Part shown: in pieces, positions 1 to 64,000 of the stretch
Layout: every line of letters starts with the position of its first letter
How positions within the stretch are numbered: position 1 is the first letter of the stretch
Assembly: GCA_945883495.1 (NCBI GenBank)
Contig: CAMCXS010000004.1
Location: forward strand, 1 to 64,000
Direction of reading: 5' to 3'
Length of the DNA: 64,000 nucleotides
Origin: Akkermansia muciniphila
GTDB taxonomy: Bacteria; Verrucomicrobiota; Verrucomicrobiia; Verrucomicrobiales; DEV007
Position numbers and translations under genes: made by a program
Notes under the pieces: generated by a model
The model's database searches: none
The model's input: the letters and a program-made list of their open reading frames with translations, nothing else
Told to the model about the DNA's origin: nothing

Positions 1-177
1 TCAGAAGGATTGGTGCTTCCGGCGCCGGGGCCAGTGGTTTCGCCAAAGGCGATGGGGCCCAACCACTAACAATTCACACAAATGTAGTTGCGGAGCTAGG
101 ACGTGTGCTCATGGTAATTTTGCTCAGCCGGCTCATCGGTTAAGCAAGAACAATCACAATCTTCCAAGCTAATTCTT

Positions 178-609
178 ATGGCACGCACCACCACTCGGAT
201 CAACATTCCCACCAACAGTCCGGACCTGATGCTCAAGCTTCTGGCGAAAGTCGACGAGAAGCATCAGGAGTTGGGCTCGAAGAGTCCGTTGGCTTCTTTG
301 GAGATGGACAAGTATCGGGCCTGGTTGGCCGAAGCCAAGGCGAAGCGGGAGGAGGCGGCCAAGCTGGAGGCCCAAGCGCAGGCGTTGAACGCGGAGGTCA
401 GCAACTTGCTCGGCACCGCTCCCGGTCAGTCCTCGAAAACGCCGGACACTTTGTATTTCGAGCTCTGCAAAGCACGGGATCTTCTCCTGGTCGTCCATCG
501 CGGCAACGAAAACCAATTGGAGACATGGGGATTCAAAGTCGTCACCGGAACCGCCGCCGCGCCGCGCAAACGGGAGAAGAAAGGCGACGCCGCCTCGTTG
601 AATTCCTGA
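178..609 (+). CDS. Hypothetical coiled-coil protein
   Basis: Predicted protein of 143 residues beginning MARTTTRINIPTNS. I do not recognise a characterised family. Residues of about 45-85 are rich in Ala, Glu, Lys and Leu and should form a helical coiled coil. The stretch after that (residues 90-130) looks like a small folded segment, and the tail is basic and Ala-rich. There is no signal peptide or membrane segment, so it is probably cytoplasmic. The ATG at 178 is the first in frame. No Shine-Dalgarno sequence is evident. The gene stands alone; the next gene starts about 220 bases downstream after a repeat-like hairpin region. Function unknown. Confidence 0.75.
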   Translation: MARTTTRINIPTNSPDLMLKLLAKVDEKHQELGSKSPLASLEMDKYRAWLAEAKAKREEAAKLEAQAQALNAEVSNLLGTAPGQSSKTPDTLYFELCKARDLLLVVHRGNENQLETWGFKVVTGTAAAPRKREKKGDAASLNS

Positions 610-681
610 GCGACACGAGCGGTTGTTTGCGTGACGCGGCTGGCACCCCGGCCGGGGGGCGTCTTCGATGGGGATTGGCAA

Positions 682-741
682 CCGGTGGTGTCGCTTCGCT
701 CAACCACCGGCTACTGGCTTTCATGCCTCCGGCATGGAGGC
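682..741. repeat. REP-like double hairpin in intergenic space
   Basis: Two adjacent inverted repeats lie between the first two genes. The first has perfect 8-base arms CCGGTGGT (682-689) and ACCACCGG (703-710). The second has arms GCCTCC (725-730) and GGAGGC (736-741) around GGCAT. Two GC-rich hairpins close together between genes resemble repetitive extragenic palindromes. I saw no second copy in this window, so the repeat status is inferred from form only. Confidence 0.35.
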
Positions 742-830
742 GGAGCGCTACTACTCGGTGGGGGGACCGAAAAGCGCCCCCGCTCCGCAACAAGATTGCC
801 GCTTCGCGATCGGCCCGCTAGGCTCACCGG

Positions 831-1292
831 ATGAGCAGGCATTTGTGGCTGGGATTGTTGTGTTTGTGGGGCCTTCAACTGGCCGGGGGCGCGGCTACCC
901 CGGAGGAGGCGTTTGTGAGCCGGATGCGGGAGGCGGATCTGACGGGGACGTGGATTCCGTTGCGAGGGGACAAACTCGGCGCGGAGAAGCCAGACACCTA
1001 TCGAGTCGTCCGGGCCACCCGGAGAGAGGGTGATCGCTGGGAGATCGTCTGGCGAGTTTCCCATCGGGGTCAACCGGTGGAGATGCCTCTGCCCTGCACG
1101 GTGACATTTGCCGGGGATGTGGCCGTGCTCATCCTAGATGATTTGGAGATGGGGGAGGGCAGGTTTTACTCCGCCCGAGTGATGTTCCACGAGAACATTT
1201 ACACGGGACGCTGGTGGAGCGGCTCCGGGGACGGTGGACTTCTCAACGGAACGGTCGCTCCTGGGACTGATGGAGGCGGAGCTGGCTCCTGA
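831..1292 (+). CDS. Secreted hypothetical protein
   Basis: Predicted protein of 153 residues. The N-terminus (Met-Ser-Arg-His then a Leu/Trp-rich hydrophobic stretch, ending near Gly-Gly-Ala at residues 19-21) looks like a Sec signal peptide. The mature part contains alternating beta-type segments (residues 55-130) and a Gly-rich end. I do not recognise a named domain; it could be a small beta-barrel that binds a ligand. It is on the same strand as the M1 aminopeptidase, which starts 43 bases after its stop, so the two may be co-transcribed. No function is assigned. Confidence 0.65.
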   Translation: MSRHLWLGLLCLWGLQLAGGAATPEEAFVSRMREADLTGTWIPLRGDKLGAEKPDTYRVVRATRREGDRWEIVWRVSHRGQPVEMPLPCTVTFAGDVAVLILDDLEMGEGRFYSARVMFHENIYTGRWWSGSGDGGLLNGTVAPGTDGGGAGS

Positions 1293-1335
1293 GATGGCGC
1301 TTGCCGCTGCCGGGGCCGGGCTGTTACGGTGCCGC

Positions 1336-4014
1336 ATGTCCAAGGTCCGGAATCTCGCGTCCGTGTCGGTTTCGATTGTCGCGATCACTGCTGGTTGGCT
1401 CGCGACTCCCCCAGCCCGGGCGGAACTGCACTCGCACGGGGGATGGCAACTCTGCGCCTGCAAACGGGAGTTGCGCTCCGGGGCGCCTTTTGAGCCCGAT
1501 GCTCCGCACGCGGGGAACGGCCGCAAGTATGCCCGGGACCGGGGCATCGACGTCCGCCACGTCCGTCTGGAACTCGACCCCGACTTCGCGCGGAGAAGCG
1601 TGAAGGGCGTGGCCACGTTGACCTTTGCCCCGATCGCCCAGCCGCTGCGGGAATTGCGGTTGGATGCGGTCGATTTGCGCGTCAGCAAAGTCGAGGCGTC
1701 GGTGGCCGTGGAGGCGTGGGAGGCGGGCAAAACGGCGCTGACGGTGACCTTCGCGCAGCCGGTGGCGGCGGTTGCCGAGGTTTGGGTGAAGGTGACCTAC
1801 GAAGCGGAGCCCAAAGATGGTTGGTACTACCGGACGGAAGCGATGGGCTATCCCGCCGGCGACGATCATTTCTGGACCCAGGGCGAGCCGGAGAAACACC
1901 GGCATTGGTTCCCGGGCTACGATTTCCCGAACGAGCGCTTCACCAGCGAGGTGATTTGCCGGGTGCCCACCGGCATGACGGTGCTTTCCAACGGGCGTTT
2001 GGTCGAGGAACGGACGGAAGGAGCACTGACGACGTTCCACTGGCGGCAGGAAGCGGAGCACGTGAATTACTTGATTTCGGTCGTGGGTGGACACTTCCGG
2101 CGGCTGGAGGGGAAGCACGGAGAGTTGCCCCTGGCCTTTCTGACCCCGCCATCGGAGTTTGCGGTGGCGGAGAATTCGTTTCGCGACACGGCGGCCATTC
2201 TTGATTTCTTCGAGAAGGAAACCGGGATCGATTTTCCGTGGGCGAAGTACTACAGCGTGTGTGTCACGGACTTCATCGCGGGGGGCATGGAGAACACCAG
2301 CGTGACCACCTTGACCACTGGGACGCTGTTTTCCTCCGAGTCCGGAAACCTGCGGACCTCCCATCGCTTGGATGCGCATGAGGCGGCGCATCAGTGGTTT
2401 GGGGATCTCGTGACCTGCAAGGATTGGTCGCACCTCTGGCTGAACGAGGGATTCGCGACCTACTACACGCATCTCTACGACGGCAAGAAGTTTGGAACCG
2501 AGGAGATGCAGTACCAACTGTTCCGCGATGCCGAGGAGATCCTCGAAAACGCGGACGAGAAGCCGATCGTCTGGCGTGGCTACAACGATCCGATGGATCA
2601 ATTCGATTACCGGGCGTATCCGAAAGGCGGTTGGGTGTTGCACATGATCCGGAGCCAAATCGGTCCGGAACTATTCCGCAAAGTGATCAAGAGCTATCTG
2701 GACAGCCATCGCAACGGTCCGGTGGTGACGCAGGATCTCGCGAACGTTCTCGAAGAACAAACCGGCCGCTCCTGGGACGAGTTTTTCGACCAATGGGTTT
2801 TCCACGGGGGAGAACCGGCGCTGCGGATCGCCTACGCGTGGGATCAGGTCAAAGGCCAGGCGAAGCTGACCGTCCAGCAGACACAAAAGGTGAGCGATGC
2901 GGTGTTGCTTTTCGACTTTCCGCTTCCGGTGCGCTTCATGGATCAAGCGGGCGCCGCGCACGACTTCACGCTGCGGGTTCATGAGGCGCGCGAGGATTAC
3001 TTCTTTGCGCTGCCCTCCCAGCCGGTCCAGGTCCGGATCGATCCCGGGATGACGGTTCTGGCCAAGATTGAGTTTGAGCCGGCGGAGCCACTGTTGTTGG
3101 CGCAAGGCGTGGATCCGGCGGACATGATGGGGCGGCTTTTGGTGGCTCGGGCGTTGGGCGGACGGACGGACTCCAAGAGTATGGAGTTTCTCAAAGCGCG
3201 GGCCTTGGAGGATCCTTTTTATGGGGTGCGGATCGAAGCGGTGCGTTCCTTGGGCAAGAATCACACTCCGGAGGGCTTAAAGGTTCTCCTGGAATGCTTG
3301 GCGCAAGAGGATGATCGGGTGCGGCAAGCCGTGGTCCGCGCCGTCGCGGGCTTTTACTCCGGAACGGCGCAAGCAAACCTGCACGAGATTGTCACTACCG
3401 AGCGCAATCCGGAGATCGTGGCGGATGCGTTGAAGGCGTTGGGCAAGTTCCCCGGCGCGGAGGTGCGCGACTTGCTGACGGAAAGCTTGAATCGGAGCAG
3501 CTACCGCGAGCGGATTGCGATGGCCGCGATCGAAGCCTTGCGTCAACGAAGCGAGCCGGAGTCCGCAGGACCGTTGCTGGCCTACCTGCAAGGCAAGTCG
3601 TCGGCCTTCACCTCCTCGGACCTGGGGCGGTCCTGGGACAGCTTGGCCTATTTGGGGAGAAACGCTCCCGGTGAGACTCGCGAGGCGGTCCGCACCTACC
3701 TGGCGGATCAGGTGGATCATCCCAAGGAAAGCTTGCGCCGGTCCGCGATCGCGGCGTTGGGCACGCTGGAGGACGAACGGTCCGCCGCTCTGCTTCGGTC
3801 GCTCGTGGACGCTGGGACGGGCGGCACGCCGGAAAGCAAAGCCGCGGAAGCCGCGCTGAAGAAAATCCACGCGGACCGGGAGCAGGCTCAGGAGGTGGAG
3901 GATCTCCGGAAGGAGGTGCTCTCCTTGCAAAAGGAGTTGCGCGGACTCAAGGACGGGATGGCGGAGCTGCGCAAACAAATCTCCCCAGAGCCCGCAAAGG
4001 GGAAGTCTCCCTAA
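1336..4014 (+). CDS. Secreted M1-family aminopeptidase with C-terminal HEAT repeats
   Basis: Zinc metallopeptidase of 892 residues that should remove N-terminal amino acids from peptides outside the cytoplasm. I chose ATG 1336 because it opens a clean signal peptide (residues 1-29, ending Pro-Pro-Ala-Arg-Ala); an upstream in-frame start at 1234 would bury it. The GGMEN exopeptidase motif is at residues 316-320. HEAAH is at 348-352, with the third zinc ligand Glu371 in NEGFA, the exact M1 spacing. The N-terminal beta domain precedes the catalytic domain. Residues of about 590-850 form HEAT-like repeats, and the last 40 residues are a Lys/Glu coiled coil. All catalytic residues are present. It is convergent with the MFS gene downstream. 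Confidence 0.93.
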   Translation: MSKVRNLASVSVSIVAITAGWLATPPARAELHSHGGWQLCACKRELRSGAPFEPDAPHAGNGRKYARDRGIDVRHVRLELDPDFARRSVKGVATLTFAPIAQPLRELRLDAVDLRVSKVEASVAVEAWEAGKTALTVTFAQPVAAVAEVWVKVTYEAEPKDGWYYRTEAMGYPAGDDHFWTQGEPEKHRHWFPGYDFPNERFTSEVICRVPTGMTVLSNGRLVEERTEGALTTFHWRQEAEHVNYLISVVGGHFRRLEGKHGELPLAFLTPPSEFAVAENSFRDTAAILDFFEKETGIDFPWAKYYSVCVTDFIAGGMENTSVTTLTTGTLFSSESGNLRTSHRLDAHEAAHQWFGDLVTCKDWSHLWLNEGFATYYTHLYDGKKFGTEEMQYQLFRDAEEILENADEKPIVWRGYNDPMDQFDYRAYPKGGWVLHMIRSQIGPELFRKVIKSYLDSHRNGPVVTQDLANVLEEQTGRSWDEFFDQWVFHGGEPALRIAYAWDQVKGQAKLTVQQTQKVSDAVLLFDFPLPVRFMDQAGAAHDFTLRVHEAREDYFFALPSQPVQVRIDPGMTVLAKIEFEPAEPLLLAQGVDPADMMGRLLVARALGGRTDSKSMEFLKARALEDPFYGVRIEAVRSLGKNHTPEGLKVLLECLAQEDDRVRQAVVRAVAGFYSGTAQANLHEIVTTERNPEIVADALKALGKFPGAEVRDLLTESLNRSSYRERIAMAAIEALRQRSEPESAGPLLAYLQGKSSAFTSSDLGRSWDSLAYLGRNAPGETREAVRTYLADQVDHPKESLRRSAIAALGTLEDERSAALLRSLVDAGTGGTPESKAAEAALKKIHADREQAQEVEDLRKEVLSLQKELRGLKDGMAELRKQISPEPAKGKSP

Positions 4015-4050
4015 ATGCGGGAGCTCGTCCCAGGGGTCCCAAGGCACATT

Positions 4051-5346
4051 TCAAACACCAGCGCGCGCACCCTCCATCTGCCGAGGCCGAATCGCCAGTA
4101 CGAGCCCGACCGAAACTAGGGCCACGGCGGCGAAGGAGCTGAAGATCACATTCAACGGCACGTGCCGGTCCGTGAGAATGCCGAAGATCCAATCCGCCAC
4201 GCCGCCAAAGGTCATGCTGACGAAGTTCATGATGCCGTAGCCAGTGGCGCGGAGCTCGGGCCGGGTGATCTGGCAGAGGATCGGCATGTTGTTGCCATCG
4301 AAGAAGCCCCAGCCGATTCCGAAGAGCACCAGCCCCGCGATGGCGAGGCCGAAGGAGTTGAGGCCCGGGGCATTGCCGACGCTGAAAAGCGCGGGGATAA
4401 TGAGGGCCATGCCGATGGCGCTGACATAGATGCGTCCCCGAATGGTATGACGCGTCCAGCGATCCGCGAGCCAGCCGCCCAAAATGGCCGCAAGCAGAGC
4501 AGCCGCTTGCCAATAAAGCGCTGCGGAAACGCCGGCTTTGCCTTGGCTAATATTGAAGGATTTCTGGAGGATGGCTGGCATCCAATCCCGCACCACCCAG
4601 GCGGCCACGGCGGGCAATGTGAAATACAAGGCGAGGAGAAGGAAGGAGGGATTGGAGAGCAGTTCGCGTCCAGCGGTGAGGACGGAAGGCTTGGCCGCGG
4701 AATCTTGCTGAGCCGTGCGCGGTGGGTTCTTCAGGAGCAAGAGCAGCGGAATGGCATAGAGAATGCCGGCCAGCCCGGTGAAATCAAACGCGGCGCGCCA
4801 GCCAAGGTTCGGCGCATCGGCGATATATCCAGCGAAGCCGCCAGTCATCACTCCGCAATAAATCCCCATCTGATGAATCCCGATGGCCCGGGAACGGGTG
4901 GAGCCGGTGTGGAAATCCGCGATCAAGGCCAATGCGGCGGGAATATAGAACGCTTCGCTCACGCCCATTAGGGTCCGGGCCCAGAGAAGTTCTTCGTAAT
5001 TATGCACGTGGCCGGTCCACCAAGTGATCGCGGACCAAATGAAGAGGCTGGAGCAGATCGTGAGTTTACGGCTGAAGCGGTCCGCAAGATAGCCGCCGAT
5101 CGGGCTGAAGAAAGCGTAGACAAACTTGAATTTGCCGAGCATGAGCCCCCAGTTCGCCTCGCTTCCGATGTCCGGAATGCCGGCCATGACTGAGACCTTC
5201 ATCGAGGCGATCATTTGGCGATCTAGATAGTTCAAGAGCGCGACCGGGAAGAGCAGCGCGACCATGAGCCAGGCGGTGCGGGAGATCGTGGAGGAGGTGG
5301 TCTCAGGGGCTCCCGGGGGGGCAAGCGGTGGGGCGACGGTGCTCAT
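4051..5346 (-). CDS. MFS transporter (ACS-like organic anion symporter)
   Basis: Inner-membrane major facilitator of 431 residues with about 12 predicted hydrophobic helices. The N-terminal signature (LLNYLDRQ followed by a GGYLADRFSRK loop between helices 2 and 3) fits the anion:cation symporter branch that carries hexuronates and similar acids. The start at 5346 was chosen because its ATG overlaps the stop of the upstream kelch gene in an ATGA arrangement, which argues for translational coupling. A longer in-frame start at 5445 gives a Pro/Arg-rich, non-homologous extension. It is last in a three-gene operon with a mutarotase-like protein and an RraA-like aldolase, so it probably imports the substrate of that pathway. 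The substrate is not determinable. Confidence 0.9.
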   Translation of the reverse strand: MSTVAPPLAPPGAPETTSSTISRTAWLMVALLFPVALLNYLDRQMIASMKVSVMAGIPDIGSEANWGLMLGKFKFVYAFFSPIGGYLADRFSRKLTICSSLFIWSAITWWTGHVHNYEELLWARTLMGVSEAFYIPAALALIADFHTGSTRSRAIGIHQMGIYCGVMTGGFAGYIADAPNLGWRAAFDFTGLAGILYAIPLLLLLKNPPRTAQQDSAAKPSVLTAGRELLSNPSFLLLALYFTLPAVAAWVVRDWMPAILQKSFNISQGKAGVSAALYWQAAALLAAILGGWLADRWTRHTIRGRIYVSAIGMALIIPALFSVGNAPGLNSFGLAIAGLVLFGIGWGFFDGNNMPILCQITRPELRATGYGIMNFVSMTFGGVADWIFGILTDRHVPLNVIFSSFAAVALVSVGLVLAIRPRQMEGARAGV

Positions 5347-6410
5347 GGCTGGGCGGGGGGACGAAGCTGGACGAGCCCAACAACTGTCGGGGTGCGGACC
5401 CGCGGGCGGACCTCGCCATTGGGAAAGATGACTTGGCCGTTCCAAATCACCGAGGGCACCGTGGCCCGGGAAAAGGCGCTGGTTTCAGGCCGGTGCCGCC
5501 AGAATCCCGCCCCGGGGTCGTAAAGCAGGACATCGGTGGGGAAGCCGGGATGATTCCGGACGGGGGTGAAGTTCACCTTGGTGCCATCGTCGCCACTGAA
5601 GATGGCCAAGGTGCCATCGATCACTGGGGCTGGGGAGGCAGCGGCGACGGCGGGGCGGGGGAGAGCCGGCAATTTGGCCCAGCCTTGCCCCGGAGCGAAC
5701 CGCCAGGCGTCACTGAGGTAGTTGCGCACTGCTTTTCCGTCCGGTCCTGCGGAGAGCTTGGCGCCGCTGAAGAGATAAAACGAACCGGCATGGGACCCGG
5801 CTACGGCCAGCATCCGCTCCGCGGCGGGCCAGGGCTCCAGTTCCTTCCAGGCGAGCGGGGTGGCGTCGAGATCGAGCGCCCAGAAGGCGTGGAGCGCTTG
5901 GGTGGCATCGGGGTGCTCCAAGCCGCCGGCCAAGTAGACGGTGCGGCCCACGAGAGCGCCGCAGGCGTTGGCACAAGCGCGGGGCAAATCTGGCAGAGGC
6001 TCCGTCTTCAGGGCTGTCCCGTCCCAGCGAAGACGAAAGCAGGTGGTGTGATGTGTTTCGGAATCGCTCCCGCCCAGGCAGAGAAGACTGTCGTCCACCG
6101 TGATGGAAACGCCATAAGCCAAAGGGCTGGGGAGCTGGCCCGCCACTTGCCATTCGCGGGACTCCGGGGCCAGGACGAAGACGCGGTCGTGCCAAACTTT
6201 GACGAAGCCGTCGATCCACTTTTCTCCAGGAATGTTGGCCCCGCCGGCCAGCAGGAGCGCTCCTCCGCTGACTCCGGCGAAAGGTGCGGCAAAGCCTTCG
6301 GGATCGGGGATCGGCGGAAACTCTTCCCATTGCCACGGATGGGGCGGAGGCTGGGCGGAGGCGGAGACAATCATGGCCAGGGCGATGGCGATGGCGGGTG
6401 CGTTCACCAT
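5343..6410 (-). CDS. Kelch-type cyclically permuted mutarotase family protein (NanM-like)
   Basis: Secreted six-bladed beta-propeller of 355 residues. The start at 6410 opens a signal peptide (MVNAPAIAIALAMIVSASA). Five or six kelch blades show as hydrophobic strands ending in Gly-Gly, for example LLLAGGANIPG, LLCLGGSDSE and VYLAGGLEHPD. The opening WEEFPPIPDPEGFAAPFAG and the later LPSPLAYGVS match what I know of the permuted mutarotase family related to N-acetylneuraminate epimerase NanM. Known members interconvert sugar anomers in the periplasm. It overlaps the RraA-like gene by 7 bases and the MFS gene by 4, so the three are very likely one operon. The true sugar substrate is unknown; no NanA lyase is nearby. 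Confidence 0.85.
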   Translation of the reverse strand: MVNAPAIAIALAMIVSASAQPPPHPWQWEEFPPIPDPEGFAAPFAGVSGGALLLAGGANIPGEKWIDGFVKVWHDRVFVLAPESREWQVAGQLPSPLAYGVSITVDDSLLCLGGSDSETHHTTCFRLRWDGTALKTEPLPDLPRACANACGALVGRTVYLAGGLEHPDATQALHAFWALDLDATPLAWKELEPWPAAERMLAVAGSHAGSFYLFSGAKLSAGPDGKAVRNYLSDAWRFAPGQGWAKLPALPRPAVAAASPAPVIDGTLAIFSGDDGTKVNFTPVRNHPGFPTDVLLYDPGAGFWRHRPETSAFSRATVPSVIWNGQVIFPNGEVRPRVRTPTVVGLVQLRPPAQP

Positions 6411-7168
6411 TCCCCCTTTCGCCCGAACTTGGCGCGAGCCGCTTCGCCAAACCGCCGTCCCGCCTCGTTGATCGACTCCAAGATCTCCGTGGCGCTTTTT
6501 CCCGAGGCACCGCGGGCGGCGGGGATGAGCGTCTCGCATTCGTTGGCGTCCATGAAACGGGCGGCGTCGAGGAGCCGAGCTTCGTCTTCCGGCGGCACGG
6601 CGAGGAACCCGTGTTTGTCGCCGTGGATGAGTTGACCCGGTTGAATCGTTTGGCCGAAGACGTGAACCTCGCAATTCCAACGCACGGGACACGAATGGGC
6701 GTGACCCACGCAGAGACGGCGCGCGAGGGCCTTGAACCCGGCGTTCGTCATTTCATCAAGATCGCGAATGCCGCCATCGGTGATGGTGCCGACGCAGCCG
6801 AGCGCGCGGTGGATGTTGCTATTCACCTCGCCCCAGAAAGCTCCGATCACGCGTGGCTTGTCGAGGTCTTGGACGACGACGATTTTCGGTCCCGGGACGC
6901 TGGCGATGTATTCGCGATACTGGCTCCACGCCTGCGGATTGGCGCGGGGATGCTCCGGCTGGCTCGGCTCGATGACCACGGTGACGGCATACCCAACCAT
7001 CGGGCCCATTTGCGGCATGAAATCCCGGGTTTCTTCGTGATTGAACCCGGCGGCCGCGGCGTCGTGACGGGTGATTTGTTCCCAGCCGTTGTAGATCGTG
7101 GGCGTGTTCCAACGCTTGAGTTGGAGGAGGTCGGCGTGGGAAAGATGCGGTGTCGGGAACTGACTCAT
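6404..7168 (-). CDS. RraA-family protein (4-hydroxy-4-methyl-2-oxoglutarate aldolase-like)
   Basis: Predicted cytoplasmic protein of 254 residues with the RraA/HMG-aldolase fold. Visible motifs are GCVGTITDGGIRDLDEM (the phosphate and pyruvate-binding loop with the conserved Arg-Asp) and HGDKHGFLAVP (the GDxxG-V-x-P motif). Family members are either metal-dependent pyruvate aldolases or the RNase E inhibitor RraA. The company of a transporter and a mutarotase argues for the aldolase role (inference). It is the first gene of the operon and its stop overlaps the start of the kelch gene. Its length is slightly above the usual 210-230 residues. The substrate may be a branched hydroxy-oxo acid. 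Confidence 0.88.
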   Translation of the reverse strand: MSQFPTPHLSHADLLQLKRWNTPTIYNGWEQITRHDAAAAGFNHEETRDFMPQMGPMVGYAVTVVIEPSQPEHPRANPQAWSQYREYIASVPGPKIVVVQDLDKPRVIGAFWGEVNSNIHRALGCVGTITDGGIRDLDEMTNAGFKALARRLCVGHAHSCPVRWNCEVHVFGQTIQPGQLIHGDKHGFLAVPPEDEARLLDAARFMDANECETLIPAARGASGKSATEILESINEAGRRFGEAARAKFGRKGEW

Positions 7169-7261
7169 GGCGGGGACAGCCCCCTTCTAAATCAGAAAGC
7201 CGCCAGGGCGTCAAACATCGCCGGATTAAGCGGGTGTGAATGATTGTGATGGACGCTGGAA

Positions 7262-7281
7262 CGGAATTCTTGGGAATTCCG
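7262..7281. other. Intergenic hairpin
   Basis: Perfect 8-base arms CGGAATTC (7262-7269) and GAATTCCG (7274-7281) around TTGG, between the end of the DUF1501 gene and the start of the RraA operon (gap 7169-7352). There is no T tract on either side, so a simple intrinsic terminator is not supported. It could be a transcript-end structure for the DUF1501 gene or an operator. The remainder of this gap shows nothing else I can identify. Confidence 0.35.
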
Positions 7282-7352
7282 CTACTCAGACTCCATTCTC
7301 GTAGCGGAATCGCCCACGCATTCCGCCCATTCAGTTCCATTCACGTGGCGGA

Positions 7353-8732
7353 TCAAGCCAGGATCTCGCGGATGACTTCGCCGCTGACATCCGTCAACCG
7401 GAAGTCCCGGCCGCTGTGGCGGAACGTGAGGTCTTCGTGATTGAGCCCGAGTTGGTGCAGGATCGTGGCGTGAAGATCGGGCAGCGTGACTTTCTTCTCC
7501 ACCGCCTCGTAACCGAACTCATCGGTGGCCCCATGAACCATCCCGCCGCGAATGCCGCCTCCGGCCATCCACATGGTGAAGCCCTTGGGATGATGATCCC
7601 GGCCTTTGCCATTCTCGGCCACCGGCGAGCGGCCGAACTCTCCTCCCCAAATCACCAGGGTGCTGTCGAGCATTCCGCTGGCTTTCAGATCATCCAGGAG
7701 GGCGGCGATCGGTCCATCGGTTTCCGCGCAATGCAGATCGTGGTTCTTCTTGAGGTCGTCGTGGGCGTCCCAGGCTTTGGGGCCTTCGTTGCCGCCGCTG
7801 TAGACCTGGACAAAGCGGACCCCGCGTTCCACGAGACGCCGCGCCAAGAGGCAATTCTTGCCAAAATGGGCGGTGACGGGCTGATCGAGCCCATACCGGC
7901 GCCGCGTGGTTTCCGGTTCCCGGTTAAGGTCGGTGCATTCGGTGGCGCTCATCTGCATCCGGAACGCGAGCTCATAGGACTGGATGCGGGCGGCGAGGGC
8001 GCTTTCGGCCGGGTGAGCGGCGGCGTAATCCGTGTTCCACTTGTGCAGCAGGTCGAGCCGGGCGCGTTGCTGTGCCTGGGTAACACGAGGCGGTGGGCTC
8101 AGGTAGGCCACTGGTTCGCCGCTGGTGCGGAAGGGAACGCCTTGATACGCAGCGGGCATGAAGCCGTTCGACCAGTTCAGCGCGCCGTTCACGGGAGCGC
8201 CTTGGTGATCGAGCAGCACGATGAAGGAGGGCAAATCCGCGCTCTCCGATCCCAAGCCGTACGTCACCCACGAACCAATGCTCGGGCGGCCGGCCTGGAT
8301 GAACCCGGTGTTCATCTGGAAGAGGGCGGGGCCGTGGTTGTTGCTCTCCGCTTGCATCGAGCGGATGACGCAGAGGTCGTCGGCATGCCGGGCCAAGTTG
8401 GGGAACGTTTCCGCGATTTCGATGCCCGATTGACCATGACGTTGAAACCGGTAGAAGCCCTGCATGGCGACGTTCTTGGTCTTGCGTCCCATGAAGGCGT
8501 CTTCCGACTTCCAAACCGGGATCGGCTTGCCATGCCACTTGGTCAGCTCCGGCTTGGGATCAAAGAGGTCAATGTGGCTCGGCCCTCCGTACATGAAGAG
8601 GAAAATCACCGACTTGGCCCGGGGCGCGAAATGCGGCGGATGCGTTTCGTTGGCGAGCAGCGAATGCAAACCGAGCGTCCCGAACCCGGCTCCGGCGCGT
8701 TGGAGAAGCTGTCTGCGGGTGAGCGGAGTCAT
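7353..8732 (-). CDS. DUF1501 protein (sulfatase-fold, Tat-exported)
   Basis: Protein of 459 residues typical of Planctomycetes and Verrucomicrobia. The start at 8732 is supported by its ATG overlapping the stop of the DUF1549/1553 gene (ATGA) and by a twin-arginine-like leader (MTPLTRRQLLQRAGAG). Conserved segments include FLFMYGGPSHIDLFDPKP near the N-terminus, VQVYSGGNEG, WDAHDDLKKNH and IWGGEFGRSP, which resemble the alkaline-phosphatase/sulfatase fold metal-binding pattern. Its biochemical role has not been firmly established. It is nearly always paired with a DUF1549/DUF1553 protein, as here, and the pair may act on polymers in the envelope (inference). Confidence 0.92.
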   Translation of the reverse strand: MTPLTRRQLLQRAGAGFGTLGLHSLLANETHPPHFAPRAKSVIFLFMYGGPSHIDLFDPKPELTKWHGKPIPVWKSEDAFMGRKTKNVAMQGFYRFQRHGQSGIEIAETFPNLARHADDLCVIRSMQAESNNHGPALFQMNTGFIQAGRPSIGSWVTYGLGSESADLPSFIVLLDHQGAPVNGALNWSNGFMPAAYQGVPFRTSGEPVAYLSPPPRVTQAQQRARLDLLHKWNTDYAAAHPAESALAARIQSYELAFRMQMSATECTDLNREPETTRRRYGLDQPVTAHFGKNCLLARRLVERGVRFVQVYSGGNEGPKAWDAHDDLKKNHDLHCAETDGPIAALLDDLKASGMLDSTLVIWGGEFGRSPVAENGKGRDHHPKGFTMWMAGGGIRGGMVHGATDEFGYEAVEKKVTLPDLHATILHQLGLNHEDLTFRHSGRDFRLTDVSGEVIREILA

Positions 8733-10648
8733 TCGATGTAGAGGAATTCGCTGGCATTGAAGAGCACGTGGGCGAGGTCGGCCAAGGCTTCGATGCGTTC
8801 GCGGCCCGCCGCCTCTTGGGCCGCGACGAACCGCATCGCCTCGGCAAGCCGTTCCCGGTTGGGAGGACGGGTCCACGTCAGGCGGAACATGCGGTCGACC
8901 GTTGTCGGCAAATCCTCGCCGGCTTCACGGCTGGCTCGTTCCGCCAAGGCCACAGCCTGATCTTCCACGAAGTCATCATTCATGAGGACGAGCGCTTGGG
9001 TGGGCACGGTGCTTTCGCTCCGGAGGGCGCAGGAGTCGTTCGTGGACGGGGCATCGAACAGCTCCATCATAGGGAGCAGGAGCTGCCGCTTTACGTAAAT
9101 GTAGACGCTGCGCCGCCACTGCTCCGGGCCGTCAGCCTTGAGGGAAGACCATTTGTTGCGTTGGCTCACCGGAAGGAGGCTGGGCCGGATGCGAGGCTTG
9201 GTGCCGGGGCCACCCATGCGCGGATTGAGACGGCCGCTGGAGAAGAGGATACTATCGCGCAGGACTTCGGCTTCCATGCGTTGCAGGTTCCTGCGCCAGA
9301 GCAGGCGATTTTCGGGATCGATGCGGAGGCCTTCCGGGTTCGTGGCGCAGCTTTGGCGATACGTGGCGGAGAGGAGAATCTCGCGGTGCACAGGTTTCAG
9401 GCGGCCGCCGTGAACAAGGAGGCGTTGCGCCAGATAATCGAGCAGCTCAGGATGAGTGGGGGGCGCGCCGGTGAGACCGAAATTGCTTGGCGTGGTCACG
9501 ATGCCCCGGCCGAAGTGATGTTGCCAAACCCGGTTCGCGAGGACGCGCCAGGTGAGCGGATTCTCTGGGGATGTGATCCACTCCGCCAAGGTGCGGCGAC
9601 GCAGCGAAGTTTTGGCGGAGGGGGCCGGGAAGTTGATGGGCTGCGCGGCGAGCACGGCCGGGACGGCGGGAGGCACTTCCTCGCCGAGGTTGGAGGCATT
9701 GCCTCGAAGCATCACGTGGGTGGGGGGGACCACGGGACCCGTTTCAACCAAGGCATGGACGTGGATGTTGGGATCCGTGGTGACCTTCTTCCCGTTCTTG
9801 TCTTCCGTCCCGGGAACCAGTCCGTATTTCTCGGTGCCGTTGAAGATCGCCAGGAGGCTGTAGTAATCCTTGGCGGTGAATGGGTCCGTCTTGTGATCGT
9901 GACAACGCGCGCAGCCGATCGTGACTCCAAGGAATACGGTGCTTACCGTGGAGATGACGTCGTCCAACTGATCGGCGCGGTATTGGGCGATGGCGGCGTC
10001 GGTTTTCCCCATGTTGTCGTCATTGCTTGGGCCATTGCGGCAAAAACCCGTGGCGATGAGGCTCGTTTCATCCGGTTGCTCGATCTCGTCACCGGCAATC
10101 TGTTCGGCGACGAACCGAAGGAACGGTTTGTCCTCATTGAAGCTGCGGATGACGTAGTCGCGGTACTTCCAGGCGTGGGGCCGGTCGAGGTCGTTGTGGT
10201 AGCCGCCGCTGTCGGCATATCGGGCAAGATCGAGCCAGTGGCGGCCCCAACGTTCTCCGTAGGCAGGGCTGGCGAGCAGGCGATCAACGACCTTTTCGTA
10301 AGCTTCCGGGGAATCGTCTTGGAGAAAGTTCGCGACGGCTTCCGGACGCGGAGGCAAGCCGGTGAGGTCGAGCGTGAGCCGCCGGATGAGCGTGACCCGG
10401 TCCGCCTGGGGAGACTGAGCAAGGCCTGCTGCGGTGAGGCGTTCGAGAATGAGGCTGTCGATCGATTCGGCGGTCGATGCGAGCGGCGCAAAGGCCCAAT
10501 GTGTCTCTGCCCAAGCCGTTGCGGAGGGCCAAAGGAGAATCGAAAGAAGAACGAGCCGAGGGAAAAGCACGAGAGCGATGCACCCAACACGGCGGCGCGG
10601 TCCGCCTGCTTTCGCGGCGGAATGCACGGCCGGGGAGGCGTCGTGCAA
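8729..10648 (-). CDS. DUF1549 / DUF1553 (PSCyt2-PSD1) protein
   Basis: Exported protein of 639 residues. A hydrophobic leader (residues about 20-47) ends before HWAFAPL. DUF1549 follows (LIRRLTLDLTGLPP, then WGRHWLDLARYADSGGY, with CARCHDHK near residue 245). DUF1553 occupies the second half (LAEWITSPENPLTWRVLANRVWQHHFGRG, SATYRQSC and the C-terminal RPPNRERLAEA segment). Many relatives begin with a PSCyt1 c-type haem domain; this one lacks it. The CxxCH in CARCHDHK is a family feature, and I do not know whether it carries haem. The stop overlaps the DUF1501 start, and the upstream YihY gene ends 12 bases before its start. Confidence 0.92.
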   Translation of the reverse strand: MHDASPAVHSAAKAGGPRRRVGCIALVLFPRLVLLSILLWPSATAWAETHWAFAPLASTAESIDSLILERLTAAGLAQSPQADRVTLIRRLTLDLTGLPPRPEAVANFLQDDSPEAYEKVVDRLLASPAYGERWGRHWLDLARYADSGGYHNDLDRPHAWKYRDYVIRSFNEDKPFLRFVAEQIAGDEIEQPDETSLIATGFCRNGPSNDDNMGKTDAAIAQYRADQLDDVISTVSTVFLGVTIGCARCHDHKTDPFTAKDYYSLLAIFNGTEKYGLVPGTEDKNGKKVTTDPNIHVHALVETGPVVPPTHVMLRGNASNLGEEVPPAVPAVLAAQPINFPAPSAKTSLRRRTLAEWITSPENPLTWRVLANRVWQHHFGRGIVTTPSNFGLTGAPPTHPELLDYLAQRLLVHGGRLKPVHREILLSATYRQSCATNPEGLRIDPENRLLWRRNLQRMEAEVLRDSILFSSGRLNPRMGGPGTKPRIRPSLLPVSQRNKWSSLKADGPEQWRRSVYIYVKRQLLLPMMELFDAPSTNDSCALRSESTVPTQALVLMNDDFVEDQAVALAERASREAGEDLPTTVDRMFRLTWTRPPNRERLAEAMRFVAAQEAAGRERIEALADLAHVLFNASEFLYIE

Positions 10649-10660
10649 CTTCCGGATGGA

Positions 10661-11785
10661 TCAAGCGGAGCGCCGCCTGGATCTCCGGGGCTGACGGGAG
10701 GAATCGCCCGTTTCGCCGAGCCGGCGGAGCATTGCGAGAAGCGCCATGCCCGTCCAGACGCCCCAGTTCACGGGGTTGAGGGAGGGCTTGGGGGGCTGCG
10801 GGCTTCTCGTGGGCGGCTGGGGGCGAGCGGTCTTGGTGGAGTCGCCGGAAACATCATCGGCCACGAACGCGCCGCGTTGGCCGGGTGGTTGCGGTGTTCC
10901 CTGGGTGGAATCGCGGACGGTTTGGTGCTCCAACTCCGCGTTGAGCTCGGCGCCGAGCAGGGCGGCGAGGCCGGATATGTAAAACCAGAGCAGAAGAATG
11001 ATGATGGCCCCGAGCGAGCCATAAGAAGCTTCGTAATTTCCGAGGTTCGATACGTAGAAAGAGAACCCAGCGGAAACGAGGAGCCAAAGCAGCGCCGCGA
11101 AAGATCCGCCCCAGCTGACCCAACGCCATTTGGGACGATCGCGACACGGGCCGAAGCGGTAGAGCATGCTCATCCACAAAGAGGCCACGACGAGGAGCAC
11201 GGGCCAAGTGGCCCAGCGGATCAGCCCCTCGGCAATCGCTGGGAGCCGGGCGAATTGCAGGAGCAAGGGAGCGATCACGGCAACGGCGGCGGTGCCTACG
11301 ATCACGAGGACGGAGACGAGGGTTAGGCCGAGACTGGTCAGCTTGGTTTTGAGGAACCCGCGCTTTTCCGTTTCGTCGTAGGCGATATTGAGCCCGTTGA
11401 TGAGGGCATTCATGGCGGCGGAGCCACCCCAGAGCGCCAGAAGGATAGCCAAGATCGATGCCCAGCCAGCGGTGGTCGATTGCGAAAGCCGGGTCAACTG
11501 GCTCTGGACGAGCTGGAGGACCTCGCCGGGGACAACGCCCTGCAACTGCTCGGTCTGCTTCTGGACGTCGTCGGGATCGGCGATCAAGCCATAGATGGAA
11601 ACCACGGCGCCGATCAGAGGGACGAACCCAAGCATCAGGTAAAAGGCGATGGCGGCGCTGACAAAGGTGATTTGGTCTGCCTGGCATTCCTTCGCGGTCC
11701 GTTTGAGGACTTGGCGCCAGCCGTGCGGGGGAATTTGGGCCGGAGAATCCGCTGTTTGGCCGGAGGAATGGGGGGAGTCATTCAT
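10661..11785 (-). CDS. YihY/BrkB-family inner membrane protein
   Basis: Integral membrane protein of 374 residues with about six hydrophobic helices (AAIAFYLMLGFVPLIGAVVS, a helix around LAILLALWGGSAAMNAL, then four more up to AIIILLLWFYISGLAALLGAEL). These segments and the GAELNAELE end of the core match the YihY/BrkB family, once misnamed ribonuclease BN. A Pro-rich C-terminal tail of about 90 residues contains one more hydrophobic stretch. The start at 11785 (MNDSPHSS) is chosen over one at 11827, which adds an Arg-rich leader. The physiological role of the family is not established. It runs into the DUF1549/1501 pair and is divergent from the SulP-carbonic anhydrase gene. Confidence 0.88.
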   Translation of the reverse strand: MNDSPHSSGQTADSPAQIPPHGWRQVLKRTAKECQADQITFVSAAIAFYLMLGFVPLIGAVVSIYGLIADPDDVQKQTEQLQGVVPGEVLQLVQSQLTRLSQSTTAGWASILAILLALWGGSAAMNALINGLNIAYDETEKRGFLKTKLTSLGLTLVSVLVIVGTAAVAVIAPLLLQFARLPAIAEGLIRWATWPVLLVVASLWMSMLYRFGPCRDRPKWRWVSWGGSFAALLWLLVSAGFSFYVSNLGNYEASYGSLGAIIILLLWFYISGLAALLGAELNAELEHQTVRDSTQGTPQPPGQRGAFVADDVSGDSTKTARPQPPTRSPQPPKPSLNPVNWGVWTGMALLAMLRRLGETGDSSRQPRRSRRRSA

Positions 11786-11922
11786 CGGAGCAATTCTCCT
11801 GAGAAGCAGAATTCGCACCATTCGCAATTGTCCGTGTTTCAGCTACGGAATTTTGCCGATCTTTGCGAACGTCGCATGGTTCGGCTCGCTATTTGTCCGG
11901 ATTTGGTGTTTCTCCTTAGGTG

Positions 11923-14172
11923 ATGTCGGCACTGAACTTTAAACATCTCGCCAAGGACCTTCCGGCGGGGCTCGTTGTCTTCCTAGTGGCCCTGCCGTTG
12001 TGCCTCGGGATCGCCCTCGCCTCCAACGCGCCACTCTTTTCAGGCATCGTCAGCGGGATCATCGGCGGCATTCTGGTCGGGTTGATTTCTGGATCGCAGA
12101 CCAGCGTGAGCGGGCCGGCGGCCGGGTTGACGGCCGTCGTCGCGGCACAAATCGCGAATCTGGGATCGTTCGAAGCGTTCCTCCTCGCGGTGCTCTTCGC
12201 TGGCGTGCTCCAAATCGCGATGGGGATTGCGAAAGCAGGTTTTATCGCGTCGTTCTTCCCGTCGAGCGTGATCAAGGGCTTGCTCGCGGCCATCGGGATC
12301 ATCCTCATTCTGAAGCAGATTCCTCACGTGGTCGGCCATGACCCGGACCCGGTGGGGGAAATGAGCTTCCAACAGGTCGACCATGAGAACACCTTCTCCG
12401 AACTGGTCAAGACGTTTTCCGATATCCATCCCGGGGCGGCGTTGGTGGGGGCGCTTTCGCTCCTCTTGCTGGTGGTTTGGGACCGGGTTATTTGGTTGAA
12501 GAAATCCCCGGTGCCCGCGCCGCTCGTCGTGGTGCTGCTGGGCGTCGCAGTTGCCCAATTCTTTCGCGGTCTCGGAGGTCATTGGGTGATTGAATCGGCT
12601 CACCTGGTGCAGGTGCCGCTCTTCAAAGGCGATTGGGGCGGATTGCTGGTGACCCCTGATTTCGGCCAGATCCTCAATCCGGCGGTTTACGTAGCGGCCG
12701 TGACCATCGCGATCGTGGCTTCCTTGGAAACCCTGCTCAACATTGAAGCGGTCGATAAACTCGATCCCGAGCGCCGGACCACGCCAGCGAACCGGGAGTT
12801 GATCGCGCAGGGCGTCGGGAATGTGTCCGCCGGATTGATCGGCGGCTTGCCAATGACATCGGTGGTGATCCGCAGTTCGGTGAACGTGCAGTCCGGCGGG
12901 AAAACCAAGCTGGCGGCCGTGACCCACGGTGTGCTCCTTCTCGGCTCGGTGCTCTTGATCCCAGGCCTGCTCAACCAGATCCCGTTGCCCGCACTGGCCG
13001 CCATTCTGCTCACCACTGGCCTTAAACTGGCCAGCCCGAAGCTATTCAAGCAGATGTGGGATGAAGGGCCGACGCAATTCTATCCCTTCGCGATTGCCGT
13101 GATCGCCATCGTTCTTACCGATTTGCTCATCGGGATTCTCATTGGCCTCGGCGTGGCCATTCTCTTTATCCTGCATAGCAACTTCCGTCGTCCGCTGCAC
13201 CGCGTAGTGGAACATCACGCCAGTGGCGATGTCCTGCGGATTGAACTTGCGAATCAGGTGAGTTTCTTGAACCGGGCCGCTATCGAGCGAGCTCTCAATA
13301 GCGTGCCAAAGGGCGGTCACGTGCTGCTCGACGCGACGCACACGGATTACATCGATCCCGACGTGCTCGATGTCATTGAAGACTTCCGGCTCAGCGGAGC
13401 CAAGGCCCACGGAGTTGAGCTTAGCCTCAAAGGGTTTCGCAAGGAATACAATATCGCGGACGATATTCAATATCAGGACTTCACGACCCGGGAGGTTCAA
13501 TCGCTACTGACGCCGGACCGTGTCATCAATCTGCTGCGGGAAGGAAATCTGCGGTTCCAGCGAGGAGAGCGAATCTCCCGGGATATCCGCCGCCAGGTGG
13601 ACCTGACGTCTTTGTCCCAGCACCCGATGGCCGTGGTCTTGAGCTGTATCGACAGCCGTAGTCCGGCGGAAATGGTCTTCGATGTGGGTTTGGGCGATAT
13701 CTTTTCGGTCCGGATCGCTGGGAACGTAGCCAAAGAAAAGGTGCTTGGGAGCTTGGAATATGCCTGTAACGTGGCGGGCGCGAGACTGGTCTTAGTGCTG
13801 GGACATACATCGTGCGGAGCGGTCACCGCGGCGGTGGATCTCTTTGGAAGCTCACAAACCCCTGAGGAAGCGACGGGGTGTGACCACCTTGACGCACTGA
13901 TGAACTACTTGCAGCAGTCCGTGCATCCTGCCGAACGGGAAAGATCATTCGCCAAAGGAGGGGAGGACCGGAAAGCGTATGTCGATGACGTCGCCCGCGC
14001 GAACGTGGTGCGCACAGTGGGTTTGATCCGCGCGCAGAGCAAGGCTTTAGGGCGCCTGGAACGGGAAGGGCGGATCAAAATCATCGGCGGGATGTACAGC
14101 CTGTCTTCCGGCGTCGCGGAGCTATTTGAAGTTCCGGACACGGTGAAGGATGGATCGACGTCCGCCTGGTAG
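11923..14172 (+). CDS. SulP-family anion (bicarbonate) transporter fused to beta carbonic anhydrase
   Basis: Bifunctional protein of 749 residues. Residues 1 to about 420 form the SulP permease domain with 10-12 hydrophobic helices (opening LPAGLVVFLVALPLCLGIALAS). A STAS-like domain covers about 430-530 (HVLLDATHTDYIDPDVLDVI). Residues about 530-749 are a beta-class carbonic anhydrase with the zinc ligands Cys575, His628 and Cys631 (CIDSR and HTSCGA motifs), including the Asp577-Arg579 dyad. The fusion suggests bicarbonate uptake coupled to CO2 interconversion, for carboxylations or pH balance (inference). ATG 11923 is preferred over a GTG at 11920. It is divergent from the YihY gene with about 137 bases between. 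Confidence 0.93.
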   Translation: MSALNFKHLAKDLPAGLVVFLVALPLCLGIALASNAPLFSGIVSGIIGGILVGLISGSQTSVSGPAAGLTAVVAAQIANLGSFEAFLLAVLFAGVLQIAMGIAKAGFIASFFPSSVIKGLLAAIGIILILKQIPHVVGHDPDPVGEMSFQQVDHENTFSELVKTFSDIHPGAALVGALSLLLLVVWDRVIWLKKSPVPAPLVVVLLGVAVAQFFRGLGGHWVIESAHLVQVPLFKGDWGGLLVTPDFGQILNPAVYVAAVTIAIVASLETLLNIEAVDKLDPERRTTPANRELIAQGVGNVSAGLIGGLPMTSVVIRSSVNVQSGGKTKLAAVTHGVLLLGSVLLIPGLLNQIPLPALAAILLTTGLKLASPKLFKQMWDEGPTQFYPFAIAVIAIVLTDLLIGILIGLGVAILFILHSNFRRPLHRVVEHHASGDVLRIELANQVSFLNRAAIERALNSVPKGGHVLLDATHTDYIDPDVLDVIEDFRLSGAKAHGVELSLKGFRKEYNIADDIQYQDFTTREVQSLLTPDRVINLLREGNLRFQRGERISRDIRRQVDLTSLSQHPMAVVLSCIDSRSPAEMVFDVGLGDIFSVRIAGNVAKEKVLGSLEYACNVAGARLVLVLGHTSCGAVTAAVDLFGSSQTPEEATGCDHLDALMNYLQQSVHPAERERSFAKGGEDRKAYVDDVARANVVRTVGLIRAQSKALGRLEREGRIKIIGGMYSLSSGVAELFEVPDTVKDGSTSAW

Positions 14173-14173
14173 G

Positions 14174-14449
14174 TCAGGGCAATGGCTGTAACTTGGCCAT
14201 GATCTCCGTTTCTGGAAGGTCGGCGATGGCGATGACCTTCAGCCGACTCTTCTCTCCATGGGTGAGGGTGACTGCGGATTTCGGCAGATGGAGCCGCTCG
14301 GCTAGATAACTGACTAATTCGCGGTTGGCCTTTCCCTCTACCGGTGGAACGGCCAACTTGATGCGGAGGACTTTGGGCGCCTCCTCCCAACCGAGCATTT
14401 CGTTCCGTTTTGCGTTTGGGGTGACCCGGATCGTCACTTTGGTGATCAC
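14174..14449 (-). CDS. DUF167 / YggU-family small protein
   Basis: Protein of 91 residues that is almost entirely the DUF167 domain: IRVTPNAKRNEMLGW, then LRIKLAVPPVEGKANRELVSYLA and a C-terminal LTHGEKSRLKVIAI strand. The family is widespread and cytoplasmic, with no settled biochemical role. I place the start at GTG 14449 because it overlaps the TGA of the upstream GNAT gene (GTGA) and immediately precedes the conserved domain; longer in-frame starts would read back through the GNAT gene. It is the last gene of a three-gene run with the GNAT and cytochrome genes. Confidence 0.88.
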   Translation of the reverse strand: MITKVTIRVTPNAKRNEMLGWEEAPKVLRIKLAVPPVEGKANRELVSYLAERLHLPKSAVTLTHGEKSRLKVIAIADLPETEIMAKLQPLP

Positions 14450-14883
14450 TGGACGTCCCGAGTGAAATGAAACCCTAGAATTTGATAGCCTTCCCGGAAA
14501 TAGAATCGATGCGCACCAGCGTAGGTCACGTAGGAATCCAACACCACGATGCGGCAGCCCAGTTCCACAGCTTTGCGGTGGAGCCAATCCATCAATAAAG
14601 AACCGATGCCGCGAGACCGTAGCTCGGGATCGACCACCACGTTATCCACGTCCATATATTCGCCGCACCAAAAACGCGTGCCGATCCAATATCCAGCAAC
14701 ACCGGCGATCCGGCCGTCATGAAACGCGGCGATGCAGTGATAATCGAGTAGGATCATCGCCTCCAACCGGCGCCGCAGCTCCTCTTGAGGGATGTTGGCG
14801 TTGTGAAGCGCAATCAGCGGGAGGATGAGAGGCAGTTCTTCCAGCTGCAGCTCGCGAATCAGGAGATTTTCAAGCGGTGCCAC
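14446..14883 (-). CDS. GNAT-family acetyltransferase
   Basis: N-acetyltransferase of 145 residues. The acetyl-CoA binding motif A is visible as VDNVVVDPELRSRGIGSLLMDWL (R/Q-x-x-G-x-G/A loop RSRGIG), followed by motif B (RIVVLDSYVTYAGAHRFYFREGYQ). No ATG suits; GTG 14883 gives a domain of the expected length and has GAGG about 11 bases upstream on the minus strand. The substrate cannot be told; the family modifies amines on small molecules or proteins. It lies 13 bases after the cytochrome gene and overlaps the start of the DUF167 gene. Confidence 0.85.
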   Translation of the reverse strand: MAPLENLLIRELQLEELPLILPLIALHNANIPQEELRRRLEAMILLDYHCIAAFHDGRIAGVAGYWIGTRFWCGEYMDVDNVVVDPELRSRGIGSLLMDWLHRKAVELGCRIVVLDSYVTYAGAHRFYFREGYQILGFHFTRDVQ

Positions 14884-14896
14884 AAACCGGCTTTCC

Positions 14897-15502
14897 TCAG
14901 GGCTGAGCGGAGGAAGCGTCCAAGCGTTTCGCGAGTTCTTGGCTTTCCGGTGAAAAGAAATCCGCCGGGAAGGCGCGCTCTTGCCCCGATTCGGAACGCA
15001 GCACGATGCTCGCACCGTCCAATTTGACGAAGTACGCGGCGAAAGGAGTCCCCGTGGTGCGCTGCCACTGATGCAAAGCTTTGGGGTCGGAGGCGGCCAT
15101 CGGACTGGCCGGAGACGGAGCCGTCGCCGTCGCTCCTCCAACGATGGCGCCTTCAAGAATCCACTGCGCCACGATTTTGACTTGGTCCTCGGAGAGCGCC
15201 TTCACGCCACGGTTTGGAGGCGGCATCCGGTCGGGATCATCCATCGGCAAACTGATCCGGTGGATCACCTCGCTGGCCTGGGGTTTGCCAGGGACGATGT
15301 AGCCGTCTGGACCGATTTTCTTGGCGATCTCCTCCGGTTTGTCCATCTGAAAACCCTTTTTGGCGCTAGAGCCGGAGTGGCACTTGAAGCAACTCCCCGC
15401 CAGGAGGGGACGCACATCCTTTTCGAAATCGAGGGCGGCTTGCGCGGGACCGACGACGAAGGACCCGGCGGCGAAAAGCGAGAGGAGGATATGGCTACGC
15501 AT
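14897..15502 (-). CDS. Exported PSCyt1-type cytochrome c domain protein
   Basis: Protein of 201 residues. A signal peptide covers residues 1-22 (ending GPAQA). The planctomycete-type cytochrome c domain (PSCyt1) has the haem motif Cys38-Phe-Lys-Cys41-His42 and the family pattern VRPLLAGSCFKCHS, then RMPPPNRGVKALSEDQVKIVAQWILEGA, which supplies a probable axial Met. After an Ala/Pro linker the last 60 residues (WQRTTGTPFAAYFVKLDGASIVLRSESGQ) look like an SHD1-type beta domain. It is probably a periplasmic electron carrier or binding protein. It is first in the run with the GNAT and DUF167 genes, though no functional link is obvious. Confidence 0.85.
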   Translation of the reverse strand: MRSHILLSLFAAGSFVVGPAQAALDFEKDVRPLLAGSCFKCHSGSSAKKGFQMDKPEEIAKKIGPDGYIVPGKPQASEVIHRISLPMDDPDRMPPPNRGVKALSEDQVKIVAQWILEGAIVGGATATAPSPASPMAASDPKALHQWQRTTGTPFAAYFVKLDGASIVLRSESGQERAFPADFFSPESQELAKRLDASSAQP

Positions 15503-15652
15503 GGACTCGAAAAATTACCCGGGAGGTTGCCCGATTTGGCGACCGATGTCCAACCCTTATTCGGTCTCTGCCGGTTCACGGATGCTGAAATTTCCTAGTG
15601 GACAAACCTATCGACCCAACCAAGGAGTAGCTTGGGTAGAGGGAGATGAGTG

Positions 15653-16288
15653 ATGAGGTCGTTCTTCGAATTACCAGAGTATCAGGTGTTTCACGTCTTC
15701 AGGGATGGGGAAGCCGAACCTTGGGGGCCGTACAGCCAAGACCAAATCGTCCACTTGTTGAATGAGAATTCCTTGTGCCGGACCGATTTCGTCTTCTACC
15801 CGGGGTTGCCGGAATGGCGTCGCCTTCACGAGGTTTTCGATTTCCACGAACACATCGCCAACTTTGAAAGCGAAGGTCATGATCCTGGAATGCTGAACCA
15901 GGCCTTCGAGCAACTCTCCCAGCTGGCTGGAGAAAACGAAGAGTTTTACGACATCGTCATCCAGGAGAAAAGCCTTCTGGGCAACTTGCGGACGGATGTG
16001 GTCGCGTTGAGCAATCGGGGAGCCTGGATCGGATCCCTAGGCCGGCGCGGCGTTTACCGGGGCAGCCGGCTGGAGTGGGATGAGGTCCGCCAAGCATCCG
16101 CACGCTATCCTTCCCGATGGGATCTAGGCACGCTTCGGTTCGACTTAGCCTGCGGCGGATTGCTGGAAGTGAAACGGGTGCCGCGCCGCCAGTTGCGGCG
16201 GTTTGTTGCCCTTTGGCGGCAGTTGGCGGCGGAGCGCTGGCAGCAACGCTGGCGTCGCCCGCTCCCCGTCATGCTCAGCGGAACGTGA
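15653..16288 (+). CDS. GYF_2 (DUF4339) domain protein
   Basis: Protein of 211 residues. The N-terminal 60 residues carry the GYF_2 pattern (EPWGPYSQDQIVHLLNENSL, then FYPGLPEWRRL), a fold thought to bind proline-rich or protein partners. Residues of about 110-195 (SLLGNLRTDVVALSNRGAWIG through a basic Arg/Trp-rich helix) look like a PH-type beta domain, though this is only by pattern. There is no signal peptide. ATG 15653 is chosen because GGGAG (15641-15645) lies seven bases upstream; the overlapping GTG at 15650 is an alternative. It is convergent with pheT, and their 3' ends overlap by 14 bases. Confidence 0.75.
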   Translation: MRSFFELPEYQVFHVFRDGEAEPWGPYSQDQIVHLLNENSLCRTDFVFYPGLPEWRRLHEVFDFHEHIANFESEGHDPGMLNQAFEQLSQLAGENEEFYDIVIQEKSLLGNLRTDVVALSNRGAWIGSLGRRGVYRGSRLEWDEVRQASARYPSRWDLGTLRFDLACGGLLEVKRVPRRQLRRFVALWRQLAAERWQQRWRRPLPVMLSGT

Positions 16289-18635
16289 CAGGCAAGGCCG
16301 ATTTGAGGCGGTCCAACAACCTGCGGTGCGCTTCATCGACTTGAGCGGTCGCCAAGGTCTCATTGGACGAACGGTAGGTAAGTGTCCAAGCCAGGGACTT
16401 GCGATCTGCGGCCAGTTTGGTTCCGGATGGATCGACGAAGAGGTCGAAAAGCTGAAAGCTTTCGAGCAAGGGCTCGCCGCAGGAGCGGAAGAAATCCGTC
16501 ACTGCTTGGCACGGCAAATTCGATGCGGCCTCGATCGCCACGTCACGGGTGATGGCCGGGAAACGGGGGAGCGGCGCGAACACCGATTTGGTCTCCAGGA
16601 CGCCCATTACCTTTTTGATGGCCAGTTCGGCCACCAAAACGGGATGCAGCAAGTCGAGACAGCGGGCAGTCGCGGGATGCAGCAAGCCAGCTAGGCCCAC
16701 CTTGCTCTCTCCGATCTTGATTTCGGCGGCCACCAAGAGCCGGGGATCGTCGATCGGGAGCAAGTCGACCGCGCAGCCAGGGCAGAGCTGCTCAAGCAAG
16801 CCCCGCAAAGATGCGAAATCGATCAGTTCAGGTTTTGGCGCGCGCCAGGAAGCGGGTTCGAGTCGTCCCGTGGCCACCAAGCCAAGGTGTTGCAATTCGA
16901 TCGCCTGTCCTTTGGGAGAGGCGGCAAAAACGGTTCCGATCTCGAAGAGCCGGAGATCGGTGGTGCCCATGCGGACATTGTGTTCCGCGATGCGAAGGAG
17001 GGAGGGGACCAAGCCGGGCCGGAGGAAAGTGTGCGGCTCGGTCATCGGGTTTTTGACCCGGAGCGGCGCCAAGTTCCGGTGCTGGGTGGCCACGTCATGG
17101 GCGAGCTGGGCCTCGCTGATCAGCTTGATTGTCTGGCACTCTTGAAAGCCGAGATGGCTGAGCCGGGACCGTAGAATGCGCCGGAAGTCATATTCTTGAT
17201 CGGCCCGGGAGGGAGGCACGAAGGGGGCCGCCACCCTCGCGGGAATTCGCTCAAGCCCGTGGACACGAGCTACTTCCTCCACCAAATCCACCGGGCGGCG
17301 CAAGTCGAGCCGATAGGACGGGATGCGCCACTTGGCGCCTTCCTTGCGCAGCCCGAGCGCTTTCAGGATGCGGGTGATCTCCGCCGGAGCGATCGGGTAG
17401 CCGATGAGGCGACGGCAGTAGGCGTTGTCCAAGGAAACCGTGACGTCGGAACTCGGCAATTCACCGGCCCACACCGGACCTGCTTCGACTTTGCCTCCCG
17501 CCAATTCCAAGATGAGATGGACCGCAGCCTGCGAGGCGGCAGTGACTTGGGCCGGATCGACGCCGCGCTCGAAACGATAGCTCGAATCGGTGTGAATCCC
17601 GTGACGGTGCGAGGTGCGGCGGATCTGGGATGGGTCGAAATAAGCGGCTTCGAGCAGAATATCGGTTGTCGCCGCAGTCACTCCACTCGGTTCGCCTCCC
17701 ATCACCCCGGCCAAGGCCAGGGCGGATTTGGAATCTGCGATCACGCAATCCTGGTCCGTCAGCCGGTAGGTCTGGCCGTCGAGCGCCGGGAATTCCTCGC
17801 CGGCTGTGGCTCGCCGCACCCGGATGCCGCCCTTGAGGCGCGCCAGGTCGAAGGCGTGGAGCGGTTGTCCCATCTCCATCAAAATGAAGTTGGTGATATC
17901 GACGACATTGTTGATGGGGCGGAGCCCGATGGCTTGGAGCTTCTCCTGGAGCCAAGCCGGGCTCGGGCGCACTTTGACTTTGCGGATGATACGGGCGCTG
18001 TAGTATGGGCAAGTGTCTTCATCCTGAATCGTCACTTCGGACGTCTTCGCGGCGCGGCCGGGCTCGGTGGCCGTAAAGGTGGCGGGACGCCTCAGACGGA
18101 GGCCGGTCAAGGCGGCCAACTCGCGCGCCAATCCGAGGTGGCTGAGAAGGTCCGGCCGGTTTGGTGTAACCTCCAAATCGAAAACTGGAGGGCAAACCTC
18201 ATCAAATGGTGTGCCGGGTGCCAAATCCCGAGACAGAATCATGAGGCCGGAGGCGTCTTCGGAAAGGCCGAGCTCCCGGGCGCTGCACAACATGCCTTGG
18301 GAATCCACTCCTCGGAGCTTGCCGATCTTGATGACCATGTCTCCGATCTTTGCCCCTGGAAGCGCCAGGGGAACGTGATCGCCAACCTCGTAGTTTTTCG
18401 CTCCGCAAACGATTTGGCGCAGCTCTGGTCCGCCGTCGTTCACTTCGCAGACGCTCAGCTTGTCCGCGTCCGGGTGGCGCTGCGAGGATTCGATCCGGGC
18501 CACGACAACGTTCTCGGGCGCGCTCTGGATGCCTTCCACCTCAATCCCGGCGGCGGTCAACAAGGCGGCCATTTCCGGCACGGACTTGCGGGAAAGATCA
18601 AGGTGATCGCTGAGCCAGCTCAAAGAGACTTTCAT
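16275..18635 (-). CDS. pheT: Phenylalanine--tRNA ligase beta subunit
   Basis: Cytoplasmic beta chain (786 residues) of the alpha2-beta2 phenylalanyl-tRNA synthetase, which charges tRNA-Phe. Domains in order: EMAP/tRNA-binding OB fold (about 38-150, HPDADKLSVCEV), B3/B4 editing domain (about 205-375, IGLRPINNVVDITNF), B5 domain (about 395-465), catalytic-like core (about 480-680) and the C-terminal ferredoxin-fold anticodon-binding domain (about 690-786, FPAITRDVAIE). The length is as expected for bacteria. It begins 12 bases after the pheS stop, so the two are co-transcribed with rplT and rpmI. Confidence 0.97.
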   Translation of the reverse strand: MKVSLSWLSDHLDLSRKSVPEMAALLTAAGIEVEGIQSAPENVVVARIESSQRHPDADKLSVCEVNDGGPELRQIVCGAKNYEVGDHVPLALPGAKIGDMVIKIGKLRGVDSQGMLCSARELGLSEDASGLMILSRDLAPGTPFDEVCPPVFDLEVTPNRPDLLSHLGLARELAALTGLRLRRPATFTATEPGRAAKTSEVTIQDEDTCPYYSARIIRKVKVRPSPAWLQEKLQAIGLRPINNVVDITNFILMEMGQPLHAFDLARLKGGIRVRRATAGEEFPALDGQTYRLTDQDCVIADSKSALALAGVMGGEPSGVTAATTDILLEAAYFDPSQIRRTSHRHGIHTDSSYRFERGVDPAQVTAASQAAVHLILELAGGKVEAGPVWAGELPSSDVTVSLDNAYCRRLIGYPIAPAEITRILKALGLRKEGAKWRIPSYRLDLRRPVDLVEEVARVHGLERIPARVAAPFVPPSRADQEYDFRRILRSRLSHLGFQECQTIKLISEAQLAHDVATQHRNLAPLRVKNPMTEPHTFLRPGLVPSLLRIAEHNVRMGTTDLRLFEIGTVFAASPKGQAIELQHLGLVATGRLEPASWRAPKPELIDFASLRGLLEQLCPGCAVDLLPIDDPRLLVAAEIKIGESKVGLAGLLHPATARCLDLLHPVLVAELAIKKVMGVLETKSVFAPLPRFPAITRDVAIEAASNLPCQAVTDFFRSCGEPLLESFQLFDLFVDPSGTKLAADRKSLAWTLTYRSSNETLATAQVDEAHRRLLDRLKSALPVTFR

Positions 18636-18647
18636 GGAATCCGTGAA

Positions 18648-19667
18648 TCAAACGAACTGGCGCAAAAACCGCACGTCGTTCTCGTTGAACAAGCGCAGGT
18701 CCGGGATTCCGTATTGAATCATTGCCAGCCGGTCCACGCCCATCCCGAAGGCGAAGCCGGTAACGAGGTCCGGGTGGAAGAGATCGTCCTTGCGACATTT
18801 GGTGACGGCGGCGAACACAGCGGGGTCGACCAAACCGCACCCGGCAATTTCCACCCAGCGCTCGGCGCGTCCCACGGTCCTCAGCTTGACGTCGATCTCG
18901 AAGCTCGGTTCGGTGAAGGGGAAGAAGTGGGGCCGAAAACGAATTTCGGTTCCGGCTCCGAAGATGACTTGGAAGAAGGCTTCCAAGGTCCCCTTCAGGT
19001 CCGCCAAACTGACATCGCGATCCACGTAGAGCCCTTCCAATTGAGTGAACGAGATCGAATGCGTCTCATCGATCTCGTCCCGGCGGAATGCGGTGCCGGG
19101 GGCAATGATGCGGACAGGGACCGAGCTCGCGCTCTCCATGGTGCGAATTTGTACGCTGGAGGTGTGGGTGCGCAGGAGTTTGCCGTTCGGGAAATAATAG
19201 GTGTCCGATTCCTTCCGAGCCGGGTGATCCGGTGGCGTGTTGAGCGCGTCGAAGCAATGCCATTCGGTTTCAACTTCGGGGCCCTCGGCGAGCGCGAAGC
19301 CCATGCGGCGCAAGGTATCGACGGCGCGGTCGAGAACTTGGGAAAGCGGATGCAGCGAGCCACGATGAAGCGGGCGGGCCGGAAGAGTGGGGTCGATCCC
19401 CTGGGCGGCCTGGGCGTCCTTGGCAGCCATGAGCGCCGAGCTTCGATCCTCCAGCGCGGCAGTAATGGCCGCGCGAACCTCATTCAACTTCTGCCCGAAA
19501 AGAGGGCGATCCGCTGGAGCGAGATCTTTCATCCGAGCGGCCGCAGCTGTCAACGATCCCTTCTTTCCGAGATACCGAACCCGGAACTCTTCCAGGGCAG
19601 TCTCGTCGGGGATCGACGTCGCTTCGGCCAGTGCGGAACGATGGATTTGATCGAGGTCCTCGAGCAT
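18648..19667 (-). CDS. pheS: Phenylalanine--tRNA ligase alpha subunit
   Basis: Catalytic alpha chain (339 residues) of phenylalanyl-tRNA synthetase. The N-terminal helical coiled coil (residues 1-85) is followed by the class II core: HPLSQVLDRAVDTLRRMGFALAEGPEVETEWHCFDALNTPPDHPAR, motif 2 (RIIAPGTAFRRDEIDETHSISFTQLEGL) and motif 3 (ATP-binding, VTGFAFGMGVDRLAMIQYGI). All the motifs are intact. It follows rplT by 22 bases and precedes pheT by 12, the common rplT-pheS-pheT order. Confidence 0.97.
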   Translation of the reverse strand: MLEDLDQIHRSALAEATSIPDETALEEFRVRYLGKKGSLTAAAARMKDLAPADRPLFGQKLNEVRAAITAALEDRSSALMAAKDAQAAQGIDPTLPARPLHRGSLHPLSQVLDRAVDTLRRMGFALAEGPEVETEWHCFDALNTPPDHPARKESDTYYFPNGKLLRTHTSSVQIRTMESASSVPVRIIAPGTAFRRDEIDETHSISFTQLEGLYVDRDVSLADLKGTLEAFFQVIFGAGTEIRFRPHFFPFTEPSFEIDVKLRTVGRAERWVEIAGCGLVDPAVFAAVTKCRKDDLFHPDLVTGFAFGMGVDRLAMIQYGIPDLRLFNENDVRFLRQFV

Positions 19668-19689
19668 GGCGGCTTACTTCCGCCCTGCT

Positions 19690-20073
19690 TTAGGCGGTGG
19701 CTGCGGCTGCGGCCTTGCTTTCGAGAGCCTTCTTGGCAGAGGCGAGGACCTTGGAGAAGCCCTCGGCATCGTTGATGGCCATATCGGAAAGAACCTTGCG
19801 ATCCAGTTCGATCCCGCCCGCCTTGAGACCTTCGATGAAGCGGCTGTAAGTCAAACCCTCGCCCCGGCAAGCGGCGTTGATCCGTTGCACCCAGAGGTTG
19901 CGGAAGCTGCGCTTGCGGTTCTTGCGGTCGCGATAGTGATACTGCTTCGCCTTGCGGACGGCGTCCTTGGCGATGGTGATCAACTTGGAGCGTCCTCCAC
20001 GGAAGCCTTTGGCTGCCTGAAGGATACGTTTGCGACGCTTGCGGCTCGCTGGAGAATTAGTGGCTCTTGGCAT
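19690..20073 (-). CDS. rplT: 50S ribosomal protein L20
   Basis: Protein of 127 residues, matching the family (RKRRKRILQAAKGFRGGRSK, YRDRKNRKRSFRNLWVQRINAA, YSRFIEGLKAGGIELDRKVLSDMA). It binds 23S rRNA early in 50S assembly and in several bacteria represses its own operon. A short Ala-rich tail extends the C-terminus. It is separated from rpmI by 163 bases on the same strand. That gap can fold into GC-rich hairpins on the minus strand (for example CCCG...CGGG near 20175) and might hold a control element, but I cannot show one. Confidence 0.98.
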   Translation of the reverse strand: MPRATNSPASRKRRKRILQAAKGFRGGRSKLITIAKDAVRKAKQYHYRDRKNRKRSFRNLWVQRINAACRGEGLTYSRFIEGLKAGGIELDRKVLSDMAINDAEGFSKVLASAKKALESKAAAAATA

Positions 20074-20236
20074 GTCTGTCTTGGTGAACGGGTCGTTGAT
20101 TGCCCTCGATCCACCATCTCACCCGTTCCAAGGAACCAGCCGCGCGGCGGCCAGTTGAGACTATGTGATCGATCCCGCCGAAACGGGAAATCCGAAGGTT
20201 ACCCCTCGATTGGTTGCAGGGATGTCGCTACGCGCC

Positions 20237-20449
20237 TCAATGAGAGAAGGGGAGGTTCGCCTTAATGCGGCTCACGTCCGCATCCGAAACCAAGGCCACT
20301 TTTCCAAGACGGCGTTTGCGCTTCCGGCTCTTGCTTTCGGCGAGGTGCCGCTTGCCTTGCTTACGGCGCGTCAATTTGCCGGTGCCGGTCACCTTGAAAC
20401 GCTTCGCGACGGCCTTGCGAGTTTTTGCCTTGCCTCCTGTTCTAGCCAT
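20237..20449 (-). CDS. rpmI: 50S ribosomal protein L35
   Basis: Small basic protein of 70 residues with the L35 pattern (KAKTRKAVAKRFKVTGTGKL, RRKQGKRHLAESKSRKRKRRL). It is a structural component of the 50S subunit. It is the first gene of the rpmI-rplT-pheS-pheT cluster. The usual upstream partner infC is not next to it; the region upstream is a divergent promoter area shared with a histidine kinase gene. No clear Shine-Dalgarno sequence precedes the ATG, and a palindrome lies just upstream. Confidence 0.97.
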   Translation of the reverse strand: MARTGGKAKTRKAVAKRFKVTGTGKLTRRKQGKRHLAESKSRKRKRRLGKVALVSDADVSRIKANLPFSH

Positions 20450-20464
20450 GGGGCGGAGAAAGTA

Positions 20465-20476
20465 GCTGGTACCAGC
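20465..20476 (-). promoter_or_regulatory. Palindrome in rpmI leader
   Basis: GCTGGTACCAGC is a perfect 12-base palindrome ending 15 bases upstream of the rpmI start codon. On the minus strand it is flanked by GGCGG before and CCGCC just before the ATG, which could pair and enclose it. Position and form suit a translational control structure of the ribosomal-protein operon, but a DNA operator is equally possible. Confidence 0.3.
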
Positions 20477-20688
20477 CGCCGTGCAACGCCTTTTTCATCT
20501 TCTGTGTGGAATTGTGCACAAATCGCGTTTTTGCACGATCTCTAACACGTTGCAAAAGTTGGTTGCATTCTTGCGAAGAATGAAGATCGGTTGTGACAAG
20601 TAATTAATGGTTGTTAAGGAAGTAATTCCTTCTACGCTTCTGGTTGCTGCACTCACTTAACTGTCGCTTGCCCTTGCCCGTCCTTGCC

Positions 20689-22278
20689 ATGACTACGCAC
20701 GTCCAGCTCAATTCGCAGATCGAGCAGCTCCGGCTCGTCAATCACTACCTGCGCACCGCCATCAATCAGGTGGAGGACGCCGTTGTGATCATCGGTTCCA
20801 CTCCCTTGGAAGTTCCGGGTCCGCGGATCTACTTCGCCAATCAGGCTGCCCTGGACCTTACGGGCTTGGCGGAGCAAGAACTCGTCGGGGCGACCATCGG
20901 GAGTCTTTATGAGCCGGGCCGCGTTGGAGAGTTGATCGCCAAGCTGCCATTGGTGGCTGAGAAGCGGCGCACGTTCCAAACGGAGAAGCTCCTGCAGTTG
21001 AAGAACGGCAGCATTGCTTGCCGCTGGACCATCAGCAGTTTGGTGGATCTCGACGGCTCTCCACTTCATTTTGTCCTTACCTTCCGGCCCGTAAAGGACC
21101 AGGCGCAGTCGGGATCGACCACGGCATCGCAGCCAGACGGAGGCGTGGAAGCGTTCGTGGAGCGGAGCCGCTTGGAGGCGCTCGCCATGGCGACGGCTGG
21201 GGTGGCACACGACTTCAATAACGTGCTCACGACGATCCAAGCCAATCTCTCCCTCGCACGGCTAGCGACATCCGCGATGGACCGCGCCCGGAAGCCCATT
21301 GAGGAGGCCTCCTTCGCCGCAGAAAGCGCCAAGGCTCTCTCGAAGCAATTGCTGACGTTTGCCAAGGGCGGGGTTCCCACTCGCAAGCAGGTTGATCTAG
21401 GGCAGTTGGCCCGCCGGGCCGTCCGTCTGGCGCTTGTCGGTTCGAACGTAAAGTGTGACCTGAGTATCTCCAACGATCTTTGGGGCGCGGAGGTCGAGGA
21501 GACGCAGATCTTGCAAGTGCTTCACAATCTTTTGACAAACGCCCGGCAGGCGATGCCGAAGGGGGGAGTCGTTCGCGTTCTTTGCGAAAACGTCCTGGTT
21601 CACGAGGAGAGCGGCTTGAATCTGGAGTCGGGGCCATATGTGTCCATCGCAGTCCGAGACCGGGGGTGTGGGATCGCGGAAGAGAATCTGCCGCGGGTGT
21701 TCGAACCGTTCTTCACGACCAAATCCACGGGGACTGGAATGGGGCTGGCCACCTGTCTGTTGGTGACGAACCGGCATAAAGGGACCATCACGGTCACCTC
21801 CAAGCTGAACGTGGGAACCGAGTTCAAGGTTTACCTGCCCGCTTCCGGACTTCGTCCGCAATCTCAGGAAACCTTTGACCCTGGCGAAGTGGTGGCTGGC
21901 GATGGCACGGTGCTGGTGGTCGATGACCAAGACGGCGTCCGCCACGTGGCCGTGAGCATCCTTCAGGCTCTTGGTTACGATGTGGTGTCCGCGCTGAGCG
22001 GTGAGGAAGCGTTGCAGATGTATGCGATGCGGATGCATATGGGCAAGCCGATCTCGGCGGTCCTGATGGATATGACCTTGCCTGGGGGCATGAGCGGTGA
22101 CGAAACGGTGCAGGAAATCCGGCGCTTGGATCCATCCGTCCGCCCAGTGGCGACCAGTGGCTACTTTGAAGATGGCGCCACGGAGCAATTGATGGGACGA
22201 GGCTACGTTGGGGTGCTGCCCAAGCCTTACACCGCCGAGAAGCTCTCCAAGGTGATGGCGGCGGCGCTCAGCTCGTGA
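20689..22278 (+). CDS. Hybrid sensor histidine kinase (PAS-HisKA-HATPase-receiver)
   Basis: Cytoplasmic signalling protein of 529 residues with no transmembrane segment. A PAS domain covers about 20-135 (DAVVIIGSTPLEVPGPRIYFANQAALDLTG). The dimerisation/phosphoacceptor region has His174 in GVAHDFNNVL, the pattern of the ntrB/PAS hybrid family. The ATPase domain shows the N box (LLTNARQAM), G1 (DRGCGI) and G2 (STGTGMGLA). A C-terminal receiver has phosphoacceptor Asp461 (LMDMTLPGGMSGDE) and the conserved Lys in PKPYT. It can probably phosphorylate its own receiver. ATG 20689 is preferred to a TTG at 20644. No output regulator gene is adjacent. The input signal is unknown. Confidence 0.93.
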   Translation: MTTHVQLNSQIEQLRLVNHYLRTAINQVEDAVVIIGSTPLEVPGPRIYFANQAALDLTGLAEQELVGATIGSLYEPGRVGELIAKLPLVAEKRRTFQTEKLLQLKNGSIACRWTISSLVDLDGSPLHFVLTFRPVKDQAQSGSTTASQPDGGVEAFVERSRLEALAMATAGVAHDFNNVLTTIQANLSLARLATSAMDRARKPIEEASFAAESAKALSKQLLTFAKGGVPTRKQVDLGQLARRAVRLALVGSNVKCDLSISNDLWGAEVEETQILQVLHNLLTNARQAMPKGGVVRVLCENVLVHEESGLNLESGPYVSIAVRDRGCGIAEENLPRVFEPFFTTKSTGTGMGLATCLLVTNRHKGTITVTSKLNVGTEFKVYLPASGLRPQSQETFDPGEVVAGDGTVLVVDDQDGVRHVAVSILQALGYDVVSALSGEEALQMYAMRMHMGKPISAVLMDMTLPGGMSGDETVQEIRRLDPSVRPVATSGYFEDGATEQLMGRGYVGVLPKPYTAEKLSKVMAAALSS

Positions 22279-22451
22279 CCGCTCCCGCCGCCTGGACGGG
22301 ATGGACGGATTCGGCACGGCTGTGCGATCTGCTTGCTCTTGTTGCATGGCTTTTTGGCGGTTGGCGGTTCTCTGAAACTTTGGGGTTTTTGTGCTCCCTA
22401 GTGATTTCGTGAGAGTTCCCGGGTTGACGGCGCCTTGGTCGGGACCTACGG

Positions 22452-24518
22452 ATGCGGAGCATGCGTCTGAGCCAGACTTACGGATTTCCCAATCCATTGG
22501 GGACCACCCAACTGGTGGATGGGAGTTGGAACTTTGCTGTGTTCTCGCAACATGCGACCGCGGTGGATCTCTGTTTTTTCGATCCAGGAGACCCGGTCCA
22601 TGAGCGAAGCCGGGTCCGATTGCAGCAGCGCACAGGCTCGGTCTGGCACGGGGCCATCTCTGGTGTGTCCGCTGGTCAGCATTATGGATTCCGGGTGCAC
22701 GGTCCTTGGGTTCCAGAGCACGGGCATCGCTTCAATCCGAACAAACTCCTGATTGATCCCTACGCCTACGCGATCTCGGGGAAGCTGGGATATGACCGGC
22801 GGATGTCCGATCCAGGGAATCAGCTGAACCGGAGCAACAGCGCCGAGGCGGTTCCGAAATCGGTGTTGATCGATCGCTGGTTCGATTGGGAAGGCGTGGA
22901 GCGGCCGAATCGTTCTTGGTGCGACACCGTGATTTATGAAACGCACGTGGCGGGGTTGACCCGTCGTTTCCCGGAGTTGCCGGATCACCTGCGTGGCACC
23001 TATGGAGCGCTCGCGCATCCCTCCGTGATCCGTTATTTGACCAACCTGGGGATCACCGCGGTTCAATTGATGCCGGTGCATCAGCACATGGACGATGGCT
23101 TCCTGATTGACCGAGGATTGACCAACTACTGGGGCTATCAGACCATCGGCTTTTTTGCGCCCGAGGCCCGCTATGCGTCGGTCCCGACGACCCGGGGGGA
23201 GCACGTGAAGGAGTTCAAGGGCATGGTCAAGGCGCTGCATCGCGCGGGCATTGAGGTCATTTTGGACGTGGTCTACAACCACTCCGGAGAGGGCTCTCCC
23301 GAGGGGCCGACGGTTTGCTTCCGTGGTCTCGATAACTTTTCCTACTACCGGCATGAACGGGCCGACGCGACCCACTACCGCGATTTCACGGGGTGCGGGA
23401 ACACCGTGGATGTGCGCCATCCCTTCGTCCTGAAGATGATTATGGACAGCCTCCGCTACTGGGTGGAGGAAATGCATGTGGATGGCTTCCGCTTTGATCT
23501 GGCGGCCACCTTGGGGCGAGAGAGTGATGGCTTCTTCCGGGAGAATCCCTTTTTCAAGGCAGTGCATCAAGATCCTGTGTTGAGCCGGGTTAAGCTCATC
23601 GCGGAACCATGGGACCTGGGACCGGGCGGGTACCAAGTGGGCAATTTCCCCGAGGGCTGGGCGGAATTGAACGGCAAATACCGCGATGTTTCCCGCCGGT
23701 TTTGGCTTGGGCACCATGGCATCATGTCGGAATTCGCTTCCCGGCTGAGTGGCAGCGAGGATTTGTTTGGCTGGAGCCGACGGGCGCCCTATTCCAGTAT
23801 TAACTTCCTCACCTCGCATGACGGATTCACGCTTCATGACCTGGCCTCTTATGATCACAAGCACAACGAGGCCAACGGCGAGGGCAATCGTGATGGGGAC
23901 TCGTTGAACCATTCGTGGAATCATGGAGTGGAGGGCCCCACGGATGATCCGGTGATTTTGGATCGGAGGGACAAGCATCGACGGAACCTCGTCGCAACCA
24001 TGATGCTCTCGGTGGGCACACCGTTTCTTCTGATGGGGGACGAGCGGAGCCGGACTCAAGGGGGGAACAACAACGCCTACTGCCAAGACTCCCCGATCAG
24101 CTGGATGGAATGGGGGCCGATGACCGAGCGCCAGAGGGACTTCTATGACTTCGTCCGGAAGTTGATTGTGTTTCGCAAGGAGCACCCGGAATGGAAGCGG
24201 ACCCGCTTCTTCAGCGGGACTATTCCACGCAACGGTAAGGCGCGGGACTTGGTTTGGTACGGTCTCGGGGGCGGTGAGCTGGGGCATTGGGATTGGGGAA
24301 AAGATGCGCCGGGGGCGCTGCAGATGCTGATCGAGGGGCGTTGGCTCTTGGTTTTCAATGCGGGCGCCGCTGCAACGGTCGTTCCGCCCGCTGGCAGCTG
24401 GGTGAGGGTAATCGATACCGCGCTGCCGACCGGGTTCACGGATAGCCCAGAGCCGGCCGGAGAGCGGTTGGATGTCGTGGAGCGGTCTTTGGTGCTCCTT
24501 CGGCTACGGGAGGGGTGA
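22452..24518 (+). CDS. glgX: Glycogen debranching enzyme GlgX (isoamylase type)
   Basis: Glycoside hydrolase family 13 protein of 688 residues that cleaves alpha-1,6 branches of glycogen. The N-terminal CBM48 domain (GSWNFAVFSQHATAVDLCFFD) precedes the barrel. Catalytic motifs: region I DVVYNHSGEG, region II with the nucleophile Asp in DGFRFDLAATLGRE, the acid Glu in LIAEPWDLGPGGYQVG and region IV FLTSHDGFTLHDL. The long insert NEANGEGNRDGDSLNHSWN is typical of GlgX. ATG 22452 and ATG 22461 are both possible starts; neither has a convincing ribosome-binding site. The gene stands alone downstream of the histidine kinase. Confidence 0.95.
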   Translation: MRSMRLSQTYGFPNPLGTTQLVDGSWNFAVFSQHATAVDLCFFDPGDPVHERSRVRLQQRTGSVWHGAISGVSAGQHYGFRVHGPWVPEHGHRFNPNKLLIDPYAYAISGKLGYDRRMSDPGNQLNRSNSAEAVPKSVLIDRWFDWEGVERPNRSWCDTVIYETHVAGLTRRFPELPDHLRGTYGALAHPSVIRYLTNLGITAVQLMPVHQHMDDGFLIDRGLTNYWGYQTIGFFAPEARYASVPTTRGEHVKEFKGMVKALHRAGIEVILDVVYNHSGEGSPEGPTVCFRGLDNFSYYRHERADATHYRDFTGCGNTVDVRHPFVLKMIMDSLRYWVEEMHVDGFRFDLAATLGRESDGFFRENPFFKAVHQDPVLSRVKLIAEPWDLGPGGYQVGNFPEGWAELNGKYRDVSRRFWLGHHGIMSEFASRLSGSEDLFGWSRRAPYSSINFLTSHDGFTLHDLASYDHKHNEANGEGNRDGDSLNHSWNHGVEGPTDDPVILDRRDKHRRNLVATMMLSVGTPFLLMGDERSRTQGGNNNAYCQDSPISWMEWGPMTERQRDFYDFVRKLIVFRKEHPEWKRTRFFSGTIPRNGKARDLVWYGLGGGELGHWDWGKDAPGALQMLIEGRWLLVFNAGAAATVVPPAGSWVRVIDTALPTGFTDSPEPAGERLDVVERSLVLLRLREG

Positions 24519-24612
24519 TGGAGTGGTGGACCACTCGCCGCGGCAGCGGCAAATTTGCGTGGCGAAGGGTAACTTGGGTGGGGCTGCGGTAGCGGGCAGT
24601 GACGCTGACCGG

Positions 24613-25065
24613 TTACTCGTCTGCTCCGAGGAAGCTTCCTTCGGGTTGGGGGGATTTTGTGTGGAACTTGACTTCAATGCCGTTTTCGCCGTCGATGATT
24701 TGCCAACTTTCCGAGCCTCGTCGGAAGGCTCGTAGGGCTTCGCGGGCTTGGCGGAGGCGCCATTCTTCGAGGGGCGGCTGCCGTGACTTGAGCTCTCGTC
24801 CGTAGGCGTCGAGAGCCTCCGGGAGGGAGGTTCCGGCCGTCAGGGTTCGGCTGAATCCGAGGAACCGTTGGATCTCAATCCCTTGCCAGGCCAAGCGATC
24901 GCGCTCGGCGCCATAAGGCGGTATGTCGACTCCAGCCCCTTGGAAGACACGGATCATCCAAGGTTTGAGCACTGGCCCGGACCATGACGTTTGGTTGGTA
25001 GGTGCGGGAGTGGAGGGGGCTGGGGTAGTGGTATCGCTTGATTGTGTGTTCGCGTTCGGTTTCAT
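24613..25065 (-). CDS. Solo recombinase-type N-terminal (core-binding-like) domain protein
   Basis: Protein of 150 residues. After a Thr/Pro/Ser-rich, unstructured first 25 residues, the segment from about 28 to 120 (WMIRVFQ...IEIQRFLGFSRTL...LPEALDAYGRELKSRQPPLEEWRLRQAREALRAFRR) resembles the SAM-like N-terminal DNA-binding domain of tyrosine recombinases, especially integron-type integrases, whose next part would carry the Arg/His/Arg/Tyr catalytic residues. Those are absent: the ORF stops after a short tail, and only 94 bases separate it from glgX. It is either a truncated integrase or a domain used alone. A 17-base palindrome sits directly upstream of its ATG. The assignment is by eye only. 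Confidence 0.55.
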   Translation of the reverse strand: MKPNANTQSSDTTTPAPSTPAPTNQTSWSGPVLKPWMIRVFQGAGVDIPPYGAERDRLAWQGIEIQRFLGFSRTLTAGTSLPEALDAYGRELKSRQPPLEEWRLRQAREALRAFRRGSESWQIIDGENGIEVKFHTKSPQPEGSFLGADE

Positions 25066-25067
25066 GG

Positions 25068-25084
25068 ACTGTTCTTAGAACAGT
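25068..25084 (-). promoter_or_regulatory. 17-base inverted repeat abutting a start codon
   Basis: ACTGTTCT-T-AGAACAGT has perfect 8-base arms around one base and ends two bases before the ATG at 25065. The core TGTTC-N3-GAACA resembles the published Verrucomicrobia LexA consensus TGTTC-N4-GAACA but is one base shorter in the spacer. A second, half-matching copy (TGTTC-N4-GAATT) is at 25112-25125. This is a likely repressor site; the identity of the repressor is a guess. Confidence 0.5.
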
Positions 25085-25132
25085 ATTCATGAGAACGCAA
25101 ATCGAAATGGCTGTTCTTTTGAATTTAGCGGG

Positions 25133-27025
25133 CTAGGGCACTTGACGGCCGAATCGCTTTTCGAGGTCGCTGTAGGAGAGCTGGATCAGCGTCGGCCTGC
25201 CGTGGGGGCAGCAGTATGGAAGTTCGCAGGCGAGAAGGTCGGTGAGCAAGCGTTGCAGTTCTGGATCGCGGAGGGTGTCGTTGGCCTTGACGGCGTGGCG
25301 GCAAACGGTGGTGGCGACAAGATCTTCACCGAGTCTGACGGAGGCGATTTGGCGGCTGGCCCGCTTGAGTTCCTCGACGACTTCGCTCATGTAGCCGGCT
25401 GGGTCGTCGTTACGGAAAAACGTGGGAAGGCTGTCGATTTTCAGGGTGTTGGCGCCGAAGGGTTCGGCTCCGATTCCAAGTTTTTGCAGCGCTTCGAGGT
25501 TTTGCTGAACCAGTTCGAACTCACGTGGGGCGAGTTCGACCGTGACCGGGACGAGCAATCGTTGGGAGGGGACTCCTTCAGCGGCCATGCGGTTGCGCAT
25601 CTGCTCGAAGAGGATCCGTTCGTGAGCGGCGTGTTGGTCCATGAGGACCAGGCCCTCGACGGATTCCATGAGGACGTAGAGTTTTCCCAGGACTCCGATG
25701 ATGCGGAAATCGTCCGCCGTGACCGTCTGGGCGGTATCGTTGGATGAGGCTGGAGGGGCGTCCGTGGCCGTTGGGGGCTCGGCGGGCGCCGGTGGTGGTT
25801 GGTGGATCGGCTCGTCGATGACCGTTGCGGGCGCCTCCGTGCGGTGGCGCGGCGTGGCGGGCGCAGGATTGGAGGTGCGTGAAGGCGGGGACTCGGGTGC
25901 CGTGGCCCAGTCGCGACGGAGGGAAATCTGTTCTCGTTCCGGGAGCAAGGCGGGCTGCCTCCATCGGGAGGGCTCGGCAACGTCCTCCCGGTTCGGGATG
26001 AGTGGGCGGACGGCCTGGCCGGGGACGGTGGCTTGGGCGCGGGTCAGCGTGCGACGGACAGCTTCCGTGACCGCGTGACGAACGGAGTTGCCATCGCGGA
26101 AGCGGACTTCCTTCTTGGCGGGGTGGACATTGACGTCCACGGAGAAGGGGCTCATCTCGAGGAACAGGAAGACCACGGGGAACTGCCCTTTCATGAGGGC
26201 GGTGTGGTAACCTTCCCGGAGAGCGTGGTTTAGAGGGGCGGCTTCGACTGGCCGTCCGTTGAGGAAGGTGAGTTGGAGAGAACGGTTGGAGCGCCCCATG
26301 CCGAAGCCTCCGATGTAGCCGGTGACGCGGATGCCGGCGTGTTCGTGGGCATCGATCTCAAGCAATCGAGTCGAGACCTCGACGCCCGCCAGTCCCTGGA
26401 TTCGCTCCAGAAGATGGCTGTTGGCGGGGAGCATGAAGTGGGGCCGATCGTTGTGGATCAGGGTGAAGCCGACTTCGGGGTGGGCGATGGCTTGGAGCCG
26501 CACCTGTTGTTCCAGGTGGCTGAACTCGGTGGTTTCGGTGCGAAGGAACTTCCGCCGGGCGGGCACATTATAAAAGAGGGAACGGACTTCCACGGTGGTG
26601 CCGGGGGCTTCTCCGGCGTCCTTCACGGCGCTGAGTTTGCCGCCATCGACGATCACTTCGGTGCCCTGAAGGGCGTCTTTTTCCCGAGTCATCAGCCGGA
26701 ACCGGGATACGCTGGCGATGCTGGGGACGGCTTCGCCGCGAAAGCCGAGGGTGCGGATGCCGTCGAGGTCCTCGGTGGTGCGAATTTTGGACGTGGCGTG
26801 CCGTTCGAGGCACATGAGGGCATCGTCACGGTTCATGCCCGATCCGTCATCGATGATCCGGATCAAGCTAATGCCGCCGCGGGCCGCGACGACCTCGATG
26901 TTGCGGGCTCCGGCGTCGAGGCTGTTTTCGACGAGTTCTTTGACGACGGATGCGGGGCGATCGACCACTTCGCCGGCGGCGACTTGGCTGGCGAGGGCGT
27001 CGGAGAGGATTCGGATTCGGCCCAT
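25133..27025 (-). CDS. mutL: DNA mismatch repair protein MutL
   Basis: Protein of 630 residues coupling MutS mismatch recognition to strand excision. The GHKL ATPase domain is N-terminal (IRILSDALASQVAAGEVVDRPASVVKELVENSLDAGA, DDGSGM, TLGFRGEAVPSI, NVHPAKKEVRF). A Pro/Ala-rich linker (about 345-430) joins the C-terminal dimerisation domain. That domain has DQHAAHERILFE, matching the DQHA-x2-E-x4-E metal site of endonuclease-type MutL, and a CPHGRP motif near the end. So this MutL probably nicks DNA itself, as in methylation-independent repair (inference). ATG 27025 is chosen because the conserved N-terminus begins there; the longer start at 27127 adds a non-homologous leader. Confidence 0.96.
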   Translation of the reverse strand: MGRIRILSDALASQVAAGEVVDRPASVVKELVENSLDAGARNIEVVAARGGISLIRIIDDGSGMNRDDALMCLERHATSKIRTTEDLDGIRTLGFRGEAVPSIASVSRFRLMTREKDALQGTEVIVDGGKLSAVKDAGEAPGTTVEVRSLFYNVPARRKFLRTETTEFSHLEQQVRLQAIAHPEVGFTLIHNDRPHFMLPANSHLLERIQGLAGVEVSTRLLEIDAHEHAGIRVTGYIGGFGMGRSNRSLQLTFLNGRPVEAAPLNHALREGYHTALMKGQFPVVFLFLEMSPFSVDVNVHPAKKEVRFRDGNSVRHAVTEAVRRTLTRAQATVPGQAVRPLIPNREDVAEPSRWRQPALLPEREQISLRRDWATAPESPPSRTSNPAPATPRHRTEAPATVIDEPIHQPPPAPAEPPTATDAPPASSNDTAQTVTADDFRIIGVLGKLYVLMESVEGLVLMDQHAAHERILFEQMRNRMAAEGVPSQRLLVPVTVELAPREFELVQQNLEALQKLGIGAEPFGANTLKIDSLPTFFRNDDPAGYMSEVVEELKRASRQIASVRLGEDLVATTVCRHAVKANDTLRDPELQRLLTDLLACELPYCCPHGRPTLIQLSYSDLEKRFGRQVP

Positions 27026-27094
27026 GGCGAACGGAGATTGGCCGCAGGGTGCAGGTTGACCGGAACCCTTTCGACGGCTAGGATGGAACTGGCA

Positions 27095-27427
27095 ATGATC
27101 ACCGTCACCGAACAGGCCGTCAACCAACTTCGTGCCATGTTAGAGGAGAAAGGCCTGGCTCCTGTCGATCATGGGTTGCGTTTGGCCGTGGAGAAGGGCG
27201 GCTGCGCGGGGATGCAGTATACGATGCGGTTGGCGGCGCCGACTAGTGATGATGAGGTGGTGGAAGCTGGCGGGGTCCGTTTCATTGTGGATCACGCGAG
27301 CCGACGGTTTCTCGATGGGAGCGAAATCGATTACGAGGATTCCCTGAACGACGCGGGGTTCAAGATTCACAATCCGAACGCGGCCCGGAGTTGCGGATGT
27401 GGCACATCATTCGAGGTAGTTTCCTGA
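27095..27427 (+). CDS. HesB/IscA-family iron-sulfur carrier protein
   Basis: A-type Fe-S carrier of 110 residues. The three conserved cysteines are present: Cys37 (GGCAG) and Cys100/Cys102 (SCGCGTSF). The fold pattern (LRLAVEKGGCAGMQYTM, FIVDHASRRFLDGSEIDYED) is full length. It accepts Fe-S clusters from a scaffold and hands them to apoproteins in the cytoplasm. ATG 27095 is preferred, with GGAA about six bases upstream; ATG 27083 would add four residues. No other isc/suf genes are near. It is divergent from mutL and followed by a membrane protein gene 16 bases downstream. Confidence 0.92.
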   Translation: MITVTEQAVNQLRAMLEEKGLAPVDHGLRLAVEKGGCAGMQYTMRLAAPTSDDEVVEAGGVRFIVDHASRRFLDGSEIDYEDSLNDAGFKIHNPNAARSCGCGTSFEVVS

Positions 27428-27443
27428 ACGCTGAGAACTCCTC

Positions 27444-28214
27444 ATGGAATTCCTCAGTAGCGACCGCACCACCTTTTCCCGGCAGGTCCGGCTTGCGAGC
27501 CCGCGCCATGGAGTGCAGAACGAGGCGGTTATTTGGGCGGCCATCATCACGATTTTGGCGGCGCTTTGTGCGTTCTCGTGGACCTTCTGCATGTATGTGT
27601 TTGGCCGCCCGGAGAAGGCCTTTAACTACAACCTGCTTATCGATCTCGAGAAGCTTCCTCCGCTCAAGGATTATCAACCGGGGAATGCGCCGCGCGGGAA
27701 GTTTCATACGCCTCGGGATCTTTACCAGCTTTACTACAACAACACGCCCCGGGCGTTGCGGGCGTTGAGTGCGGTCTTGCGCCGCCAATATGTTACGAAT
27801 TTCAATGGGGTGGAGCGGGTCACCTATCTCCGGGGAAACTATTTGATCCAGCATATCCACCGTCTGGGACCGGGGGATGTGTTTCCTTCAGGGCTCGTGC
27901 TGCGAGGCCAATCGGAGGATTATCCGAATGTGTTGGTGGAATATGTATTGCCCACGCCGGTGGTGCCGGAGCCGCACTACGATCCGAAGTCGAAGGCGGT
28001 ATTTGAAGTCGGGACATCTTCCATCTGCGCCGCCGTGATCAACGTCTCCCAGGTGGACGAGGATAAGCTGATTTTCACCGCCGTGCCGATTGTCTACGGC
28101 TCGCATGAGACGTCGTCGGGAACGGTCATGATGTTGGAGCCGCCGGAGCGTCTCAATCTCTACGGGATGTTGCCGATTACGGCCGGGGATGCTGATGTCC
28201 CAGAGAAAGAGTGA
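27444..28214 (+). CDS. Hypothetical single-pass membrane protein
   Basis: Protein of 256 residues with one clear transmembrane helix at about 28-52 (AVIWAAIITILAALCAFSWTFCMYVF). The N-terminal 27 residues are basic and the remaining 200 form a soluble domain rich in beta segments (PHYDPKSKAVFEVGTSSICAAVINVSQVDEDKLIFTAVPIVYG). I do not recognise the domain. The topology suggests a bitopic protein with its C-terminal domain outside the cytoplasm. It follows the IscA-like gene by 16 bases, so the two may be co-transcribed; the pseudo-receiver gene follows after 70 bases. Confidence 0.75.
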   Translation: MEFLSSDRTTFSRQVRLASPRHGVQNEAVIWAAIITILAALCAFSWTFCMYVFGRPEKAFNYNLLIDLEKLPPLKDYQPGNAPRGKFHTPRDLYQLYYNNTPRALRALSAVLRRQYVTNFNGVERVTYLRGNYLIQHIHRLGPGDVFPSGLVLRGQSEDYPNVLVEYVLPTPVVPEPHYDPKSKAVFEVGTSSICAAVINVSQVDEDKLIFTAVPIVYGSHETSSGTVMMLEPPERLNLYGMLPITAGDADVPEKE

Positions 28215-28284
28215 CGTCTCGACCGCGTTCTTCTTGAGCTTACCCGCCGGATCGTTCACAATGCGACCGTTCACCTAGATAAGA

Positions 28285-28734
28285 ATGAGCGAAGCGCCTT
28301 CCATGAATCCTGGTGTTGAGACATCGCCCGGGTTGGCCCCGGTGTTGGTGGCTCACGAGGAGGTCTCGACGATGCGCCTGATCCGCGATTCGTTACTGAG
28401 CTTCACCTTGTGCGAAGTGGACACCTGTTTCAGCGGGGAAGTCGCCTTTGAACGATGCCTTCAGCGTCGTTACAAGCTCATCGTTCTGAGCCTGCACCTC
28501 CCCGCGGTGCAGGGTGAATTGCTCTACGAGCTCTTGGCCAAGGTGCATCACTACGGACATGCAGGGGGGAGAACGCTTCCGCCGGTGATTTTCGTGGGAG
28601 AGGCTGGCGATCAGATCCGCGTCGAGGAGTTGCAGCGCGATGTGCGCGTCAAAGGCGTGCTCATTAAGCCGCTGCGGATCGATCGCATCATTGCGCGAGC
28701 GAAGCTGGTTCTGGCCGAGCGGCCGATGGGCTAA
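28285..28734 (+). CDS. Degenerate response-regulator receiver (pseudo-receiver)
   Basis: Protein of 149 residues with the CheY-like (beta-alpha)5 pattern: LAPVLVAHEEVSTMRLI, YKLIVLSLHLPAVQGELLYELL, PPVIFVGEAG and GVLIKPLRIDRIIARAKL. The usual phosphoacceptor Asp is Ser69 (in VLSLHLP), and the acidic pair near the N-terminus is reduced to His-Glu-Glu. The switch Lys129-Pro130 is kept. It should therefore not be phosphorylated in the usual way and may act as a binding or scaffold module. There is no output domain. Its stop TAA overlaps the purB stop on the other strand by three bases (28731-28734). Confidence 0.8.
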   Translation: MSEAPSMNPGVETSPGLAPVLVAHEEVSTMRLIRDSLLSFTLCEVDTCFSGEVAFERCLQRRYKLIVLSLHLPAVQGELLYELLAKVHHYGHAGGRTLPPVIFVGEAGDQIRVEELQRDVRVKGVLIKPLRIDRIIARAKLVLAERPMG

Positions 28735-30161
28735 AGAATCGCTCCGGGCTGATAACTTTCGGCGCCTGGGTATTGACCCACGATTTGGCGGACCGCTTGT
28801 TGAAACGCGGCCACTTGTTCCCGCGCGGCGCCGGTTTTTTCGAGTCCTTGGAGGAGGCAGGCATCGAGTTGGTCCTTGCTCAGGCCGATCCGGGGATCGC
28901 TGGCGAGGCGTGAAAGCAAATCGGCATCCGCTCCGCTGCCGTCGCGCATGGTTTTCGCGGCGGCCACGGCATGCTCTTTGATGGCTTCGTGGGCGGTCTC
29001 CCGGCCGACTCCGCCACGCACCGCTTCCATGAGAAACGTAGTGGATAGCAGGAAGGGGAGGTAGCGATGATTCTCGCGGCTGATGGCGGCGGCGTGGGCT
29101 TCCATCTGCTGGAGGATCACGAGGAAGGTTTCGAGCAGCCCGTCCATGGCGAAGAAGGCGTCGGGCAACACGACCCGGCGCACCACGGAGCAGGAAACGT
29201 CGCCTTCGTTCCACTGATCGCCCGTCAGTCCGGAAGCCATGGTGAGATGACCTTTGAGGATGACGTGGAGGCCGTTGAGGCGCTCGCAGGAGCGGCTGTT
29301 CATCTTGTGCGGCATGGCGGAGGAGCCGACTTGGCCTGGAGCAAAGCCTTCACTGGCGGTTTCGTGGCCGGCCATCAGGCGCAATGTTTTCGCTAGGCTG
29401 GAAGGTGCGGCGGCCAACTCCGTGAGGACTGAAACCACCCGGAAGTCGAGGCTTCTCGGATAGACTTGGCCAACAGACCCCAGGGCGGCGGGAAAGCCGA
29501 GATGATGGAGGAGTCGCTCTTCGAGCCGGGCGACTTTGGAGGTGTCTCCGTCGACGAGAGACAACTGATCGAGTTGCGTGCCGACTGCCCCCTTGAGTCC
29601 ACGGGCGGGGTAGGTGGCGATCACCTGCCGAAGCTGTTCCAGGCCGCCGAGCAATTCTTCGCCAAACATGGCGAGCCGCTTGCCGAAGGTCGTCAGTTGA
29701 GCGGGCACGTTGTGGGTGCGGGCGGTCAGGACGAGGTCCGCGTAATCTCCGGCCCGCTGGGAAAGCCGAGCGAGAGCGGCGGTGGTCTTGTTAGCGGTAA
29801 GGAGGAGCGCCTCCATGATTTGCAACTGCTCCACGTTCTCGGTGAGATCGCGGCTGGTCATTCCCTTGTGGACGTGTTGGTGACCGGCGAGTTCGCAGAA
29901 CTCATCGATGCGGGCCTTCACATCGTGACGCGTTACTCGTTCCCTGGCCATGATCGAGTCGAGGTCCACCTGATCTTTCACTCGCTCGTAGGCGGCAATG
30001 GCGTCCTGAGGAACGGGGATTCCGACGTCCGCCTGGGCGCGCATCACGGCGATCCATAGTTCGCGTTCGCGGATCACCTTGCTTTCGGGCGACCAGATGC
30101 GGCGCATCGGTTCGGAGGCGTAGCGTTCGGCGAGGACGTTGGGGACTGCGGTTTGGGGCAT
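28731..30161 (-). CDS. purB: Adenylosuccinate lyase
   Basis: Purine biosynthesis enzyme of 476 residues that releases fumarate from SAICAR and from adenylosuccinate. Fumarase/aspartase superfamily motifs are visible: HKGMTSRDLTENVEQLQ, ARTHNVPAQLTTFGKRLA and the flexible signature loop GSSAMPHKMNSRSCERL. The loop has Asn-Ser where most bacterial enzymes have Asn-Pro, a form I associate with the eukaryote-like branch. The start at 30161 (MPQTAVPNVLAERYAS) is chosen; an in-frame start at 30245 would lie inside the promoter dyad. The gene is divergent from the M48/helicase operon. Confidence 0.95.
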   Translation of the reverse strand: MPQTAVPNVLAERYASEPMRRIWSPESKVIRERELWIAVMRAQADVGIPVPQDAIAAYERVKDQVDLDSIMARERVTRHDVKARIDEFCELAGHQHVHKGMTSRDLTENVEQLQIMEALLLTANKTTAALARLSQRAGDYADLVLTARTHNVPAQLTTFGKRLAMFGEELLGGLEQLRQVIATYPARGLKGAVGTQLDQLSLVDGDTSKVARLEERLLHHLGFPAALGSVGQVYPRSLDFRVVSVLTELAAAPSSLAKTLRLMAGHETASEGFAPGQVGSSAMPHKMNSRSCERLNGLHVILKGHLTMASGLTGDQWNEGDVSCSVVRRVVLPDAFFAMDGLLETFLVILQQMEAHAAAISRENHRYLPFLLSTTFLMEAVRGGVGRETAHEAIKEHAVAAAKTMRDGSGADADLLSRLASDPRIGLSKDQLDACLLQGLEKTGAAREQVAAFQQAVRQIVGQYPGAESYQPGAIL

Positions 30162-30228
30162 GAGGATGCAATCTCTCCCGCAACTGTAGCAGGCTTGCAA
30201 CCGGAGATCACGGGGCGAACCGGAGCCA

Positions 30229-30246
30229 CATGACTGTTCAGTCATG
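30229..30246. promoter_or_regulatory. 18-base dyad operator candidate in purB / M48-helicase divergent promoter
   Basis: CATGACTG-TT-CAGTCATG has perfect 8-base arms around a two-base centre. It lies 68 bases upstream of the purB ATG and 43-58 bases upstream of the possible starts of the metallopeptidase gene. The TGACTG-N2-CAGTCA core looks like sites bound by TetR-type dimers. No regulator gene is adjacent. It could control either or both directions. Confidence 0.55.
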
Positions 30247-30304
30247 ACAGCTCCATTCCCACCGCTGGCAACTGAGCGTTTGTGCAGCGATGATCGCTCT
30301 CACC

Positions 30305-31465
30305 ATGAAACATGAACCGCTGCTGCCGTTGCCCTATCTCCATCAACTCGCACTCTACTTCCAAACCCGGCACCGGGCTGTCTGGGACTCGTTCGACGCC
30401 GCCCAGAAGTCGGTGAGCCGGCGCGCCGACGTGGAGCTAAACCTCCTCAAATCCGCATTCAGGCTCTCGGAGCATGATCATCCGGCACTTTATGCATCGG
30501 TGGCGAAGGCGCGGGCGGTCCTTGGGGTGGAGCAACCGATTGTGCTGTATCAATCCCATCGAGGGCATCAGGACAACGCCGCGATGTTTTACACGGAAGA
30601 ACAAGGCCACCTGAAATTCGAGGGGGAAATCCTCTCCGCGTTGCGGCCTGAAGAGATTGACGCGCTGATCGGGCACGAGGTGGGGCATTTCAAGCTGTGG
30701 TCCGCTGCCGATGGTGCATTTCTGACTTGCGCGAGGCTCCTGGAAGCCATGGTCGCGGAACGGGACGTTCATTCGAGTCTGATTGAAAGTCACCGGCTGT
30801 TTCATTTATATACGGAGATCTATTGCGACCGGGCGGGTGCTTTGGTGGCGGGACGCCCGGAGCCGATGGTTTCGGCCTTGGTGAAGCTTGGCGCAGGGGA
30901 GGTTGTTGTCTCCGCCGAAGACTATATTGCGCAGGCTGAAGAAATTTTTGAGAAGTCCGCGCAGGAGCGCAGCCGAGGGAATACCCATCCCGAGCATTTT
31001 ATCCGGGCGCGGGCCGTGGCGCGTTGGTTCCTGGATGAGCGTGGCCAGGCCGCCGTGGATCAATTGATCACGGAGATGATTGAAGGCCGTAAGGGCTTGG
31101 GCGAGCTAGACGTGCTTGGGCGGGATCGGTTGACTGGCTGGACCCGGACTACGGTAAAGCGTTTGACGGCGGGGATGGCGGCCCCTGAGAGCAATGCCTG
31201 GAACCGGCACCGGGAACGCTTTGTTCCGGTGGAGACGGAGAGGACCGCCGAGGACAACGTGGATTTGGCGGAGATCTGTGCGGGCTTGGCCCGGGAATCG
31301 GAAACGGTGCGCGACTATTTTGCCTTTCTCTTGCTCGACTTTGCTGTGGTGGATCCGTCGGTGCGGGAAGCGATGAGGCGGTGCCGGGAGATGGCGATCA
31401 CGTTGGGGTTGGGGGCTCGATTTGACGTGCTCGCCGAGCGCAACCTGGTGGCTTTGGCTGCCTGA
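30305..31465 (+). CDS. Soluble M48-like zinc metallopeptidase
   Basis: Protein of 386 residues. The zinc site His124-Glu125-x-x-His128 (LIGHEVGHFKLW) and a third ligand Glu171 in EIYCDRAGALVAG match the M48 (Ste24/HtpX) pattern HExxH ... ExxxD. Unlike HtpX or Ste24 it has no transmembrane helices and no signal peptide, so it is probably a cytoplasmic protease. The C-terminal half (residues 210-386) is helical, with an FIRARAVARWFLDE segment and no domain I recognise. ATG 30305 is chosen over ATG 30290; neither has a good ribosome-binding site. It is followed, 45 bases after its stop, by the giant helicase, suggesting a two-gene operon in which the protease may be an effector or processing enzyme (inference). 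Confidence 0.85.
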   Translation: MKHEPLLPLPYLHQLALYFQTRHRAVWDSFDAAQKSVSRRADVELNLLKSAFRLSEHDHPALYASVAKARAVLGVEQPIVLYQSHRGHQDNAAMFYTEEQGHLKFEGEILSALRPEEIDALIGHEVGHFKLWSAADGAFLTCARLLEAMVAERDVHSSLIESHRLFHLYTEIYCDRAGALVAGRPEPMVSALVKLGAGEVVVSAEDYIAQAEEIFEKSAQERSRGNTHPEHFIRARAVARWFLDERGQAAVDQLITEMIEGRKGLGELDVLGRDRLTGWTRTTVKRLTAGMAAPESNAWNRHRERFVPVETERTAEDNVDLAEICAGLARESETVRDYFAFLLLDFAVVDPSVREAMRRCREMAITLGLGARFDVLAERNLVALAA

Positions 31466-31510
31466 GGTTCACGGTATTGAAGCGAAGCTTGTAAGTTGAA
31501 TTCCCTCACC

Positions 31511-34500
31511 ATGGAAAGCGCTCCGTCTTTTTCCTTTCATACCTTCCTGGCTGATTCGGCGAAGAACCGCCTGAACACTGAGGATATCGTGGCGGCGATC
31601 GTGCCGCTGATTGAACAGACCATCGAAGCGCACGAGCGGGGCTTGGTAGCCCCCTTGGCGGGGATTGGCGCCATCCGCGTTACGCATGGCCGGCTATGGT
31701 TTCGCGAAAGCGATGCTCATGAACCGGCTCGGAATCAGGTGCGACTCGACGTGATTCAACCGGCCCGTCAGCGTCCGGTTGAGATCATTGAGGTGCGATC
31801 GGGCAAAGAGAATCGTCTGATCTTGAGCCCGCAGGATGAGGTGCTCTTTCCTTCTTATGTGACGGACTATTTCAGTTGGGAGCATCTGGTCGGGCATCAT
31901 GATCCGATCACGGATATCTTCTCCATCGGCATGATTTTGGCCAGTTTGGCGCTGCGGGAAGATTTCGTGGAACGCAAGTCGTTGACGCGCTTTGTAGAGA
32001 ACCGGCACAACCTGTTCCATCTCTGCGCGGATCTGCACCCGGCGATTCAGAAGGTGATTCTCAAGACCACGGAAGCGGCGCGCAGCCGCAGGGTGCAGGA
32101 TCTGGAGACGGTGCGGGATTATCTGCGTCATTTCCGGGCGGGCAAAGCGGCGGCCACGGGCCAATCCTCGACATTGTCCTTGGGTCGAGTGCCTGGAGAC
32201 AAGCGAACTGCTATTTTGAAGAATTTGCGGGATCGCTTGTTTGATACATCCCGGCGGAACAAGCTAATTTACCACGAGCCGAACGCGCACTCCGTAAATC
32301 TGACGGAGACCTCCGTGCCCCGGATGCTGGCGTATCAGAACTTGGATCCGTTGCAGTTCTTTATGTGGCAGCCCGACTTGGAGCGCAGATTCCAGGAAGG
32401 CTCCCGCATCAAACTGAACCGCTATTTTACTGAAGACTCCGCGCCGGAAGCCGATGCTGCCTTGCAACGTGTCCGGCAGGCCGCCAACCGGGATGAGAAG
32501 GAGTTTGGATTCTCGAATCTCCGGCTCGTTCTGGCATTTCTACATTGGCACAACTTGCGGGAGTCCGCTTCCCGGGACGAAGTGATTCATTCACCAATGC
32601 TGTTGTTACCAGTGCGGCTGGAGGCGGAACGAGGCGTAAAAGATTCCTTTGAGCTGGAGCCAATTGGGACCGAGGCCGAGGTCAATCCGGCGTTGCGGCA
32701 CTTTCTGAAGTTGCTCTATAACTTGGATTTGCCGGAGCGCATTGATTTGGCGATGACTTCGCCCCAAGAGTTCGGGGAAGCGCTGCGCCAAAGCATTGAG
32801 CAGACTGCGCATGAGGTCAGTTTGGAGATTGTGGATCGTACCCGGATTCGTCTCTGGCGGGATCGGGTGCGCTTTGCTCCGGTGAACGACGCTCGTCCGC
32901 ATCGGTTGTGTGGCGAGCACGTGAGCACATTTTGCGATGTCGATTACTCGTATCGAAGCTCGCCGGTAGTTCCGCTTGGTGTCCGTTTGTTCGAAACTTT
33001 TATCCGGCCGGCGGCGTTGCCGGTCGATTATGCGCATTACGAGAAGGAGCGCTATGAAACCGTGGCGACGGCTTTGTGCAATCCGTACCGGTGGGAGTTT
33101 GATTTATGCTCAATGACGTTGGGGAACTTCGATTTCCAGAAGATGACCCTGGTCCATGACTATGATGAGTTGCTTCATCGACGTTCCGGGCATGAATGCT
33201 TTGATGCTCTCTTTTCCCCTGGAGCGATGCCGGCTGGGGAAGAGCCTCCCAAGTTGGGGCTTGAGGATCAGTATCTCATTGCAGCGGCGGATCCGACGCA
33301 GGTTTCGGCGATCGCTTGGGCGCGCACCGGGCGCAATATGATTATTCAGGGACCTCCGGGAACGGGCAAATCCCAGACGATCACGAACTTGATCGCGGAC
33401 TATGTAGCCCGTGGCAAGCGAGTGCTCTTTGTCTGTGAAAAGCGGGCGGCTTTAGATGTGGTGTATTCCCGCTTGAGCCGGGCCCGGATGGGGGAGCAAG
33501 CGGTGCTGATTCATGATTCCCAAGGGGACCGTGGGACGTTCGTGCGGAACCTGAAGGATAGCTACGAGCAGTTGCAGCGGGGCGGAGTCAGCAGTGATGG
33601 GGATCTCCAAGCGCGGAGGTTGGTGGAGAACATGGTGCCGGTCTTGGGCGAGTTGGATCACTATGCCAAAGGGCTGCGCCGTCCTCTTAACGACGCACCG
33701 ATTAACGTCCTCCAATTGCTCGAACGACTCATTGAGTTGAAGCGCCATGCCGTGGGGCTGGATGCTTCAGAGGAAGATATGCTGCCTGGCTACGGCGTTT
33801 GGCATGCTTACGGAGAGACCGTGCGCAGGGTGGGGGAGGCGCTTCACGATTTGGGGATGCGCCGGGCTTTGGGCGCGACTCCTCTGCGCGTGCTCAGTTC
33901 CGCTTGCTTGTCTGGGGAAATTCCCGTCGCGCAGATTCGGCAAGCGTTGTTGGCCCGGGCAGAAGCGGTTCGCGAGTTGGCGAACTTGGCGACTGACCTC
34001 GATGAAGTGTTCGGTGAGCTGCGCTTGAGTGAATTGCCGCCGCTGGTGGAATTCGCGTCCCAGGCTCATTATTTCGTGGTCCACGACCTCATGGGATTGG
34101 TGCGTGAGGATAGCTTTGAGTCCCGCCGGCTCCGGGAGTTGGCGGAGGAGATGAGTGAGTTGGCGGCCAAGATGGAGCGGACTCGGGAGGAGAACCGGCA
34201 CTGGAGAGAGAAACTTCCGGCGACGGACGTTGTCCCAGCCTTGGAGACTTCTCGTTTCCTTGATCAATTGCATTGGCCGTTTCTGCATCGGCGCTACTGG
34301 CGGTTGCGTGCAGTGTTGCGGCAACGCTACAATTTCCGCGCGCACTCGGTGCCGCCTCGTTGGACCCGCTTGCTCGACTCTCTTGGGGATGAGTATGGGT
34401 TGAGCGATGAGATCGAGGCGTTGGAATCGCGGATTCGCCGTGAATTCCGGGTGCCGGAAAGTTCCGGGCTGATTGGCGGGGCCAACGTGCTTCGCGAGAT

Positions 34501-36637
34501 GCAGCAGCGCCTCCCTGACTCGGTGCGGATGCGTGAACTGCTGCATATCTTGTCGAGCCGTCGCGACAGCCGGCCAATTGTGGCTGGGCTGCATCTGGCT
34601 GGCCAAAGCCTCAACCGGTTGCGTGGCTTGGAGCAGTTTCTGCCCGGTTATCGTGACTACACGGCGAGTGAGTTGCATGACATCTACAACGGGGCGCTGC
34701 AGTCACTTTCTTCGCTTCCAGAATTGGTGCCGAGCCTGCGCGAGTTGTCTTCCTTACCCGCTGAGTTTTATAGTGTCACGCGGGAACTGGACCTGGAGCC
34801 GGAAGCCTTTGAAGTGGCGATCGGACGCAAGACCTTGGTGGAACAGTTGCGTTCGGCCCGGGAGTTGAAGAGGCTAGATGGACCGACCTACCGGAGGCAC
34901 TGTGAGCAGCTCACGCAAGGATATCATCGTTGGATCGAGAATAACGGACAACGCTTGGCTGCGCGGGCTCGTCAGTCGGCATGGAACACCCTGCAAGTGG
35001 CAACCCGCTCCGAAGATCAACTGGCGCCGGTGGAGCGATTGAGACGGCAGGAGGTGCAGGAGGGACGAATTCTTTTGGAGCATCAGTTCGGCTTGAAGCA
35101 GCGCTTCAAATCGATCCGGGAGATTGCGACAGGGAGCCGAGCCTTACTCTTTGATCTCAAGCCGGTGTGGCTGATGAGCCCGCTGAGTATCTCACAGACG
35201 CTCCCGCTGGAGCCGGATCTATTTGATGTGGTGATCTTTGATGAAGCGAGTCAGATCAAACTGGAAGATGCGGTTCCTTCGATCTTCCGCGGGAAGCAAG
35301 TGATTGTGGTTGGCGATGAGATGCAGTTGCCGCCGACGAACTTCTTCAGCTCGGGCACGATGGAGGAAGAGACGTTGGTGCTTTACCGGGAAAAAGAACG
35401 CGTGGAGGTGATCGACCTCTCCGCGGAAAGTCTCTTGAGCCATGCGGCGCGGCGGTTGCCGAGCACGCTTTTGGGGTGGCATTACCGGAGCCGTCACGAG
35501 GCGCTGATCAGCTTCTCCAATCATGCTTTCTATGGAGGGGAGCTTCTCACCATTCCGGACCGGCAAGCGGTGGAAGAGCTGCGGGAGCCGATCGTGCTTC
35601 GGGATTTGGCGGATACCAGCGCGGCGTTGGAGGCGGCCATGGAACGGAGCATCAGCGTGCATCACATTCACCAGGGCACTTATGATAAGCGCCGCAATGC
35701 CAAGGAGGCGACCTGCATCGCGGGCTTGGTGCGTGATCTCCTGCGGCGGCAGCGCGATTTCGGTCCCGGCCTGCGGCAAACTGTGGGAGTGGTGGCGTTT
35801 TCGGATGCGCAGCAGGAGGAGATCGAGCGCGCCTTGGAGCGGCTGGCCCGGGCGGATGGAGATTTCGATCGTCTCCTCGCGGCGGAGCGAGAGCGGATCG
35901 AGGGTGGTGAGTTCACGGGATTGTTCGTGAAGAACCTGGAGAACGTGCAGGGCGATGAGCGGGATATCATTATCCTCAGTGTCTGTTATGCACCTGGGCC
36001 GGACGGAAAGATGAAGATGAACTTCGGTCCCATCAACCAAGCCGGGGGCGAGAAGCGGCTGAACGTGATTCTGTCCCGTGCCCGCCAGCACATGATCGTA
36101 GTGAGCTCGATCTCGGCTTCGGACATTACGAATGATTGGAACGATGGTGCCCGCTGCCTGCGCAATTTCTTGGAGTATGCGAACGCGGTGTCGCGTGGCG
36201 ATCGCGAGGCCGCGGACCGGGTCCTGCGCCGCTTGCAACCGGGCGGACGCGAAGAGGATGTCAAAACGCCAATCGCCATGGGATCGGCGACGGCCCGTTC
36301 GCTGGCGGCGGCCTTGCGGACTCGGGGCTACGAGGTCTCTACGGGAAACGGAGAATCTGGCTTCAAGATTGACGTTGCGGTGCGGCGCCCTGGATCACCG
36401 GATTACGAATTGGCGATCCTTCTCGACGGCCAAACGCGCTGCCCTGGGGCGGACGCGTTGGAGCGGGCGGTGCTGCGGCCGGGAATTCTCAAGTCCTTCG
36501 GTTGGAGCGTTTTCGACGTGCTGAGCAAGGACTGGTATGAGGAGCCTGAGAAGGTCCTGGGCCAAATCGAAGCGGCATTGGGACCAGCGGCACCGGCTAG
36601 GCTGACCAGCCGACCGCAGGCGATGATGACGTCTTGA
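31511..36637 (+). CDS. Pseudokinase - DUF4011 - SF1 helicase - nuclease-like multidomain protein
   Basis: Protein of 1708 residues. Residues 1 to about 215 resemble a protein-kinase C-lobe without catalytic motifs (FPSYVTDYFSWEHLVGHHDP, then TDIFSIGMILASLAL with Asp135; no HRD or DFG). DUF4011 starts near 235 (LRDRLFDTSRRNKLIY). The SF1 (COG1112/Dna2-like) helicase has Walker A GPPGTGKS at 614-621 and Walker B DVVIFDEASQ at 1239-1248, separated by a long helical insert. Later motifs are GWHYRSRHEALI, VQGDERDIIILSV and RLNVILSRARQH. Residues about 1605-1700 match the MTES_1575-type restriction fold (GFKIDVAVRRPG, WSVFDVLSKDW), but the usual Glu of IECDG is Leu1637 (ILLDG). ATG 31511 is preferred to TTG 31496. 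Predicted to act on nucleic acid, possibly in defence (inference). Confidence 0.88.
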   Translation: MESAPSFSFHTFLADSAKNRLNTEDIVAAIVPLIEQTIEAHERGLVAPLAGIGAIRVTHGRLWFRESDAHEPARNQVRLDVIQPARQRPVEIIEVRSGKENRLILSPQDEVLFPSYVTDYFSWEHLVGHHDPITDIFSIGMILASLALREDFVERKSLTRFVENRHNLFHLCADLHPAIQKVILKTTEAARSRRVQDLETVRDYLRHFRAGKAAATGQSSTLSLGRVPGDKRTAILKNLRDRLFDTSRRNKLIYHEPNAHSVNLTETSVPRMLAYQNLDPLQFFMWQPDLERRFQEGSRIKLNRYFTEDSAPEADAALQRVRQAANRDEKEFGFSNLRLVLAFLHWHNLRESASRDEVIHSPMLLLPVRLEAERGVKDSFELEPIGTEAEVNPALRHFLKLLYNLDLPERIDLAMTSPQEFGEALRQSIEQTAHEVSLEIVDRTRIRLWRDRVRFAPVNDARPHRLCGEHVSTFCDVDYSYRSSPVVPLGVRLFETFIRPAALPVDYAHYEKERYETVATALCNPYRWEFDLCSMTLGNFDFQKMTLVHDYDELLHRRSGHECFDALFSPGAMPAGEEPPKLGLEDQYLIAAADPTQVSAIAWARTGRNMIIQGPPGTGKSQTITNLIADYVARGKRVLFVCEKRAALDVVYSRLSRARMGEQAVLIHDSQGDRGTFVRNLKDSYEQLQRGGVSSDGDLQARRLVENMVPVLGELDHYAKGLRRPLNDAPINVLQLLERLIELKRHAVGLDASEEDMLPGYGVWHAYGETVRRVGEALHDLGMRRALGATPLRVLSSACLSGEIPVAQIRQALLARAEAVRELANLATDLDEVFGELRLSELPPLVEFASQAHYFVVHDLMGLVREDSFESRRLRELAEEMSELAAKMERTREENRHWREKLPATDVVPALETSRFLDQLHWPFLHRRYWRLRAVLRQRYNFRAHSVPPRWTRLLDSLGDEYGLSDEIEALESRIRREFRVPESSGLIGGANVLREMQQRLPDSVRMRELLHILSSRRDSRPIVAGLHLAGQSLNRLRGLEQFLPGYRDYTASELHDIYNGALQSLSSLPELVPSLRELSSLPAEFYSVTRELDLEPEAFEVAIGRKTLVEQLRSARELKRLDGPTYRRHCEQLTQGYHRWIENNGQRLAARARQSAWNTLQVATRSEDQLAPVERLRRQEVQEGRILLEHQFGLKQRFKSIREIATGSRALLFDLKPVWLMSPLSISQTLPLEPDLFDVVIFDEASQIKLEDAVPSIFRGKQVIVVGDEMQLPPTNFFSSGTMEEETLVLYREKERVEVIDLSAESLLSHAARRLPSTLLGWHYRSRHEALISFSNHAFYGGELLTIPDRQAVEELREPIVLRDLADTSAALEAAMERSISVHHIHQGTYDKRRNAKEATCIAGLVRDLLRRQRDFGPGLRQTVGVVAFSDAQQEEIERALERLARADGDFDRLLAAERERIEGGEFTGLFVKNLENVQGDERDIIILSVCYAPGPDGKMKMNFGPINQAGGEKRLNVILSRARQHMIVVSSISASDITNDWNDGARCLRNFLEYANAVSRGDREAADRVLRRLQPGGREEDVKTPIAMGSATARSLAAALRTRGYEVSTGNGESGFKIDVAVRRPGSPDYELAILLDGQTRCPGADALERAVLRPGILKSFGWSVFDVLSKDWYEEPEKVLGQIEAALGPAAPARLTSRPQAMMTS

Positions 36638-36782
36638 GCAAGGACCAGCGGCGATTCGTATGACCGCCTGGGAAGTCATCGTCGTCGTTGTTTTCCAGGA
36701 ACCAATCGATGAGTTCAGCCAGAAAACGGCCAATGCCGATCACACCAGCGAGGAGGAAAAAGCCGCAGAGGAAGTCGATCAT
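36597..36782 (-). CDS. Possible small membrane protein
   Basis: Reading from ATG 36782 gives 61 residues: MIDFLCGFFLLAGVIGIGRF, then a short helix (LAELIDWFLENN), an Asp cluster and a basic tail. The hydrophobic stretch could span the membrane once. The gene would overlap the 3' end of the helicase on the other strand by 41 bases. The upstream sequence on its own strand is pyrimidine-rich and has no Shine-Dalgarno sequence. It fills the gap between the helicase and the amidohydrolase, which is otherwise without features. It may be a chance ORF. Confidence 0.35.
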   Translation of the reverse strand: MIDFLCGFFLLAGVIGIGRFLAELIDWFLENNDDDDFPGGHTNRRWSLLKTSSSPAVGWSA

Positions 36783-36883
36783 GGGAGGGGAGGAGAGACC
36801 GCCCTCCCTATATTGGCGAATTCTCGGCATTGCAAGCGAAACCGCATTCAGGAAGCGGCGGGCTGCGGGTGTTGGCTATCGAC

Positions 36884-37801
36884 TTAGCTGAAAAACAGCT
36901 TTTCCGCCGTTCCTCGGAGCATGCTCGCTTTGTCTTCCTCCGTGAGGAAGTCGAGGCGATCCCGGATGAGGCTGATGGAGTCAGCGTAGTTGTGTCCGTC
37001 TTCCACTTGGTAGGGACAATCGCTGGCCCACATGAGCCGGTCTGCCCCGTAGACGTCGCGGAGCTGGCGAATCAGAGGGGCCATGTCGAGGTAGGGGGCT
37101 TTCTTCGCGCCGAGTGCGTAGAAGGCTGACGTTTTGACATAGACATGCGGGAAGTCCGCCAGGCGGCACAGGCGATTCACGTCCTCGGAACTGGCCTCGC
37201 CTTTCATGCCGAGCCGGGCGAAGTGATCGATGACGACCCGGGTCTTCGGAAATTCGGTGCACATGTTGTGGATGGCGGGAAGGGCGTCTGGATCGGCGAG
37301 CAGGCAGATGGCGAGACCTTCGTCCGCTGCGCAACGCCACATCGCGCGCATGCCCTCAGCCCAGCTCTCAGCGTTCTTCCGGCTGGTGTAGACGCGGAAG
37401 CCGCGCACGCCCTGTTTCGCCAGGAATTTCATTGCGTTCGTCACATCGGACAGGGATTCATCGACAATAGCGACGCCTGCGAAGACTCCCGGATGGGCCG
37501 CCATGACGTCGAGCATGTAGCGATTGTCGAACTGATAGAAGCTCATCTGAATGAGGACGATCCGGTCCACGCTTTGCGGCTTGCAGTGGGCAAAAAGTTT
37601 CTCCGGAGTGAAGCTGGGCGGCGCCATGTTGCCCACGGTGAAACCGGCGGCCAGCGGGTAGGAGGTTGTGTCCGGTGTCCAGACGTGGACATGGGCATCG
37701 ATGAATCCGCTGGGCGCGGACGCGGCGAACGACGGGGCGGTAAGCGACGCGCCCAGGGCGGTGGCGAGGAAATGGCGGCGGTTCGGGGACGAGGAGTGCA
37801 T
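36884..37801 (-). CDS. Exported amidohydrolase-family (amidohydrolase_2) hydrolase
   Basis: TIM-barrel metal-dependent hydrolase of 305 residues. The leader has an Arg-Arg pair followed by a hydrophobic stretch (NRRHFLATALGASLTAPSFAA), so Tat export is plausible. Metal-ligand motifs: DAHVHVW at the end of strand 1, VVIDHFARLG (His), and WASDCPYQVEDG (Asp) near the C-terminus. These match PF04909 lactonases and decarboxylases. The substrate is probably a lactone or carboxylic acid, but I cannot say more. It is 35 bases after the M20 peptidase gene in a long co-directional run. Confidence 0.9.
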   Translation of the reverse strand: MHSSSPNRRHFLATALGASLTAPSFAASAPSGFIDAHVHVWTPDTTSYPLAAGFTVGNMAPPSFTPEKLFAHCKPQSVDRIVLIQMSFYQFDNRYMLDVMAAHPGVFAGVAIVDESLSDVTNAMKFLAKQGVRGFRVYTSRKNAESWAEGMRAMWRCAADEGLAICLLADPDALPAIHNMCTEFPKTRVVIDHFARLGMKGEASSEDVNRLCRLADFPHVYVKTSAFYALGAKKAPYLDMAPLIRQLRDVYGADRLMWASDCPYQVEDGHNYADSISLIRDRLDFLTEEDKASMLRGTAEKLFFS

Positions 37802-37836
37802 GGGGTCAGAGCCCCAGCAGAGCGAAAAGCGGCGGA

Positions 37837-38973
37837 TTAGGCAAACGCCAAGATGACTCTGCGGTAAAACTCCACCGCCTGTTCCAGTTGGTCGATTTCC
37901 ACATATTCCACCGCCGCGTGCGCCCGGTCGATGCTCCCCGGCCCGAAGACGATGCTGGGGACGCCAGCCCGGGAAAGTTTGCTGGCGTCGCAGCCGAACG
38001 GCACGCCGCAGGGTAGGGGATCGAGCCCCATGGCGCCCAGCACGGAGGTGGCGGTTTGGACCAGAGGGTCATGGATCGGAGTTTCCAAGGCTTCGTCAGT
38101 GAGCATTGGCGTTTCCATTTCGGCGACGAAGTCCGCGAGACGCATTTTGAGGCCATCGAGGATGCCTTGGTAGTGGGCGAGGACTGCGCGGACGGTTTCG
38201 CCAGGGAGGAGGCGGCGGTCGATTTCGATGACGCACTCGTCCGGGACGAAGTTTACCTGCACGCCGCCTTGGATGACGCCGATGTTGCACGTCGGGGGGC
38301 CGAGCAAAGGATGGGCATGGTTTGCCTGTCGGCTGGCGTCCTCCTCGAATGCGAGGATGAGATGCGCCATGTGGTGGATGGCGTTGATGCCGAGTTCAGG
38401 ACGCGAGCTGTGGGCGGCGCGGCCTAGGACGCGGATGCGCCAACGCAGGACGCCCTTGGTGGCCACAACGCAGCGCAATTCGGTCGGTTCGGCGACGATG
38501 GCGGCGTGGGCTTGGAGATTTTCGCACAATCTAACGACGCCGCGGTAAGAGTATTCTTCGTCGGCGGCCGCGCAGAGGAGGACGTCGCAAGGAGGTGTGA
38601 GCCCTTCCTCCTTGAGCGAAGCCAGAACGTACATCATGGCCGCGAGGCCGGCCTTGGTATCGCAGGAGCCGCGGCCAAAGAGTTTGCCGTCCGCGATGCG
38701 GGGTTCGAAGGGCGGAATGGTCATGCCCTTGGTGGAGACGGTGTCGGTATGGGCTTCGAGGACGAGGCAGCGCTGGCGGTTAAGGCCGGGAAGGCAGGCT
38801 AAAATGTTGGGGCGCCCGGGGAAGACTTCTTGTTCGGTGACTTCGATGCCGCGTTGCTGAAAATAGCCGTGGACGAATGCCGCGATTTCCGCTTCGCCCG
38901 GGCCGCTATCGTAGGCGGAGTTGACGCTGTTGATCCGGACGAGCTGGGCGAGAAGCTCAAGAATGGGCGACAT
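37837..38973 (-). CDS. M20-family metallopeptidase/deacylase (ArgE/DapE-like)
   Basis: Di-zinc amidohydrolase of 378 residues, cytoplasmic. Metal and catalytic motifs are present: LVLEAHTDTVS (His and the catalytic Asp), GRGSCDTKAGLAAMM (bridging Asp), AADEEYSYRG (catalytic Glu-Glu) and a C-terminal His in DRAHAAVEYV. The dimerisation lid domain covers about 165-285 (VLGRAAHSSRPELGINAIHHM). Known relatives deacylate N-acetylornithine, N-succinyl-diaminopimelate or cleave dipeptides. The sequence does not discriminate among these. It is 4 bases downstream of the Uma2 gene, so probably in the same transcript. Confidence 0.92.
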   Translation of the reverse strand: MSPILELLAQLVRINSVNSAYDSGPGEAEIAAFVHGYFQQRGIEVTEQEVFPGRPNILACLPGLNRQRCLVLEAHTDTVSTKGMTIPPFEPRIADGKLFGRGSCDTKAGLAAMMYVLASLKEEGLTPPCDVLLCAAADEEYSYRGVVRLCENLQAHAAIVAEPTELRCVVATKGVLRWRIRVLGRAAHSSRPELGINAIHHMAHLILAFEEDASRQANHAHPLLGPPTCNIGVIQGGVQVNFVPDECVIEIDRRLLPGETVRAVLAHYQGILDGLKMRLADFVAEMETPMLTDEALETPIHDPLVQTATSVLGAMGLDPLPCGVPFGCDASKLSRAGVPSIVFGPGSIDRAHAAVEYVEIDQLEQAVEFYRRVILAFA

Positions 38974-38977
38974 CGAA

Positions 38978-39526
38978 TCAGGCCAACGAATCGATTCGAT
39001 CGGGAAACCCGGGACACAAGGTTGAAGTGCCGAGCTCGTCGGGAGCGGAGCGAACGAAGAACCTCATGGAGCGGTCGAGACCACAGATCCAGACTTCTTC
39101 GGCGCCGGACTCGAAATAGAGGTGCTTTTTCCGGTCGATCTCGTCCCTAGTGTTGGAGGGGGAGAGGACTTCGACACAGATTTCGGGGGCGGCGGTGAAA
39201 ACCTTTTGGCCCTTTTGGGCAGCACGGCGCTCCGCCGAGATCCAGGCGATATCGGTGAGTTTGACGCCGTCGCGGGTGGAGACCGGGCATTCCGTGATGA
39301 TGTGGCCGGACCGGAGGTGCTGCCGGATGACAAAGGCGAGAGAAACCTGATTTTCGCCATGCTCCGGCGCGGGAGGATAGTTCATGATGACCTGTCCGAA
39401 CGCGTCGGTTTCCAAGCGCCCGGCGATCGAGGATAATGTTGGATCGGCGCAGACCTCTTCCCAGCGCTGGATGTTAAATGCGGTCCGGTCCGTGATGAGC
39501 GGGAGTTCTGGAGCGGCGGTGGCCAT
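38978..39526 (-). CDS. Uma2-family (DUF820) restriction-fold protein
   Basis: Protein of 182 residues with the Uma2/DUF820 pattern: GRLETDAFGQVIMNYPPAPEHGE, VKLTDIAWIS, APEICVEVLSPSNTRDEIDRKKHLYFESGAEEVWI. The D...ExE-type acidic residues (Asp of TDIAW, Glu-x-Leu-Ser of VEVLSPSN) lie as in the PD-(D/E)XK nuclease fold. The family is very widespread in cyanobacteria and PVC bacteria, often in many copies, and its role is not settled. Here it is embedded in a run of metabolic genes without a toxin or transposase partner. Confidence 0.92.
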   Translation of the reverse strand: MATAAPELPLITDRTAFNIQRWEEVCADPTLSSIAGRLETDAFGQVIMNYPPAPEHGENQVSLAFVIRQHLRSGHIITECPVSTRDGVKLTDIAWISAERRAAQKGQKVFTAAPEICVEVLSPSNTRDEIDRKKHLYFESGAEEVWICGLDRSMRFFVRSAPDELGTSTLCPGFPDRIDSLA

Positions 39527-39575
39527 GAATCCGGTTCAGCATAGTGGCGGACCGCTCTTGAGGCAAGGACGCCTC

Positions 39576-40196
39576 TCACCACTTGGGGACGAAGCGTCCG
39601 GTCCGCTGCAGATAGCCGACATATTCCTCACCGAAAACGCCGCCGAGGTGCTGTTCCTCATCTCCCGCCTTGATCGATGCGCAGATGAAGTGGAGAACGA
39701 GGATGATCAGGGAAATCGGGGTGGGTAAGAGGAGCACCGCGCCGAGGAGCATGACGATTTGGAAGGAATAAATCGGGTGCCGCATCCGGCCGTAGGGGCC
39801 GTTTTGCACGAGGTTGGAGGATCCGGTCTTATCGATCCCGATGCGCCAAGCGGCGCCCATGGCCGCATAACACCAGAGAGTGCCCGCGTACCCGAGGACC
39901 AAGAGGGCGATGCCGGGGATCAAGGTGGCCGGATGGCTGAGCTGAGGCAGGAGATTGAGCGGCGCGAAATCTGGGCCGGAAACGAGCAGCGGTTGGCCAA
40001 TCCACCCGGCGATGACGATGAACCAGCCGAGCCAAAGGAGGCGTTCCTTGGCGTCTTTGGGCGCGAGGTTCGGGGTGCGTCCGATTTTCTTACGAACCCG
40101 CCGGGCTTGGAGAAAGACTCCGCCCCAATAAATGATTCCCGAGGCGCAGACCAGAGCTCGCCGCAAAATCAGTTCTCCACCTTCGATCAATTCCAT
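39576..40196 (-). CDS. ICMT/PEMT-like membrane methyltransferase
   Basis: Integral membrane protein of 206 residues with four or five hydrophobic helices. The C-terminal signature NLVQNGPYGRMRHPIYSFQIVML, followed by KAGDEEQHLGGVFGEEYVGYLQRTGRFVPKW, matches the isoprenylcysteine carboxyl methyltransferase / phospholipid methyltransferase superfamily, including the SAM-binding Arg-His-Pro and the Glu-Glu pair. The substrate in bacteria is generally unknown, perhaps a lipid or isoprenoid. Its ATG directly abuts the TAA of the acyltransferase gene upstream, so the two proteins probably work together (inference). Confidence 0.88.
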   Translation of the reverse strand: MELIEGGELILRRALVCASGIIYWGGVFLQARRVRKKIGRTPNLAPKDAKERLLWLGWFIVIAGWIGQPLLVSGPDFAPLNLLPQLSHPATLIPGIALLVLGYAGTLWCYAAMGAAWRIGIDKTGSSNLVQNGPYGRMRHPIYSFQIVMLLGAVLLLPTPISLIILVLHFICASIKAGDEEQHLGGVFGEEYVGYLQRTGRFVPKW

Positions 40197-41537
40197 TTAT
40201 GCGCCTTCTTCGGGGGCCGTGAGCAATGTCAGGAACCGCTGGACGACTCCGTCCATCTTTTCCGGTGCGATGACATTGGGCTTGGAACTGATACCGAGGT
40301 TGAGCCGCCCCGCAATCCCCGTGACAGAAATCACAAACGGCATGGCCGGGCCGGCAGAAACGGCGCGGAGATAATCGATGACCTCTGTGGCGCCGCAGTC
40401 GCGGCATAAATCATCGACCTTGCGGTTGGTGATGCTGCCCCAGACGGGATAGGATTTCCGATAGAAGTTGCGCTGTTTTTCGATTGGGAGCCGGCTGAGC
40501 ATGAAGCGCGAGGCCCGGAACGTGATCGCGGAGCCGAGTGAGAGCTTTTGGTCCTTGATTCGGCGGGTTTCGGCGCGGACGTCGCGGACCAAGTCGCCAA
40601 GGGTGATTCCTTTGGGCACCGGATGAGTGATGGAGAAAGTGCCGAGGCACAATCCAAAGCGATCTCGTTCGGAGGCCTGGAGGGTGCCGCGAAGATTGAC
40701 GACGCAGGCTGCGGTCAACTCAGGACGATCAGTGGAAAAGCGGCTCCCGGTGAGTGGCGCGGCGGCGAGCAGAAGGGCTCCAAGGCACAAATCATTCAGA
40801 GTGACTTCGCAGTGCTTGGCTTTCGCGATCGCCATCGCAGTTTCGCTCGACGTCAACGTATGTGACTGGAAACGATTGTGGAAGTCGCTATCCGCGCAGA
40901 CCGGCGGCCGATGGGAATGGCGCATCCGTTGGAACTGCCGGACGGCGCCTATGGAGCGTTGCAGCGTTTCCCAAGGATTGCCGAGAGGCGCTTTCAAGGG
41001 GCTGCCGGGCGTCAAGAACTGAGGTGCGCTGGGATGTGGCGTCCTCCCGGTGCAGGCGCCCGCGATTTCCAAAAGCAGGCGGCCGATCGATTCTGCGTCG
41101 GCGATAGCGTGGAAGTAGGCAAGGCCGAGCCAGGCGGTGTCAGCGGGACCTGGCGCACAAAAGAAGCGGAAGGGGACGAAGGTGTCCTCGAAGGGAAATG
41201 GCTCGTTGAGTTGCCGCTCGATTTCGGCATCAAGATCCGCTGCGGCGATAAGGCGAGGGGCACAGCCGGGGGAGGCGGCGGGGGAGTGCCAAGTCGCGTG
41301 ATTGGCTTGGAAGCTCACCTGCTCGAGTCCGTAACGATGGAGCGTGCGCTCGATTTCTTTGCTGAAACGCTCCGCTGAGACCGGACTGGAGACCTGGAGG
41401 ACGTGGACCGCGTTGTAAGGGTGAAGCCGGCTCCACTGGAGCATGGTGCGCTGAAACTCATTGACGCCTCCGCGGACGGCGTCGGCGCCGAAAGAAGATG
41501 CGGGAGCAACTGGGCTCGGGGGGCAATGAGAGTGCAT
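40197..41537 (-). CDS. Condensation-domain-like acyltransferase
   Basis: Protein of 446 residues of the chloramphenicol-acetyltransferase / condensation / wax-ester synthase superfamily. The catalytic motif is His143-Ala-Ile-Ala-Asp147 (LAYFHAIADAESIGRLLLEI), where the family has HHxxxDG. Only the second His is kept, as usual for the key base. Further matches are VTLNDLCLGALLLAA and the C-terminal MPFVISVTGIAGRLNLGIS. No carrier protein or adenylation domain is nearby, so a stand-alone O- or N-acyltransferase (for example alcohol acyltransferase) is more likely than a peptide synthetase. ATG 41537 is used; a GTG lies just before. It abuts the ICMT-like gene. Confidence 0.82.
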   Translation of the reverse strand: MHSHCPPSPVAPASSFGADAVRGGVNEFQRTMLQWSRLHPYNAVHVLQVSSPVSAERFSKEIERTLHRYGLEQVSFQANHATWHSPAASPGCAPRLIAAADLDAEIERQLNEPFPFEDTFVPFRFFCAPGPADTAWLGLAYFHAIADAESIGRLLLEIAGACTGRTPHPSAPQFLTPGSPLKAPLGNPWETLQRSIGAVRQFQRMRHSHRPPVCADSDFHNRFQSHTLTSSETAMAIAKAKHCEVTLNDLCLGALLLAAAPLTGSRFSTDRPELTAACVVNLRGTLQASERDRFGLCLGTFSITHPVPKGITLGDLVRDVRAETRRIKDQKLSLGSAITFRASRFMLSRLPIEKQRNFYRKSYPVWGSITNRKVDDLCRDCGATEVIDYLRAVSAGPAMPFVISVTGIAGRLNLGISSKPNVIAPEKMDGVVQRFLTLLTAPEEGA

Positions 41538-41558
41538 CACCCCCCCACCATAGGCCGA

Positions 41559-42134
41559 TCAGCGTCTTTTGCGAATCTCCGCTCGAACTGCTTGCAAGGC
41601 TAGGTTCTGCACCGAGCGGTTTTCCTCCACCGTGAAGTGATTGGCGCCGAATTCGGAGGCGTTCACTTGGTTGATTCGGCCCGTGAAGTCGTTCGCGGCG
41701 GTGTAGCGACCGCCCGTGGGGGTGCGGTAGTTGATGACGGACTTAGCGCCCTTGTGCAGCGTTTTGCTGGAGAGAGGATCGAGGCCGACGACGAGGGCCA
41801 CGGGAATATTGTGCCTTCCCAGGTAGTTCGCGAAATCTGGAGCGGCATCGCCCCCGAAGGAGTGGCCAAGGACGACGATGGGATAAGAAACCGACTTGTT
41901 TTTTGAGCGACGAACGATGCCATCGGCGAGACCGCGCCAGCCGGCGAAGCTGGTGGCCTTGGCGTTGATGCCCTCTTTGCGCAATTGGGAGGCCATCTGG
42001 TTCATCCCGGTCGAGAAAATGTCGAAGCCTCCTCGCAAAAAATACACCTCCTCAGCGGAGGCGCTCCCGGCGAGGGCGAAGGCGGTGAGGACAAGGCGGA
42101 GGCAGATGGAAGGGTGGCGATAAGTTGTGTTCAT
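41559..42134 (-). CDS. Exported alpha/beta-hydrolase
   Basis: Protein of 191 residues. The signal peptide covers residues 1-28 (ending AGSASA). The nucleophile elbow GHSFGGDAAP carries the catalytic Ser. An Asp in VVGLDPLSS and a His in FGANHFTVEEN would complete a Ser-Asp-His triad. The short length is typical of lipase-like or thioesterase-like members without a lid domain. The substrate is unknown. It is first in the run of minus-strand genes to 36.9 kb, with a 14-base palindrome just upstream in an AT-rich leader. Confidence 0.82.
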   Translation of the reverse strand: MNTTYRHPSICLRLVLTAFALAGSASAEEVYFLRGGFDIFSTGMNQMASQLRKEGINAKATSFAGWRGLADGIVRRSKNKSVSYPIVVLGHSFGGDAAPDFANYLGRHNIPVALVVGLDPLSSKTLHKGAKSVINYRTPTGGRYTAANDFTGRINQVNASEFGANHFTVEENRSVQNLALQAVRAEIRKRR

Positions 42135-42144
42135 AAGGTGTAAA

Positions 42145-42158
42145 ATATTTCGAAATAT
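42145..42158. promoter_or_regulatory. Perfect 14-base AT-rich palindrome
   Basis: ATATTTCGAAATAT is a perfect palindrome 10 bases upstream of the start codon of the exported hydrolase. It sits in a strongly AT-rich stretch (42135-42276) that separates two divergent genes in otherwise GC-rich DNA. Its place in the 5' leader suits a repressor operator. Chance is a real alternative in such AT-rich sequence. Confidence 0.35.
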
Positions 42159-42276
42159 ATAATATCAATAATTTCCATTAGGGTCAATCGCGAAATGCGT
42201 GTGCGTCGTTCTTAAGTGTGAATTGCGCATGTGAAAGATTTCTTGATAATTTTACAGTCGAGGACATTTTGATCAC

Positions 42277-42714
42277 ATGACTTTTTTAAGATCTTGGTTT
42301 CCAATCTTCGTTCTACTGGGGCTTCTCAGCGGGTGCGCGGGGCACCGGACTCCGTTCCGTAACAGTGAACTCGTCACCCTCGAAGCCACGGGCTACTGCA
42401 AGTGCGGCCAGTGTTGTGGGTGGAAGCGCAATTTCTTCTTCCGGCCGGTGTATGCCTACGGGCCTCAAGAGGGCGAGCCGAAAAAGGTGGGGGTCACCTC
42501 CTGCGGGACAAAAGCTAAGCCGGGCACCATCGCGGCGGATACGGCGGTTTTCCCCTTTGGCACTCGCATCCGGGTGCCGGGATACGGCTGGGGCACGGTG
42601 GAAGACCGGGGCGGCGCCATCAAGGGGACCCGGCTCGATCTCTTTTTCAATTCCCACGAGGAGGCCCTGCAATGGGGGCGGCGTTCCGTGACGGTGGAAG
42701 TGATCCGGCCTTGA
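42277..42714 (+). CDS. 3D-domain (RlpA/MltA-like barrel) lipoprotein
   Basis: Protein of 145 residues. A lipoprotein signal ends in the lipobox LLSGC with Cys20. The mature part is a double-psi beta-barrel 3D domain: VTLEATGYCKCGQCCGW, VGVTSCGTKAKPGTIAADTAVFPFGTRIRVPGYG, and VEDRGGAIKGTRLDLFF with the three conserved Asp residues that name the domain. Family members are murein-cleaving or murein-binding envelope proteins. The Cys-rich CKCGQCCGW segment is a feature of cell-wall 3D proteins. It is divergent from the hydrolase gene and precedes the DUF1080 gene by 31 bases. Confidence 0.9.
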   Translation: MTFLRSWFPIFVLLGLLSGCAGHRTPFRNSELVTLEATGYCKCGQCCGWKRNFFFRPVYAYGPQEGEPKKVGVTSCGTKAKPGTIAADTAVFPFGTRIRVPGYGWGTVEDRGGAIKGTRLDLFFNSHEEALQWGRRSVTVEVIRP

Positions 42715-42745
42715 GTCGGGAGCGGTGTTCCGCTGCAATGGGCGC

Positions 42746-43834
42746 ATGTCACTGCTCCGCGCTGCTTTTGGGATTGCCCTGATCGGATCGATCCAGGCGG
42801 AAGATTTCCGGCCGCTTTTCAACGGACGGGATCTGACCGGCTGGGTGGTGGTGAACACGGCTCCTTCCACGTGGCACTTTGACGCGGAGGGACTGCTGGT
42901 TTGTTCGGGAAAGCCGATTGGAGAGATCCGCACCGAGCGGATGTACCAGAATTTCATCCTGGAGCTCGAATGGCGGCACCTCGTGCCCAAGGGCAACGCG
43001 GGCGTTTTCGTCTGGGCGGACGACATCACGGCTCGGGGGCAGCCGTTTCACCGGGGGATCGAAGTGCAGATCCTTGAGGAGGCTTACGGAAATACCCGGA
43101 GCTACACGACCCACGGCGATATCTTTCCGATCCATGGCGCCACGATGACGCCAGTGAATGGCCGGGGCGGAAGCCGGGCATTTCCGGTGGAGAATCGCGC
43201 CAAGCCCAGCCCGGAGTGGAACCACTACCGGATTGAATGCCGGGACGGGAGCATTTCCCTGGCGGTAAACGGCAAGGTCGTGACGCGAGGCGAACACTGC
43301 AGCCCGAGCAAAGGATACATCTGTCTGGAATCCGAAGGTGGAGTGGTGAATTACCGCAATGTCCGGCTCCGCGAGCTGCCGGATACGCCGGTGGATGCGA
43401 AGGACGTGGCGATCGCGAATCGTGGTTTCCGGAGTCTCTACACGGGAGTCGACCTTTCCGGCTGGCGAACCGGTGACGGCTGGAAAGTGAACGATTGGAT
43501 CCTCTCCTCGGCCGGGCTGAGCGAGGCGCGGAGCGAGGAAAACTTCGCCGGTGACCTTGGATTCATCATCGATTTCCGATTCGGGAAGGCGGCCAAGTTC
43601 GCGAGCGTGAGCTTGCGGGGGGCCAAGGTCGTGCTCGATCCATGTGCGCCGGTCATGGCGCCGGTGGCGAAGTGGAACCGGCTGGAAGGAAGAGTTTCGG
43701 GAGAAAAGCTGACGATCCGGGTCAATGGACAGGATGTCGATAGCGTGACCCGAGAAGCGGGTTTGGATTCGCCTTTGACGCTAGGCTCCGACGGTCCGGT
43801 GGATTGGGCGAATTTTTATGTCCGGTATCAGTAA
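42746..43834 (+). CDS. DUF1080 (3-keto-disaccharide hydrolase-type) secreted protein
   Basis: Protein of 362 residues with a signal peptide (MSLLRAAFGIALIGSIQA). The DUF1080 jelly-roll domain covers about 19-215: FRPLFNGRDLTGWVV, FILELEWRHLVPKGNAGVFVWAD, GIEVQILEEAYG, WNHYRIECRDGSISLAVNG and GYICLESEGGVVNYRNVRLREL. A second, shorter copy follows (RSLYTGVDLSGWRTGDGWKV to the end), so the protein has one full and one reduced lectin-like domain. Characterised relatives act on 3-keto-glycosides or bind glycans, and the family is greatly expanded in PVC bacteria. ATG 42746 opens the signal peptide. Confidence 0.9.
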   Translation: MSLLRAAFGIALIGSIQAEDFRPLFNGRDLTGWVVVNTAPSTWHFDAEGLLVCSGKPIGEIRTERMYQNFILELEWRHLVPKGNAGVFVWADDITARGQPFHRGIEVQILEEAYGNTRSYTTHGDIFPIHGATMTPVNGRGGSRAFPVENRAKPSPEWNHYRIECRDGSISLAVNGKVVTRGEHCSPSKGYICLESEGGVVNYRNVRLRELPDTPVDAKDVAIANRGFRSLYTGVDLSGWRTGDGWKVNDWILSSAGLSEARSEENFAGDLGFIIDFRFGKAAKFASVSLRGAKVVLDPCAPVMAPVAKWNRLEGRVSGEKLTIRVNGQDVDSVTREAGLDSPLTLGSDGPVDWANFYVRYQ

Positions 43835-43872
43835 CCCTCCATCTTCCGGCGAACCGGCGTTGCAGTCGTCGA

Positions 43873-44238
43873 TCAAGTAGCACGGTCAAGCTTCTGTTGC
43901 CACTCAGCGGGCTTAAAACCGGTGGCATGGATGCCGCGATCCAAATCAATCACAAAGGGGCGCTTTACCAGGTTTCCATTGGCGGCCAACAAAGCGAGGG
44001 CCTCCTCCGCGGGCATAGCGGCAAGCTTGTCCTTCAAACCAAGCGCCCGGTAATCTTGACCCGAGGTGTTGAACAGCTGTCGGACGTCTCCCCCGAAAGC
44101 TTCGAGCGTGGCGCGGAGTTCCGCGGGAGATGGCGGGCTTTCCCGGATGGGCAATTCGTCAAAAGCGATCGCCTGTTCGCGCAACCATTTCACGGCCTCG
44201 CGGCAAGTGGAGCAGTTTTTGTAGGTGTAAACTTTCAT
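43873..44238 (-). CDS. ArsC/Spx-family thioredoxin-fold protein
   Basis: Protein of 121 residues beginning MKVYTYKNCSTCREA, with Cys9 and Cys12 in a CxxC active site. The ArsC pattern continues with LRATLEAFGGDVRQLFNTSGQDYRALGLKDKL and the C-terminal RPFVIDLDRGIHATGF. Relatives are arsenate reductases or the Spx/YffB regulators. No ars genes are near, and the CxxC suits the YffB/Spx-like subgroup, so arsenate reduction is not asserted. ATG 44238 is chosen over ATG 44256. It is convergent with the DUF1080 gene. Confidence 0.85.
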   Translation of the reverse strand: MKVYTYKNCSTCREAVKWLREQAIAFDELPIRESPPSPAELRATLEAFGGDVRQLFNTSGQDYRALGLKDKLAAMPAEEALALLAANGNLVKRPFVIDLDRGIHATGFKPAEWQQKLDRAT

Positions 44239-44399
44239 CGCGGAATTTCGCGCCATTCATCGTGCTTTTTCTCGATCTTGCGAGCACTTTTCAGGGGGGG
44301 CACGGCATCCGGGATGCCGCCAGCGTTTGTGCAAGCGTTAAGCCGTAGCTGCGAATCTGTGCCCGGCGGGGCCATGCATGCTATCTTGAAAATAGAGCA

Positions 44400-44434
44400 G
44401 CCTCGTTCCGGAAACGATGATCCGGAAACGAGGC
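44400..44434 (-). terminator. Intrinsic terminator of the giant secreted protein gene
   Basis: Arms GCCTCGTTCCGGA (44400-44412) and TCCGGAAACGAGGC (44421-44434) pair with a single bulged base. The hairpin lies 29 bases beyond the stop of the minus-strand giant gene. On the minus strand it is followed by TGCTCTATTTTC, a moderately U-rich stretch. Confidence 0.65.
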
Positions 44435-44462
44435 TTACTATGTCAAAACGATGCGGATGGCA

Positions 44463-47400
44463 TTACGGAACGATTTCGGCGATTCCAATCTCCGAGACGC
44501 CATCTTGGAAGAGACCGCCCAGAAGCTTCTGATCATCGAAGTAGACAGTCTCAATGGTAATGGAGTTGCCGGCAGGGGATGTCACCTGCCAGACGAGAAC
44601 TCCTGTGCTTTGATTGAAGGTGCCAGTGCCCGTCGATATAGACCAGCTGATATTGTTGGTCGAGATAGTGGCGGAGTGCTGAACATCTGTGGGATTGCCC
44701 AGCAGATTCACCGTGGCCGTGGCCTTGCCAAGAAGAGATTGGAGCGGCGCTGGAGTGTAGAAGGATCCAATGGCCACGATGCTGATCGGGGCTGGCTGCC
44801 CGTCGATCGCCCACGTCAACGTGCCGTTGAAGTCGCTAATGCCAGCTTGTGGTGTCCAGGTCAGCGTGCCTTTCAGGGTATCACCGGTCTGTGGAGCTGA
44901 TCCTGTAGCGTTGACGGTTAATTTCCGATTCACTACGCTGACGCTTTCGATGAACTGGGAGCCATCGCCCATATTCAAAGTCAACTGTCCCTTCAGCGTG
45001 TTGTCCAGGATTAGAGTTCCGTAGCCGTCGCCGATACCAGTAATCGAAGGAGGCAGCGGTAGCAAGATTGTATACTTGCCGGCACCGGTCTTGGCGGCGT
45101 CCGTGGGGAATAAGTCGGAGTTGTCTCCTAGCCCGTCGCCATCGCCGTCCTTGGACTCATTTGGGTTATTGGGAAATGCGTCTTGGACGTCCGGAATTCC
45201 GTCCCCATCGGAATCGAGAATAGCTGATGTCTTGGCAAGTGGTGACAACGTTTGGGACGGAACCGGAGTTTGGATGACGGACACATTGTCGATCAAGTTG
45301 GCTGCTCCCAGGCCCGAGGCTCCAGATATAGGGACGAGCACGAACTTCGTTTGGGTCTGGCCGACGGGGACGACATAGGTGCCTTCATACTTCACCCAAG
45401 ACGTGTTGCCGGTGGTGAATGTCTTCACCCGAGTCAATGCGCCCGCGGCGGGGCCCAGATCGAGCGCTACGGTGTCGTTGCCGCCGCGACCTCGGTGATA
45501 GAACGACCAGGTGAGAGTGGCGCCCGGAGTGGTGGGCAGCGTCTGCTCTAGAGATCCACCGTCCATCTCGATGAGTTGGATGCCTTCTTGAGAGGGGAAA
45601 CCGAGATAGCCGGACTTCCAAACCTCAATTTTGTTTGTGGACTTGCTCGTGAACCATCCCACGACCGCATTACCCTCGTCGAGTTTGAGGAATGTAGTGG
45701 GTTTAGGAGTGGTATTCTCAAAGCTGCCGTTGGTAATCAATTGCACGGGCGTAGCACCATTGAGTGGATCATTCGGAAACGGATCGGAGTTGTCGCCGAT
45801 GCCATCGCCATCGCTGTCTATGGATTCAAATGGGTTGTTGGGGAAGGCGTCCAGGGCATCCGGTACTCCATCGCCGTCGGAATCGATCGGAGGCGGCGGA
45901 TTGGTTGTTGATAAGTGTTTGCCGATGGTGATGGCGCTGATCTTCGCTTGGTCCACCACTGTGGTGAATTGAAGCGTCAAGCTGCCAGATGTGGTGGGCT
46001 TTGTGACGAATGTCTTAACATAGGCTTTGTTGATGCCGCCGGCCGCTTGGAAGATGTCAAAATCATCTAGGACGACTTTCCCATTGATGATTACGTCGAA
46101 GATGCGCTTGCCTGAGGTCGTCCAGTAGATCTCCGCAAAATGCATGTCGATGCGGTGGTAGGCCGCCGGATCCAGTCCGGTAAAGGTGTAGGTGAAGTTC
46201 TGATTACGCTCCGTTTGATAGATTCCGGCGGGAATCCCTGAGGCGGCGCCGGAAATGGGGGCCGTAGAAGAATACGTTCCTCCGCCTGTAAAGTTCGAAT
46301 CGGCCAGAAAGTTGCCTATCGCAGGACCCGCTGCATTCACGGCGAGAATGGGCTGCAAGGAGCCAAGAGTTGTGTTATCCCCAACGCCGTCGCCATTGGC
46401 ATCCGCCCACTCTGTCGGATCGGAGGGGAACGCATCGGAGTTGTCTCCGAAGGTATCACCGTCCGTGTCCTTCCACTCTAGTGGGTTGTTGGGAAACGCG
46501 TCCTGGCTGTCTGGAACTCCATCATTGTCGGAGTCGACGCCAGACACACTGCCTAAATGTTTCCCGATGACGATAGCGCTGACCTTGGCTTGATCGAGAA
46601 CGGTAACAAAATCGAGGCTGACTTTGCCCCCTGCGTCTGGTTTTACGACGAAGGCTTTGACGTGTGCCGTATTGATCCCACCAGCTGCGGTGAAGATATC
46701 GAAGTCGTTGAGAACCACTTTGCCGTTCAAGTTCACGTCGAAAATGCGTTTGCCCGGTTCTGTCCAGAAGATCTCGGCGAAGTGCAGTTCCACTCGATGA
46801 TAGTGAGCAGGGGACAATTTGCTGAAGGTGTAACTAAATGTCTGGTTGCGTTCCGTTTGGTAAACGGCGCTGGGCACGTTCGCGGAAACTCCTGTGATAG
46901 CTGCCGTGGTGCTGTAGCTGCCACCGCCGGTGAAATTGCTATCCGAGGTGAATCCTCCGATCGCCCCACCACCCGCGTTGACGGCCAGAAGTGGTTGAAG
47001 ATTTCCAAGGACGGTGTTGTCGCCCACTCCGTCTCCGTTTGCATCCGCCCACTCGGCTGGATCGTCGGGGAAGGCATCGGTGGCGTCGGGGACTCCGTCG
47101 CCGTCGCTGTCGAGATTGGTGGGACCGCCGTTGCCGAGGTGTTTGCCGATGACGATTCCGCTTACCTTGGCTTCGTCGAGAACGGTGGTGAATTGCGCGG
47201 TGATTTTTCCGGTGCTGTCGGGTTTGGTGACCAAGCTCTTTACATAGGCTTTGTTGATGCCTCCCGCAGCCACGAACACGTCAAAGTCATTGAGGACGAG
47301 TTTGTCGTTCAGGGTGACATCGAAGAGTCGCTTGCCTGGCTGAGTCCAGAAAATCTCAGCGAAGTGGAGATCGATTCGATGGTAGGATGATGGATCCAGG

Positions 47401-50400
47401 CCAGTTATTGTGTAGGAGAAATTCTTGTTTCGCTCCGTCTTATACACAGCATCCGAAACGCCAGAGGGCATCCCAGAAATTGGCGCAGTCGTGCCGTAGG
47501 TCCCTCCGCCGGTAAAATAAGCGTCACCGCCAAAGCTGCCGGTAGCAACCCCACCGGAGTTCAGCGACACGATCGTCTGTACGGCTCCCAGAACGGTGTT
47601 GTCGCCCACTCCGTCTCCGTTGGCATCTGCCCACTCAGTGGGGTCGGAGGGGAAAGCGTCACCGTTATTGCCTACACCATCTCCGTCCGTGTCCGCCCAT
47701 TCGAGCGGGTTGTTCGGAAATGCGTCCTGAGCGTCTGGCACGCCGTCTCCATCAGAGTCGGTGATGCCGGTGTTCATCCCGTTGATCCAGGTGGTGAGGA
47801 GTGACACGTAGGCTGGGTGAGGGATCGTGGTGCCGAGCGGTGGCATCTGGATGGATGGGTTGCGGCTGGCATCTCGAACCGCGAAGATGGAGTTGGCGGC
47901 GTCTCCTGGCTTGATGAGCTTGGGATTTGTCAGCCCGAGAGTGTCGGCGCTCGGGTTGGCATTGATCAAACCGGCCAATTCCAGCGGAGTAGTCAGTCGT
48001 GCATCAAACACGGCGCGTCCAGCCGTCCCGCCTGGGCGGTGGCAGTTGGAGCAATTCATGTCGATGAAGGAGCGAGCGCGGGACTCGACGGACGCCGAGG
48101 TGTCGCTGAGGCTCTTGGCTGTAATGTAGGTGGGCAATAGGGAAGTATTGAGCGATTCGTGGAATATCGCTTTCGAGTTCAGGTAAGTGATCTGGTTCTG
48201 TGTTCCCTGAGTGGCGTAAGGATATGCCCAATTGAGGGAAAGGGTTTTCGCTCCCAGGACGCGGCCAGCAGCTTGTTGGTGACAGTCCATACAGGCGCTT
48301 TGACTTGGGAATTGCCAAACCTGGTTGGTGACGGTCCCACTGCTTTGGGTCACCGGTATGGTTGCAGTGGATGCGTTATTCTGCAGAAATGCTTCGGTGC
48401 CCTCGACATTCCACTTGTAGGAGAAGGCAAAGTAGCCGTCCGCTCCATGCACTAGGAATCGGGTTTCGAGGCGGACGACACTGGTCGGATTGCTGGCGCT
48501 GACCGGGAGTTCGAAGTGTTTCACGAAAACCGATCCCGCGGGGAAAGACCATTCGCCGTTAGCGGAAAAGACGATCTTTTCGGCGGCGGTGTTGTGGGTT
48601 CCGTCGTTCGGAATGGCCATCCAGCGATGTTTTGCGGAATTGTCGCTCCAGAGTGGGGAGGCCGGCTCGTAGGGGATTAAGCCGGGCGCAGGGGTAAGAG
48701 TTGCCAAGTTGGTGAAGGCGCCGGTTTGAGATAGGAGGGCAGGTGGCTGTGGGTTCGGAACGCCGACGCTGACTGTTTTGTAAATGACGCCAAGGTTGTA
48801 GTTGACTATGTAGAGATTTTGCTTGTCAGGGCTCGACTTGATCGCGGAGATGCCGCCGTCGATGTCCATAATAATGGAGTCTTGGGCACCCGGTGTCTTG
48901 TAAGCTTTGGCCCAGACTCGGCCTGAGGTGAAATCACAATAGACCAACTTGCCTTTCAACGATGGAAATTGATCGCCTTGATACACATCGCCATCACCCA
49001 TCGCGTTTCCGTTTCCGTTGGTGTGGTTGTATGAGGCGACGTCCTCCGTGAAGACGCCCATCGGAGTGTTGATCAGGGTGGGGCTGTTGTGGACCACGGG
49101 GACGGGAGCCGCAATGCCGGTTTCAAAAGTTTTGGAGATGGGGCCCTCCCAGTAGGGCCAGCCATAGTCTCCTTTCGGCTTGAGGAGGTTCACTTCCTCC
49201 CACTTGTCACCCATGTTGGAGCCCGCATCGAAGAAGAGGATGTCACCGGTGACGGAGTCCTTGGTAATGTTCCACGGGTTGCGAACTCCCTTGCCGTAGT
49301 GCTCCTTGAGAGCGGTGGCGATGTTGTTGTAGGGATTGTCGTCTGGTATGTGATAGCCAATGCCGGAAAAGTTTCCTGCACCAGCGTAGCGGCCGCTGTT
49401 TAGACTCTTGGTCGTCTGAATCCCGTTCACCAAGCCTCCTTGAAGGGTCCGTGTGGGCTTCAGATTGGTTGGTTTCATATCGACATCAATTCGGATGATG
49501 GAGCTTTGGAACATGGTGTCCAACGTCATGCAGTTGGCATACTCCTCGTCGGTCCACTCAAGGTCTCCATACATGAGGACCAAGTAACCCTGGTTGTCGA
49601 AGATCATGGCGCCGCCTGTATGGTCGAAAATGACGACGTCCTTGGTTTGGATCATGACCAACTCCGTCGAGTTGTCGATCTTTCCGGTGGCCGGGTTTCG
49701 AGTAAACCGGGAGAGCCGATTGTACATCACCGCATTTTGAATTGTCTGGTAGTAGACATAGACAAAGTCTTTGTTCGGTGAGCCGGGGACATTGAACTGC
49801 GGGTGGAAGCAGAAAGCGCTCAACCCTCCGTTGTGATTAAGGGAAACCCGGTCGCCAATGTCCATGAAGGTTTCGGCGTTGGTGACGCTTGAGTTTTCAT
49901 CGAAAACTTTCATTTGTCCCCCCCGGAGCCGGGCAATCAATTTTTGAGGCGCAGTGTTTGGTACCGCATAGAGACTCATAATGTTGGGGAGCTGTCCAGC
50001 GAGCCCTGGGAAGGCGTTGACCACATCGAAGCCGCCCGAGGCAGAAGTCTGTGTGGGGTTTAGGGAGGGTAACTTCCCGTTCAAATAGGGCCCGACGGCT
50101 CCGGCGGCACCCATGCCGGACTGGATTTCGGATGTTGCGGTGTAGGCCCCAGTGAACAAGGCTTTGGCTTCGATTGCGCTGATTTTCGCGTTATCAATCT
50201 CCGGGTTGAAATCAAACAGCAGCTGACCGCTGGCGTTGGCGTAGGCGAGAAAGGTCTCGACGATCGCCTTATTCTTGCCGCCGGCTTTAGCTACGATGTC
50301 GTAACCGGAAAGAATAGACTTACCGTTGAGATCCACGCTGAAGAGCCGTTTTCCAGGTGTATCCCAGTAAGTTTCGGCAAAATGGAGTCGGACTTCGCAC

Positions 50401-50663
50401 GGGGCATCGGGCGGGAAGCCATCCAGGGTGTAGGTGAAATCTCCAGCCCGCTCGGTCTGGTAGATGCTCATGGGATACGAGCCGTTTCCCGAGATCGTGG
50501 CGGTGGTAACGTAGGTGGGGGAGCCACCTACGAACTTTTGATCGGCCGAGAACGGACTGACTGCCGTGCCGCCGGAGTTGATCTTGTAAGTTTGGCCAAG
50601 CAGGGGGCTTGGTGCCAGCAAGATCGACAGACCCAAGAGAACGCGGGAGATGCGGTGGCGCAT
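44463..50663 (-). CDS. Giant secreted malectin / sorbosone dehydrogenase / cytochrome / TSP3 protein
   Basis: Protein of 2066 residues with a signal peptide (residues 1-24). A malectin-type carbohydrate-binding domain covers 25-170 (LHFAETYWDTPGKRLFSVDLNG). A glucose/sorbosone-dehydrogenase beta-propeller lies at about 230-650 (HNGGLSAFCFHPQFN, YGKGVRNPWNIT, PKGDYGWPYWEGP). Two c-type haem motifs follow: CMDCH at 791-795 and CSNCH at 871-875. Calcium-binding TSP3 repeats (DSDGDGVPDAQDAFPNNP) alternate with three more malectin domains (about 1035-1590). Then come a beta-sandwich domain (LITNGSFENTTP onward), more TSP3 and a C-terminal Ig-like region. It probably oxidises or binds extracellular sugars and passes electrons to haem (inference). 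No membrane anchor or sorting signal is obvious. Confidence 0.92.
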   Translation of the reverse strand: MRHRISRVLLGLSILLAPSPLLGQTYKINSGGTAVSPFSADQKFVGGSPTYVTTATISGNGSYPMSIYQTERAGDFTYTLDGFPPDAPCEVRLHFAETYWDTPGKRLFSVDLNGKSILSGYDIVAKAGGKNKAIVETFLAYANASGQLLFDFNPEIDNAKISAIEAKALFTGAYTATSEIQSGMGAAGAVGPYLNGKLPSLNPTQTSASGGFDVVNAFPGLAGQLPNIMSLYAVPNTAPQKLIARLRGGQMKVFDENSSVTNAETFMDIGDRVSLNHNGGLSAFCFHPQFNVPGSPNKDFVYVYYQTIQNAVMYNRLSRFTRNPATGKIDNSTELVMIQTKDVVIFDHTGGAMIFDNQGYLVLMYGDLEWTDEEYANCMTLDTMFQSSIIRIDVDMKPTNLKPTRTLQGGLVNGIQTTKSLNSGRYAGAGNFSGIGYHIPDDNPYNNIATALKEHYGKGVRNPWNITKDSVTGDILFFDAGSNMGDKWEEVNLLKPKGDYGWPYWEGPISKTFETGIAAPVPVVHNSPTLINTPMGVFTEDVASYNHTNGNGNAMGDGDVYQGDQFPSLKGKLVYCDFTSGRVWAKAYKTPGAQDSIIMDIDGGISAIKSSPDKQNLYIVNYNLGVIYKTVSVGVPNPQPPALLSQTGAFTNLATLTPAPGLIPYEPASPLWSDNSAKHRWMAIPNDGTHNTAAEKIVFSANGEWSFPAGSVFVKHFELPVSASNPTSVVRLETRFLVHGADGYFAFSYKWNVEGTEAFLQNNASTATIPVTQSSGTVTNQVWQFPSQSACMDCHQQAAGRVLGAKTLSLNWAYPYATQGTQNQITYLNSKAIFHESLNTSLLPTYITAKSLSDTSASVESRARSFIDMNCSNCHRPGGTAGRAVFDARLTTPLELAGLINANPSADTLGLTNPKLIKPGDAANSIFAVRDASRNPSIQMPPLGTTIPHPAYVSLLTTWINGMNTGITDSDGDGVPDAQDAFPNNPLEWADTDGDGVGNNGDAFPSDPTEWADANGDGVGDNTVLGAVQTIVSLNSGGVATGSFGGDAYFTGGGTYGTTAPISGMPSGVSDAVYKTERNKNFSYTITGLDPSSYHRIDLHFAEIFWTQPGKRLFDVTLNDKLVLNDFDVFVAAGGINKAYVKSLVTKPDSTGKITAQFTTVLDEAKVSGIVIGKHLGNGGPTNLDSDGDGVPDATDAFPDDPAEWADANGDGVGDNTVLGNLQPLLAVNAGGGAIGGFTSDSNFTGGGSYSTTAAITGVSANVPSAVYQTERNQTFSYTFSKLSPAHYHRVELHFAEIFWTEPGKRIFDVNLNGKVVLNDFDIFTAAGGINTAHVKAFVVKPDAGGKVSLDFVTVLDQAKVSAIVIGKHLGSVSGVDSDNDGVPDSQDAFPNNPLEWKDTDGDTFGDNSDAFPSDPTEWADANGDGVGDNTTLGSLQPILAVNAAGPAIGNFLADSNFTGGGTYSSTAPISGAASGIPAGIYQTERNQNFTYTFTGLDPAAYHRIDMHFAEIYWTTSGKRIFDVIINGKVVLDDFDIFQAAGGINKAYVKTFVTKPTTSGSLTLQFTTVVDQAKISAITIGKHLSTTNPPPPIDSDGDGVPDALDAFPNNPFESIDSDGDGIGDNSDPFPNDPLNGATPVQLITNGSFENTTPKPTTFLKLDEGNAVVGWFTSKSTNKIEVWKSGYLGFPSQEGIQLIEMDGGSLEQTLPTTPGATLTWSFYHRGRGGNDTVALDLGPAAGALTRVKTFTTGNTSWVKYEGTYVVPVGQTQTKFVLVPISGASGLGAANLIDNVSVIQTPVPSQTLSPLAKTSAILDSDGDGIPDVQDAFPNNPNESKDGDGDGLGDNSDLFPTDAAKTGAGKYTILLPLPPSITGIGDGYGTLILDNTLKGQLTLNMGDGSQFIESVSVVNRKLTVNATGSAPQTGDTLKGTLTWTPQAGISDFNGTLTWAIDGQPAPISIVAIGSFYTPAPLQSLLGKATATVNLLGNPTDVQHSATISTNNISWSISTGTGTFNQSTGVLVWQVTSPAGNSITIETVYFDDQKLLGGLFQDGVSEIGIAEIVP
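45900..47600 (-). repeat. Three imperfect direct repeats encoding malectin-TSP3 modules
   Basis: Within the giant gene three tandem modules of about 540-630 bases each encode the same order: TSP3 acidic loops, then a malectin domain with the shared segments YQTERNQNF, HRIDLHFAEIFWT and FDVFVAAGGINKAYVK. Centres are near 47350, 46750 and 46130. They differ at many positions, so they are old duplications and not recent copies. Confidence 0.75.
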
Positions 50664-50736
50664 GGGAAGAACTGGGTAGGTGGTGTGGTTTGATTGATTT
50701 TTACGAAGTCTCAGTAACAGGACCGGCCTGAATGTA

Positions 50737-50756
50737 GATTCGTAAAATTTCGAATC
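50737..50756. promoter_or_regulatory. Inverted repeat in leader of the giant gene
   Basis: GATTCG (50737-50742) and CGAATC (50751-50756) flank an AT-rich core 74 bases upstream of the giant gene start, in an AT-rich 272-base gap (50664-50935). The shared TTTCGAA core recalls the palindrome at 42145. No clear -35/-10 pair could be fixed. The rest of the gap holds A/T runs only. Confidence 0.25.
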
Positions 50757-50935
50757 AAAAATGCAATCACTCTCAATACTTGCAAGATTTTGGCTGTAAA
50801 GATTTTTTCTAGAAAATAGGCTTTTTTTCTTCTGTTATTGTGGATGACCGAAGCTGGAGGGGCGTAAATCGATCAGTGGGAGCGTACGGATTTGCCTGTG
50901 GGGGGGCTGTTCGCGTCGTGCCCCTGTCGCCGCCG

Positions 50936-51283
50936 TCAGCGCTCAGTTGAGGAAGCGTCTGCTTCCCACAGATCGTTGTTGATGGTCAGGGCTGTCACCC
51001 TGCCCTTCGCGGCAGCGGCCACGACCAATTGGACTTCCTGGTTTGCATTGCCGGCGGCGTAGAGCCCTGCTACGCTGGTCCGTCCTGCTTCGTCACGGCA
51101 TACCCAGCCTTCAGCTTCGTCGATCAGGCAACCCGGTTGAACGGCCAATGACGAGGGTTGGTGTTGCGATGGGTAGAAGAAGAACGCTCGGCGGGGCAGG
51201 AAGTTACGATTGCGGAATCGGATGCACACCAGATTTCCTCCGAAGTCTTCCAGCCGCCCGAGCGTTCCATGAGTCACTTCCCA
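50936..51283 (-). pseudogene. C-terminal remnant of a thioredoxin-reductase-like flavoprotein
   Basis: The last 115 or so codons of an ORF read as the C-terminal half of an FAD/NAD(P) reductase: LGRLEDFGGNLVCIRF, FFFYPSQHQPSSLA, then GRTSVAGLYAAGNANQEVQLVVAAAAKGRVTALTIN, which is the FAD-binding GxYAxGD-like motif and final helix. The N-terminal FAD and NADPH Rossmann motifs are missing. Upstream of about 51283 the frame becomes Arg/Pro/Ser-rich nonsense that is antisense to the start of the ion-channel gene. So the gene is truncated and probably non-functional. Confidence 0.65.
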
Positions 51284-51460
51284 CGGGCTCGCACTCGGTG
51301 AACGTAGCCGATGATGAGGGCGCAAAGAAGGGCGAGCACGTCTGTAGGACGGAGTCGGAGGGGAATTCTTCAGCGGGGAAGGCCTGGCGTCGATTTCGCG
51401 AATTCGGACGCATCGAGTTGATAGCCGAAGCGCTTCGTGCCACTCTCGCGTGCGCCCCAA

Positions 51461-52453
51461 ATGAGATCCCGGATTTCGCACACTCAGCTTCTGACCATTT
51501 TCTGCGCCTTGGGCTTCATTGGGAGCTCCCAAGCCGAGGAACCGCATCAGGTAACGATTGGGATGTATGTGAACGACATCCAAACCGTGGATCTCACCAC
51601 GTATTCGTATGCGGTTGACCTGTATCTCTGGTTTCGCTGGAAAGATCCAGAGCTCGATCCGGTCTCACAGTTCGAGTTTATGAATACCTTTGATCCAGAG
51701 GCGCACGTGCGCACCGTGCTTTACGATAAGCCTGTGCCGCAACCAGACGGGACGCTGTATCAAATCGTGCGGCATCAGGGCTTGTTCAGCGCCAAGTTCC
51801 CATTGCAAGATTACCCCTTCGATAAGCAACTGCTCACCGTTACCGTTGAGGATACCACGATGACAGCGACCCAGCTAATCTTTGTTCCGGACAAGGAGCC
51901 AGTTACAGTTAACGGCGAGATTCGGCTGCCTGGCTACAAGCTGGACAGAGCCACTGTGTTGATCCGTAACAAGCCGTACCCCACCGCGTTTGGCGACTTA
52001 GCGGATCCGGAGATCGAGCCCTACTCACGAGTCGAGTTTCGCATTCCCATCTCCCGTCCACCGATCTCGGGGCTTCTGAAGACTTTTATTCCGGTGATTC
52101 TGATTATCCTGTCAGCGGCGTTCGCCTTGTTGCTTGATCCCGGCCATGTCGAGGCGCGGATCGGTCTGGCAATTACGGCTTTACTGACTTTGGTGGCCAT
52201 GCAATTTACCATGCTGTCCGGCTTGCCCGAGGTAGCCTATTTGACCTTGCTCGACCAAGTTTATTTGGCATCGTACCTCTACATCCTCGTGGTCATCGGG
52301 ATTGTTGTGCAAGGCACTCGATCGGATCAAATGGGGGAGTTGCGAGGGGATGTTGTCGCCATTCCTTCCAGTGGCCACGGCATATGTGGCCTGGTGACCG
52401 GGGGCTACTTAGTCTTGGTAGCTGTGATCGTGATGCTCAATGTGCTGATTTGA
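51461..52453 (+). CDS. Pentameric ligand-gated ion channel (prokaryotic Cys-loop-type)
   Basis: Protein of 330 residues. The signal peptide is residues 1-25 (GSSQA). The extracellular beta-sandwich (about 28-198) has VDLYLWFRWKDPEL, like the loop D region of the family, and the LQDYPFDKQ segment (115-123), equivalent to the Cys-loop with its Pro-Phe-Asp but without cysteines. Four membrane helices follow at about 203-226 (M1), 231-252 (M2, pore: ARIGLAITALLTLVAMQF), 264-284 (M3) and 308-329 (M4). The M3-M4 loop is short, as in GLIC and ELIC. ATG 51461 opens the signal peptide. The ligand and ion selectivity are unknown. It is convergent with the PQQ-repeat gene. Confidence 0.9.
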   Translation: MRSRISHTQLLTIFCALGFIGSSQAEEPHQVTIGMYVNDIQTVDLTTYSYAVDLYLWFRWKDPELDPVSQFEFMNTFDPEAHVRTVLYDKPVPQPDGTLYQIVRHQGLFSAKFPLQDYPFDKQLLTVTVEDTTMTATQLIFVPDKEPVTVNGEIRLPGYKLDRATVLIRNKPYPTAFGDLADPEIEPYSRVEFRIPISRPPISGLLKTFIPVILIILSAAFALLLDPGHVEARIGLAITALLTLVAMQFTMLSGLPEVAYLTLLDQVYLASYLYILVVIGIVVQGTRSDQMGELRGDVVAIPSSGHGICGLVTGGYLVLVAVIVMLNVLI

Positions 52454-52483
52454 GCGTCGAGGGATCGGGAACAGAGCGACGCT
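52453..52483 (+). terminator. Hairpin at the end of the ion channel gene
   Basis: AGCGTCG (52453-52459) and CGACGCT (52477-52483) can form a 7-base stem beginning at the last base of the channel stop codon. No T tract follows, so this is a weak terminator candidate in the 151-base convergent gap before the PQQ-repeat gene. Confidence 0.3.
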
Positions 52484-52604
52484 GAGACTTGAACTGAAAG
52501 GCCGCTTAGAGGGCCCCTGTGCGGGAGATGCCGATTGAGTTGGAGATGGTCTCGTCGTCTTCCCGGAGGGGCTCGAACCATGCGGCAAGTGGTTCAAAAG
52601 GCGC

Positions 52605-54161
52605 TCACGGAACCAAGGCCACCCAGTAGCATATGGCCTCGGTGTCGTTGCGGATGAGCAGGTAATTTCCGGCGATCGTGGGAATATTCCAGGTTACGCC
52701 CTTGAGAGCCTCGATCCGGGCGATTTCTCGAAATTCGGCGGAGTTGGCCGCGACGAGGGCCAGAGAGCCTTGTTCGGCTTGAACCAAGAGCAGGTCTCCG
52801 ACTATTAAATTTTGGCCGAATCCGTAGTCACCACCTTTCCAGAGACGCTTGCCGGTGGTCAGGTCGATGCAGGCGAGAGCGCCCTCGTCGAAACCGTAGG
52901 CGTGGCCATCTTTGATCACCGCGGTGCTGAATTTCGTCTTCATCCGGGTGGTCTTCCAAACCGGTACGGGGGCGCCGCTGGAGAGATCCAGGAGGTGGCT
53001 GCCGACGCCGTAACTGGCGGTGAGCAGGATGCGGTTTTCTCCCACTAATTGCGGTTGGGCCACTTTCGGGAAGGTGCCGGGCCAGTCCCACTCCCAAAGC
53101 GTTTTCCCGGTGGCCGGTTCATGCCCGGTAAGACCGAATTGACCGAGATAGACCAGCACTTCCTGGCCGCTGAGCGGAAGGACGACCGGGGTCGAATAGC
53201 TGGCGGCGCCGTTTTCGGATTTCCAAACTTGTTTGCCAGTGGCGGCGTCGTAGGCGATGAGAAGGGGAGTGGTCTCCGTCATTCCGCCAGTGGTGATGAC
53301 GAGATTGTTCCAAAGGAAAGGGCTGTTGCTTTTGCCCCACTCCAGGTTCGCGGCTTCAAGCTCGGCGAGTGATTCGTGGGTCCACACGAGATTGCCGGTC
53401 TCCAAGTCGAGGCAGTTTAATCGGCCGAGTACGCCTTGGGTGTAAACCCGTCCGTCGTGAATCGTAGGTGTGGACCGGGGGCCTCGGCCACCCATCGCCG
53501 GCGCGAATTCGCCGAGCGGATCCTTGTGCGTCCAGATGAGGTCGCCGCTGACCACATCCCGACAGGTAATCCATTCCTCCTGGCCGCGTTGTTCCAACGT
53601 GATGGCGTTGCGACCCGTCACGGCGAAGCTGGCCCAACCGACGCCGACCGGTTGACGCCAGAGTTCCCGGGGCCGCGAACCCTTCCAATCGGGGTTCAGC
53701 TGCAAGCCACGGACGACGCCATCGCCGTTGGCGCCGAGATAGCGGGGCCAATCCTGGAGCACGCCTTCCACTTCGCCGCGCCGCTGCAGCGTGATGGTGG
53801 CGGGCAGGGGCAATGTCGCGGCGGTGGCTTCCTTGCGAGGTGCCCAACGCCAGGTCGGTTTGACGAGGGAGGTGCCGCCCCAGGTATCGTCCCAGCGGAA
53901 CAAAAACCCGAGCAGGAGGCCCACCCCAAAGAGGCCCGCCAGCCCGCCGAGCAAGTAACGGCGCCTGGTTTCACCTGGCAAATCGAGGGTGACCACATAC
54001 CAGATCGCCACCAGGATGGCGGCTAGAATCGGCAGAAAGGTGTAGGCGTAAAACCGGATGAAGGTCTCTTCCAGGTGCGCCCAAATGATGAGGCCGGCCG
54101 CTGCGGCAATGATTGCGGCGGGGATCCACCAAGTGTTTTGGCGCGGCGCGCGAGCTTGCAT
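52605..54161 (-). CDS. Membrane-anchored PQQ-like beta-propeller protein
   Basis: Protein of 518 residues. The first 90 residues hold three hydrophobic helices (WWIPAAIIAAAAGLIIWAHL, FLPILAAILVAIWYVV and LLGGLAGLFGVGLLLGFLF). The rest is an eight-bladed type propeller of PQQ_2/BamB-like repeats, each with a Leu-Trp or Val-Trp strand (ELWRQPVGVGWASF, DLIWTHKDPLG, LVWTHESLAEL, KQVWKSENGAAS, TLWEWDWPG, RLWKGGDYGFG). No catalytic dehydrogenase motif is visible, so a scaffold or outer-domain binding role is likely. It is the last gene of a run with thioredoxin and the ferredoxin oxidoreductase, 20 bases after the former. Confidence 0.87.
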   Translation of the reverse strand: MQARAPRQNTWWIPAAIIAAAAGLIIWAHLEETFIRFYAYTFLPILAAILVAIWYVVTLDLPGETRRRYLLGGLAGLFGVGLLLGFLFRWDDTWGGTSLVKPTWRWAPRKEATAATLPLPATITLQRRGEVEGVLQDWPRYLGANGDGVVRGLQLNPDWKGSRPRELWRQPVGVGWASFAVTGRNAITLEQRGQEEWITCRDVVSGDLIWTHKDPLGEFAPAMGGRGPRSTPTIHDGRVYTQGVLGRLNCLDLETGNLVWTHESLAELEAANLEWGKSNSPFLWNNLVITTGGMTETTPLLIAYDAATGKQVWKSENGAASYSTPVVLPLSGQEVLVYLGQFGLTGHEPATGKTLWEWDWPGTFPKVAQPQLVGENRILLTASYGVGSHLLDLSSGAPVPVWKTTRMKTKFSTAVIKDGHAYGFDEGALACIDLTTGKRLWKGGDYGFGQNLIVGDLLLVQAEQGSLALVAANSAEFREIARIEALKGVTWNIPTIAGNYLLIRNDTEAICYWVALVP

Positions 54162-54181
54162 GTCTCACCCTTCGACGATGC

Positions 54182-54979
54182 TCAACAGTAGAGCAACGAC
54201 GAGAAGGTGCGGTGATGCTTTTCCACGGAGGGGTGCCGGGGACCGAGCACGCGGAAAACCGCCTTGATCGCTTCCGCGGCGGAGCCGTTGGCGAACTTGG
54301 GATCGTCCCGCATCAGGCCGAGCCAGCGTTCGAGAGCGGCATCCCAATCGAGCTTGCTGGCGGCTTCCATCCCCGCGACGTAGGCATCGCGCGAGGTGCT
54401 TTCGGGAATGGTACCTGCGGATTGGATCGCCACCGCGAGGAGCTGAAGGCCTTCGGCCGCGGCGGACCACTTCGAGCCGGAAGCAATGCGGTCGGTGCAT
54501 TCTTTGACGCGGGCGGGGTCAATCGACAACCATGCCTGGGCCAACAGAAGCCAGACCTCGTCGTCTTTCTCCTCAAGAGGTTCGAGAGCTTTCCGCGCGG
54601 CTTCGGGGTTCCGGGCCGCGAGGGCTTCCCGGGCGGCTTTCAAGGCGGCATTTTCAGGCGAAACCAAATGCGGGGCGAGGAACTCCTTCACCTGAGAGGC
54701 CGAGCGCGCTCCCAGGAATTGGGCGACCGGCGCACCATCCCTGAAGAGCATGACCATCGGCACCGAGCGCACCCGGAATTTCGCCGCGAGGTCATCGTGC
54801 TCATCGATGTTGATTTTGGCGAGGGCCCACTTGCCGTCGGCTTCATCGGCCAAGGCTTCGAGCACCGGGGCGAACTGCACGCAGGGGCCGCACCACGGTG
54901 CCCAGAAATCGACGAGCACCGGGATGTCCCGGCTCCGCCGCACCACTTGGGAATCGAAATCAGAGATGTCGTAGGCCAT
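54182..54979 (-). CDS. Thioredoxin-TPR protein (CnoX/YbbN-like)
   Basis: Protein of 265 residues. Residues 1-110 are a thioredoxin domain with the redox motif Trp29-Cys30-Gly-Pro-Cys33 (VDFWAPWCGPCVQFAPVL) and cis-Pro in VRSVPMVMLF. Residues 115-265 are helical TPR-like repeats (ALKAAREALAARNPEAARKAL). This is the architecture of CnoX/YbbN chaperone-type thioredoxins that protect nascent proteins under oxidative stress. Here both active-site cysteines are kept, so reductase activity is possible. It lies 18 bases after the oxidoreductase beta gene, and may protect those oxygen-sensitive subunits (inference). Confidence 0.92.
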   Translation of the reverse strand: MAYDISDFDSQVVRRSRDIPVLVDFWAPWCGPCVQFAPVLEALADEADGKWALAKINIDEHDDLAAKFRVRSVPMVMLFRDGAPVAQFLGARSASQVKEFLAPHLVSPENAALKAAREALAARNPEAARKALEPLEEKDDEVWLLLAQAWLSIDPARVKECTDRIASGSKWSAAAEGLQLLAVAIQSAGTIPESTSRDAYVAGMEAASKLDWDAALERWLGLMRDDPKFANGSAAEAIKAVFRVLGPRHPSVEKHHRTFSSLLYC

Positions 54980-54997
54980 CCGCCGTGATACGAACGA

Positions 54998-55942
54998 TCA
55001 GCGCATGCGGGCGAACCGCTTGGCGAGGATTTCTTGGGACGACGCGTTCCCCACCTTGGCCTGGGCATCGGCGATGAGCGCCTGCTCGTTGGCGTTTTTG
55101 GTGGTGCGCTCGACCTCGTAAAAAACGCCGAACTTGCCCGGCCAGGGCTCTTCCGCCAGTTTGATCGCCTTGGAAAGGTCCGTGGTGTCGTGCGCCTTCC
55201 AATCGTCCGGGCTATCGTCCCACTGCTTCTCCGGGATAAGAGGGAACTCGCCACCTTTCCGCGGGTTGGCGGCATCGAACGAGCCCTTAAAGAAGACGAC
55301 GCATTCGGAGAGCACTTCCACGACGCTAAAGCCGGGGTGCTTGATGGCGCGCTCGAACATTTCGCTCATGTGATTCACCTGAGCGGCATGGGTCCGGGCC
55401 ACGAAGGTCGCGCCACTGGCCACCAGCTTGCGCATTGGGTTGACCGGCTCATCCTGGGCGCCCCAAGGATCGGTTTTCGACTTAAAGCCGACCGGCGAAG
55501 TCGGGGACGTCTGCTTCTTGGTCAGGCCATAGACGAAGTTGTCCATGATGACGTAGGTCAGATTCAGGTTCTTCCGGGCGGCGTGCTCCAGGTGGTTTCC
55601 ACCGATCGAGAACCCATCGCCGTCGCCGCCGAACACGAACACATTCAGGTCCGGGCGCGACAAGCTCACTCCCGTGGCCAACGGAATGGCCCGGCCGTGG
55701 ATGTAGTGGACGCCGTGGCCGTTCACGAAATACGGGAAGCGAGAGGAACAGCCAATCCCCGCGATCGTGCAGATCTGCTCGTGCGGGATGCCGAGGTTTT
55801 GCACGACCTTGAAGAACGAGGCGAGCACGGCGAAGTCGCCGCAACCGGGGCACCAAGTCGGGTGATCTGCGGAAAGCGCCTTTTTGTCGAGCTTGGGCGC
55901 GGGTTCGATCGCTTCGGGGCGCTTGATGGTGATGGAAGACAT
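54998..55942 (-). CDS. 2-oxoacid:ferredoxin oxidoreductase, beta subunit
   Basis: Thiamine-diphosphate-binding subunit of 314 residues. The N-terminus has WCPGCGDFAVLASF; the TPP motif is GDGDGFSIGGNHLEHAARKNLNLTYVIMDNFVYGLTKKQTSP. Together with the alpha subunit it should oxidise a 2-oxoacid, most likely 2-oxoglutarate, to the acyl-CoA while reducing ferredoxin in the cytoplasm. The two-subunit form, with the large subunit carrying gamma and alpha parts, is the KorAB-type found in aerobes and anaerobes alike. It starts 31 bases after the alpha gene stop. Substrate identity is inferred from architecture only. Confidence 0.92.
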   Translation of the reverse strand: MSSITIKRPEAIEPAPKLDKKALSADHPTWCPGCGDFAVLASFFKVVQNLGIPHEQICTIAGIGCSSRFPYFVNGHGVHYIHGRAIPLATGVSLSRPDLNVFVFGGDGDGFSIGGNHLEHAARKNLNLTYVIMDNFVYGLTKKQTSPTSPVGFKSKTDPWGAQDEPVNPMRKLVASGATFVARTHAAQVNHMSEMFERAIKHPGFSVVEVLSECVVFFKGSFDAANPRKGGEFPLIPEKQWDDSPDDWKAHDTTDLSKAIKLAEEPWPGKFGVFYEVERTTKNANEQALIADAQAKVGNASSQEILAKRFARMR

Positions 55943-55973
55943 ATCAGGGGTCTAGGGAAAGGGGTGGTTTCGA

Positions 55974-57797
55974 TTAGGCAGTTACCGCGATGAAGTCGTC
56001 GATCCCGGCGATGATCTCCCGGATCTTGAAGGTGAGGCCATCGGTCTTGCAGATGCTGCGGATCTTCGGGTTGCAGAAACGGGAGCGAAGCAACGTGGCC
56101 AATTGTCCTTGGCCGTAGACGCCCTCGTCGTTCATTTCGACCACGAAGATATGGTCGTAGCGGTCGAAGACCTTTTCCAAGCCTGGAGCCATCGGATGCA
56201 GGTGACGAAGGTGGATCGCCGCCAGCTTGAGGCCTTGTTCGCGAAGCTGGGTTACGGCTTCCCGGATCGGGCCATAGGTGGAGCCCCAGCCGACCAGGAG
56301 AATCTCGCCATTGGCATCGCCGTAGACTTCGGGCGTCTTCAACTCGGCTTCGAGGCGGCGGAGCTTGTTGCGACGGCGCGCCGTCATCTTCATGTGCAAG
56401 TCCGGGTTGGACGTGGGGTGACCCATTTCATCGTGTTCCAGACCAGTCACGACCGGGTAGGTTCCGCCGGTCATGCGGGTGCCTGGAGGCGCGTGCCGGG
56501 TTTCCGCGTTGAGCGGGTAAGGCTTGTATTCCGCCGGAGCCGGGTTCAGATCGAGCACCGGTTCCACCATCACCTTCGCGAGGTCGGGCTCGGTGAAGGC
56601 CTCAATCCGGCTGGAAAGTGCTTGGTCGCTGAGAATGATCACCGGGACGCTGTATTTGCGAGCGATCCGGGCGGCTTCGATGGCGATGTAGAAGCAATCC
56701 TCCACGTCTTTGGGCGCCAAAACGACGCGCGGGCAATCGCCGTGGCTGCCGTAGATCGCCTGCATGAGGTCGCTCTGTTCCACGCTGGTCGGCAGACCGG
56801 TCGATGGTCCGCCGCGTTGCACGTTGATGACGATGAGCGGAATTTCCGCCATCGTCGCCCAGCTGAGCGCCTCCATTTTCAAGGAAAGGCCGGGGCCAGC
56901 GCTGCCGGTGACCGCGAGATGGCCCGCGTAAGAGAAACCGAGCGCGGTGGAAATCGCGGCCAACTCGTCTTCAGATTGGATAAACATCCCACCGTATTGC
57001 GGAAGCTCCACGCGGAGTTGCTCCATGATCGGCGACCACGGGGTGATCGGATAACCGGCTCCGTGACGGACACCCCCAGCGATCAGACCGAGCGCCATGG
57101 CGGTGTTGCCATCAGTCGCCACCCGGGTTTTCCCGGAGGCCGTGGCGGGCTTCAGCTGGAAGGCGAGGTCGAGAATATCGCCGAGCGGGTAAGCGTAACC
57201 GGCGTCGAAGGCCAGAAGCGCGTTGCGCAGGATCGACTCATCCTTGCTGCCGAATTGGCGGGAAATGATCTCCACAAGGCGCTCGCGGTCGAGGTCGAAC
57301 ACGCTGCAAAGCAGACCGAGGGCGAACATGTTCTTGCCCCGGTCCTTCGCGGTGCCGCCGACAGCTTCGACGGTGGCCGAGGTCAATGGCACAGGGACGT
57401 AAACGAAGCGCTTGTCCGATGTGTCGGGCTTGACCTCGTCGGAATCGTAGAGACAAATGCCGCCTTCGCGCAGGAAGCCGATGTGGCTCTTGTAGCTGTG
57501 CTCGTAAAAGGCGACGAGGAAATCGGCCTGATCGCCGGGGCTGAGGATTTCTCCGGAACCGATGCGGACCTGGAAAATCGACGGGCCGCCGGAGATCGTC
57601 GAGGGGATCGTCATGTAGGTAATGACGTCCTGATCGGTCCGTCCGGCCAAGCGGGCGAGGAGGCCGCCGATGGTTTGGATACCGTCTTGCGAATTCCCGG
57701 CGATCCGGATCACGGCATCATCGACCGTTTTGGAACGAACGCTGTGGCGGCCGGAGACACGAGGTTCGGATGGGCTAGAAGGTGCGGCGGTAGACAT
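55974..57797 (-). CDS. 2-oxoacid:ferredoxin oxidoreductase, alpha subunit (gamma-alpha fusion)
   Basis: Large subunit of 607 residues. Residues about 28-200 are the gamma domain (IRIAGNSQDGIQTIGGLLARLAG, SGGPSIFQVRIG), and residues about 220-607 are the alpha domain with the YPITPWSPIMEQL motif, NVQRGGPSTGLPTSVEQSDLMQAIYGSHGD and the C-terminal domain II (ILLVGWGSTYGPIREAV). This is the KorA-type arrangement. ATG 57797 is chosen; a longer in-frame start at 57989 would overlap the divergent tgt start exactly. The leader before the gamma domain is Ser/Pro-rich. It is the first gene of the korA-korB-thioredoxin-PQQ run and is divergent from tgt. Confidence 0.93.
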   Translation of the reverse strand: MSTAAPSSPSEPRVSGRHSVRSKTVDDAVIRIAGNSQDGIQTIGGLLARLAGRTDQDVITYMTIPSTISGGPSIFQVRIGSGEILSPGDQADFLVAFYEHSYKSHIGFLREGGICLYDSDEVKPDTSDKRFVYVPVPLTSATVEAVGGTAKDRGKNMFALGLLCSVFDLDRERLVEIISRQFGSKDESILRNALLAFDAGYAYPLGDILDLAFQLKPATASGKTRVATDGNTAMALGLIAGGVRHGAGYPITPWSPIMEQLRVELPQYGGMFIQSEDELAAISTALGFSYAGHLAVTGSAGPGLSLKMEALSWATMAEIPLIVINVQRGGPSTGLPTSVEQSDLMQAIYGSHGDCPRVVLAPKDVEDCFYIAIEAARIARKYSVPVIILSDQALSSRIEAFTEPDLAKVMVEPVLDLNPAPAEYKPYPLNAETRHAPPGTRMTGGTYPVVTGLEHDEMGHPTSNPDLHMKMTARRRNKLRRLEAELKTPEVYGDANGEILLVGWGSTYGPIREAVTQLREQGLKLAAIHLRHLHPMAPGLEKVFDRYDHIFVVEMNDEGVYGQGQLATLLRSRFCNPKIRSICKTDGLTFKIREIIAGIDDFIAVTA

Positions 57798-57988
57798 CAG
57801 TGGGGTTGTCGATTCTTTCTCAAAAAGTCGCTTGCACTTGCAGGGGGGGCTGCGGCGACCGGTGATTGTTTCCCCGATATTGTCAGGCTTGGCAAGGTTT
57901 TCGTGCAGGGGCAGGCGGAATTCGGCCTTTGGATCGGCGGTTGCAATTCGGCGCTCTGGGGCGAACCTCCACGCCCTTCCGGATTCCA

Positions 57989-59119
57989 ATGTTTCAGGTT
58001 CTTGCCCAAGATCCCACCTCGCAGGCCCGGCGCGGCCGACTGGTCACCGCTCACGGAGTGGTGGAGACACCCATCTTTATGCCTGTGGGCACCCGTGGCT
58101 CCGTGAAGGCCGTCAGTTCCGCGGAACTGCGCACCCTCGAAGCCCAAATCATTCTTGGCAATACCTATCACCTTTGGTTGCGGCCGGGCATGGAGACCAT
58201 CCGGCGGTTCGGCGGACTCCATCACTTCATGAATTGGGATGGACCCATTCTCACCGACTCCGGCGGGTTTCAGGTGTTCTCGCTCTCCGGCTTACGCAAG
58301 ATCGAGGAGAACGGCGTCCGTTTCCAGAGTCATTTGGATGGAACTTCCATGTTCCTCAGCCCGGAGGTCTCCATGGAGATCCAAGCCACCTTGGGAAGCG
58401 ATATCGTCATGGCGTTCGATGAGTGTCCGCCCTATCCCTGCGACCGGGATTACGCCGTCAAGAGTTTGGCGCTCACGTTGCGTTGGGAGGAACGCAGCCG
58501 CCGTTGGTTCGCCGATCATGCCGATACCTCTCGCCAAAAGCTCTTCGCGATCATCCAAGGCGCCACCTACGCCGATCTGCGGGAAGAGAGCGCCAAGCGG
58601 CTCGTGGAACTTGATTTTGATGGCTACGCGATCGGCGGGGTGAGCGTCGGCGAGCCCGAACACGAGATGATGCGGGCGGTGGAAAACTCCGTTCCCTTTC
58701 TGCCGGCGGACAAACCGCGATACGCGATGGGACTGGGACAGCCAGATCAACTTCTGGAGATGATCGCTCGAGGGGTGGACATGTTCGACTGCGTGTTGCC
58801 GACGCGGGTGGCGCGGCACGGGACGGCCTACACCGAGGATGGAACGCTGAACTTCAATAACCAGCGCTTCGCCCATGACGACGGGCCCATTTCAGAGAAC
58901 ACCCATCCACTTTGCGCTGGATACAGCCGGGGATACATCCGCCATTTGGTGACTCAGGGCGAAATCCTTGGCCTCCGCCTGTTGACACTTCACAATCTAC
59001 ACTTCTATCTGAGCTTGATGGAGCGAACAAGGCGTGCTATCGACACGGCCTCGTTTGCCGGATTCCGGGATTCCTTCGTGTCCCGCTTCCGGGCTGGGCA
59101 ACGCACAACCAGTCCGTGA
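57989..59119 (+). CDS. tgt: Queuine/preQ1 tRNA-guanine transglycosylase
   Basis: Enzyme of 376 residues that swaps guanine-34 of GUN-anticodon tRNAs for preQ1 on the path to queuosine. Motifs: TDSGGFQVFSL (catalytic Asp in TDSGG), DIVMAFDECPPYP, GYAIGGVSVGE, YAMGLGQP, and FDCVLPTRVARHGTAYT with the second catalytic Asp. The C-terminal zinc site appears degenerate: CxCxxC would be expected near residue 310, but only a single Cys (HPLCAGYSRGYIRH) and nearby histidines are seen. ATG 57989 begins right before the conserved FQVLAQD. It heads the tgt-yajC-secDF cluster, a common bacterial order. Confidence 0.95.
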   Translation: MFQVLAQDPTSQARRGRLVTAHGVVETPIFMPVGTRGSVKAVSSAELRTLEAQIILGNTYHLWLRPGMETIRRFGGLHHFMNWDGPILTDSGGFQVFSLSGLRKIEENGVRFQSHLDGTSMFLSPEVSMEIQATLGSDIVMAFDECPPYPCDRDYAVKSLALTLRWEERSRRWFADHADTSRQKLFAIIQGATYADLREESAKRLVELDFDGYAIGGVSVGEPEHEMMRAVENSVPFLPADKPRYAMGLGQPDQLLEMIARGVDMFDCVLPTRVARHGTAYTEDGTLNFNNQRFAHDDGPISENTHPLCAGYSRGYIRHLVTQGEILGLRLLTLHNLHFYLSLMERTRRAIDTASFAGFRDSFVSRFRAGQRTTSP

Positions 59120-59189
59120 GCGATGCGGACTGCCCCCCGAAGCCTGACGCGTGACCTATCCATTTTCCCATTTACCCCTGACTGATTCT

Positions 59190-59531
59190 ATGACCACGAT
59201 CGTTACCTTCCTCGCCCAGCAACCTTCCGCCCCGCCCGCTAGCCCGATGGGGTCGATGATGGTGCCGATGGTCCTCATGATGGTCATGATGTATTTCCTC
59301 ATGATCCGCCCACAGCAGAAGCGGCAGAAGGAGTTGGAGAAACAGATCGAAGCGATGAAGGTTGGCGATTTGGTGGTCACCACCGGCGGGATGCATGGAA
59401 TGGTGGCCAACAAGGCGGACAAGGTCGTCACCTTGAAAGTGGCCGACAACGTGCGCGTCAAGTTCGACACGAATGCCATCGCCCGGGTTTATCCCAAGGG
59501 AGCTGCCGACGCTCCGGTGATTGAAGGCTGA
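59190..59531 (+). CDS. yajC: Preprotein translocase subunit YajC
   Basis: Protein of 113 residues. A single Met-rich membrane helix (MMVPMVLMMVMMYFLMIRPQQKRQKE) is followed by the cytoplasmic KOW-like domain (MKVGDLVVTTGGMHGMVANK, VTLKVADNVRVKFDTNAIARV). It associates with SecD and SecF and helps protein export. The start ATG 59190 is chosen to place a short N-terminal segment before the helix; an in-frame start at 59151 adds 13 residues. It lies 70 bases after tgt and 34 bases before secDF. Confidence 0.95.
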   Translation: MTTIVTFLAQQPSAPPASPMGSMMVPMVLMMVMMYFLMIRPQQKRQKELEKQIEAMKVGDLVVTTGGMHGMVANKADKVVTLKVADNVRVKFDTNAIARVYPKGAADAPVIEG

Positions 59532-59565
59532 ACCCCACCGCTCCGAATCCGCACCGACAGACCCC

Positions 59566-62232
59566 ATGGAACCGACCAAAGCTCAGGACGCCGCGACCCC
59601 AGCTCCCGTGACTCCGGCGAACACGGCGGAAGTGGCCGCCAAAGCCGCACAAACCGCCGCCGAGAATGCCGCCAAACCAGCCGAGGCTGTGACCAAGGCC
59701 GTGGAAAGCGCCTCCGCCTCCGCAGCTGCCGCGACGCCAACTCCAGCGCCCACCAACGCGGAGACTCCGGTGCCCGCTCCGGCGGCTCCGGTGCCAGCAA
59801 CGGAATCGAAGCCCGTGGATCCGGCGGTCGCGACCTCTCCGGCGGTCAGCATTGAAAGTGTCGGCAAACCCAGCGACATTCCGGCTGATCCGCAGAAGGT
59901 TACTCCAGCGGACCCGGTCACCATTTTCTGGATCACGCTAGGGCTGTTTGGCCTGTTCGTTGCCTATTTCGTCACGGAGAAAGCATCGCCGCGCCGGATT
60001 TTGGCCACCCTTTTGACCATCGGGGTCACTGCTTTCTGTGCCTATTTCTACACGTCCCTTGGCATGCCGAAGGGGATCGACCTGCAAGGCGGGACCCAGT
60101 TCCTCCTCGAAATCCAGGCGGACAAAGACAAGGTCATCAACGTCGCCGACCAGGAAGAAGTCATCAAAACCCTCCAGCGCCGTCTCGACGCGGGTGGCAC
60201 CACGGACATGGCGCTCTCCCGCCAGGGAGAAAACCGCATTTTGGTGGAAATGCCCGGGATCACCGAGACGGAAAAGAATGCGATCCGGCAGACGCTGGAG
60301 ACGACGGCCAAGCTGGAATTCCGGCTGGTTCACCCGCAGAGCGGTCCTGAGCTGGTAAGCAAGGTGCGCGAGGGAGACATGTTCCTTCCCACCCATGACC
60401 TTCTGGAGCCTTATGACGCAACCACCGGCAGCGCCGAAGTGGTCGAGGGCACCAAGGCTCTGGATGGCACGGCGGTGAGTTCCGCCGGCGTGGGCTACGA
60501 TCAAGGCGGGTATTATATTAGCGTCACGCTCGATTCCTCCGGGGGCGACAAGATGTTTAAACTCACCGGGCTGCATCGCGGCGAGCGATTGGCCATCATC
60601 GTCGACAACAAGGTGGTCTCGGCTCCGGTGATCCAAAGCCAGTTCGGCGCGAACTTCCAAATCACGGGCCAGTTCAAGCGCGAGGAGGCCGAGCGGCTCG
60701 GCACCTTCCTGAAGAACCCGCTGCAGAATCCGATCCGCATTATCAACGAGTCGAGCATCAGCTCCTCCATGGGCGCGGACACGATCCGGCAAGGCATCTG
60801 GTCGGGCGTGGCCGGTTTGGCCCTGATCATGGTGCTTGCGGTGATTTGCTACAACACGGCGGGCTTCATCGCGGTGATCGCCCTGGCGCTCAACGTCGTC
60901 ATCATTTGCGGCATCATGTCGATGTTCCAGTTCGTCCTCACGATGCCGGGGATCGCCGGGATTATCTTGACGATCGGGATGGCGATCGACGCCAACGTCT
61001 TGATCTACGAGCGCTTCCGGGAGGAGAAGCTGGCCGGTAAGTCCTTCGCCGCCGCTCTCGATGCGGCCTACAACAAGGCGTTCTCGGCGATTTTCGACTC
61101 CAACATCACCACGCTGATCGCAGCCGCGATGCTGATCGCCTTCTCCAGCGGAACGATGAAGGGCTTCGCGACCACCTTGATCATCGGTCTGACGAGCTCG
61201 CTCTTCACCGCGCTGCTGGTGACCCGGACCTGCTTTGGCTGGCTGGCGGCTTGGGGATGGCTGAAGAACATGAACTTCCCCACGATTTTGAAGCCGACGA
61301 ACTTCGATTTCTTGGGCAAGGCCCGGCTCGGCGCCACTGTGTCGTTGGCCTTCATCGTTCTCACCTGCGGGCTGATTTACGCGAAAAAGGACGCGATTCT
61401 CGGGGTGGATCTCCGGGGTGGCGACAGCGTCACCGTTCTCTCTGAAGAAGGTTTGACCGTCGCGTCGATCGAGGATGCGCTGAAAACCGCTGGGCTTTCT
61501 TCGACACCGATCGTGAAAGAGCAGCAGAACGTCGGGACGGATTCGAGCTTCTTCACGATTCGCACCGCCACGGGTGAAGGCGCCAAGGCCCTCGACCACG
61601 TTCGTCAGGTGACCAAGTTGCCGCTTGCGGACATTGAGCTCAGTTCCGTCGGACCGCAGGTGGGTCAGGAGATGCTGACCTCCTCCGCGTGGGCTCTGTT
61701 CCTCGGAATCGCCGCCATCTTTGTGTATGTTACGATCCGTTTCAACTCGATGGCGTTCGCTTTGGGGGCGGTGCTGGCGGTTGTTCATGACATGATCGTG
61801 ACGGTAGGAGCGATGATTCTGCTCGGGGAAGACATGACCCTGATCATGGTGGGCGCGCTTTTGACGATCGCGGGTTACTCGATCAACGACACCATCGTTA
61901 TCTTCGACCGGGTGCGGGAAGGGCTCCTGACGCACCGTGGGACGTTGAAGGACGTGATGAACGTTTCCCTGAACCAAACCCTGAGCCGGACGATCCTCAC
62001 TAGCGGGTTGACGATGCTTGCGGTGCTGACGCAGTTGATCTTTGGCGGACCTTCATTGCACAGTTTTGCGCTGGCGTTGACGGCGGGGATGATCACCGGG
62101 ACCTACTCGACGCTGTTCATCGCCGCGCCGGTGGTGCTGTGGTGGGTTCGCAAACGCAAGATCAACCTTCGCAAAGAGATCCTCGACGCCGAGGCGACCA
62201 AGATCGCTGGCCCGGCTTCCGCGGGTGCATGA
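59566..62232 (+). CDS. secDF: SecDF fusion protein translocase
   Basis: Protein of 888 residues joining SecD and SecF in one chain, the proton-driven helper of the Sec translocon. An Ala/Pro-rich cytoplasmic leader of about 120 residues is unusual; the first membrane helix is at about 125-145. SecD P1 domain: LGMPKGIDLQGGTQFLLEIQADKD, TTDMALSRQGENRILVEMPGI. SecD helices contain IIDANV-like GMAIDANVLIYERFREE. SecF half begins near 585 (FDFLGKARLGATVSLAFIV) with GVDLRGGDSVTV and ends with YSINDTIVIFDRVREGL. ATG 59566 is used; a TTG at 59521 is in frame. Confidence 0.96.
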   Translation: MEPTKAQDAATPAPVTPANTAEVAAKAAQTAAENAAKPAEAVTKAVESASASAAAATPTPAPTNAETPVPAPAAPVPATESKPVDPAVATSPAVSIESVGKPSDIPADPQKVTPADPVTIFWITLGLFGLFVAYFVTEKASPRRILATLLTIGVTAFCAYFYTSLGMPKGIDLQGGTQFLLEIQADKDKVINVADQEEVIKTLQRRLDAGGTTDMALSRQGENRILVEMPGITETEKNAIRQTLETTAKLEFRLVHPQSGPELVSKVREGDMFLPTHDLLEPYDATTGSAEVVEGTKALDGTAVSSAGVGYDQGGYYISVTLDSSGGDKMFKLTGLHRGERLAIIVDNKVVSAPVIQSQFGANFQITGQFKREEAERLGTFLKNPLQNPIRIINESSISSSMGADTIRQGIWSGVAGLALIMVLAVICYNTAGFIAVIALALNVVIICGIMSMFQFVLTMPGIAGIILTIGMAIDANVLIYERFREEKLAGKSFAAALDAAYNKAFSAIFDSNITTLIAAAMLIAFSSGTMKGFATTLIIGLTSSLFTALLVTRTCFGWLAAWGWLKNMNFPTILKPTNFDFLGKARLGATVSLAFIVLTCGLIYAKKDAILGVDLRGGDSVTVLSEEGLTVASIEDALKTAGLSSTPIVKEQQNVGTDSSFFTIRTATGEGAKALDHVRQVTKLPLADIELSSVGPQVGQEMLTSSAWALFLGIAAIFVYVTIRFNSMAFALGAVLAVVHDMIVTVGAMILLGEDMTLIMVGALLTIAGYSINDTIVIFDRVREGLLTHRGTLKDVMNVSLNQTLSRTILTSGLTMLAVLTQLIFGGPSLHSFALALTAGMITGTYSTLFIAAPVVLWWVRKRKINLRKEILDAEATKIAGPASAGA

Positions 62233-62311
62233 AGTCTGTTGCTTGACAAGTCTCTCCGTCCGTTTAGTTTGCCAACCCGTTTCTCGTTCAAGTCACTTAT
62301 CCCACACTCGA

Positions 62312-62539
62312 ATGCCCGAAGTTTTTGTTAAAAAAGGTGAATCTGTTGATCGCGCCCTGAAGCGTCTCAAGAACAAGCTGGAGACCGAGGGAATTATGGA
62401 AGAGGTTCGCCGTCTTCGTGCTTTCGAAACTCCCAATGCCCGTCTCAAGCGCAAAGCTCGCGCCAACGCGAAGCGCGCCCGCTTCAAAATGCGCTTTTCC
62501 CTGAACGAGAAGCCGGCTCCGGTCGAAGAAATCGGTTGA
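62312..62539 (+). CDS. rpsU: 30S ribosomal protein S21
   Basis: Small basic protein of 75 residues: MPEVFVKKGESVDRALKRLK, then KLETEGIMEEVRRLRAFETPNARLKRKARANAKRARFK. It binds the 30S platform near the anti-Shine-Dalgarno region and helps initiation. The C-terminal tail (LNEKPAPVEEIG) is longer than in E. coli. The ATG at 62312 begins the conserved N-terminus; the upstream in-frame start at 62225 is non-homologous. It is 79 bases after secDF. Confidence 0.95.
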   Translation: MPEVFVKKGESVDRALKRLKNKLETEGIMEEVRRLRAFETPNARLKRKARANAKRARFKMRFSLNEKPAPVEEIG

Positions 62540-62598
62540 TTCGGTCTTCTCGGTCCGGGATCGGGCCCGGCCGATACGGTTTGTGGAACTTGAGGAGA

Positions 62599-62628
62599 GA
62601 GCTTCTGGATAGTTCGTCCGAAGCTCTT
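62599..62628 (+). terminator. Hairpin downstream of rpsU
   Basis: AGAGCTTC (62599-62606) and GAAGCTCT (62621-62628) form a perfect 8-base stem that can extend by GGA/TCC with one bulge. It lies about 60 bases after rpsU. No T run follows on the plus strand, so its role as an rpsU terminator is only likely. Confidence 0.4.
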
Positions 62629-62636
62629 GCCCCTGA

Positions 62637-62870
62637 AAAAGCTAGGCCCCGCCATCTTTCGATGACGGGGCCATGAGCTTACCGCCGCACAACCACTCGC
62701 CCGTGCGACGGCGCTAGTTTACCCAGTTACACCACAGACAGGTATCGCGCGCCAACGCGATACCGGATTCGCCAAAATTCACGGACTGGGTTTTTCATCT
62801 TTTTTGATCCGGGGCATTTGCGTTCGCTTGCACCCTTCTCTCTATCAGACGGCGAATCGTAGCCAGTCAC
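62637..62870 (-). ncRNA. Candidate structured RNA on the minus strand
   Basis: The 365-base gap 62540-62904 has no gene but shows clustered inverted repeats. Reading the minus strand: GGTATCGCG/CGCGATACC (62764-62741, perfect, 6-base loop), CCGTCGCAC/GTGCGGCGG (62711-62682, with one U-G pair) and a final long stem (62680-62639). A longer-range pair GATTCGCC/GGCGAATC (62858-62851 with 62773-62766) and a stem-loop around 62811-62835 would lie 5'. In two hairpins the one non-Watson-Crick position is a G-U wobble on the minus strand but a C-A mismatch on the plus strand, which favours a minus-strand RNA. I could not match it to tRNA, tmRNA, SRP, 6S or RNase P RNA. It may instead be the 3' untranslated region of the gene at 62905. 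Confidence 0.45.
62639..62680 (-). terminator. Terminator of the minus-strand transcript
   Basis: On the minus strand the stem AAGCT...AGCTT encloses GGCCCCGTCATC/GATGGCGGGGCC (12 pairs, one U-G) with a GAAA tetraloop, and ends in a short T tract (four T, 62640-62637). It faces the rpsU hairpin and would end a minus-strand transcript. Confidence 0.6.
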
Positions 62871-62904
62871 TCAAAAGAACGCAATTCTGTTTTAAAAACT
62901 TCCC

Positions 62905-63522
62905 TTAGTTTTTTTCAAGGGCGGGTTTTGGGAACCACTTGATAATGTGAAAGTCCGGAGTGGCTTCGGGGAACACGACGCTGGCAAAGTAGCGGCGCGG
63001 GGCCTCGCCGAGAATCATAGTGACGTTGATTCGGAGGGCATGTAGATCGGAGGTTGGGGGGAGAGGAAGCAGAATCCCGGCGCTCCAGCCTGGGGCTGAA
63101 GCTTGGTGGCACCAGGTTTCCACCCAATCTGGAGGGGCAAAACCCGGGACTCGAACCCGTTGATCGGCAAAGGCATGTGCCCACCATGCTCCGTGCGGGC
63201 TGAGGTTCCATTCCGAGTAGCGCGTCGATCCCTCTTCGGCCAAAAACACCTCGGCGACGTCCCGCGTCCAGAGTTCTTCGAGGAACGCCCCGGCGGTCTC
63301 GCCCGGGGCTGGTGGGCTCGGCGGTGTCGCCGCCCGGGCCTCGAACCGGAGCCATCGGCCGTCCGTGGCGAGCCGGAAGGCGGCGCCGATAGAGGACGGG
63401 ATTTCGGCGCCATGCCAGTCGTGAGGAAAGGATTGCCAAGGCAAGCCGTGAATCGAAGAATCCTTGAGTTCCGTAACCAGGTGAAGGATGGGCGGAAAAA
63501 TCGTGCAAGGTGGGTCCTGCAT
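62905..63522 (-). CDS. DOMON/CBM9-like carbohydrate-binding domain protein
   Basis: Protein of 205 residues. The pattern PWQSFPHDWHGAEIPSSIGAAFRLATDGRWLRFEARA, VAEVFLAEEGSTRYSEWNLSPHGAWWAHAF, and a final INVTMILGEAPRRYFASVVFPEATPDFHI resembles the family 9 carbohydrate-binding / DOMON-like beta sandwich found in PVC proteins. There is no signal peptide from the chosen start ATG 63522; a longer reading frame continues upstream to 63948 but is antisense to the epimerase gene. Binding to a sugar or haem is possible; the function is not shown. It is divergent from the TIGR01777 gene. Confidence 0.75.
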   Translation of the reverse strand: MQDPPCTIFPPILHLVTELKDSSIHGLPWQSFPHDWHGAEIPSSIGAAFRLATDGRWLRFEARAATPPSPPAPGETAGAFLEELWTRDVAEVFLAEEGSTRYSEWNLSPHGAWWAHAFADQRVRVPGFAPPDWVETWCHQASAPGWSAGILLPLPPTSDLHALRINVTMILGEAPRRYFASVVFPEATPDFHIIKWFPKPALEKN

Positions 63523-63570
63523 GACGTCAGTCTTCTCGCGGTTTCCCCTCAGGCCAAGCCGTTTGTCTCT

Positions 63571-64000
63571 ATGCACAAGCCACTCCATTTTTTGCTTCCA
63601 GGCGGAACCGGTCAGGCGGGGATGTTGTTGTCCAGTGCGCTGCGGAGAGAGGGGCATCGGGTCACCATCCTCTCGCGCCAGCCCAAAAATCCGGAGGAGA
63701 TCCCTTGGGACGGGATCCATCCCGGACCATGGACGGAACTTTTGGAAGAGGCGGACGTGGTCATCAATCTGGCCGGACGCAGCGTGAATTGCCGCTATCA
63801 TCCGGCCCAGCGCCGGGAGATTCTCGAATCCCGTGTCCTGTCCACCCGGGTGCTTGGCGAGGCCATCGCCGCCGCGCGCCGACCTCCGGCCCTCTGGTTG
63901 CAGTCGAGCACGGCGACGATTTATGCGCACACTCTCGGCCCGGCTCATGGCGAAGACGGGATGCTCGGAGGAGAGGAGCCCGGCGTCCCCGAGACGTGGA
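63571..64000 (+). CDS. TIGR01777-family NAD(P)-dependent epimerase (partial, runs off window)
   Basis: The first 143 codons of a short-chain dehydrogenase-type epimerase; the gene continues past the right edge. The nucleotide-binding motif is FLLPGGTGQAG, then TILSRQPKNPEEIPWDG, EADVVINLAGRSVNCRYHPAQRREILESRV and WLQSSTATIYAHTLG. The NLAGRSVNCRY segment and the Ser-Ser-Thr-Ala before Tyr fit the TIGR01777 (SDR39U1/YfcH) subfamily. The substrate of the family is poorly known. The start ATG 63571 precedes the first strand directly. Confidence 0.88.
   Translation, partial: MHKPLHFLLPGGTGQAGMLLSSALRREGHRVTILSRQPKNPEEIPWDGIHPGPWTELLEEADVVINLAGRSVNCRYHPAQRREILESRVLSTRVLGEAIAAARRPPALWLQSSTATIYAHTLGPAHGEDGMLGGEEPGVPETW

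Follow-up and report, generated by a model that had tools for sequence, protein, structure and literature searches.

Bacterial pentameric ligand-gated ion channels (pLGICs), PBP-fused forms included, have been described since the survey of Tasneem et al. in 2004 (PMC549065). Two members serve as references here: GLIC, the proton-gated channel of Gloeobacter violaceus, in which E35 is the key proton-sensing residue (PMC5760087), and ELIC, the amine-gated channel of Erwinia/Dickeya. The bacterial forms were split by Tasneem et al. (PMC549065) on the motif hWxP into an animal-like group, with the Gloeobacter and Erwinia channels, and the rest. As of 2016 none of the pLGICs of unicellular organisms had a known biological role (PMC4795631), and among open full texts we found no paper in which 'pentameric ligand-gated ion channel' occurs together with 'Verrucomicrob'.

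The gene described here lies in a 64-kb stretch of verrucomicrobial DNA (the window, meaning the whole stretch that was analysed) and encodes an intact bacterial Cys-less pLGIC. It is a new member of the bacterial family known since 2004 and not a new kind of system. The channel gene, its parts and a neighbouring gene remnant are located as follows.

51461..52453, + strand: pLGIC gene, 330 aa plus stop; ATG at 51461, stop ending at 52453
51461..51535, + strand: predicted signal peptide, residues 1-25; cleavage after SSQA predicted from sequence; low-confidence helix 8-18 in the model
51536..52060, + strand: extracellular (periplasmic) beta-sandwich domain, residues 26-200; Pfam Neur_chan_LBD, model strands 29-198
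51812..51823, + strand: Pro-loop YPFD motif, residues 118-121; matches the [F/Y]PxD of PMC4795631
52061..52132, + strand: M1 helix, residues 201-224, with K207 and P211; from the model and the alignment of relatives
52148..52216, + strand: M2 pore helix, residues 230-252; E231 (-2'), A232 (-1'), R233 (0'), L242 (9')
52247..52345, + strand: M3 helix, residues 263-295; AlphaFold2 model
52373..52447, + strand: M4 helix, residues 305-329, after a short M3-M4 linker; AlphaFold2 model
50939..51277, - strand, outside the channel: remnant, the C-terminal third of a thioredoxin-reductase-like flavoprotein gene; from Pyr_redox_2 and an intact relative

The ATG at 51461 is the start matched by genus-mate alignments; starting at an alternative GTG, which lies 24 bases further upstream, would lengthen the protein by 8 residues. 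The original prediction had assigned the protein to the neurotransmitter-gated channel family, and profile searches, the test set beforehand, place it there. Pfam PF02931 (Neur_chan_LBD) matched at E=5.6e-8, over its curated cut-off, and PF02932, the membrane domain, at 5e-4, under its cut-off. TIGR00860 of NCBIfam (4.8e-21, residues 25-282) and NF033918 (2.8e-16) also matched, each under the strict cut-off of the model. With the single sequence, phmmer matched GLIC and GLIC-chimera chains in the PDB at 1e-15 to 1e-19; a subfamily profile of 36 sequences reached GLIC and GLIC chimeras at 1e-33 to 1e-37, its match to GLIC (1e-33) spanning profile positions 24-326. The assignment to the family is firm.

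The AlphaFold2 monomer model, built from the 36-sequence alignment, has a mean pLDDT of 89.5, with low confidence in the signal peptide part, and bears out the predicted layout of signal peptide, beta-sandwich, YPFD loop and four helices. Residues 24-330 superpose on GLIC, GluCl, GABAA and glycine receptors (Foldseek, VIA-align); the best structural match is GluCl (Z 25.5, rmsd 2.4 over 287 residues), and Foldseek matched GLIC at 5e-23. GLIC (fold Z about 24.5) shares the Cys-less ligand-binding domain and M1-M4 core, the short M3-M4 linker, YPFD, the pre-M1 Arg and an acidic -2' at about 19-21% identity over the full chain, but has N at 0' where the query has R. ELIC has the same architecture and fold class (6hjx, 22% identity by Foldseek). 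The cysteines of the Cys-loop are usually missing in bacteria. No Cys was found between residues 26 and 200, so the flanking pair of animal Cys-loop receptors is absent and membership of that group was rejected. All seven of the most-conserved superfamily positions listed with the [F/Y]PxD definition in PMC4795631 (Table 1) are present: Y118, P119, D121, the beta9 aromatic Y159, the pre-M1 Arg R199, the M1 Pro P211 and the M2-M3 Pro P256. P119, D121, R199, P256 and R233 are invariant across the 36 sequences; the relatives were gathered with the patterns YLWFRWK and FEFMN[TP]F, which biases the set to carriers, so part of the invariance of the pattern residues comes from the way the set was collected. 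The five verrucomicrobial copies are near-identical from M2 into the M2-M3 loop, although over their full length they diverge by as much as 45%.

The main departure from GLIC lies in the stretch that carries loop A. The universal Trp (W60) and P119 of the Pro-loop are 59 residues apart, compared with 73 in GLIC, which is thus 14 residues longer here, and the hWxP motif before strand 4 was not found in the query. Nearly all of the 36 sequences have the short segment without hWxP; in four (L039, L040, L060 and L061) the segment is longer, at 65-72 residues, and likewise lacks the motif, and the sole W.P match, a WKP directly after strand 2 in L057, is not hWxP. The loop A region of the ELIC ligand pocket is likewise not conserved in the query. 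Since Tasneem et al. (PMC549065) already divided the bacterial channels on hWxP, its absence is not new in itself; the distant bacterial ART-LGICs of that study, set apart from the Gloeobacter/Erwinia type, also lack it, a likeness drawn by description. Our searches turned up no solved structure or established function within the collected clade. It is doubtful that this hWxP-less clade (Verrucomicrobiota, Hirschia, Elusimicrobiota, Myxococcota, Bacteroidota, Actinomycetota and others) forms a functionally distinct pLGIC class whose principal binding face does without loop A and which is gated from another site, in a genus that also carries a conserved 823-831-aa pLGIC with a large N-terminal domain.

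The channel was found in all three examined genomes of its genus, at 83-84% identity. Against both genus-mates (L024 and L025) dN/dS is about 0.06, indicating strong purifying selection, and dS exceeds 1.7, so that synonymous sites are nearly saturated; the gene is therefore old in the genus and constrained. A close form occurs in 5/75 family genomes, the three genus members and two others at 55-58%. Some pLGIC at E<=1e-10 is present in 16/75 family genomes and, in a phylum survey that scored no more than five candidates per genome, in 19 of the 387 genomes sampled, in keeping with the patchy distribution expected of prokaryotic members. The predicted Verrucomicrobiota origin was upheld. The tree groups all five verrucomicrobial copies in a single clade (95/94). 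This clade is sister to two channels of Hirschia (Alphaproteobacteria; L027 and L029), with 49-60% identity and the same architecture, inside an assembly of mixed phyla. An old cross-phylum transfer is possible, with a direction that cannot be told from the tree. Relatives were not found on viral contigs, and those on plasmids are distant (about 35%) and mostly on very large Azospirillum replicons, and thus give no sign of a mobile carrier. In both Hirschia genomes the order argG, pLGIC, rhodanese-domain protein, VWA-domain protein is kept, an arrangement not seen at the verrucomicrobial loci; the two genes downstream of the Hirschia channel might be its functional partners.

By contig search, the source genome carries four pLGIC genes, the top count among the genomes listed in the family and phylum surveys. 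One (G000 contig C99, L021:9632-11974, - strand) encodes 780 aa with a Peripla_BP_6 domain of the periplasmic-binding-protein type (5.1e-16) ahead of the channel part; PBP-I fusions to pLGICs have been known since Tasneem et al. 2004 (PMC549065). Another, on contig C26 of the same genome (38349-39311, - strand, L016), encodes a stand-alone channel that belongs to a different subfamily. An 823-831-aa pLGIC-related protein is encoded on contig C19 (L090:972-3443, + strand) and in the genus-mates (L091:1300-3795; L092:1216-3687), is 80-82% conserved across all three examined genus genomes and matches the pLGIC profile in its C-terminal part (hhalign 1.7e-12); Pfam and PDB sequence searches recognised no part of it, including an N-terminal region of roughly 430 aa. 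A family relative (G008 contig C126, 35348-36247 and 38159-39064; L014, L007, L023) has two related pLGIC genes about 2 kb apart.

The degraded gene noted beside the channel is real. The remnant matches Pyr_redox_2 weakly (profile positions 248-291 of 291, E=0.0044), shares 35% identity with a portion of an intact 308-aa enzyme from a relative, and was not found in the two genus-mates searched. The suggestion that this broken neighbour marks a recently acquired foreign gene did not hold up, and we regard it as very improbable. In its favour are the G+C content of the gene (53.7% vs 60.1% for the window), flanks not common to the genus-mates and a nearest outgroup in the alphaproteobacterial Hirschia. 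Against these stand the presence of the gene throughout the genus with dS above 1, which places any transfer before the genus; the monophyly of the verrucomicrobial copies; a neighbouring gene (44463-50663) of similar G+C (55.8%) and GC3; and the lack of tRNAs in the 64-kb window and of repeats at the site. Rearrangement fits the missing remnant and unshared flanks equally well; recent transfer is not supported, and the remnant proves nothing about it. The neighbour at 44463-50663 (- strand) encodes a giant 2066-aa protein with a GSDH domain, four malectin-domain matches and an apparent signal peptide. This malectin/GSDH protein, a PQQ-repeat protein, a thioredoxin and a 2-oxoacid oxidoreductase (by eye) flank the channel; they were not found beside it in relatives, and thus offer no functional lead. 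Across lineages no kept gene neighbour was found, the large components being the channel itself, antisense ORFs or close strains, so the neighbourhood holds no hint of a ligand.

The gating and selectivity of the channel can be read in several ways. GLIC is by sequence the nearest bacterial channel of solved structure, and acidic residues are kept at three of eight GLIC positions that alter proton activation (PMC5760087), E26, D122 and E222 corresponding to D39, D121 and E231. However, D121 and E231 are general features and not sensors as such, E35 is replaced by Y48 (mostly H, N or Y in relatives), and D32, H235, E243 and H277 align to L45, L244, L252 and G285. With 5/8 of the listed residues not conserved, a proton-gated cation channel working as GLIC does was rejected on residues and is improbable. 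An amine-gated channel with an ELIC-like aromatic box at the subunit interface has about the same low likelihood: Y55 (loop D), Y173 and F177 are conserved aromatics and ligand boxes of this aromatic kind occur widely across the superfamily (PMC549065), but the loop A stretch, part of the principal face, is missing, and conservation of Y55 and W57 comes partly from the search pattern used for relatives. The expectation of small-amine or pH responses thus finds no sequence support; because the clade lacks hWxP and most of the proton-sensing residues of GLIC, the sequence allows no inference of a ligand or of gating by pH. As for selectivity, the pore begins E-A-R, joining an acidic -2', as in GLIC, to an A-R pair. 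The A-R pair is typical of animal anion channels. A232-R233 fits their A-[R/K] motif, and the top PDB sequence matches are chimeras with GABAA or glycine receptor membrane domains, yet the -2' residue is acidic as in cation-selective GLIC (D or E in 33/36 sequences), and an anion-selective pLGIC is rather unlikely. Cation selectivity is favoured with fair confidence by analogy with the known family, although in prokaryotes this site is not a general predictor of selectivity (PMC4795631).

The gene very likely encodes a functional bacterial Cys-less pLGIC in which a periplasmic solute or ion gates the M2 pore, and which probably conducts cations. Family, fold, conserved coupling residues and purifying selection come from our computations, and the pentamer, the gating route and the cation selectivity are taken from the known family. 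The signal peptide would export the protein for insertion in the inner membrane, where it would assemble as a pentamer, most likely a homopentamer. By analogy, a small periplasmic solute or ion may shift the conformation of the beta-sandwich, and the D121-R199 pair, with the Pro-loop and the M2-M3 loop, would relay the change to the pore. The M2 bundle would then open, with the L242 ring as the putative gate, and ions would flow, probably cations given the acidic ring at -2' (E231). The physiological role is perhaps solute sensing.

By itself the channel opens no new question, and its interest is modest, as a family member of a known bacterial kind. As a short pLGIC with a very conserved pore and no loop A stretch, it is a reasonable candidate for structure determination and ligand screening.
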